Shown: positions 1 through 32,203 of the stretch, piece after piece
How positions within the stretch are numbered: the stretch's first letter is position 1
How the letters are laid out: each line of letters begins with the position of its first letter
Source of the DNA: Anaerolineae bacterium
GTDB taxonomy: Bacteria > Chloroflexota > Anaerolineae > 4572-78 > J111
Direction of reading: 5' to 3'
NCBI GenBank assembly: GCA_020433835.1
Contig: JAGRBY010000013.1
Span: 1 to 32,203, forward strand
DNA length: 32,203 nucleotides
Translations under genes and position numbers: made by a program
The notes under the pieces: model-generated
Told to the model about the DNA's origin: nothing
Database searches by the model: none
What the model saw: only the letters and a program-made list of their open reading frames with translations

Positions 1-1
1 A

Positions 2-114
2 TTTGTATTTATTCAGCAGATAAGGTGACTGGCACTTAATCCCGATAATAGCAGCGTTGTATTCCACGCAATGGTCTCGATTTGAGCCAAAGTGCCAGTC
101 ACCTGAGCAGTTAC
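2..114. repeat. Palindromic repeat family A, copy 1
   Basis: A 113-bp unit with perfect 15-bp inverted arms at 23-37 (aggtgactggcactt) and 90-104 (aagtgccagtcacct), 52 bp apart. It matches a second unit at 1025-1137 over its full length, with about 93 of 113 positions identical by eye, including flanks outside the arms. It lies about 90 bp downstream of the cupin stop codon. It has no coding capacity. It looks like a non-autonomous palindromic element (MITE- or REP-like); no transposase is nearby. The left end is close to the window edge, so the unit could extend further. Confidence 0.85.
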
Positions 115-206
115 CAGAATTTTACTTGAAAGGTCACTTCGGAAACCTTTAGGGCCTCGAACTGCGTAACTCATAAACAATTTAGCAAATTGTTCTACGA
201 CTGCGA

Positions 207-617
207 TTAATGCAGCGCGTCTAACTCCGGTAAGAGAACGACGCTCTCTTGCTCGTTGGGGTCGGTGCGGGCAACAATAGCGGTGCAGGTTTCGGTTTCG
301 CTGGGGTTGTAGGGTAGATGGGGGACGCCGGCGGGGATGTAGACGTATTCTCCGGCTTTGGAGACAATGTGTTCCTCCAAGTTTTCGCCGTACCACATAC
401 AGCCTTCCCCCGACAGCACGTAGATGGCGGTTTCATGGTTTTCGTGCATGTGGGCTTTGGCTCGCCCCCCCGGCGGAATGGTCAGCAAATGCATGCAAAT
501 GCCGTGGGCACCGGTGTTTTCGGCGGAAATGCCGGCAAAGTAGGTAAAGGCTTGTTTGCCGGTGTAGCTTTCGCCCGGCTTAATCAACTTGCAGGTTGGT
601 TTTTGTTCTTTATCCAT
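207..617 (-). CDS. Small single-domain cupin protein
   Basis: A 136-residue protein filling one cupin beta-barrel. Motif 1 is clear at residues 50-70 (G50, H56, H58, E62, G70), and motif 2 at 89-104 (G89, P95, G97, H100, N104). His56, His58, Glu62 and His100 are the usual metal ligands, so it probably binds a divalent metal. Start ATG at 617 is preceded by AAGGAG at a good distance. A perfect TATAAT lies about 50 bases upstream. It has no signal peptide, so it should be cytoplasmic. Cupins of this size include sugar-phosphate isomerases, dioxygenases and ligand-binding regulators; the sequence alone does not say which. It is transcribed away from the polysaccharide locus and separated from it by about 1 kb, so a functional link is not supported. 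Confidence 0.88.
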   Translation of the reverse strand: MDKEQKPTCKLIKPGESYTGKQAFTYFAGISAENTGAHGICMHLLTIPPGGRAKAHMHENHETAIYVLSGEGCMWYGENLEEHIVSKAGEYVYIPAGVPHLPYNPSETETCTAIVARTDPNEQESVVLLPELDALH

Positions 618-665
618 GTGGGTGCTCCTTATTAATCAATATTCGTCCATAGTACTAAAGGGGCA

Positions 666-671
666 ATTATA
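666..671 (-). promoter_or_regulatory. Candidate -10 box for the cupin gene
   Basis: The minus strand reads TATAAT exactly, about 50 bases upstream of the cupin ATG, which would give a leader of roughly 40 bases. The -35 region at 17-18 bp spacing is poor (GTGATT or TGATTA), so this is a weak call resting on the -10 alone. Confidence 0.3.
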
Positions 672-1024
672 GCTCTTTATAGCTATTTTAATCACCCAGG
701 TGAGTATAGAGAAACTTTATTATGAATGATATGATGATCATATTTGGTCCGCAGAGTGTGGTATTCCATATCAAAAGGAAACGACGGCAGGATTTATTAA
801 CTTACTAAGTGTTAAATATGTTACAGTTCTAACTAATTTCTTAGAAAGTTCATTGTTTTTGTTTAGGTTTTGAGAGTACTATTTAGACTATGCAATTAAG
901 TACCTTAAAAGCTTAGTACCTTGCAACTCCACAGACCAAATTCACGCGTTGTCAAAGTTTATATAAATTCTAGAGACCCCCGATTACCTTATCTATGACC
1001 GGTTTAAGAAATTTTAGTAAATTT

Positions 1025-1137
1025 ATTGTATTTACTCAGCAGGCGAGGTGACTGGCACTTAGTCGCGGTAAGTGTAGTATTAAATACCTCGCAATGGTCT
1101 CGATTTGAGCAAAAGTGCCAATCACCTGAGTAGTTAC
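1025..1137. repeat. Palindromic repeat family A, copy 2
   Basis: A 113-bp unit homologous to positions 2-114 and in the same orientation. The arms are 1046-1060 and 1113-1127, 82 bp end to end exactly as in copy 1, with one arm mismatch (aagtgccaatcacct). The right half of the spacer (around 1091-1110) is better conserved between copies than the left half. Confidence 0.85.
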
Positions 1138-1609
1138 AATTTATTTACTCCAAGGGAACAGCAAATTTTCGAGAAGTTAACTGGAATCGGTTGTAAACTT
1201 TGGCTCTACCTTCTCAAAATCAGCTTCTAAGAATATAGCTTGTTATGAAATAGTAACTTAATAAATTTTATGCCGTAAGGGATAATTTGTAAGTCATAAT
1301 GAGTGCTTTGCATTTTTACTTACCCATTACTACTTACCCTTATATGTATATAGTTGTTATTCCATACTTGTTCTTTAAAAAGTTTTGTAAGTATCCCCTT
1401 TAAACCGTCTCAAGCCAAGAAAAAGTAAATCATTTAGCGAAATCGCTTGGACCTCTATCCTTATTTTACCACACCTTGGAGCGGTATATCCCTTAACATT
1501 ATTGCATTGCATGCTGTATGTGATTTTTGTATATGGGATAATGTTTCGAACCGTATAAGTTATATAGAGAATACATCGTCGATCTCTCGTTCTTTAGAAG
1601 AGGAAAATC

Positions 1610-2503
1610 ATGTCGCGTCTTCGAGGCTTGACCGTGGCCTTATTGCTAGGGCTAACCGTTTTTTTTAACCTTGAACGATTAAATTTTACCCAGTTAAATA
1701 TTATAAATCTTGCCTCATTTGTTTATATGCTTGGAGTCCTGGCTGTAATCTCAGTTATATTAATTCCATTTCTGAGGCGGTCTTCTGTCGTTGTTTCTCT
1801 AGCGCTTTGGTTAGGCATATATGTTCTCTGCAAAATTTTCTTGTTTAACGACCGTCCTATCGTTGGGGGATTGTATACTTACCTTACGGTTACAGAAACC
1901 GTTCTGTTAACCCTTTTGATTTGGTTAGCCTATAGAGTAGCCTGTACCTTAAACGATTTTGAGGAGGTTATCGCTAATATTAGCTTGGCCGAAGTTAATG
2001 GACGCGTACAGCCTCTGCAGGAAGCGTCAAATGTTATTGATGGTGAAATGCTTCGCAGCCGTCGTTTTCATCGCCCTTTATCGATTATTGTGGTGAGACC
2101 TGAGGCAAACTCCATTAAAACTACTCTCCATCGCATTGTACGAGAAGTGCAGCAGGCTATGATGGAGCGCTATGTTTTTACCAGCCTCGCTCACGTTATT
2201 AGCAACTGTATAGAACGAACAAACTTCGTTATTGCCCACAGCGAAGATAATCGCTTTATTCTCTTATGTCCAGAAACGAATATAAATGACACAGCCGACT
2301 TGGTTGAGCACATCCGGAATGTGGCGTCCGAGAAACTGGGTGTTTCCCTGGCCTGTGGCGTATCATCTTTCCCTGATCAAGCGCTTACGTTTGAAGAGTT
2401 AGTTAATCACGCGGAAAAAAATATAAATTATTCAACCAAAGTGGTAAAAACTTCGACCGTTAGAGCGGTCGAGACGAGAAATGGGCATCATCAACATTTC
2501 TAA
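1610..2503 (+). CDS. Four-helix membrane protein with degenerate GGDEF domain
   Basis: A 297-residue protein. Residues 5-112 hold about four hydrophobic helices (roughly 5-22, 31-54, 58-79, 90-112). Residues 145-280 resemble a GGDEF domain: RSRRFHRPLS matches the early strand of that fold, and GVSSFPDQALTFEELVNHAE matches the conserved C-terminal helix region. The signature loop that should read GGDEF reads EDNRF (212-216), so both catalytic glycines and the acidic pair are lost. The family normally makes cyclic di-GMP; this copy should be inactive as a cyclase and may act as a sensor or scaffold. ATG 1610 follows a GAAGAGGA ribosome site. It is the first gene before the priming transferase and is AT-richer than the genes after it. 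The degenerate GGDEF assignment is by motif, not by search. Confidence 0.75.
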   Translation: MSRLRGLTVALLLGLTVFFNLERLNFTQLNIINLASFVYMLGVLAVISVILIPFLRRSSVVVSLALWLGIYVLCKIFLFNDRPIVGGLYTYLTVTETVLLTLLIWLAYRVACTLNDFEEVIANISLAEVNGRVQPLQEASNVIDGEMLRSRRFHRPLSIIVVRPEANSIKTTLHRIVREVQQAMMERYVFTSLAHVISNCIERTNFVIAHSEDNRFILLCPETNINDTADLVEHIRNVASEKLGVSLACGVSSFPDQALTFEELVNHAEKNINYSTKVVKTSTVRAVETRNGHHQHF

Positions 2504-2523
2504 AAATTTGCACTTTAAAGAAT

Positions 2524-2631
2524 TATGGCCAGTAACCAGGGTTTTTAGCGTTAAAAAGAGCGTGTTTTGCCGCAAAAGATTATCAATAAGGTATCAAAAC
2601 CCTGGTTTCTAAAAAAATGCAAACATAGTAA
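2524..2631 (+). repeat. Palindromic repeat family B, copy 1
   Basis: The 80-bp core 2531-2610 has arms aaccagggtttt (2534-2545) and aaaaccctggtt (2596-2607). It is homologous to 11225-11304 (70 of 80 core positions identical by eye), and similarity continues outside the core to tatggcc on the left and catagtaa on the right. It starts 21 bases after the stop codon of the GGDEF-like gene and lies on the same strand sense as the other two copies relative to transcription. It could form a stem-loop in the 3' untranslated RNA. Confidence 0.85.
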
Positions 2632-2676
2632 CTTTTATAAGCTTTAAAAAATAATAAAAAAGGAGAAGAATAATAT

Positions 2677-3366
2677 ATGACTGCACGCCATCTCATTAAA
2701 TTTATGCATCCTCAAGCTATCTGGTTATATCAGTTTAATCCTCGCCGGAATCTTATATCAGGTCGGTTGTATCAGATTGTAAAGCGAATTATAGATTTAA
2801 CGCTCATTCTTCTTGCTTTGCCTATTTTAACGCCTGTCTTCTTCTTATGCGCTCTTTTGATCAAACTCGATTCGCCTGATGGGCCTATTCTTTTTTATCA
2901 AATGCGAACAGGGAAGGGCGGGCGGCGCTTTCGTATGTTGAAGTTTCGTACCATGGTGCCTAACGCGGAAGTATTGAAGAAAGAATTAGCCCATCTCAAT
3001 GAACTGCAGTGGCCTGACTTCAAGATTACCAATGATCCTCGCATTACGCGGGTAGGACGTATTTTACGCAAAACCAGTTTAGACGAACTGCCGCAGTTGA
3101 TTAATGTCATACGGGGTGAAATGAGTTTGGTTGGCCCCCGACCTACTTCGTTTGCGGCCGACACCTATGATTTATGGCATACTGAACGGCTTGATGTTAA
3201 ACCCGGCCTAACCGGTTTGTGGCAAATTATTGGGCGCGGTGAAATGGAATTTGATGAACGGGTTCGCCTTGATATTGAGTACATTCAGCGTCGCTGTTTG
3301 CGCCTTGACATGCAAATATTAGCGATGACCGTACTGGCTGTTGTCCAACAGCGTGGCAGACATTAA
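2677..3366 (+). CDS. Initiating sugar-phosphate transferase (bacterial sugar transferase family)
   Basis: A 229-residue enzyme of the polyprenyl-phosphate phosphoglycosyl transferase family (PglC/WbaP catalytic domain). It would transfer a sugar-1-phosphate from a nucleotide sugar to the membrane polyprenyl phosphate, the first step of repeat-unit assembly. Visible signs: one hydrophobic segment (about 41-63) typical of the re-entrant membrane helix, MLKFRTMVPNAE (87-98), the catalytic Asp136-Glu137 within TSLDELPQ, SLVGPRP (150-156) and PGLTGLWQ (176-183). It lacks the four-helix N-terminal half of WbaP-type enzymes, so it is the minimal form. ATG 2677 follows AAGGAG. Its stop overlaps the next start (TAATG). 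Sugar specificity cannot be read. Confidence 0.9.
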   Translation: MTARHLIKFMHPQAIWLYQFNPRRNLISGRLYQIVKRIIDLTLILLALPILTPVFFLCALLIKLDSPDGPILFYQMRTGKGGRRFRMLKFRTMVPNAEVLKKELAHLNELQWPDFKITNDPRITRVGRILRKTSLDELPQLINVIRGEMSLVGPRPTSFAADTYDLWHTERLDVKPGLTGLWQIIGRGEMEFDERVRLDIEYIQRRCLRLDMQILAMTVLAVVQQRGRH

Positions 3367-4634
3367 TGAAACCCAAGATCGCTTACATCATGTCGCGTTT
3401 TCCGCACCTGCCGGAAACGTTTATCCTCCGCGAGATGAGCGAGTTGGAACGACAAGGCTGGCAGGTAGCGCTGTATCCCTTGATCGCTCAAAACCAGACA
3501 GTAATTCATGATGAAGTGAACCATTGGCTGCCGCAAGTGCGCCAGTTACCTTTTGTCTCTCCGGCGGTTCTGGCGGCAAATGTACAAACTCTGGCTCAGG
3601 CTCCGGCCCGGTACGGAGAAAGCTGGTTCAAAGTGATCGTCGAAAACCGAACCTCACCCAAGTTCCTTGTTCGAGCGCTGGCTTTGCTGCCGAAAGCGGT
3701 GTATGCAGCCCGTTTAATGCAGCAAGAAGGGGTCGATCATATCCATGCCCATTATGCTACCCATCCGGCTATGGTAGCCTGGATCATCCATCGGCTAACT
3801 AATATTAGTTACAGTATTACCGTTCATGCTCACGATATTTTTGTTGAGCAAGCGATGTTAGCGACAAAACTTCGCGATGCAACCTTTATTGCAGCCATCT
3901 CTCACTATAATCGCGAATTTCTGGCTCAAACTGTGGGAACATGGGTTAGAGAAAAAACGCACATCGTTCACTGTGGCATCGAGCCGGATAATTATACCAA
4001 CCTTTCTAGAGGTAAGGCTCAACTGTCTGAACGGTTTGAAATTATAAGTATTGGGAGCCTACAACCGTACAAAGGACATCCTTACCTTATTCGGGCTTGT
4101 GCGTTACTTCGTGATCGTGGTATCCCGCTGCGCTGCCGCATTATTGGCGGTGGTGAAGATCAGGCTATGTTAGAGCACATGATTACGCAAGCCCAGCTTG
4201 AAGGGGTTGTTGAACTGCTCGGTCCGCAGCCGCAGGAGGAAGTTGCCCGTTTGTTGCCGACGGCCCATTGCTATGTTCAGCCCAGTATTATTACGCCGTC
4301 GGGCAAAATGGAAGGTATTCCGGTGGCTTTAATGGAGGCCTTGGCCTGTGCTTTGCCGGTGGTGGCTACCAACCTATCGGGCATTCCTGAGTTAGTACAG
4401 CCTGAAAAAACGGGGTATCTGGTTTCGCCGGCTAATCCATCCGCTTTGGCCGATGCTTTAAGCGCCATTTATGCTGATCCCGATAAAGCAAACCGGTTGG
4501 GGAAAGCCGGTCAAAATTTAGTGTTTCAAGAGTTCGATTTAAAGTCGAATGTTAAAAATAAGGCTGCTTTATTTGCAAAAGTTATTCAACAAAGACAGGC
4601 CCTGTCTTTGCCGGAAATAATGGTTAAGACTTAG
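3366..4634 (+). CDS. GT4-family glycosyltransferase
   Basis: A 422-residue GT-B fold enzyme that adds a sugar during repeat-unit assembly on the cytoplasmic face. The N-terminal half holds HIHAHYATHPA (125-135) and TVHAHDIF (152-159). The C-terminal nucleotide-sugar domain holds IGSLQPYKGH (229-238) and the GT4 signature E316-GIPVALM-E324 (E-x7-E). The start overlaps the preceding stop by one base, so translation is probably coupled. The next gene starts 14 bases downstream with an AGGAAGG ribosome site. The acceptor and donor cannot be deduced. Confidence 0.9.
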   Translation: MKPKIAYIMSRFPHLPETFILREMSELERQGWQVALYPLIAQNQTVIHDEVNHWLPQVRQLPFVSPAVLAANVQTLAQAPARYGESWFKVIVENRTSPKFLVRALALLPKAVYAARLMQQEGVDHIHAHYATHPAMVAWIIHRLTNISYSITVHAHDIFVEQAMLATKLRDATFIAAISHYNREFLAQTVGTWVREKTHIVHCGIEPDNYTNLSRGKAQLSERFEIISIGSLQPYKGHPYLIRACALLRDRGIPLRCRIIGGGEDQAMLEHMITQAQLEGVVELLGPQPQEEVARLLPTAHCYVQPSIITPSGKMEGIPVALMEALACALPVVATNLSGIPELVQPEKTGYLVSPANPSALADALSAIYADPDKANRLGKAGQNLVFQEFDLKSNVKNKAALFAKVIQQRQALSLPEIMVKT

Positions 4635-4648
4635 GAAGGAATGGAAAG

Positions 4649-5806
4649 ATGCAGGAATTGCTACATTACTTACGGATGATTAAACGAAGCTGGTGGATAG
4701 TGGCGCTGACAACACTGTCTGCTCTCAATATTGCTCTACTTGCATCATATCTGACACCCCCCACCTATCGAGCAACGGCACGTTTAATTGTCAGCCCCGG
4801 CCCCTCGTTGTTAGCCGGTGAGGATAAGGATTTGGTCAACAGCTTAGAAGCCTTAGACAAACGCTCGATCGTGGCTACGTATGTAGAAGTCATCAATAGC
4901 CGCCGGATTTTGCGAGAAAGCCGTGAGGCTCTGGCCCTGAGCGCAGAGGATATGGCCGACTACGAAGTATCCGCTGTGGTTTTGCCCGATGCCAGTGTTC
5001 TACAACTGGCTGTTACAGGCCCTAACCCGGAAATGACTGCACGGTTAGCTAATGATTTAAGCCAACGGGGTGTTTCATACATTGAAAACTTGTACTTGGT
5101 TTACAACATTAACCTGTTCGATCAGGCTACGCTACCCAAAAGCCCCATTGCCCCTCAACCAACCCGAAACGCCGGTGTAGCCGTTGTATTAGGGTTTGTT
5201 TTAGGAGCCGTGTTGGCCTTAATCCGCGAACACCTTCGCCAACCGCTTGATACCGTCCGTGATCGGATGAATATTGATAAACTTTCTTCGGCCTATTCAC
5301 GGCGCTATTTCAAAAATCGGTTAGAAGAAGAGTTAACGCGCCATCAGGTCGATAATTTGGCGTTGGGTGTTATTGAGTTGGAAGGTTTGCCTGAATGGCA
5401 GGAAACACTTTCTCAGCCGGCCTACCAACGCCTGCTTCGTCGGGTTAAAGGCATCCTGCAAGATGAGCTACGGGGTAAGGATGTTATTGGGCGGTGGGAT
5501 GAAGACTCTTTCGCTGTACTCTTACCGGGTGCGTCCGGCTCATCAGCAATGCAGCAGTTTGAGGCCGTGCAACGGGCATTGTTGCAGCCTATTATGCTCG
5601 ATGAAGATCAAACCATTCAGCTAAAACCCTACGCCGGAATTGCTTCTTCGCAAGGTTATGATGAGCACGCATTGACGTTGATCGAACAAGCGGAAGAGGC
5701 CTTAAGCCGTGCCCATCGTAATGGTCGCAATGTAATCCTGTTCACACCTGATGTGGCCCTGTCATACGCATCTACCGAACACAAAAACGGCTCAAATACG
5801 CTCTAA
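4649..5806 (+). CDS. Wzz-like chain-length protein fused to a degenerate GGDEF domain
   Basis: A 385-residue protein. Residues 1-195 form a Wzz-type polysaccharide co-polymerase: membrane helix 1 at about 17-36, an extracytoplasmic stretch, the proline-rich motif SPIAPQP (165-171), and helix 2 at about 174-192. Such proteins set polymer length and usually end in, or pair with, a tyrosine kinase. Here the cytoplasmic part (205-366) instead resembles a GGDEF domain: DKLSSAYSRRYF (210-221) matches the family's D-x-L-T-G-x-x-N-R-R start, and NGRNVI lies near the end. The active loop is DEDSF (284-288) instead of GGDEF, and the early metal-binding Asp region reads VIELEG, so cyclase activity is unlikely. 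ATG 4649 follows GGAAGGAATGG. It sits between a GT4 gene and the polymerase gene, as expected for chain-length control. Confidence 0.82.
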   Translation: MQELLHYLRMIKRSWWIVALTTLSALNIALLASYLTPPTYRATARLIVSPGPSLLAGEDKDLVNSLEALDKRSIVATYVEVINSRRILRESREALALSAEDMADYEVSAVVLPDASVLQLAVTGPNPEMTARLANDLSQRGVSYIENLYLVYNINLFDQATLPKSPIAPQPTRNAGVAVVLGFVLGAVLALIREHLRQPLDTVRDRMNIDKLSSAYSRRYFKNRLEEELTRHQVDNLALGVIELEGLPEWQETLSQPAYQRLLRRVKGILQDELRGKDVIGRWDEDSFAVLLPGASGSSAMQQFEAVQRALLQPIMLDEDQTIQLKPYAGIASSQGYDEHALTLIEQAEEALSRAHRNGRNVILFTPDVALSYASTEHKNGSNTL

Positions 5807-5810
5807 CCCC

Positions 5811-7319
5811 ATGATTAATAAACCCGCTCTTGTTAGAAATGAATGGTTACCCATTCTATTTGGGCTACTGGCTGTGGGAGTCGGTGCAGTAGCCAGCCTT
5901 GTGGTCGTTAACGTTCCCAGTAATATGCTCCTTATGGCTCTTGTCATAGCGCCGTTTATTGCTTTGGGAATGACCCGTAAACCGGAATGGGGGCTGCTGT
6001 TGTTGGTCTTTATGACCTATATCCGTTTATCGGATGTTTTGGTGGAATATCATGGCGTGCCTTCCATCGCCAAGCCGTTTATAGTTTTGCTTATCGTTAT
6101 CATCGCGGCCCGGTGGCTTCTGTATGGTGAAGAACCGCGCGGTTGGTACCAATCGGCATTAATTGTAATTGGGTATGGGTTGATCGGATTTACCTCGCTG
6201 CTCTACGCCGACGATAAATCCATTGTCCAAGGGGCATTGGTTGATCACGTTAAAGATGCCATTATCGCCGTCGTTATCACGATGCTTATCCATAAAGCTG
6301 TGACGCTACACCGGGTTGTTTGGATGTTATTGTTGGCAGGTATCTTTATGGGTACGCTTAGTGTCTATCAACAGATGACCGGGACGTTTGATAATATTTA
6401 TTGGGGATTTGCTCAGGCGGAAATAAAAAATATTGTGGGCGAAACGTCTGACTATCGAATCGGTGGCCCAGGGTTTGGCCCCAACGCCTATGGACAGTTT
6501 CTTGTTGTTCTGGTTCCCATAGCCTTAGATCGACTTTGGAGCGAGCGCAAACTTGGGCTGCGTATATTAGCAGGCTGGTCCTTAGGTGTGGTTGTGCTCT
6601 CTATCTTTTTTACCTTCTCGCGCGGTAGTTTCCTGGGATTATTGCTGGTGTTAGGCGCTATGATTATTCACCGGCCACCAAAGGTAACGACCCTGTTAGT
6701 GACGCTGTTGATGGCCATGTTTTTAGTTCAAATGATGCCGGCTCAGTACACGGATCGTTTAAAAACCCTGTTTGACCTGTTGCCCGGCTCTGACACGAAC
6801 GCGCTTGATGAAATATCGTTTCGAGGGCGCATTAGTGAAAATACCGTCGGCTGGCGGATGTTTACCGATCACCCCCTGATCGGCGTTGGTTTGGCAAACT
6901 ATAAAGCGAACTATCTGAGTTATTCGGAAGATTTGGGGATTGATGCTCGACGTGAGGAGCGGGGTGCCCATAATATGTACCTGCAAATTGCGGCGGAAAG
7001 CGGCCTGATGGGGCTGTTCGCTATGGGGTTGATTATGTGGGTGCTGTATCGGGCGGTTCGTGCTGCTGTAGCTGATTTTGAGCAGGCCGGGATGCCTGAT
7101 TATGCCAATTTGGCCTTTGCTTTTGGGGTTAGCCTGTTAGGATTTTTTGCAGTGGCTGTTGTAAAACACATGGCCCACCCCCGTTATTTTTGGATGTTGT
7201 GCGGTATTGCCCTCTCTATGCCATACGTAGCTCGACAGGAGTTGCAAGCTCGCTTGGCGGATAATTCTCGAAAAATCACCAATGCAGTAATGCTTGGAGC
7301 CGAGAAATATGATCAATAA
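5811..7319 (+). CDS. O-antigen polymerase/ligase family membrane protein (Wzy type)
   Basis: A 502-residue, strongly hydrophobic protein with about ten to twelve membrane helices. Family landmarks are FGPNAYGQF in the middle, FSRGSFLG (around residue 269) and HNMYLQIAAESGLMG (around 387), the pattern of the Wzy/WaaL domain. In this setting it most likely joins flipped repeat units into a polymer on the outer face of the membrane. The start at 5811 lies five bases after the preceding stop. An in-frame ATG at 5751 would overlap the previous gene by 56 bases and add a non-hydrophobic extension, so 5811 is preferred although it has no clear ribosome site; coupling to the upstream gene is likely. 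Ligase activity cannot be excluded from sequence alone. Confidence 0.85.
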   Translation: MINKPALVRNEWLPILFGLLAVGVGAVASLVVVNVPSNMLLMALVIAPFIALGMTRKPEWGLLLLVFMTYIRLSDVLVEYHGVPSIAKPFIVLLIVIIAARWLLYGEEPRGWYQSALIVIGYGLIGFTSLLYADDKSIVQGALVDHVKDAIIAVVITMLIHKAVTLHRVVWMLLLAGIFMGTLSVYQQMTGTFDNIYWGFAQAEIKNIVGETSDYRIGGPGFGPNAYGQFLVVLVPIALDRLWSERKLGLRILAGWSLGVVVLSIFFTFSRGSFLGLLLVLGAMIIHRPPKVTTLLVTLLMAMFLVQMMPAQYTDRLKTLFDLLPGSDTNALDEISFRGRISENTVGWRMFTDHPLIGVGLANYKANYLSYSEDLGIDARREERGAHNMYLQIAAESGLMGLFAMGLIMWVLYRAVRAAVADFEQAGMPDYANLAFAFGVSLLGFFAVAVVKHMAHPRYFWMLCGIALSMPYVARQELQARLADNSRKITNAVMLGAEKYDQ

Positions 7320-7370
7320 AGCCCCTATCTATCATAACAGATTTTTAGCAACGAAGGATTATCACCGACT

Positions 7371-7469
7371 ATGAGTCAGCGAGCATTGGATAATGCATTA
7401 TCGGAACCGGTAGTACTTGATCAACGAATACGCACCTGCTTACCAGCCTACCTTTACGAAGCATCCTAA
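7371..7469 (+). CDS. Possible 32-residue small ORF ahead of the flippase
   Basis: ATG 7371 is preceded by GAAGGA (12 bases upstream) and opens a 32-codon frame ending with TAA at 7469, one base before the preferred flippase ATG at 7471. The peptide begins MSQRALDNALSEP and is not hydrophobic. It could be a leader whose translation couples to the flippase, a remnant of a longer gene, or chance. No homologue is recognised. Its position explains how the flippase could be translated without a strong ribosome site of its own. Confidence 0.3.
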   Translation: MSQRALDNALSEPVVLDQRIRTCLPAYLYEAS

Positions 7470-7470
7470 A

Positions 7471-8946
7471 ATGACCGACCACAACAAGAGTAGTTTCAAC
7501 AAATCAATCATCCATGGTGCTTTCTGGACCTACAATACTTTTTACGGTGGTAAGTTGCTGGTCTTTGTCAGTACCATTATTTTAGCCCGGTTGCTCACCA
7601 AAGAAGATTTTGGGGTAGTGGGGTACGCACTGCTTATCCTCAGCTTTTTGGGGGTTATGGAAGATTTAGGCATCGGCAAGGCCCTAATCTACCATCGAGA
7701 TGACCCGGAAGCAGCCCACACCGCTTTTTGGCTGGGTTTGGCTACCGGCATTGCTTTATTCTTTGCCACCTGGTTTATTGCACCTCTGGCAGCGGTCTTT
7801 TTTAATGACGAACGCATTATTCCCATTACCCGCGTTTTGGGCTTAACCTTTCCCATCTTCGCTCTGGGTAACGTACACAGTTCGCTGCTGGAAAAAGATT
7901 TACAATTTAAGCATACGTTTGGCCCGGAAGTGGCCAAAATGGGTGGCAAAGGTATTATTTCAATCCTCTTTGCTCTGCTCAATTTTGGAGCCTGGAGTCT
8001 GGCCTTCGGTCAATTAACCGGTTCGCTTATTTCTACTATAGTCTACTGGCGTGTTTTACCCTGGCGACCGGCTTTTCGTTTCTCGCGCCGCCATGTAAAG
8101 CCCCTGCTCTCCTATGGCGGCAGCCTGGTACTGGTAGGGGCTATGGCGATGATTTCAACCAACGCCGATTATCTGTTTGTTGGACGTTATCTGGGGGCGG
8201 CTGCCTTGGGGGTTTATACCCTGGCTTATCGCATTCCGGAAATGGTCATTTTGCAAATCAGCAAAGTGGTAGCCCGCGTTCTTTTTCCGGCCTACACCAA
8301 AATTCGAGATGACTCCAAAGCTTTGCAGGAAGCATTTCTATCCACTATTCGCTATATCTCTCTAATCACCGTTCCCTTGGGAGTGGGTATGGCCTTAGTT
8401 GCCGAGCCGATGGTTTTAACGTTGTTTACAGAGAAATGGGCCGAGGCAATTCCGGTGGTACGGGCAATTTCTATCTACACCCTTCTTTTTTCTTTGGCGG
8501 CCAACGCCGGCAGTGTTCACAAAGCCCAGGGCCGCACTATGTTGATGACCAAATTGGCAGGCTTGCGTACCATCGTGCTTTTACCGGCCTTATGGTGGAC
8601 CACACACGGCCCAATGGCCGGCATTGCCGCTGTCGGTTGGGCGCAGGCAATTATCGCCCTCTTTAGCGCCACGCTTAATCTGGTTGTGGCTGCCCAAATG
8701 ATTAATGTTCCGCTGATGGTTGTGGCTGAAACTATCTGGCCATCTGCTATCAGCAGCGCGGTAATGGCCTTGGCAATTGTGGCAATGTTGTTTGTGACAG
8801 CCTCGATGCCGGTGTTTGTACAACTCATTGCGGCAGTGCTCGTTGGCATGCTCGTTTATGCCTTCGTGATAGCCTGGCTGCAACAACAACTTGTGATCAA
8901 AATGAGTCGTACTGTCCGGGCTGTTTTACTGCGGGGAGGAAATTAG
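7471..8946 (+). CDS. Polysaccharide flippase (MOP superfamily, Wzx type)
   Basis: A 491-residue membrane protein with about twelve to fourteen helices. The opening SIIHGAFWTY...LARLLTKEDFG is typical of the oligosaccharide flippase family, as is the amphipathic entry followed by tightly spaced helix pairs. It should carry the polyprenyl-linked repeat unit from the inner to the outer face of the membrane. ATG 7471 is chosen because the conserved N-terminal helix begins about ten residues later; a TTG at 7417 in the same frame would add 18 polar residues and overlap the small ORF at 7371-7469. The next gene follows three bases after the stop. Confidence 0.88.
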   Translation: MTDHNKSSFNKSIIHGAFWTYNTFYGGKLLVFVSTIILARLLTKEDFGVVGYALLILSFLGVMEDLGIGKALIYHRDDPEAAHTAFWLGLATGIALFFATWFIAPLAAVFFNDERIIPITRVLGLTFPIFALGNVHSSLLEKDLQFKHTFGPEVAKMGGKGIISILFALLNFGAWSLAFGQLTGSLISTIVYWRVLPWRPAFRFSRRHVKPLLSYGGSLVLVGAMAMISTNADYLFVGRYLGAAALGVYTLAYRIPEMVILQISKVVARVLFPAYTKIRDDSKALQEAFLSTIRYISLITVPLGVGMALVAEPMVLTLFTEKWAEAIPVVRAISIYTLLFSLAANAGSVHKAQGRTMLMTKLAGLRTIVLLPALWWTTHGPMAGIAAVGWAQAIIALFSATLNLVVAAQMINVPLMVVAETIWPSAISSAVMALAIVAMLFVTASMPVFVQLIAAVLVGMLVYAFVIAWLQQQLVIKMSRTVRAVLLRGGN

Positions 8947-8949
8947 TTT

Positions 8950-10083
8950 ATGCATGTTGTTCAGATCATTGATGGGCTTCACTATGGTGGTGCTCAGAAA
9001 ATGCAGGTCGTACTGGCCCAAGAGATGCGCCGCCGTAACGTTAAGTTGACGGTGATAAGCCTGCGCGATGAAACGGAAGGTGCGACCACTGCCCAGGAGT
9101 TACGAGACCTCGGTGCCCGCGTCGCATTTTTTCCAGGTAACCGCCTGTTTGATCCGGGGCGTATTTGGCGAATGGTTCGCTTTTTAAGGCAAGAGTCATT
9201 TGATATTGTTCATGCCCATCTTACCTACGCCAATATTCTGGGCACGTTGACCGGGCGGCTGGCCGGTATTCCAACCATTGCCTCGCTGCGGAACGAAAGC
9301 ATTGACAGCCATCGCGTTCGGGCCGGGGTGGAGGCCTGGCTTCTGCGCCATTGGGCTAATCGGGTAATGGCTGTTGGCCATGCTACTGCCAAAGCCCATC
9401 AAGCGCGGCTGCACGGCCAACGCATCGAACCCATTCCCAGTGCCATGTCCCTCTTTCCACCCTTACCGCCGGCAGAACGGAACGCATTACGCACAGAACT
9501 TGTTGGTAATGCCAATCGGCCTCTACTGATTGCGGTAGGGCGGCTGCATCCTCAAAAAGGATACAGTGATTTACTTAATGCTTTTGCTAATCTGCACGAA
9601 TCCCATCCCGATGCTTTTCTCGTGATCGCCGGTGGTGGTCAGCTCTATGACGAACTGACCAACCAAATCAAAACGTTAAAATTAGAAGGCGATGTTCGGC
9701 TGCTTGGTCCGCGCAATGATGTGCCGCAATTGTTAGGGGCCAGCGATATTTTCGTGAGTGCCTCACATTGGGAAGGCTTACCGGTATCCGTTTTGGAAGC
9801 GATGGCTGCCGGGCTGCCTATTGTGGCTACGAAAGTTAGTGATGTGCCCAAGATTGTTCCGGCAGGAACCGGTCTGTTGGTTGCTGCCCACGCACCGGAT
9901 GAACTCGCCAGAGCTATCCACACCTTACTGGCCGATCCAACCCGGCGGCAAATATTCGGTGCGGCGGCTCAAGCTCACATTGCTCGCCATCACGCTCCGG
10001 CTGCGTGGGGTGACAAGATTATGGCTTTCTATAATGATCTTTTGGCCGGTCAAACCGGCGTATTGGCTGGGGTCGCCCCATGA
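8950..10083 (+). CDS. GT4-family glycosyltransferase
   Basis: A 377-residue GT-B enzyme. The N-terminal acceptor domain shows the GGAQK loop (13-17) and FDIVHAHLTYAN (84-95). The C-terminal donor domain shows VGRLHPQKGY (196-205) and E275-GLPVSVL-E283 (E-x7-E), the GT4 nucleotide-sugar site. GGGGAGGAAAT just upstream, overlapping the flippase end, is a good ribosome site for ATG 8950. Its end overlaps the next gene by four bases (ATGA). It presumably adds one residue of the repeat unit; the sugar is unknown. Confidence 0.9.
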   Translation: MHVVQIIDGLHYGGAQKMQVVLAQEMRRRNVKLTVISLRDETEGATTAQELRDLGARVAFFPGNRLFDPGRIWRMVRFLRQESFDIVHAHLTYANILGTLTGRLAGIPTIASLRNESIDSHRVRAGVEAWLLRHWANRVMAVGHATAKAHQARLHGQRIEPIPSAMSLFPPLPPAERNALRTELVGNANRPLLIAVGRLHPQKGYSDLLNAFANLHESHPDAFLVIAGGGQLYDELTNQIKTLKLEGDVRLLGPRNDVPQLLGASDIFVSASHWEGLPVSVLEAMAAGLPIVATKVSDVPKIVPAGTGLLVAAHAPDELARAIHTLLADPTRRQIFGAAAQAHIARHHAPAAWGDKIMAFYNDLLAGQTGVLAGVAP

Positions 10084-11216
10084 AATCAGATACACTGCGA
10101 ACAGCGATGATCATTCAGGCTTATCATCCTCACATCGGTGGGGCAGAGCGACAGTTAGCGGCTTTGGCCCCTTTGCTTCACAACCAGGGCGTTGACGTTC
10201 AGGTTCTTACGCGCCGTTATCCTGGTTTGGCCCCTTTTGAGCAAATTGATGGCGTCCCGGTTCATCGGCTGCCAATTCCCGGCCCTAAACCGATGGCTTC
10301 GTTTTCGTTTACCATGACCGCACTCCCGCTGTTGAGACAGCTTAAACCGGATGTTATCCACGCCCACGAACTTCTTTCTCCAACGACCACGGCTGTCACA
10401 GCCAAGCGTTTGTTTCGCGTGCCGGTGGTGGCTAAGGTTCTGCGCGGTGGTGTGTTGGGCGATGTGGCCAAATTAAAAAGTAAACCATTGGGCAGCAATC
10501 GCATTTCGTCGTTTCGGAAGCATGTTGATGCATTCATTACCATCAGCCATGAAATTGACGAAGAGTTAGCTGAACTCGGCATTGGTCAAGAGCGCCGACC
10601 CTTTATTCCTAACGGCGTCGATACCGAGCGCTTTAAGCCTCTGCCATCGGCCGCCAGAAAAGTGCTGCGCCAAAACTTGAGTCTGCCGGATGTGCCCATC
10701 GTCATTTTTACAGGTCGCCTGGCCGCAGAAAAGCGGGTTGACCAACTGGTGGCGCTCTGGCCTGAAGTTCGAGCCGTTCAGCCCGATGCCTTGCTGTTGG
10801 TGCTGGGTACCGGTGAGGAGGAGACGGCTCTCAAAAAAGCCGCCGGAGACGGCGTTCGCTTCGAGGGTCGCGTTGACGATGTTGTGCCTTATTTACAGGC
10901 CGCCGATCTTTTTGTGCTGCCTTCCGCGACGGAAGGATTATCGAATGCCTTGCTTGAGGCCTTGTCCAGCGGCATGGCCACCGTGGCCACAAAAGTGGGC
11001 GGCGCACCTGATGTTATTGATCACCAGAGAAGCGGCTGGCTGGTGCCGCCCGACCAACCGGCTGCTTTGCAAGAAGCGATTATTACCCTGTTGAGCCAAC
11101 CCGACTGCCGCACCGAACTGGGCCGGCGCGGGCGCGACTATATTGTCAGTAAATACGCGCTGCCGGTTATCGCCGAACGTTTGCGAACCCTTTATGAGCG
11201 GGTCTCGGCCAACTGA
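10080..11216 (+). CDS. GT4-family glycosyltransferase
   Basis: A 378-residue GT-B enzyme, paralogous in layout to the gene before it. Landmarks are GGAERQ (20-25), PDVIHAHELLS (90-100), the hinge region IPNGVDTERF (176-185), FTGRLAAEKR (210-219) and E285-GLSNALL-E293 (E-x7-E). The ATGA overlap with the upstream gene implies coupled translation. Repeat B copy 2 starts immediately after its stop codon, so this gene may end a transcription segment. Donor and acceptor are not predictable from the sequence. Confidence 0.9.
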   Translation: MKSDTLRTAMIIQAYHPHIGGAERQLAALAPLLHNQGVDVQVLTRRYPGLAPFEQIDGVPVHRLPIPGPKPMASFSFTMTALPLLRQLKPDVIHAHELLSPTTTAVTAKRLFRVPVVAKVLRGGVLGDVAKLKSKPLGSNRISSFRKHVDAFITISHEIDEELAELGIGQERRPFIPNGVDTERFKPLPSAARKVLRQNLSLPDVPIVIFTGRLAAEKRVDQLVALWPEVRAVQPDALLLVLGTGEEETALKKAAGDGVRFEGRVDDVVPYLQAADLFVLPSATEGLSNALLEALSSGMATVATKVGGAPDVIDHQRSGWLVPPDQPAALQEAIITLLSQPDCRTELGRRGRDYIVSKYALPVIAERLRTLYERVSAN

Positions 11217-11325
11217 TATGGCCCAGAAACCAGGGTTTTTAGCGTTAAAAAGAGCATTTTTGGTTGCAAAAAGTTATCAATGCGGTATCAAAACCCTGGT
11301 TTCTATAAAAGTGCAAGCATAGTAA
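11217..11325 (+). repeat. Palindromic repeat family B, copy 2
   Basis: The 80-bp core 11225-11304 has perfect 15-bp arms agaaaccagggtttt (11225-11239) and aaaaccctggtttct (11290-11304). It begins directly after the stop codon of the GT4 gene and has the same orientation as copies 1 and 3. The outer arms plus the conserved inner tract tagcgttaaaaagagc are shared with copy 1. There is no T-tract after the right arm, so it is not a classic intrinsic terminator. Confidence 0.87.
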
Positions 11326-11364
11326 GCATCATCAGCCAGACTGAATAAATTTGGAAAGAAATCA

Positions 11365-12309
11365 ATGAATCAAGCAAGCCCTACACATGTCACCCCTATC
11401 GCCCCGGCACGCGATATTCGACTGCCTGACTTTATGATTGCCGGTGCCCAAAAATCCGGCACAACATCGCTGCACAACTATCTCGAAAGTCATAGCCAGG
11501 TTTATTTTCCGGAACAGCCTCAAGAACTTCATTACTTCGACATCGACGAAAACTTTAATAAAGGATTGGCCTATTACGAGTCATTTTTTAGAGAGGCACA
11601 GCCGGAACAGACAGCTATCGGGCAAACTTCGCCTCTCTATATTTACGAACCTCAGGCTCCGGCGCGAATAGCGCAGCTGCTGCCGCAGGTGAAATTGATC
11701 TTTATCTTGCGCAACCCTGTCGAGCGTGCCTATTCACATTATTGGCACTCAGTCAAAAAAGGGTACGAAACAGTGTCATTTGAAAAGGCTCTGGAGTTGG
11801 AGTCGAACCGGCTTAGACAAGGAGCATCACAGCGTCGTAACTACTCCTATGTTGATCGCGGTTATTACAGCCGGCAGCTTGAACGGTTTCTGAAACTTTT
11901 CTCGCGTGATCAAATACTGGTGTTACTCACCGAAGAACTCAGCCGGGAAACGGCCGCTACGCTCGATCGATGCTGCGATTTTCTAAATATCGACCGCCAG
12001 GGAGCTGAGATTGTCAATGGTTTGAATGAAAAACGGTGGAATACGTCGGGTATCCCCCGTTTTCCTGCCATCCAGCGGTTGACTGCCCCGTGGCGGTTTA
12101 AATCCGCATTGGTCGATAAAATTATTTGGCGAATTGATCGCTTAAATCTAAAACAGGTTCGTTACTCGGCCATGGATTCGGCCACGCGCGAAAAATTGGA
12201 AACGATCTTTGCGCCGGAATATGAGCGTTTGGCTGCGTTATTCAATCTTGATCTGGCAGCCTGGTCTAAGCCAACAGCCTCTAAAAACCAAGTGAAGGAT
12301 AGCTCGTAA
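11365..12309 (+). CDS. PAPS-dependent sulfotransferase
   Basis: A 314-residue protein of the carbohydrate sulfotransferase family, which moves sulfate from PAPS to a sugar hydroxyl or amine. The 5'-phosphosulfate loop AGAQKSGTTSL is at 26-36. QELHYFD (53-59) resembles the K-E-P-H-F/Y-F segment that carries the catalytic Glu in heparan-type enzymes. The 3'-phosphate site is LRNPVERAYSHYWH (115-128) with Arg116 and Ser124 in the expected spacing. It has no signal peptide or membrane helix, so it is predicted cytoplasmic and would act on nucleotide- or lipid-linked sugars before export. The next gene begins directly after its stop. PAPS-making genes are not in the window. Confidence 0.88.
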   Translation: MNQASPTHVTPIAPARDIRLPDFMIAGAQKSGTTSLHNYLESHSQVYFPEQPQELHYFDIDENFNKGLAYYESFFREAQPEQTAIGQTSPLYIYEPQAPARIAQLLPQVKLIFILRNPVERAYSHYWHSVKKGYETVSFEKALELESNRLRQGASQRRNYSYVDRGYYSRQLERFLKLFSRDQILVLLTEELSRETAATLDRCCDFLNIDRQGAEIVNGLNEKRWNTSGIPRFPAIQRLTAPWRFKSALVDKIIWRIDRLNLKQVRYSAMDSATREKLETIFAPEYERLAALFNLDLAAWSKPTASKNQVKDSS

Positions 12310-13581
12310 ATGATTGCAAAACTGTTCTGGTTGTGCGTGGGCAGCATTGGTTATGCCTACGCCGGATATCCCATCATCCTTACGCTGCTTGCTCGCCTAA
12401 GACCTAAGCCCCAACCCTATCCGCCCGCCACGCCTTCCGTAACGCTTTTGGTTGCGGCTCATAATGAGGAAACCGTCATCGCTCAGAAGCTCGAAAACAG
12501 TTTAGCGCTGGATTATCCTCGCCGGCAGTTGCAGATTATCGTTGCCGCCGACGGCTCAAGCGATCGCACGGCGGATATTGTGCGCCAATATGCTGACCAG
12601 GGCATCGAATTAAGTTTCAGCCCGCCGCGCCGTGGCAAAATGGCCGCCATCAATCGGGCCATGCAGCAAGCACGTGGCGAGGTCGTTGTCTTTTCCGATG
12701 CAAATAACATGTATGCCGCCGATACGTTGCGGGCGCTGGTTGCCCCCTTTGCCGACCCCACAGTCGGCGCAGCAACCGGAGCCAAATCGATTTTGCGTGG
12801 CGACGGCGTTTTGGGCGAGTCGGAAGGCATGTATTGGAAGTATGAGTCATTTATTAAGAAGCAAGAGACGCACCTGGGTAGCTGTACGGGTGTGGCTGGA
12901 GAGATTTTGGCCCTGCGACGGCGTCTGTTCGAAACGCCGCCCGATTACGTCATCAACGATGATTTTTATATGGCGATGCGCGTAAGCAAGCAGGGCTATC
13001 GAGTGGTTTATATCCCTCAGGCGCGTTCGTACGAAAGGGTATCGCTGTCGGCGCAGGATGAAATGACCCGCCGGGCGCGGATTGTGGCCGGTCGTTATCA
13101 GGCAATTGCCCTGGCCGGCGACCTGCTGCCCCGGCATAACCTTTTGCTCGTTTGGCAGGTTGTGTCTCATAAATTTCTGCGCCCGTTGGTGCCGCTGGCG
13201 ATGATTGGGGCCTTGGTGACAAATCTGCTTAGTCTGGAGCAGGCCACCCAAAAAAAGGGTATAACTTTGCTTTCGCTTGCGCCCCCTGTTAATTGGCTAG
13301 TGCTTCTGGGGCAGATGCTTTTTTATGGAGCCGCCTGGTTGGGTAATCAGTTGGAAGATAAAAATCATAAGCTGGCTAAGGTGCTCTACCTGCCCACCTT
13401 TTTGGTAAACAGTAATCTGGCCGCCCTAACCGGTTTGTATCGATTTGTGTCGGGGGGGCAAGCCACAACGTGGCAGCGCGTAAACCGTCGAGCGGAGCCT
13501 GCTCCGGTTATGAGTCAGCCAACATATAAAAATGGTATAGGACATCACCCGCAAGAGAGTAAAGTATCCAGCTATCTATAA
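12310..13581 (+). CDS. Membrane GT2 glycosyltransferase, processive/synthase type
   Basis: A 423-residue enzyme. One membrane helix lies at the N-terminus (about 5-26), a GT-A domain covers 40-270, and about three helices lie near the C-terminus. Catalytic landmarks are DGSSDRT, SDANNMY in the DxD position, SCTGVAGEILALRR, and NDDFYMAMRV with the putative catalytic base. The usual QxxRW of cellulose and hyaluronan synthases appears as TRRARIVAGRYQ. No PilZ domain follows, unlike BcsA. It starts right after the sulfotransferase stop (TAAATG), so the two are co-translated. The BcsB-like gene downstream makes a synthase-type export pair plausible. It could alternatively add a single residue, as many GT2 enzymes do. 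Confidence 0.87.
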   Translation: MIAKLFWLCVGSIGYAYAGYPIILTLLARLRPKPQPYPPATPSVTLLVAAHNEETVIAQKLENSLALDYPRRQLQIIVAADGSSDRTADIVRQYADQGIELSFSPPRRGKMAAINRAMQQARGEVVVFSDANNMYAADTLRALVAPFADPTVGAATGAKSILRGDGVLGESEGMYWKYESFIKKQETHLGSCTGVAGEILALRRRLFETPPDYVINDDFYMAMRVSKQGYRVVYIPQARSYERVSLSAQDEMTRRARIVAGRYQAIALAGDLLPRHNLLLVWQVVSHKFLRPLVPLAMIGALVTNLLSLEQATQKKGITLLSLAPPVNWLVLLGQMLFYGAAWLGNQLEDKNHKLAKVLYLPTFLVNSNLAALTGLYRFVSGGQATTWQRVNRRAEPAPVMSQPTYKNGIGHHPQESKVSSYL

Positions 13582-13713
13582 ATTTGTATTGAAATACGTT
13601 ATCACACAGCCACCTTTAACAAATAACAAGGTACTTCAATCCATCGTATAAGCACTTGAGCGCTACAGCAAGAACGGAAGGTCTGGTTAAAGTAACAAAT
13701 GGGAGCATTAAGT

Positions 13714-16656
13714 ATGATGAAAAAATTTTTGTATCGCTTAGGTATTGTTGGCATTGCCTTGTCTTTCATGATAACCCATACCTCACAGGGCTACGCTCAA
13801 AGCGAAAAGCCGGTCGCCGCCGGGGTATGCAGCAACTTGTTAACCAATGGCGATTTTGAGGCAAGCAGCGGTTGGAACTTAACATCCAGCGAACTGCCGG
13901 CTCAATACAGCCCTTTGGCCTACAGCGGCAACCAAAGCTTATTGCTGGGGTTAGAGAGCCAGCAAGTTAGCGACACGCCGGTCTGGTCCGCAGCGCGACA
14001 AACGGTTGCGCTTTCGGATGACACGGCTATCACACTCTCTTTTCGCTATCGTGTCCAGAGCGACCCCAATCCGGGTGATGATCGCTTTTTTGTGGCGCTG
14101 CTTGATGAAGACGATGAGGTGATTGAGACTCTTATCGATGATGCAGCTGAAAGTGGCGAATGGCAGTTATTTAGCCAGGCGATTTCACCCAACGCGGCTG
14201 AGCCGCTCCAAATTTACTTTGGTGTTGAAAACGATGGTCTTGACGGTGCGACCCAGGTATTGGTCGACGATGTTCAGCTCTGCCCGTCTGCTACCATTGG
14301 TTCGAACCAGCCGGCGGGTACTACCGAAGTTGTTACTGCTTCACCGTCGCTAACAGAAACCACTACAGTAATACCGGTTGATGATGAGGCCGTGGTTGAT
14401 TTTGAATTATTAGGCGTTGAGTCTATCAATCTGGAAAGTCCGTTTGGTCGAGAATTATTGCGCTTTAGCTTGCCCCCAACCTGGCAACCGGCTGAAGGGG
14501 CGGAGCTTCAATTAGACCTGACCATGCTGGTCAACAACCTGCCCTCCTTAGATGTAGAAGAGAGGGTGGCACCTTTCCAGGGTTCGTTGCAAGTCTTGCT
14601 TAATAAAAAGCTGTTGACCTCTATCATGGTTAGTGAAAATGATGCACAAACCATTACTATTCCTCTGCCGCCCACTGCGTTTGAGTCTACGCGTTCTGAT
14701 GGTCAGCAAGAGTTAGATTTTGCTTTAAAGGCAGATATTAATTGTGGTACGGCGCACCAAATGACCGTTGTCGTGCAGCCTACTTCACGGTTTATTATTC
14801 CACATCAAATTGTTTCACCTCCAACCGATCTACGGTGGTTACCCAAGCCCATTTATCAAGAGGCATCATTTTTGCCCGATACGGCTGTGCTTATCGTTCC
14901 CGAGGAGCCAACGTCAGACCAAATGCAGGCCGCACTTTCCGTAGCTGCCGGCTTTGGACAAATGACAAGAAGCAAATTAGAGCTGGATTTTATGCCGGTC
15001 GACCAATTAACTGCGGACATACAAGAGAACAACCATCTGATTTTTGTCGGTGATGCCGCTGCATTGCCCATTCTTGAAGAGGTAACCTTACCGGCACCCA
15101 GCGACGGCACACAGTTTGAGGCCGATGGGGCCGACCCCGATGATGGTATTATCCAGATGGCGGTTTCACCCTGGAGCGATGCCCACGTTGTTTTGGTTGT
15201 TGGTGGCAATTCTGACACAGCCGTAGTTAAGGCTGCCCAAGCTGTGAGTTCCGGGTTTGTCAGAGTGGGTACGCAAAACAATCTGGCCTTGGTGGCCCAG
15301 ATTCACCCCGGCGACTTTGTTACCAATCCCAACGTTGTTGATCGAACCTTTGCCGAACTGGGTTATGATATTCGGCAGGTCAACAGCCAAGGCACAAACT
15401 ATATTGAATATAACTTTAATGTGCCCCCTGGATACATTGGTGATCCCGAAGCGTATCTGGACCTGGTCATGAACCATTCGGCGCTGCTGGATTACGAGCA
15501 ATCGGGTCTCAGCGTCCGGTTGAATAACATCTCTATCGGCAGCGTTCGATTTGGTGAAGAGTTTACCAGCCCCAACCAAATTCGCTTTAGTATTCCGCGT
15601 TCGGCGCTGCTGCCCGGAAAAAATGAACTGGAGTTCCGGGCCGAACTGGAACCTTCTAACGATTGTATCAACCCCAATATTGGCGGTTTGTGGCTCACTA
15701 TCTGGCCGGAGTCGTTACTTCATTTACCGCTCAACCCTGCGCCTGGTGAGATAAAGTTAAATCTCGAATTGCACCAACATCCTGATCCTTTTGTTCAAAA
15801 TTCAAGCTTAGGCAGTACGGCCTTTGTACTGCCCTCTAACAATCCTGTCGCCTGGAGGGTTGCAGCCCAACTTGCCTTTGAACTTGGCGATAAAAGTGAT
15901 ACTGTTTTGGCCGATATTAGGGCCTTTTACGGGGATGATATTCCTGAAGATGTTCGGCAAACACGCCATACCATCATTGTGGGTCGGCCCAGTCAACTGC
16001 CTATCATCCAAACCTTAAATGACGTTATGCCTGTTACGTTTGATACAAGCAGCGATATTGCCTCTGAGCGCCAAATGCGGGTGAGCTATCGCTTACCGCC
16101 CGAAGTAAGCCTCGGCTATCTGCAATTGTTTCCTTCGCCCTGGAGCAAGAGCCATCTTATTTTAACCGTCCTTGGCAGCACCGATCAAGGGGTTGAGTGG
16201 GCCGGTCGGGCACTGCTGGAGCCGGATCTGCGCGGTAATCTGGCAAACAATCTGGCTATCATCAGCGATGAGCAAATTATAAACGGCGAACCGCAACCCC
16301 AACAAAGTCTCGCCGAGGCAGCCCCTGCGTCTGCTGCGGATACGCCCGCTGTTGCTGACACAAACACCACTGCCGATACAGGCGAGGTTGCAGACACGAC
16401 CGAAATTGTAGAGGCAGATGAGTCGGCCCTGGCCAGTACGTCCGAAGATACAGCCGACGCATTTGTTGCACCCGACCCCGAAACAATTGAGGTTGAGAAC
16501 GTCAGTTCCGCTTCGGTCGAAGGCCATCCATCCTGGATTTTACCGCTATTGGGAGGATCATTAGGGCTGTCGGTCTTAATTCTACTTATCGCCTTAATAA
16601 GCGGTTGGCGAAAGCGTAGAGTACCTTCTCTTGTAAAACAAAATGGTAGAATGTAG
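13714..16656 (+). CDS. BcsB-like exopolysaccharide secretion protein with N-terminal carbohydrate-binding-like domain
   Basis: A 980-residue exported protein. A signal peptide ends at GYA/QS (about 28). Residues 32-190 (LTNGDFEASSGW ... VLVDDVQLC) look like a galactose-binding-type beta-sandwich. Residues 230-860 resemble two successive BcsB halves: each has a jelly-roll with a LNKK/LNNI type strand and a Cys-containing strand (INCGTAHQ, SNDCINPN), then a flavodoxin-like segment ending in a paired IFVGD / IIVGRPSQLPI strand. A long Ala/Asp/Thr-rich linker (about 865-930) leads to one C-terminal membrane helix and a basic tail. In cellulose synthesis BcsB escorts the polymer away from the synthase. 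ATG 13714 is chosen because GGGAG lies eight bases upstream; ATG 13699 is an alternative. Confidence 0.8.
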   Translation: MMKKFLYRLGIVGIALSFMITHTSQGYAQSEKPVAAGVCSNLLTNGDFEASSGWNLTSSELPAQYSPLAYSGNQSLLLGLESQQVSDTPVWSAARQTVALSDDTAITLSFRYRVQSDPNPGDDRFFVALLDEDDEVIETLIDDAAESGEWQLFSQAISPNAAEPLQIYFGVENDGLDGATQVLVDDVQLCPSATIGSNQPAGTTEVVTASPSLTETTTVIPVDDEAVVDFELLGVESINLESPFGRELLRFSLPPTWQPAEGAELQLDLTMLVNNLPSLDVEERVAPFQGSLQVLLNKKLLTSIMVSENDAQTITIPLPPTAFESTRSDGQQELDFALKADINCGTAHQMTVVVQPTSRFIIPHQIVSPPTDLRWLPKPIYQEASFLPDTAVLIVPEEPTSDQMQAALSVAAGFGQMTRSKLELDFMPVDQLTADIQENNHLIFVGDAAALPILEEVTLPAPSDGTQFEADGADPDDGIIQMAVSPWSDAHVVLVVGGNSDTAVVKAAQAVSSGFVRVGTQNNLALVAQIHPGDFVTNPNVVDRTFAELGYDIRQVNSQGTNYIEYNFNVPPGYIGDPEAYLDLVMNHSALLDYEQSGLSVRLNNISIGSVRFGEEFTSPNQIRFSIPRSALLPGKNELEFRAELEPSNDCINPNIGGLWLTIWPESLLHLPLNPAPGEIKLNLELHQHPDPFVQNSSLGSTAFVLPSNNPVAWRVAAQLAFELGDKSDTVLADIRAFYGDDIPEDVRQTRHTIIVGRPSQLPIIQTLNDVMPVTFDTSSDIASERQMRVSYRLPPEVSLGYLQLFPSPWSKSHLILTVLGSTDQGVEWAGRALLEPDLRGNLANNLAIISDEQIINGEPQPQQSLAEAAPASAADTPAVADTNTTADTGEVADTTEIVEADESALASTSEDTADAFVAPDPETIEVENVSSASVEGHPSWILPLLGGSLGLSVLILLIALISGWRKRRVPSLVKQNGRM

Positions 16657-16761
16657 TTTTTGAATGGTAACCTTTGAAAGGGTAGGAGGTATTTCGGCAA
16701 TAAAAACCATTATTTCTATAGAGACCGGTGAATAAACGTAAAGGAGTAAGGAGGCAACACT

Positions 16762-17442
16762 ATGAAAGTAGGACTTATCCCGGCAGCAGGAATGGCGAGA
16801 CGATTAGGTATCTCGTGGCCCAAAGAGTTGGTAGACTTTAACGGAAAAGCCATTATCGAATACAGTATTGATAATTTGATCGAGGCAGGAGTCGACTTGA
16901 TTGTGATTGTTATTCGAATAGGCAAAGAGGACCTAAAGAATTATGTAGAGCACAAATATAAAGATCGTTGCCGTTTTACTTTTGTCTATCAACAAGGGGA
17001 AATTGGAAACTTAATTGATGCCATCAAGGCCGGCTATGTTGCTATTAAAGGCCACACCGTTTATTTCTGCATGGCCGATACCTTTGTTCGCCCTAACCCC
17101 TTTATCGTTGATCCGGTGCAACCTCTTACCCTGCTATGTTTCAAAGCCGAGGGCAATACATGGAAGAATTTTGGGGTGGTTGATATCAACCAGCGTAAAG
17201 TTGTCGATAAACCGTCGCACTATATAACCAACATCTGTTGGGGAGCACTCATTTGGAAGCCCTCATTTACAGAGAAAATAATGGCTTCTAACAGTTTGCC
17301 GGATGTGCTCAATCAAGTAAAGTGGGAATATGTTATTAATATCGAGGAATACAAAGATGTCGGTATTAAAAAAATCCCGAATATGGAAGAGTTGATGCAT
17401 GGTCGGTCATTGCCAGGATTTCCTGGAGTGCCCGCGGCTTAG
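16762..17442 (+). CDS. Sugar-1-phosphate nucleotidyltransferase (RmlA-like)
   Basis: A 226-residue Rossmann-type nucleotidyltransferase that would make an NDP-sugar donor. The nucleotide loop is LIPAAGMARRLG (5-16), followed by PKEL (20-23) with the catalytic Lys, and the metal-binding Asp106 in FCMADTF. It is shorter than RmlA (about 290 residues) and lacks the C-terminal dimer extension or a left-handed helix acyltransferase domain. ATG 16762 is preceded by two purine runs, AAGGAG and AAGGAGG. It lies 105 bases after the BcsB-like gene and is followed within eight bases by repeat B copy 3. The base and sugar specificity are not readable. Confidence 0.82.
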   Translation: MKVGLIPAAGMARRLGISWPKELVDFNGKAIIEYSIDNLIEAGVDLIVIVIRIGKEDLKNYVEHKYKDRCRFTFVYQQGEIGNLIDAIKAGYVAIKGHTVYFCMADTFVRPNPFIVDPVQPLTLLCFKAEGNTWKNFGVVDINQRKVVDKPSHYITNICWGALIWKPSFTEKIMASNSLPDVLNQVKWEYVINIEEYKDVGIKKIPNMEELMHGRSLPGFPGVPAA

Positions 17443-17449
17443 TAGGGTA

Positions 17450-17657
17450 AGAAACCGGGTTTTTAGCGTTAAAAAATTACAGATAAGTCAGATAAACATC
17501 GTACAATGAAAGCCATGAAGTCATGCCCGAATGTCTTTATCGGGCATCCAGTCGGCTCTTTAGAGGTGGACTCCCGCTAAAAGCATGCGGGAGTGACAGA
17601 GCTAGATTGCACGTCTTTTATCTGTTTTGTCTATTAGGTGTCAAAAATCCGGTTTCT
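17450..17657 (+). repeat. Palindromic repeat family B, copy 3, interrupted
   Basis: The left part agaaaccgggtttttagcgt (17450-17469) and the right part aggtgtcaaaaatccggttt (17636-17655) match the two ends of the 80-bp family B core, but here they are 208 bp end to end. About 160 bases of unrelated sequence replace the core's middle 30-odd bases. The inner flanks carry an 8-bp inverted repeat cagataaa (17489-17496) / tttatctg (17617-17624). As with the other two copies it starts within a few bases after a stop codon and has the same orientation. Confidence 0.75.
17520..17597. repeat. Nested pair of inverted REP-like hairpins
   Basis: Two hairpins face each other: 17523-17547 (stem atgcccga/tcgggcat) and 17570-17594 (stem actcccgc/gcgggagt). 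The left unit and the reverse complement of the right unit agree at about 23 of 31 positions by eye, and the outer ends are gtca...tgac. This is the layout of a bacterial interspersed mosaic element. It sits inside family B copy 3, so it was probably acquired later. Confidence 0.75.
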
Positions 17658-17693
17658 ATAACTGTGTCTGCCTGATTTTATATGAGGGGTATC

Positions 17694-17776
17694 AGGTGAC
17701 AGTCACTTATTCGTCATAAATCAGCGTTGGATTAGCCCAAACAGGTCGATTTAGGGCGTTCAAGTGACTGTCACTT
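17694..17776. repeat. Palindromic repeat family A, copy 3 (divergent)
   Basis: An 83-bp unit with arms aggtgacagtcactt (17694-17708) and aagtgactgtcactt (17762-17776), one mismatch between arms. Length, arm position and inner landmarks (cagcgttg, cgattt-ag) match copies 1 and 2 in the same orientation. The arm core changed from ctggc to cagtc, and the opposite arm changed with it, which keeps pairing. It lies 34 bases upstream of the glycosyltransferase start codon at 17810. Confidence 0.75.
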
Positions 17777-17809
17777 TATAACTGCTATAAATTGATGAGA
17801 AGGAATTAA

Positions 17810-18835
17810 ATGGTTATGGAAAGCCAAATCCAATACTTAAAAAAATTTGCCACAACCGTGCGGCTTCACACTAATCCCAACTATGCAGCGCATGCGCGTG
17901 TGTTGGCAGTTCCAGACATGCTGCCCAACAGCAAATATCGCTCTTCTGACGAACTGCGCTTATTCGGGGAAGTTTTCAAAGCGGCCTTTGGAGAAAAAAC
18001 ATTGCTGCTTAACGCCTGCCGGGGACGCTTTAAGCCCGAATTGTGCGTTACCGTTTTAATCGGCTTATGGCCAAAACGATTCCGGCCCAAAGTGGTTATG
18101 TACGGCGATATGTTCCAGCAAACGTCCGGCTTACGCGGTAAAATCGAACGCATGATTATGAAACTGGCCGATCGCTCGATTATGCGCTATGTAGTTATCA
18201 CCGCGGCTGAACGCGATGTCTTCCCTAAGATTTGGGGTATCGATAAAACAAAAATGCGTGTTTGCCCTTACTTTTTGGAACAAAAACGGCACAGTAATGG
18301 GGCGATGACTCTTCCCACGGGGCAGCACATTTTCGCCGGCGGCAACTCATTTCGCAACTTCGAACCCCTGATCGAAGCGGCCCGACAACTGCCGCAATAT
18401 GAGTTCGTGCTTTGTACATCTGCTCTAAACGATCGAACCGATTTACCGCCCAATATAAAAGCCGGATTGGTGCCCCATGATCAATATGTGAAATTAATCA
18501 GCACCGCCGCAGCCGTTGTTGTCCCTCTAAAAACAGGTATGCATCGCATTGCCGGTTTGCAAACCTGTTTCGATGCCATGTGGGCTAAAAAACCAACGAT
18601 TGTGACCGAGGCACTGGGCGTACGTGAATATATTGATGATCACAAAACGGGTATGATTGTCGACGGTTCGCCGGAGAGTTATGCTGAAGCCATCCGCTGG
18701 GTGCTTGATCCTAACCATCGCAAGGAAGTTGAGCAGATGTGCGAACAAGCTCACACCATTTTGCGCGATCAATACACCCTGGATAATCACATCGATCAGC
18801 TTCTGGCCGTAATGGACGAAGTTATCGAGCAATAA
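17810..18835 (+). CDS. Glycosyltransferase, GT-B type (group 1-like)
   Basis: A 341-residue protein with no membrane segment. The C-terminal half looks like a GT-B donor domain: FAGGNSFRNFEPLIEA (around 180-195), a strand EFVLCTS, then VVPLKTGMHRIAGLQTCFDAMWAKKP and GVREYIDDHKTGMIV, the usual pattern for nucleotide-sugar binding. The canonical E-x7-E is not clear; the region reads GMHRIAGLQTCFDAMWA. The N-terminal half is divergent. ATG 17810 follows AGAAGGAA; ATG 17816 is nearly as good. It begins an operon of four genes that runs to 23816 with gaps of 28, -1 and 31 bases. It probably contributes to the same glycan as the upstream cluster. Confidence 0.7.
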   Translation: MVMESQIQYLKKFATTVRLHTNPNYAAHARVLAVPDMLPNSKYRSSDELRLFGEVFKAAFGEKTLLLNACRGRFKPELCVTVLIGLWPKRFRPKVVMYGDMFQQTSGLRGKIERMIMKLADRSIMRYVVITAAERDVFPKIWGIDKTKMRVCPYFLEQKRHSNGAMTLPTGQHIFAGGNSFRNFEPLIEAARQLPQYEFVLCTSALNDRTDLPPNIKAGLVPHDQYVKLISTAAAVVVPLKTGMHRIAGLQTCFDAMWAKKPTIVTEALGVREYIDDHKTGMIVDGSPESYAEAIRWVLDPNHRKEVEQMCEQAHTILRDQYTLDNHIDQLLAVMDEVIEQ

Positions 18836-18863
18836 GGCGATAGCCATTAATTGGAGCAAGAAA

Positions 18864-19661
18864 GTGATATACGTTATTCTTGGCATGCATAAATCGGGTA
18901 CAACCCTCGTATCACAAATGCTGCATCATTCCGGCATCAACATGGTTGATGCGCTTGAGGCCGGCGTTTCCTACGATCAGGGCAATAAATACGAGCGCCA
19001 ATCCGCCAAAAATCTCAACGAAGCGATTTTGGATTGCCGTGGAGTCGAAAGCATCGATATCGCCGTGCCTGATGCGCTTGAGCTTACAGACGAGCATCGT
19101 ACCCAAATGCAGGAGATTATTCGCCAATGTACGGATAAGTACGGCACATGGGGCTTCAAAGATCCTCGCACCTCGCTTATCTATCCCCTGTGGGCTTCGC
19201 AACTACCCGAACATAAGCTCATTGTGGTTTATCGTTCGCCGGATGAATTGTGGCAGCGCTATCGATCGGATCATTTTCGCAATCGATATCGTGATCCCTA
19301 CAAAGCCTGGCGATTAATGAACCGCTGGTGTGAGCATAACGCTGCCATTGTCAATTATCTGCATCAAACGTCTATGGATTTTATCGTCTTAGATTATCGC
19401 CGCTTGGTGTCTACTGCGGCGGAATTTGACCGGCTGCGCGATTTTGTCGGCCAAGATTTAAGTGATCAGCGTAAAATCGCGTTGTACCGCCATCAACCGG
19501 GGCAAAAGCCGTTCATGTTGAAAATGATCGATGACGTTATTGAACGACGCCACGGTTACCGCTCAGAGACCATCATCGAACAGCTTGACGCCTTAAAAAA
19601 CGGCGGTCAAGGGGGTAAAGCAACGGTTGGCGATTGGTCGCAAACAGTTGGGGCGCATTAA
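18864..19661 (+). CDS. Sulfotransferase-family protein
   Basis: A 265-residue protein starting at GTG 18864 with GGAG eight bases upstream. The very N-terminal P-loop MHKSGTTLVSQML (8-20) is the PAPS 5'-phosphosulfate loop of sulfotransferases. WGFKDPRTSLIYPLW (96-110) and VYRSPDELWQRYRSDHF (122-138) follow the family pattern for the central strand and 3'-phosphate site. It is only distantly like the sulfotransferase at 11365-12309, which has a longer N-terminus and a different acceptor region. No signal peptide. It ends one base into the next gene (TAATG), so it is translationally coupled to the beta-helix lipoprotein. A nucleotide-binding role other than sulfation is possible. Confidence 0.75.
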   Translation: MIYVILGMHKSGTTLVSQMLHHSGINMVDALEAGVSYDQGNKYERQSAKNLNEAILDCRGVESIDIAVPDALELTDEHRTQMQEIIRQCTDKYGTWGFKDPRTSLIYPLWASQLPEHKLIVVYRSPDELWQRYRSDHFRNRYRDPYKAWRLMNRWCEHNAAIVNYLHQTSMDFIVLDYRRLVSTAAEFDRLRDFVGQDLSDQRKIALYRHQPGQKPFMLKMIDDVIERRHGYRSETIIEQLDALKNGGQGGKATVGDWSQTVGAH

Positions 19662-21355
19662 TGGTTCTTTTGATAAAAGAAAATTACGGGATCAGCATTT
19701 TTAGAGCCATCCTGCTGATTATCATAATCAGTAGTGCAGCCGCTTGTTCTTCTGAAACCGTTTCGAATCCGGTTGCTCAGGCCACGGCGGTGACGACGGC
19801 ATCGCCTGAAGCAGCCTACATACCCACTGCGATAAAACCTACCGTTACAGCCCCGCCCAGCCCCACACCCATTCCCACCCAACTTAGCATAACAGCTACA
19901 CCTGAGCCGGAAGCTGATGAAACGGTTGATGAGCAATCGACTTTGGCCCGTTCTACGGGGGATGGACTGTATTATGTGGATACCACCGGCAGCGATAAAA
20001 AGGATCGTGGCTCAGCCGACGCGCCCTGGGCAACAATCAGCTATGCCTTAAAAAATGTACCGGATGGCAGCACGGTGATCGTTCGCCCCGGAACCTACAT
20101 GGGCAAGGTTAATCTGCGCGGAACGTTTGCTCAAGGCGTAACGGTTCGCTCGGAAGTGCCTTACCAGGCTCGATTACGGCACCACCAAACTGTGGTTACC
20201 GGGTTTCGCGGCCAGGGCATTACTCTGGAAGGCTTTGATATTGCTCACGATGGGCCGGGAGCCGGTAAGTACGTTATTCAAATCCAAGATTTACGCAGCC
20301 AACTCCCAGGGGCCGACGATCCGGTCAGCCGCATTACTCTGCGTAACAACATCTTGCACGACAGTTACAATAACGACATCCTCAAAGTTAATAACGGGGC
20401 CACTGACATTATCATCGAAGGCAACATTTTCTACAATCAATCTGGCTCCGACAGCCATATCGATGCCAATGGGGTTAGTGATATCATTATCCAGGATAAC
20501 GTTTTTTTTAACGATTTTGCCGAAAGCGGTCGCCCCAACAACAACGATACGGGGAGTTACATCGTTATTAAAGATAGCCTGGTTGGCGAGGATGCTTACG
20601 AAGGCAGCCAAAATATTACCGTCAGGCGCAACGTCCTTCTAAACTGGGAAGGCTTAAAAAGTAATACGTTTATTGTGATCGGTGAGGACTCGGTCGATTA
20701 CTACCAGGCCCACGATGTTCTCATTGAGAACAATTTAATGCTGGGTAACTCAGGTAATCCTATCCGGGCCGCTTTTGGTGTAAAAGGGTCACGAGACGTA
20801 ACGTTTCGCCATAACACCGTTATTGGTGATCTGCCGGGGCAGGCCTATACCATGCGTCTTAACACCCAGGAAAACAATAAAAACAATAAAAACATTTATT
20901 TTTACAACAACATTTGGGCCGATCCAACCGGTACATTTGGCTCTAACGTGGACGCAGCGGCCGGCAAGTTTTCCGATACCGAACCGACCGAGACCGAGTC
21001 ATTTATCTTAAATAATAACCTCTACTGGAACGGCGGCGAAGATATTCCTTATGACGAAACGCAGCTTGTCAATTATACCGATGACCTTAATGGGCTGGTG
21101 GGTGATCCGCTTTTGGGCGATCAATCCCATGTAGTTTTACCCCACTGGCTTCAGGACGAGAATCGCTTTGCCGACGGTTCACTTACCATCGCCGAAGTTT
21201 TTAAGCAGTTGGTAACGTTGTACGGTACACCGGCTGCCGGCAGTGTGGTAATTGACGCAGCTAATCCCGATTACGCTGCGCCTGAGGATATTCTGGGCAA
21301 CCCGCGCCCTGGCGACTCACCCGATATTGGGGCGGTTGAGTATCAAAATCAGTAG
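19661..21355 (+). CDS. Lipoprotein with right-handed parallel beta-helix
   Basis: A 564-residue exported protein. Hydrophobic residues 11-28 end in SAAAC (Cys29), a lipobox-like site. A Thr/Pro-rich stalk (about 30-90) follows. The rest, from LYYVDTTGSDKKDRGSADAP on, has the features of pectate-lyase-like beta-helix proteins: repeated short strands with Asn ladders (NNILHDSYNND, IIIEGNIFYNQ, IIIQDNVFFND, NVLIENNLML-like turns). The C-terminus NPRPGDSPDIGAVEY matches the choice-of-anchor Q ending. Such folds occur in polysaccharide lyases, epimerases and structural adhesins; catalytic residues are not identified. ATG 19661 overlaps the preceding stop; a TTG at 19634 is less likely. It is likely attached to the outer face of the membrane. 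Confidence 0.75.
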   Translation: MVLLIKENYGISIFRAILLIIIISSAAACSSETVSNPVAQATAVTTASPEAAYIPTAIKPTVTAPPSPTPIPTQLSITATPEPEADETVDEQSTLARSTGDGLYYVDTTGSDKKDRGSADAPWATISYALKNVPDGSTVIVRPGTYMGKVNLRGTFAQGVTVRSEVPYQARLRHHQTVVTGFRGQGITLEGFDIAHDGPGAGKYVIQIQDLRSQLPGADDPVSRITLRNNILHDSYNNDILKVNNGATDIIIEGNIFYNQSGSDSHIDANGVSDIIIQDNVFFNDFAESGRPNNNDTGSYIVIKDSLVGEDAYEGSQNITVRRNVLLNWEGLKSNTFIVIGEDSVDYYQAHDVLIENNLMLGNSGNPIRAAFGVKGSRDVTFRHNTVIGDLPGQAYTMRLNTQENNKNNKNIYFYNNIWADPTGTFGSNVDAAAGKFSDTEPTETESFILNNNLYWNGGEDIPYDETQLVNYTDDLNGLVGDPLLGDQSHVVLPHWLQDENRFADGSLTIAEVFKQLVTLYGTPAAGSVVIDAANPDYAAPEDILGNPRPGDSPDIGAVEYQNQ

Positions 21356-21386
21356 TTCGTATTGAACACAATGAAAAGCGGTAACT

Positions 21387-23816
21387 ATGCGTAGTTATTA
21401 CAATCACTTACATAAACTCATCTTTCTCGTCGGGGTAATGGTGCTGTTTTTGCCCGGTATCGTGTCGATATCGCCTGCTTACGCGCAGGAGGCCTGGCCC
21501 CCTTTGCGGGTGAAGCTGGAGCCTCATTATGAGGATGAAAAAATCGTTTACGATATTACACTGCGGGCCGAAGTAAGTTGGGAATTGTACGATGTTACGC
21601 TCAAAATTCCCCTGCCGAAAGGCACTCGCCTGATAGAAGCCGGTGCCCAAACCGGTGGTGAAACCGACTTTGACGGTCAAGAAGTAACCATTTTCTTTTC
21701 GCAGTTAAACCAAAAAGCGCGGCAAGCCTTTTTTAGGGTAGAGATCGTTGAGCCTGATATCACTACATTTACAGCGCAGGCCTGGGTTACGTGGCAAGGC
21801 CAGCATCCGGGCGATTATCTGGACGATCCTGTAACGTTTAGTATCAACCAGCAACCCCTTAATTGGGACGCTCCTGAGTATCGGGTTGAACTGGCGATGC
21901 TGGCTACTGTGGCCGATGATGTTATTATCTACCGAATCTATCCGAAAGCAAAGGACTGGCGTCGTCGCATTTGGGATTTAAATGTCAAAGTTGCCATTCC
22001 CACCGGAACCGAATTCTTGGGTGCGGAAGCTCCGCCTAACTTTACCGCAACATCCAACGGGCAAGAAGTTTCTTTCTTTAACATCGAATTTAGACCCGAG
22101 GATGAGGCAGCCGGGCCGCTGATTATGCGCCTTTCAATACCTCCTGAGGTCACTGCGCCCGTTCGGACGCACGCTTGGACAAGCTGGAAAAATTCCGGGC
22201 CTGGAGTGGGGAAAAATGTTCAGGCCCAAGAGCAGATGACAATGGGCGATATTATTATCACACCCCATTCAAACCAAATGGCCGTAGCGGATATCGTAGG
22301 CGATACCCCTCTCGCCAATTATGATCTGATAAGTATAACCCTTCAAGAAACCGATTCAACCTTATCGGTCGATTTCCATACGCTCGATGATATCGGGCCG
22401 GTTGGCGAACCCATCCTGTTTGCACTTTTTATCGACAGCGATTGCAGTACCGATACCGGCGAACTCAAACAGGTTTGGGGTGCTGACTATCGTGTTATGT
22501 ATAACCATCGTTCCGGTCAGGCCACGTTTACCCCCTGGGACGCGACTCAAAGTCTGTGGAATTGGACGAATTCCACAAAATTAAACAGTAGGAGCGACGT
22601 TCAATCGATTACGGTCGACATTCCCCGCGACCTGCTTGCCACTGAACAGCCATTTTGTTGGGCCGGACGCGCCATAAACGGTAACCCCACCTTTTATCCA
22701 TCTCTGCCGGGTGATTGGCTTCCGGCTGATGAATATGCAAACTTGCTGATGTACACCTTTGAAACACCCTTTGTGCCGCTGCCAACCCCCTTAATTGATG
22801 CATCCCAGCCGCTATCAACAACATTGGTTCGTGATGATATCCAAGGTACACTGGCGGTGCCGATCATAAACGCGTGGGGTTTTTACGATACCTACCTTTT
22901 CTCACTGCCGACCGGTGAAGAAATAACGCAAATTCCCAACGCCCATCACCCCCAATTTGCGCCGGACGGACAAAAGCTGGTTATCAATCGCCAATCGGGC
23001 TATTCCGAAATTCACAACCCCCATGTCAGCATCCAAACGCGGTATTTTATTGAATACCGTGAGCCGATTGAAAATATTGCCGAATTTCACCTGGCTGACG
23101 AAACTTTAACGCCTGTAAAAAGTACTGACCAGGATAGCTATCCTTTTTACGATTTTCAGGGACAGCATGTTATTTACGAACGCTCCTCCGTAAAAGTGGG
23201 TAGCAGCGGGCCGCAGCAAATTTCTACCTTTATTCAATGTGATATTGATGATGTCGAAGCGGGTTTAACGCCAGTGTGCCAGGAAATGGCCGGAGTACCG
23301 ACCTTGCGTTTTCGTCAGCAGCGCACCCGACAAAACAACGGATATCCGCTTATAACCGGCGATGGCACCCTTGTTTACCGAGCTTGTGATAACAGTTCAA
23401 CCCCGGCTGTGTGCGGAATTTATGGGGCCGATTTGTCGGCTTCGCTTGATAGTGAGGCAGATGTATCCGCTGTCCAAATTGATGAAGACTCTATGGCTAT
23501 TCTTTCCGATGCTCACGCGCAGCGCATTGCTTTTACCTCGCAGCGTGACGGCAACTGGGAAGCCTACTTGATGAATAGTAACGGCACCGGTCTCAAAAAC
23601 TTGTCAAACAGCGCTACCTCGAACGATGGATTGCCTACATTTTCTCCAGACGGAAAGTGGGTGGTTTTTATCTCTGATCGCAGCGGTGAGTGGGCAGTCT
23701 GGGGCGTTGCTGTTGATGGCGATACCCCCCAAAAGGTGTTCAACTTGCCCAAGTGGACACCCTGGGGCACCGGCAAGCAAGCCTGGATAACCGAGCGTAT
23801 TTCGTGGGGACCTTAA
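21387..23816 (+). CDS. Secreted multidomain protein with C-terminal TolB-like beta-propeller
   Basis: An 809-residue exported protein. The signal peptide ends at AYA/QE (about 33). Residues 36-165 and 170-290 are two similar beta-sandwich modules of the DUF11 kind (ITLRAEVSWELYDVTLKIPLPKGT and IYPKAKDWRRRIWDLNVKVAIPTGT share the same strand order). Residues about 300-460 form a module with FIDSDCSTDTGE and GADYRV, resembling a carbohydrate-binding type 9 fold. From about 490 the chain has propeller blades; the clearest are FTSQRDGNWEAYLMNSNGTG and FSPDGKWVVFISDRSGEWAV. No enzyme motif is seen. It follows the lipoprotein gene by 31 bases and ends the operon before a strong hairpin. A role in binding or sensing the surface polymer is a guess. 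Confidence 0.72.
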   Translation: MRSYYNHLHKLIFLVGVMVLFLPGIVSISPAYAQEAWPPLRVKLEPHYEDEKIVYDITLRAEVSWELYDVTLKIPLPKGTRLIEAGAQTGGETDFDGQEVTIFFSQLNQKARQAFFRVEIVEPDITTFTAQAWVTWQGQHPGDYLDDPVTFSINQQPLNWDAPEYRVELAMLATVADDVIIYRIYPKAKDWRRRIWDLNVKVAIPTGTEFLGAEAPPNFTATSNGQEVSFFNIEFRPEDEAAGPLIMRLSIPPEVTAPVRTHAWTSWKNSGPGVGKNVQAQEQMTMGDIIITPHSNQMAVADIVGDTPLANYDLISITLQETDSTLSVDFHTLDDIGPVGEPILFALFIDSDCSTDTGELKQVWGADYRVMYNHRSGQATFTPWDATQSLWNWTNSTKLNSRSDVQSITVDIPRDLLATEQPFCWAGRAINGNPTFYPSLPGDWLPADEYANLLMYTFETPFVPLPTPLIDASQPLSTTLVRDDIQGTLAVPIINAWGFYDTYLFSLPTGEEITQIPNAHHPQFAPDGQKLVINRQSGYSEIHNPHVSIQTRYFIEYREPIENIAEFHLADETLTPVKSTDQDSYPFYDFQGQHVIYERSSVKVGSSGPQQISTFIQCDIDDVEAGLTPVCQEMAGVPTLRFRQQRTRQNNGYPLITGDGTLVYRACDNSSTPAVCGIYGADLSASLDSEADVSAVQIDEDSMAILSDAHAQRIAFTSQRDGNWEAYLMNSNGTGLKNLSNSATSNDGLPTFSPDGKWVVFISDRSGEWAVWGVAVDGDTPQKVFNLPKWTPWGTGKQAWITERISWGP

Positions 23817-23821
23817 AACAG

Positions 23822-23857
23822 ACCGACCCGCACGAAACCGTGTTCGTGCGGGTCGGT
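23822..23857. terminator. Bidirectional hairpin between convergent genes
   Basis: A perfect 15-bp stem, accgacccgcacgaa (23822-23836) and ttcgtgcgggtcggt (23843-23857), with a six-base loop. It begins five bases after the propeller gene stop and ends about 35 bases before the end of the converging reductase gene. The plus-strand tail (aatgattg) lacks a T-tract; on the minus strand the tail reads ctgtttt. The strong stem in this position supports termination from both sides. Confidence 0.75.
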
Positions 23858-23892
23858 AATGATTGAATCAATGCCGAATAGGGCTTAAAAGA

Positions 23893-24846
23893 TTAGCTGC
23901 CCTGCGAAGCTTCATCCAGCGTTGCCATATCTTCATCACTCAAATCGAGTTGAACTGCCTCGATGAATGCTTGCAGATGGCCGGCTTTGGTTGCACTGGC
24001 GATGGGTGCCGTGACAATCGGCTTATTCACTAGCCAGGCCATAGCCACCCCGGCTTGAGAAGCATTGTGCTTTTCGGCCACAGCATCGAGCGCGGCAAGA
24101 ATGCGACGCCCCCGGTCGTTGAGGTACTTTTCCATCCCTCCGCCCCGAACGCTTTTGCTAAAATCTGCTTCGCTGCGATATTTTCCGGTTAGAAAACCGC
24201 TGGCGAGGGAAAAATAGGTGATAACCCCCAGACCATACTCGTGGCACAGCCCGGCCACGCCTTGCTCAAAGCCTTGGCGGGCATAAAGGTTATATTCCGG
24301 CTGGAATACCTCATAACGGGGCAGCCCGTTTTTGCTGCTGGCTTCCATCGAAGCAGCCAATCGTTCCGGCGAAAGGTTTGATGCGCCAATCCAGCGAACT
24401 TTGCCCGCTTTGATCAGTTTTTCGTATGCGCCCAATGTTTCTTCAACAGGCGTTTTGTCATCATCCCAGTGGGTTAGGTACAGATCGATGTAATCGGTTT
24501 GCAGCCGCTGTAGCGATTTGTCGGCAGCTTGTAGAATATGGGCTTCGGTTAAATCTCTGTGACCCTGGCCCACATCCGAGCCAACTTTGGTAATTACCAC
24601 CACCTCATCCCGATTGCCGCGCGCTTTCATCCAATTGCCAATAACCGTTTCCGACTCGCCGCCATCGTTGCCGTCGGCCCAGCGGGAATAGACATCAGCG
24701 GTATCAATAGCATTGAACCCCGAAGCTACAAAGGCATCCAAGAGTTCAAAGGATTGTTTTTCGTCAATAGTCCAGCCCAACACATTACCCCCAAATACAA
24801 GCGGGGCGATGCTAAGATCACTGTTTCCTAAAATTCTTTTTTCCAT
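23893..24846 (-). CDS. Aldo/keto reductase
   Basis: A 317-residue NADPH-dependent oxidoreductase of the (beta/alpha)8 type. The catalytic tetrad is visible: Asp48 in AIDTADVYSRW, Tyr53, Lys87 in VITKVG and His126 in LTHWD. The C-terminal cofactor region reads APIASATKAGHLQ (around 280). ATG 24846 is preceded by AAGGAGT at a good distance. It is a stand-alone minus-strand gene between the polysaccharide operon and the histidine kinase; nothing in the context ties it to a specific substrate. The sequence style (GGNVLGWTIDE, WIGASN) is that of the auxiliary sugar/aldehyde reductase group. Confidence 0.92.
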   Translation of the reverse strand: MEKRILGNSDLSIAPLVFGGNVLGWTIDEKQSFELLDAFVASGFNAIDTADVYSRWADGNDGGESETVIGNWMKARGNRDEVVVITKVGSDVGQGHRDLTEAHILQAADKSLQRLQTDYIDLYLTHWDDDKTPVEETLGAYEKLIKAGKVRWIGASNLSPERLAASMEASSKNGLPRYEVFQPEYNLYARQGFEQGVAGLCHEYGLGVITYFSLASGFLTGKYRSEADFSKSVRGGGMEKYLNDRGRRILAALDAVAEKHNASQAGVAMAWLVNKPIVTAPIASATKAGHLQAFIEAVQLDLSDEDMATLDEASQGS

Positions 24847-25272
24847 TGGTTTACTCCTTGTTGTAATTCTCTATTAAGCTTAAGCTACGGCCTGAGCCTT
24901 TTCCTAAAAGTGAGGGTTTCTCTAGGGTTCAAGGTGTAGCGTGTATAATAGTTACGAAACCTGAGTCAGAGATTAATAGCGAGTTGCTTTTTGAAGTTTG
25001 AGGTTGCCTGAACCGTGGTTCTTGTCAATAGTTTCAAGAGTTCGGTGGACGTGGAGGTTTTGCCCGGCGTGAGCTTTCTCAATAGGTCAAAAAATAATAG
25101 AGTTGACGAAGGCGATAAAGTGGGCTAGCATGAGAGTCATCTACTTGATTTATTCTTCGTTTCTCATCTTCGAGTTCGAACCTCACCGCGATTCATCTTT
25201 GGTTTATCTCTGGGTTACGGCTTACAGAAGAATTATAACACCTACTAAGATGTAGGTTATTGGGAGGAATTT
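24847..25272. other. Intergenic region between divergent reductase and histidine kinase genes
   Basis: A 426-bp stretch that should hold promoters for both flanking genes. The best signal is a plus-strand -35/-10 pair at 25103-25131. No repeat of family A or B, no small gene with a ribosome site, and no recognised RNA structure was seen. Confidence 0.6.
25103..25131 (+). promoter_or_regulatory. Candidate sigma70-type promoter for the histidine kinase gene
   Basis: TTGACG (25103-25108), then 17 bases, then TAGCAT (25126-25131). The -35 matches consensus at five of six positions and the -10 at four of six, with ideal spacing. It would give a leader of about 135 bases before ATG 25273. Confidence 0.45.
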
Positions 25273-27303
25273 ATGAGCACCTCAAAAAAAACCAAGCAAC
25301 AACTCCTTGAAGAGATCGAGCTGCTGAAGCAGCGTGTGGGGGAGTTAGAAGCGTTGGAAGCAGAGCATATACAGGTGGTCGATGCCCTACGGCAAAGCGA
25401 GCGTAATTTGGCCGATGCCCAGCGAATTGCCCATTTAGGCAGTTGGGAATGGAACGTGCAAAGCGGCGAAACACGCTGGTCGGATGAGTTTTTTAGAATT
25501 TGTGGGGTTGAACCGCAATCTTTCGTACCCTCTTATGATACCGGTATGGAATTTATCCACCCCGAAGATCGCGAGTCGGCGGCTGCAGCGGTTCAAGCTT
25601 CTCTTGAGGCCGGCGAGGCTTATCACATTGAAAAGCGCCTTCTTCGGCCCGATGGTAGCGTAAGGTTGGTGTTGACCGAAGGCGAAATGATTTACGATGA
25701 TGACAGCCGGCCGCTATTGTTACTGGGTACAATGCTGGATATCACAGAGCGAAAACAGATAGAACAAAAAATGCGATTCCAGAAAACGCTGCTGGAGTGT
25801 ATTCATGAAGCCACGCTCGACAGCATTTTGGTTATCTCCGAGAGCAAAGAATGGCTTTATTACAATCAGCGTTTTCTCGATATGTTTGATTTTTCTGAAG
25901 AACTTCTTCAAAAAAATTCCAGCATCGATGCCTTAGACTGGATTAAAAGTAAAATTATTGACACCGATTGGGTTATTATAGAAACGGAGGAGATTTATGC
26001 CGGTCACAATCTGGAGAGTCGTGATGAAATTCGGTTAGTCGATGGCCGCGTTATCGAGCGCTATACAGCCCCGGTCAAGAGCAATGAGGGCACATATTTT
26101 GGCCGGGTATGGTATTGTCGTGATGTTACAGCCCGCAAGCAGCTTGAGGCTCAGTTGCGGCAGGCTCAAAAAATGGAAGCTATGGGCCAGTTAGCAGCAG
26201 GAGTGGCCCATAACTTTAACAATATGCTGACTGCGATTATGGGGTACACCGGCTTGGCCCTGGCCGGTTTGCATGCCGATCATATGGTGACCGAGGATTT
26301 ACGAAGTATTCAACAATCTGCGCAGCGTGCGGCTGATTTAACCCGGCAGTTATTAACCTTCTCTCGTGACCAGGAAATTGAGCCTCAGATGACCAATCTC
26401 AATGAACTGGTTAGGAATATGGATTTTATGCTTCGACAGCTTATTCCCGAAATGATTACGTTGAAAATGAAGCTCAATCCTGCTTTAGGCCGGGTTCAGA
26501 TCGATTCAAATCAGATCGAGCAGCTCATCGTGAACTTAGTTGTCAACGCCTGTGATGCTATGCCTGACGGGGGCAAACTGACTATCGAGACGAATAATTT
26601 TATTCTTAAAGCTACCGCAAACGATTACCTATTTGAGCTTAGCCCCGGTCACTATGTTCTTTTATCTGTAACGGATACCGGTATTGGTATGGATAGGGAA
26701 ATTCTTAACCGAATTTTCGAGCCGTTCTTTACCACCAAAGAAGTAGGGCGCGGTACAGGTTTAGGTTTAGCTATGGGCTTTGGCATTGTTGAACAGCATG
26801 AAGGAGCGATAAAAGTGAAGAGTGCGCCGGGGCAAGGCACAACTTTTGAAATCTATCTGCCGTGTGTCGACGCTTGCCCCGAAGATCCTAACAGCCAGTT
26901 TGATGGCGATGACAAACACCATCCCGAGACGATTTTACTTGTTGAAGATGAAGAATATGTGCGAACGCTCATCGCCCGGCTGCTGGGCCGGCAAGGGTAT
27001 CGCGTTTTCTCGGCGGTTGACGGCCAGCAGGCTTTTGAGCTTCTCCAGGAGCAGCCGGATTTGTCGATCGACCTCATGGTTACTGATGTTATTATGCCCA
27101 AAATGAGTGGCGATGAATTAGCGAAACGACTGATCATCAAAAATCCGGATTTGAAAATATTATTTATATCCGGTTATTCAGACGCTGTTATTGCGCGTCA
27201 AGGATTACAACTTGGCTATGCCAGTTTTCTTCAAAAACCGTTTGAACCGGATGTCCTTATTCGTAAAATCCGCGAGATCTTAACCGGCGAAATGATAGCC
27301 TAA
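25273..27303 (+). CDS. Hybrid sensor histidine kinase: PAS-PAS-HisKA-HATPase-REC
   Basis: A 676-residue cytoplasmic kinase with no membrane helix. Residues 5-45 form a coiled coil. PAS 1 covers about 47-160 (LGSWEWNVQSGETRWSDEFF ... LDITERK) and PAS 2 about 170-290 (ending CRDVTARKQ). The HisKA box has the phosphoacceptor His313 in VAHNFNNML. The ATPase domain has NLVVNACDAM (421-430), DTGIGMD (468-474), EPFFTTK (483-489) and GTGLGLA (494-500). The C-terminal receiver has acidic Glu558/Asp559, phosphoacceptor Asp605 in TDVIMPKMSG, and Lys655. ATG 25273 follows GGGAGGAAT. It has no output domain, so phosphate probably passes to another protein or the receiver tunes the kinase. The signal it senses is unknown, and no partner regulator lies nearby. 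The stop is three bases from the end of the converging next gene. Confidence 0.93.
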   Translation: MSTSKKTKQQLLEEIELLKQRVGELEALEAEHIQVVDALRQSERNLADAQRIAHLGSWEWNVQSGETRWSDEFFRICGVEPQSFVPSYDTGMEFIHPEDRESAAAAVQASLEAGEAYHIEKRLLRPDGSVRLVLTEGEMIYDDDSRPLLLLGTMLDITERKQIEQKMRFQKTLLECIHEATLDSILVISESKEWLYYNQRFLDMFDFSEELLQKNSSIDALDWIKSKIIDTDWVIIETEEIYAGHNLESRDEIRLVDGRVIERYTAPVKSNEGTYFGRVWYCRDVTARKQLEAQLRQAQKMEAMGQLAAGVAHNFNNMLTAIMGYTGLALAGLHADHMVTEDLRSIQQSAQRAADLTRQLLTFSRDQEIEPQMTNLNELVRNMDFMLRQLIPEMITLKMKLNPALGRVQIDSNQIEQLIVNLVVNACDAMPDGGKLTIETNNFILKATANDYLFELSPGHYVLLSVTDTGIGMDREILNRIFEPFFTTKEVGRGTGLGLAMGFGIVEQHEGAIKVKSAPGQGTTFEIYLPCVDACPEDPNSQFDGDDKHHPETILLVEDEEYVRTLIARLLGRQGYRVFSAVDGQQAFELLQEQPDLSIDLMVTDVIMPKMSGDELAKRLIIKNPDLKILFISGYSDAVIARQGLQLGYASFLQKPFEPDVLIRKIREILTGEMIA

Positions 27304-27306
27304 CAG

Positions 27307-29247
27307 CTATTGCGCTTTGATCTTGAATTCATACTCCAATGGGCCTATATCATGGTTGTAGACTTTGACGTAATAGACGTGTTCTTTCTTCAACTGGCCC
27401 GACCACAACACTTGCAGGCTACGCTCATCGTCCAATTTGGCAAAAGTGGCCGGAGCGCTGGCCCCTAGCGGGTCAAGTTCATCAACTGTGCCCCGCACCC
27501 ACAAATGGAGTTGACTGCCCGGATAGATTTCAAAATCGGCGTGACGCGCCCGAATGTCATCGAGTGGGGTGTTGGTCATGTAAAAGATGAAATCTTGATC
27601 CGGCTCATCCTCAATATCCGAGTCGCTGTACTGAAATTTGTACCACATCTCTTCGCCGGCTTGTAACTCGCCGGTGGTCGTGCCGACATCAAGTGTAACG
27701 GCCTCGGGTGGCCCGGAACCGGGTTCCACCGGCCCAATGGAGCGTGTTACCGGCGCTTCTTCATTGGAAATGGGGGCTTGATAGGCGTCACCTCGATGCA
27801 GCGTGGGATTGCCCAATTCGGCGTTCCAGACGTCATTGGGGAACAGGTAGTAATCGACCACTTCCGGTGAGCCATTTTTGATTTTGATGAGATACGTATC
27901 ACCATCGACCAACGTGCCGGACCACAGGCGTTCGCTGGTTAACGGATCTTTGTCGCGGGAGACCCACATGCCGGCCCCCATATTTTCCATATAATCGGCA
28001 TCGCCGCGTTCCCAAATGTGGTACTGGCCGGCCGGGAAAATTTCAAAGTTGACCTTGTTGCTCATAAAACCCTGGCTGGGGGTAAAGAACATCGTCAGGG
28101 CTAAATTTTCGATTAAATCCTCATCCAGATCGTCGCGCTGGAGTTGGTACCAGTGCTCGCCGTCAGGAGCCAACCGGCCGCTGTTGACGGCGTTGAAATT
28201 GAAATCAAGCGGATTGTTGGGATAAATGTTAACCGGCACGTACGCTTCCTCCGGCTCATTGGGGGGAGCGGGAACCGGCTCCGGTTCATCGCTGCCGCCT
28301 TCATCGCCGCCGCCGCCGTTACCCAAATCGAACATATCGTCATTGGGATCTTTGAGCGTGCCGGGGGGGATGGTTAACCAGCCCATCGCGTCGGCCTGAA
28401 TGAGCCACTGCGCGGCGGTTTGCGCATCTTGCCCCTCGATAGCCTGAGCGGTGAGCCGCCACAAGGTTTGCGGGTTGGCCTTGCCGGGGTTGGCGATTTG
28501 ATCGGGCGTTGTCCCGGCCGTGACCAGCCAGCCGACCCGTTGGGCTTCCTGCATCCATTGCGCCGCGTCAACGGCCGTCATATTATCGACAGCTTGGGCA
28601 GTTAAGGCCCAGGCCATTTGGCGAGTGTTGAGGTTTTCATTGGAGCTAATCAAGGTATTGAGGCCGGCAGGTATCGCTCCGGCTGCGGCAGAGGAATCGA
28701 CTTTGGCTTCGAGCGAATATTCAACCCGAAAAGGTGATTTATTGAAGACGCGCACGTAATACGTGTTCGTTTCATCAACTTGGCCCGACCAGAAGGTTTC
28801 GGTTGTGCCGGACTGATTGGTTGCATCGGTTAATAGGGTTCCATCGCCTACCGTTTGAGGTGTGATCGAAGCGTAGGTGGCCGGATTTGATTGGGCTTCT
28901 GTCAGAATTTGAAAATTGGCTTCGGTGGTGCTGAGAACGGCTTCGCTTTGGTAGCGCAAAGCCAGCGCGATGGTGTTGGCTGTAGTCTCGTTAAAGCTGT
29001 CGCGACTGTAGACGTACCAGTTTTCTTCGCCGGGATTAAGATGGTTAACGTTAATACCTTGGCTGAGAGGTCGAGCCGATTTAAGGGTATAGCCAGTCGT
29101 AGAGTTGAAGGATAAATCGAGCAGCCGGCTGCCGGGAGAATTATTTGCCAGAGCGGGTACGGCCACCAGCAACAGTAAGAGTAGTATCAGGCCATAGCCG
29201 ATGACGCTTTTGTAAGTTAACGGGGGCAATTTCGGAGTTAACTTCAT
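27307..29247 (-). CDS. Secreted repeat protein with three beta-modules and two helical repeats
   Basis: A 646-residue exported protein of unrecognised function. A signal peptide with a long Leu run ends at ALA/NN (about 34). Three related beta modules are seen at about 70-182, 360-480 and 535-646; each has a G-E-x-W-Y start (GEENWYVY, GEHWYQL, GEEMWYKF), a middle WSG strand (FWSGQV, LWSGTL, LWSGQL) and a YYVKVYN-like end, resembling pre-peptidase C-terminal domains. Between modules 1 and 2 lie two helical repeats (209-246, 260-297) sharing LTAQA, AAQW and GWL. A Gly/Glu/Pro linker follows at 308-335. ATG 29247 is chosen because AAGAGG lies seven bases upstream; a TTG at 29277 is the alternative. 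Confidence 0.72.
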   Translation of the reverse strand: MKLTPKLPPLTYKSVIGYGLILLLLLLVAVPALANNSPGSRLLDLSFNSTTGYTLKSARPLSQGINVNHLNPGEENWYVYSRDSFNETTANTIALALRYQSEAVLSTTEANFQILTEAQSNPATYASITPQTVGDGTLLTDATNQSGTTETFWSGQVDETNTYYVRVFNKSPFRVEYSLEAKVDSSAAAGAIPAGLNTLISSNENLNTRQMAWALTAQAVDNMTAVDAAQWMQEAQRVGWLVTAGTTPDQIANPGKANPQTLWRLTAQAIEGQDAQTAAQWLIQADAMGWLTIPPGTLKDPNDDMFDLGNGGGGDEGGSDEPEPVPAPPNEPEEAYVPVNIYPNNPLDFNFNAVNSGRLAPDGEHWYQLQRDDLDEDLIENLALTMFFTPSQGFMSNKVNFEIFPAGQYHIWERGDADYMENMGAGMWVSRDKDPLTSERLWSGTLVDGDTYLIKIKNGSPEVVDYYLFPNDVWNAELGNPTLHRGDAYQAPISNEEAPVTRSIGPVEPGSGPPEAVTLDVGTTTGELQAGEEMWYKFQYSDSDIEDEPDQDFIFYMTNTPLDDIRARHADFEIYPGSQLHLWVRGTVDELDPLGASAPATFAKLDDERSLQVLWSGQLKKEHVYYVKVYNHDIGPLEYEFKIKAQ

Positions 29248-29315
29248 AATGTGCCTCTTTTTTGTTGGTAAAGACAAGCCTAAAGTTTATTTATCAGCTG
29301 TCTATAACTTACCAT

Positions 29316-29343
29316 AAAGTAGAGGCATCGTCAATTATGTCAA
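29316..29343 (-). promoter_or_regulatory. Candidate promoter for the secreted repeat protein
   Basis: The minus strand has a perfect TTGACA at 29343-29338. A poor -10 (TACTTT, 16 bp away) follows. The perfect -35 about 90 bases before the chosen ATG is the only support. Confidence 0.28.
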
Positions 29344-29412
29344 TAGGGTGATCGAAATTTGGCCTAGATATAGTAATTTTAGGGAAGTAAATACCTATAT
29401 CTAGTGGATCAA

Positions 29413-29443
29413 AAAAGCCAGGCTTCTCTCAAGCCTGGCTTTT
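29413..29443 (-). terminator. Rho-independent terminator of the FHA gene
   Basis: A 13-bp stem aaaagccaggctt / aagcctggctttt with a five-base loop, 22 bases past the FHA stop. On the minus strand the stem runs into six T residues, the classic intrinsic terminator. Confidence 0.88.
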
Positions 29444-29464
29444 CTTCATTGATAAGGGCGACGG

Positions 29465-30391
29465 TTAATGTTCGTCGTATTTGAGGGTTGATAAGCCCAC
29501 TAAAATGCTGTCACCATCTTTCAGATAGTGGGGAGTCGTAATTTGTTGATCATTAACAAACGTGCCATTAAGACTGTTTTGATCTTGGACTACGAATTTA
29601 CCCGACTCATGAACCAAAATAGCATGGTGACGCGATATCTCTTTATCTTTTGATAGGACAATAACGTTATCACTCGACCGGCCAACCGTGGTGATGCCGG
29701 CCTTCAATGAAAATAGTTCGCCATTATGAGGTCCGCTGGTGCAGGTAAGGTGAGCCGCGACATCAAGCTGTTCTTTATTGAGTGGCATAACGATGGTTGT
29801 GTCGGAGTCATCTTCTGCTTCATCCGGAAGCGCTGGCATTATGTCGGTTCGATCCGGGTCGTCAGGTATATCGAACGGAGGCAGGACGAATGTGCCTTCA
29901 TCATCGACAACGTCCGCAGTAAGCTCTTCTTGGAGATCATTAAAGTCAAGAACAAGCGTGCCATCCTCTTCATCTTCGTCATCCTCTATAGGCGGTATAT
30001 CGACTATAGGCGTGGGAGGCAACACAATCGTGCCCTCATCCTCATTGTCTGAGATATGATTTTCATTGGAGACGAGAATAATGGTGCCATCGTCCTCATC
30101 CAGAGCCGGTTCTGCTGCTTTAGGGGTAGGGGTTGACTCTGTCGTGATTTGCCGCTCTTTTGAGGGACGGGTGTCGGGCACAATCTTTTCCGGGCTTTTT
30201 CCTTTAATATATCGAATTTGAGCACGCGGAATCATCACCGGTTCATTAGATACGATCAGGAAAATATTAAACATATCCTGCGCTTTATATTCACCTTCCA
30301 ACAACTCTCCATCTGTAAAATAGACGGTTACGTGGCCTTCAATCGCCAGGAGTGGTGGAGCTCCTGCCGAGACCATATCAGACATCGCCAT
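29465..30391 (-). CDS. FHA-domain protein with acidic Thr repeats
   Basis: A 308-residue cytoplasmic protein. Residues 15-65 form a small beta-rich domain (VTVYFTDGELLEG ... QIRYIKG). Residues 97-205 are very acidic and contain five short repeats of the form acidic-G/D-T-hydrophobic-hydrophobic-L/M: Thr103, Thr121, Thr145, Thr167 and Thr199. Residues 212-305 are an FHA domain, which binds phosphothreonine: Gly237-Arg238-Ser239, Ser253-Arg254-His255 and Asn275-Gly276 are the conserved binding residues. The repeats have L or M at position +3 from Thr, a position FHA domains read. ATG 30391 follows GGAGGAATT; ATG 30385 is also possible. No Ser/Thr kinase gene is in the window. The intrinsic terminator at 29413-29443 closes the unit. 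Confidence 0.88.
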   Translation of the reverse strand: MAMSDMVSAGAPPLLAIEGHVTVYFTDGELLEGEYKAQDMFNIFLIVSNEPVMIPRAQIRYIKGKSPEKIVPDTRPSKERQITTESTPTPKAAEPALDEDDGTIILVSNENHISDNEDEGTIVLPPTPIVDIPPIEDDEDEEDGTLVLDFNDLQEELTADVVDDEGTFVLPPFDIPDDPDRTDIMPALPDEAEDDSDTTIVMPLNKEQLDVAAHLTCTSGPHNGELFSLKAGITTVGRSSDNVIVLSKDKEISRHHAILVHESGKFVVQDQNSLNGTFVNDQQITTPHYLKDGDSILVGLSTLKYDEH

Positions 30392-30550
30392 AATTCCTCC
30401 GTGAGTAGTGTCGACCGATTTGGCGTTTACGAATATACCTTTTCTGATGTCTGGTCTGTAGCGTTTCGGGGTTTGGGTGTAGAGATTTGATAATTCAAAA
30501 ATTGAAAATCGGTTAGTTACTTTACATTTTATTATGGGTTAACAGCAAGG

Positions 30551-31966
30551 TCAAGCCTTACCATGGAGCTGTTCAAAGAGATCATCAACCGTTTCTACGG
30601 CCCCTTTCACACAATCAGGAATACCAACCCCCCGATAGGCGCTGCCGGTTAAGTAGAGACCGGATACCTGACGAGCCATTGCTTCCATAGCGTCAACCCG
30701 CTCTACATGGCCAACATCGTATTGAGGATTACCCTTAAGCCATCGAAATATTTGGTGTACAATAGGTTGGGCCGTAACCCCCATAATGTCGGCCAATTCC
30801 GCTTTGACTACGGCCAGCAGTTGATCGTCGGGTAAGGCTACCTGCGCTTCTTGACCATCGCCGCCGACAAAAACTCTAACCAGCACATCATCACCGGGAG
30901 CGCGGCAGTCAAATTTGGTCGATGTCCAGGTGCAGGCAATAATTTTGCGCTGCTCGTTTTTTGGAATGAGAAAACCAAAACCATTAAACGAATGCTGATT
31001 GACGATGTCTGCCCGACGATAGCCTAATGAGACAGTGGCGGTTGACACATAGCGAATCTGCCTTTGCAGTTGGGCCAACTCCGGCAAGAAAGGTTCAACC
31101 AGATCGGCAGATATGTAAGCCGGTACGGCCATAATGACCGCATCTGCGTGGATAGGCGTTTGGGTACGGTCGATAAAAACCCGAAAACCGGTATCGTCTG
31201 CTTCTAGGCGCGTTACACGTTGGCCCAAACAGAGTTCACCTTTTAACTGCTTTACGAGCGCCTTGACCAGATCGTTCAAGCCCCCTTTGAGGCTGAGAAA
31301 CATGGGCGGTGGTTTGGCACCGTTGCTTGGCCGGCTCTTTTTAGCGTGCTGCATAGCTTTGATTAAGCTGCCGTGCTGCTGCTCCATGGTCAAAAATTGA
31401 GGAAATGTGCTCTTTAAGCTTAGTTTTTCGGGGTCGGCGACATAAATGCCGGCCATCATGGGGCCGGCAATTTTATTCAGGGCTTCCTTCCCCAGGCGGC
31501 GGCGAATAAAATTGCCTAAACTTTCGTCTCCGTTTTCCTGACGCGGCGGGATAAACAGATCCATTGCCATTCGTAATTTGCCTAAAGGTGAAATAAGAGG
31601 CGATAAAGCGAATGGTATAAACTCAGTGGGGATAGTTAAGCGAAAACCCCCAGGAAAATCCACCAACTTCCCTTTATTAAGGACAAAAATGCCTCTTTTA
31701 TAATCGTTAGTGGGGATTAATTCATCAACAAGTCCCAAATCTCGACAGAGCTTAGCTCCCCACGGTTTTGTGGTCACAATCGAGTCAGGGCCGCCTTCGA
31801 TAACAAAGTCGTCGATGGTTTTGGTGATGATTTTGCCGCCAAGGCGCGGCTCGCTTTCGATTAGGGTATAATCGAGCGGTAGTCCGGTTTCGGCGCTTTT
31901 CTTTTGCAGATAGTAAGCGGTCGCCAATCCGGCGATCCCGCCCCCAATAATAACGACGTGAGTCAT
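30551..31966 (-). CDS. hemG: Protoporphyrinogen/coproporphyrinogen III oxidase, HemY/HemG type
   Basis: A 471-residue FAD enzyme that oxidises a porphyrinogen to the porphyrin in late haem synthesis. The N-terminal FAD site is VVIIGGGIAGLATAYYL (4-20), with the ESEPRLGGK segment (37-45) and EGGPDSI downstream. The C-terminal LYLTGSAYRGVGIPDCVKGA closes the FAD site, as in the oxygen-dependent oxidase family. Length fits the family (about 460-480). ATG 31966 is preceded by AAGGGAG. Ferrochelatase lies 33 bases upstream on the same strand, so the two form an operon. Whether it acts on protoporphyrinogen or coproporphyrinogen (CgoX-like) cannot be settled here. Confidence 0.92.
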   Translation of the reverse strand: MTHVVIIGGGIAGLATAYYLQKKSAETGLPLDYTLIESEPRLGGKIITKTIDDFVIEGGPDSIVTTKPWGAKLCRDLGLVDELIPTNDYKRGIFVLNKGKLVDFPGGFRLTIPTEFIPFALSPLISPLGKLRMAMDLFIPPRQENGDESLGNFIRRRLGKEALNKIAGPMMAGIYVADPEKLSLKSTFPQFLTMEQQHGSLIKAMQHAKKSRPSNGAKPPPMFLSLKGGLNDLVKALVKQLKGELCLGQRVTRLEADDTGFRVFIDRTQTPIHADAVIMAVPAYISADLVEPFLPELAQLQRQIRYVSTATVSLGYRRADIVNQHSFNGFGFLIPKNEQRKIIACTWTSTKFDCRAPGDDVLVRVFVGGDGQEAQVALPDDQLLAVVKAELADIMGVTAQPIVHQIFRWLKGNPQYDVGHVERVDAMEAMARQVSGLYLTGSAYRGVGIPDCVKGAVETVDDLFEQLHGKA

Positions 31967-31999
31967 AAGCTCCCTTGGGAACCCGGGTTCCTACATTTA

Positions 32000-32203
32000 T
32001 TAACCTTCAAGCTTTTCCTGAACTGCGTCGGCTATGGCCTGGATGAATAAAGGATCGCTGTTCATCGATTCGATGCGCTGCAGATTGATGCCGTGTTCGT
32101 CAGCCAACTGCTTGGCCTCGATATCAATATCGAATAAAATTTCAACATGATCGCATACAAAGCCGATGGGAGCTACCAGCATGTGTTTATACCCCTGCGC
32201 GGC
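32000..32203 (-). CDS. hemH: Ferrochelatase, C-terminal fragment
   Basis: The last 67 codons of a gene that runs off the window edge; the reading frame is open to 32203. The segment YKHMLVAPIGFVCDHVEIL is the conserved C-terminal stretch of ferrochelatases, and the following FDIDIEAKQLADEHGI continues the family pattern. The Cys in FVCDH replaces the more common Ser and may not matter. The enzyme inserts ferrous iron into a porphyrin. It is followed by hemG 33 bases downstream; the spacer holds a 14-bp palindrome (31978-31991). Confidence 0.88.
   Translation of the reverse strand, partial: AAQGYKHMLVAPIGFVCDHVEILFDIDIEAKQLADEHGINLQRIESMNSDPLFIQAIADAVQEKLEG

Follow-up and report, generated by a model that had tools for sequence, protein, structure and literature searches.

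The gene at positions 4649 to 5806 of the window (the whole 32,203-nucleotide stretch of Anaerolineae DNA analysed here) encodes a polysaccharide co-polymerase of the Wzz/CpsC type joined to a degenerate GGDEF domain, and it belongs to a family found in Chloroflexota. In this family, the added domain has a GGDEF fold with a dead active site, an inhibitory site (I-site) for c-di-GMP is conserved in most members and a Wzx/Wzy-BcsB neighbourhood recurs around the gene. We give an even chance to the reading in which these proteins are PCP-2-type co-polymerases whose dead GGDEF domain stands in the place of the BY-kinase, and most of which bind c-di-GMP at the I-site and thereby switch the Wzy polymerase. 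The features on which the argument draws are the following.

1610-2503, plus strand: companion membrane protein of 297 aa with a second degenerate GGDEF domain, RxxD replaced by ERTN
2677-3366, plus strand: sugar-phosphate transferase starting the repeat unit (PF02397, E 1.7e-63)
3366-4634, plus strand: GT4 glycosyltransferase, EpsE-like
4649-5806, plus strand: the fusion, Wzz/CpsC-type co-polymerase with degenerate GGDEF domain, 385 aa
4649-5248, plus strand: Wzz half of the fusion, residues 1-200 (Pfam Wzz, weak GNVR, structure model)
5261-5746, plus strand: degenerate GGDEF domain, residues 205-366, presumably cytoplasmic
5471-5482, plus strand: RGKD, residues 275-278, in register with RSSD of WspR (RxxD, the inhibitory c-di-GMP site)
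5498-5512, plus strand: DEDSF, residues 284-288, in place of GG[DE]EF at the position of GGEEF in WspR
5564-5566, plus strand: Ala306; the third I-site arginine occupies this position in 57 of 69 family rows
5811-7319, plus strand: Wzy polymerase of the O-antigen ligase family (PF04932, E 1.9e-21)
7417-8946, plus strand: Wzx flippase (PF13440, E 2.8e-84)
8950-11216, plus strand: two GT4 glycosyltransferases
12310-13581, plus strand: GT2 glycosyltransferase, PgaC-like, in which no PilZ domain was found
13699-16656, plus strand: BcsB-like protein (PF03170, E 8.5e-46)

The frame of the fusion gene was intact and its ATG start was preceded by a purine-rich AGGAAGG. Pfam searches matched Wzz (PF02706) over residues 4-90 (E 1.9e-11, 44.6 bits against a cut-off of 25.5) and GGDEF over residues 208-361 (E 1.9e-19, 70.4 bits against 23.8), together with a weak GNVR match over residues 152-194, under its own cut-off. 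The NCBIfam model of the CpsC family (TIGR01006) aligned over residues 4-197 with an E value of 1.1e-20 and 74 bits, under its cut-off of 296. In the single-chain structure model helices ran over residues 15-35 and 171-207; we read about 171-192 as the membrane-embedded part of the second, and the stretch between the two helices probably lies outside the membrane. The Wzz domain, the two flanking membrane helices, the proline-rich motif ahead of the second (SPIAPQP, residues 165-171) and the place in a Wzx/Wzy cluster are those of a polysaccharide co-polymerase (PCP). Both the structure model and the structure comparison gave a GGDEF fold for residues 205-366, as the sequence-only reading had anticipated, and a tyrosine kinase concealed there was thus rejected; the structure match lists were filled by GGDEF domains and therefore say little on the Wzz half. 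No GAF domain was found in the fusion by Pfam search, and no tyrosine cluster at its C-terminus, where the last 40 residues hold one Tyr.

The Wzz-GGDEF fusion proposed in that reading is no assembly artefact, since 68 other family proteins aligned along its length and the search that it had suggested, for the same architecture in Chloroflexota, returned full-length copies (E below 1e-120) in at least 18 of 400 genomes, with no more than five candidates scored in each. These 400 were drawn from the phylum of the nearest sequenced relative, G001, whose protein is 85% identical to the window's fusion; selected by a strong match over the full length, the 18 fusion genomes are not a neutral sample for a correlation with cyclases, and six of them (L047-L052) were near-identical in the Wzz half. 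At the protein level, at least 82 matches were obtained among the 7996 candidates sharing most words. The family alignment comprised 68 of the 82 and the query (69 rows), leaving out P0002 (100% identical), P0006, P0062, P0072 and P0074 (shorter or partial) and P0075-P0083 (other architectures or unrelated GGDEF proteins); family members from metagenomes come without a genome to search. A viral origin was rejected: 10 stretches fitted a pattern and none of them coded for a relative.

When the fusion was aligned with WspR, RGKDVIGRWDEDSF stood in place of RSSDLAARYGGEEF. GG[DE]EF was present in none of the 69 family rows, which carried 45 different words at that position, and the catalytic site of the family's GGDEF domain is, judged by sequence, dead, in keeping with the catalytically dead cyclase fold of the sequence-only reading. 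An active cyclase was rejected on this count: a working diguanylate cyclase tethered to the co-polymerase would agree with the GGDEF fold, but the lack of GG[DE]EF in every row, DEDSF in the window protein included, leaves it next to no chance.

The I-site fared differently from the catalytic site. The RGKD motif, which the sequence-only reading had overlooked, corresponds to an RxxD that was kept in 61 of the 69 rows, mostly as RGND, and G276, D278, G281, R282 and W283 were among the 11 most conserved of the 162 GGDEF-domain positions in these rows. The complete Arg-Asp-Arg triad was found in 54 of the 69 rows; among the 18 full-length genomic fusions, 17 carried it and that of G001 did not. 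Three more distant full-length fusions were without the full triad (L053, RETD and Lys; L054, RIED and Ser; L055, HDED and Glu at the third position); the last of these, at 9367-10545 of its locus, is a second, distant Wzz-GGDEF fusion of G001. RxxD alone was rejected as proof of c-di-GMP binding. It occurred together with GG[DE]EF in 27 of 27 parsed canonical best matches from the fusion genomes (30 loci, of which L072 and L081 were unmatched and L073 was a fusion), and RxxD by itself is therefore ancestral. The third arginine is more telling, because its presence in 56 of the 57 core family rows outside the window's branch, against 18 of 42 canonical cyclase domains from 27 Chloroflexota genomes (15 of 39 distinct ones), argues that it is more than a leftover. 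This contrast is only indicative, since the canonical set (42 of 46 parsed) was chosen for high score with RxxD required, and the residue at its third position was taken at a set distance, with no gaps allowed.

Among the nearest known counterparts is PelD of Pseudomonas and Bacillus cereus, which likewise is a membrane protein, belongs to a polysaccharide machine and contains a dead GGDEF domain. In PelD, any one of the substitutions R367A, D370A and R402A suffices to eliminate c-di-GMP binding and pellicle formation (PMC2170427). Unlike the fusion, PelD includes a GAF domain and is part of the Pel system, whereas here a Wzz/CpsC co-polymerase stands beside Wzx and Wzy. The window protein has the RxxD of such a receptor but Ala306 in place of the third arginine, R402 in PelD, the two positions being equated only by their spacing, which is 31 residues in the fusion and 35 and 32 residues in two PelD proteins. 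We therefore do not file the window protein as a degenerate-GGDEF c-di-GMP receptor, and propose that the family works like one.

No BY-kinase domain was found in the fusion by Pfam search, the GGDEF domain being there instead, nor did any match at E<=1e-5 appear in the window or in 33 related loci, while the same queries succeeded on 12 of 12 control loci; matches weaker than this threshold were 0.0024 in L153 and 0.0096 in L055. The kinase fused or encoded next door that marks PCP-2a and PCP-2b is thus missing, and the claim that the cluster has no BY-kinase held. The further claim that GGDEF stands in place of the kinase held for the locus but not for the genome as a whole: 14 of the 18 genomes with the fusion have BY-kinase genes at other places, and a shortage of BY-kinases in these bacteria is therefore not what lies behind it.

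The gene neighbourhood was recurrent. Wzy and then Wzx follow directly 3' of the fusion gene (the Wzy start is likely at 5811 rather than 5751, judging from the sequence), and a Wzx and/or Wzy match was present in all 18 fusion loci, one of them weak (L045, 35 bits). A BcsB-like gene lay near the fusion in at least 15 of the 18 loci and a companion with a second degenerate GGDEF domain in at least 10, both counts being lower bounds, since L001 ends at a contig end and the stretches of L036 and L044 stop short of theirs. The fusion gene adjoins BcsB in L037-L041 and L045, and the GT2-BcsB pair could be what the fusion serves. At 12310-16656, the PgaC-like GT2 without PilZ and the BcsB-like protein sit inside the Wzx/Wzy cluster, so that synthase-like and Wzy-type parts are mixed. 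The companion lost its RxxD in the six rows of the window's branch and kept it in the other 25 (31 of 34 matches aligned; P0115-P0117 were partial and omitted). It also kept RxxD in L143 and L149-L151, four genomes without canonical cyclases, and for this reason the companion was not used as evidence for c-di-GMP binding. Predicted promoters (10 against 8.3, sd 2.9, in shuffles) and terminators (7 against 5.9, sd 2.4) in 2400-7500 were not used.

The I-site is partly decayed in the window's own branch. A tree built from the Wzz half alone, in which the GGDEF columns had no influence, placed the window in a group of 15 rows with support of 93/95, just under the tool's star; the tree comprised all 69 family rows and nine loci, an earlier one having had 60 rows, of which 20 belonged to the family of 69. 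The full triad was missing in 14 of these 15 rows compared with 4 of the 57 other core rows (Fisher p 1.4e-10, the rows not being independent). At position 306 the window has Ala and the three rows closest to it have Ser, Ile and Ser, and RGKD was intact in the window, P0003, P0004 and P0005. Two members of the branch, L143 and L144, stop shortly beyond the second membrane helix and have no GGDEF domain, and L143 has the same gene order as the window. The closest precedent for such a loss comes from streptococci, which are not known to use c-di-GMP and whose PelD is without a GGDEF domain (PMC7112168). At Wzz identities of 0.8-0.95, GGDEF identity was 0.742 in the branch (7 pairs) versus 0.831 in the rest (60 pairs; pairs not independent), and the GGDEF half thus changes faster in the branch than elsewhere. 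Between the window and L001, the GGDEF half had a dN/dS of 0.125 (Wzz half 0.074, neighbouring GT4 gene 0.118), which indicates that purifying selection still acts on the domain. Given the partial decay of the I-site, c-di-GMP binding by the window's copy is probably weak or absent, and the domain is probably retained mainly as a module for assembly or docking.

GGDEF matches at E<=1e-10 numbered 6-27 in 17 of the 18 fusion genomes (the fusion itself may be counted in), HD_5 was found in all 18, EAL in 11 and PilZ in nine. In the 9.8-Mb draft of G001 no canonical GGDEF, EAL or PilZ match was found and HD_5 gave two weak ones, so that the closest sequenced relative seems to be without c-di-GMP enzymes. 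Within the order of G001, 11 of 25 genomes had a match at E<=1e-30, and among these a fusion (one broken) was present in four of four with canonical cyclases and in two of seven without (one-sided p 0.045, kinship not corrected). The match in G414 has one TAG by the tool's count, yet its open frame is 377-384 aa; the absence of cyclases in G410 was read from a 7.9-Mb draft with long contigs. A simple rule of no cyclases, no I-site held only partly. G403 has no canonical cyclases and kept RDED without the third arginine, the companion in L143 and L149-L151 deviates as well, and G414, a member of the window's branch, has cyclases but lost RxxD in its fusion, which shows that the decay does not simply track loss of the messenger.

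Under the reading that we favour, c-di-GMP would be bound by the GGDEF domain at the I-site, much as in PelD. At I-sites c-di-GMP can link two GGDEF domains, as in PleD; here it would link adjacent cytoplasmic domains or change their orientation by way of the helical extension of the second membrane helix. Either effect would favour or disfavour the co-polymerase ring and so switch the Wzy polymerase, with c-di-GMP taking the part played by tyrosine phosphorylation in Wzc. In that protein, phosphorylation of the tyrosine tail has been proposed to dissolve the octamer and halt polymerisation (PMC8285477). That a ring forms, which way binding would act on it and whether chain length is affected are our inference, with control of the ring proposed by analogy with Wzc only. 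The sequence-only reading had chain length set by a nucleotide or protein signal read by the dead cyclase fold. For most of the family this can be refined by naming a ligand, since the I-site is kept; for the window protein it does not stand as worded, with one of the three residues essential in PelD missing and a closest relative seemingly without c-di-GMP enzymes. Slightly short of even is the broader proposal of a further PCP-2 class, in which c-di-GMP on a Wzz-fused pseudo-cyclase, rather than tyrosine phosphorylation, would switch the assembly of the ring and polymerisation by Wzy, a second pseudo-cyclase would often be the partner, and the messenger input would be being lost in the window's lineage.

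The selection on the GGDEF half despite an incomplete I-site, and a second degenerate GGDEF protein in the same cluster that could be a partner, would also suit a scaffold without ligand. In that case the GGDEF fold would form dimers or rings and keep the co-polymerase together with no need for a nucleotide, comparable to what the pseudokinase EcpK does for EpsV. We regard this as rather unlikely, since it leaves the triad of most rows unexplained and since L143 and L144, of the same branch, manage without the domain. Those two proteins, the third arginine gone in the window and its three nearest rows, the lower GGDEF identity at equal Wzz identity and the distribution of the fusion within the order of G001 speak instead for a vestige, that is, for ancestral c-di-GMP control having been lost in the window's branch with the domain on its way out. 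The dN/dS of the GGDEF half is far from neutral, however, RGKD is intact in the window and its nearest rows, and G407, a genome with cyclases, also has a domain-less copy (L113), all of which makes this explanation distinctly improbable.

Another ligand at an altered site (GTP, ppGpp or a different cyclic dinucleotide) appears highly improbable. The GRW beside the site is strongly conserved and PleD structures with ppGpp and pppGpp exist; on the other side, nothing here speaks positively for such a ligand. The family positions that align with what we take to be the metal and guanine contacts of active cyclases vary. Compared with these alternatives, c-di-GMP at the I-site remains our preferred reading for most of the family.

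The likeness of the fusion to known co-polymerases is partial. Wzc (PCP-2a) and CapAB (PCP-2b) share the Wzz membrane and extracytoplasmic part, the Wzx/Wzy context and a potentially regulatory cytoplasmic domain, but that domain is a BY-kinase, whereas the fusion has a GGDEF fold and neither kinase domain nor tyrosine cluster. EpsV-EcpK and HfsA-HfsB, pairs of a PCP-2 protein and a BY-pseudokinase, resemble it in that a co-polymerase is served by an enzyme fold that lost catalysis, the pseudokinase being a separate protein there and the pseudo-cyclase fused here. BcsE, a cellulose accessory protein, differs from the fusion in having no known Wzz part but is similar in another respect. Its degenerate GGDEF domain, which has an I-site, works in support of a polysaccharide synthase (PMC8461298). 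Pseudokinase PCP-2 proteins suggest that phosphorylation is replaceable (PMC12004946). Cellulose and Pel are examples of synthase-dependent polymers for which direct control by c-di-GMP is established (PMC8461298), and the Wzx/Wzy pathway is known for regulation through tyrosine phosphorylation of the co-polymerase (PMC8285477); the available part of the former, a review of exopolysaccharide control by c-di-GMP, does not mention Wzz or Wzx. A Wzz-GGDEF fusion was not found in the literature searched by title and start of abstract, most subscription journals lying outside that scope, and to this extent the sequence-only reading was right to know of no precedent. Two papers treat Wzz and GGDEF apart from each other, either as different proteins or in different contexts (PMC11340318, PMC3584217), and a cyanobacterial 530-aa GGDEF-domain protein without the motif is not described as a Wzz fusion in the part available (PMC4971617). 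As far as these searches go, the architecture is visible in databases, where Pfam annotates both domains for many members, yet undescribed. If correct, a co-polymerase fused to a c-di-GMP receptor would join synthase-type c-di-GMP control and Wzx/Wzy control in one chain and provide a compact system for testing how the ring responds to a signal, with the branch of decaying I-sites as natural loss variants.

Several minor observations accompany these results. Two sulfotransferase-family genes in the window (11365-12309 and 18864-19661) suggest a sulfated polymer. In six closely related genomes (L047-L052), the fusion is separated by about 8-10 kb from an HD_5 (HD-GYP-type) gene. In G001, a genome with no canonical cyclases, L098 and L099 have receiver-like regions, recognised by eye, joined to degenerate GGDEF-like domains, and weak GGDEF matches in frames of about 300 aa recur across its order.
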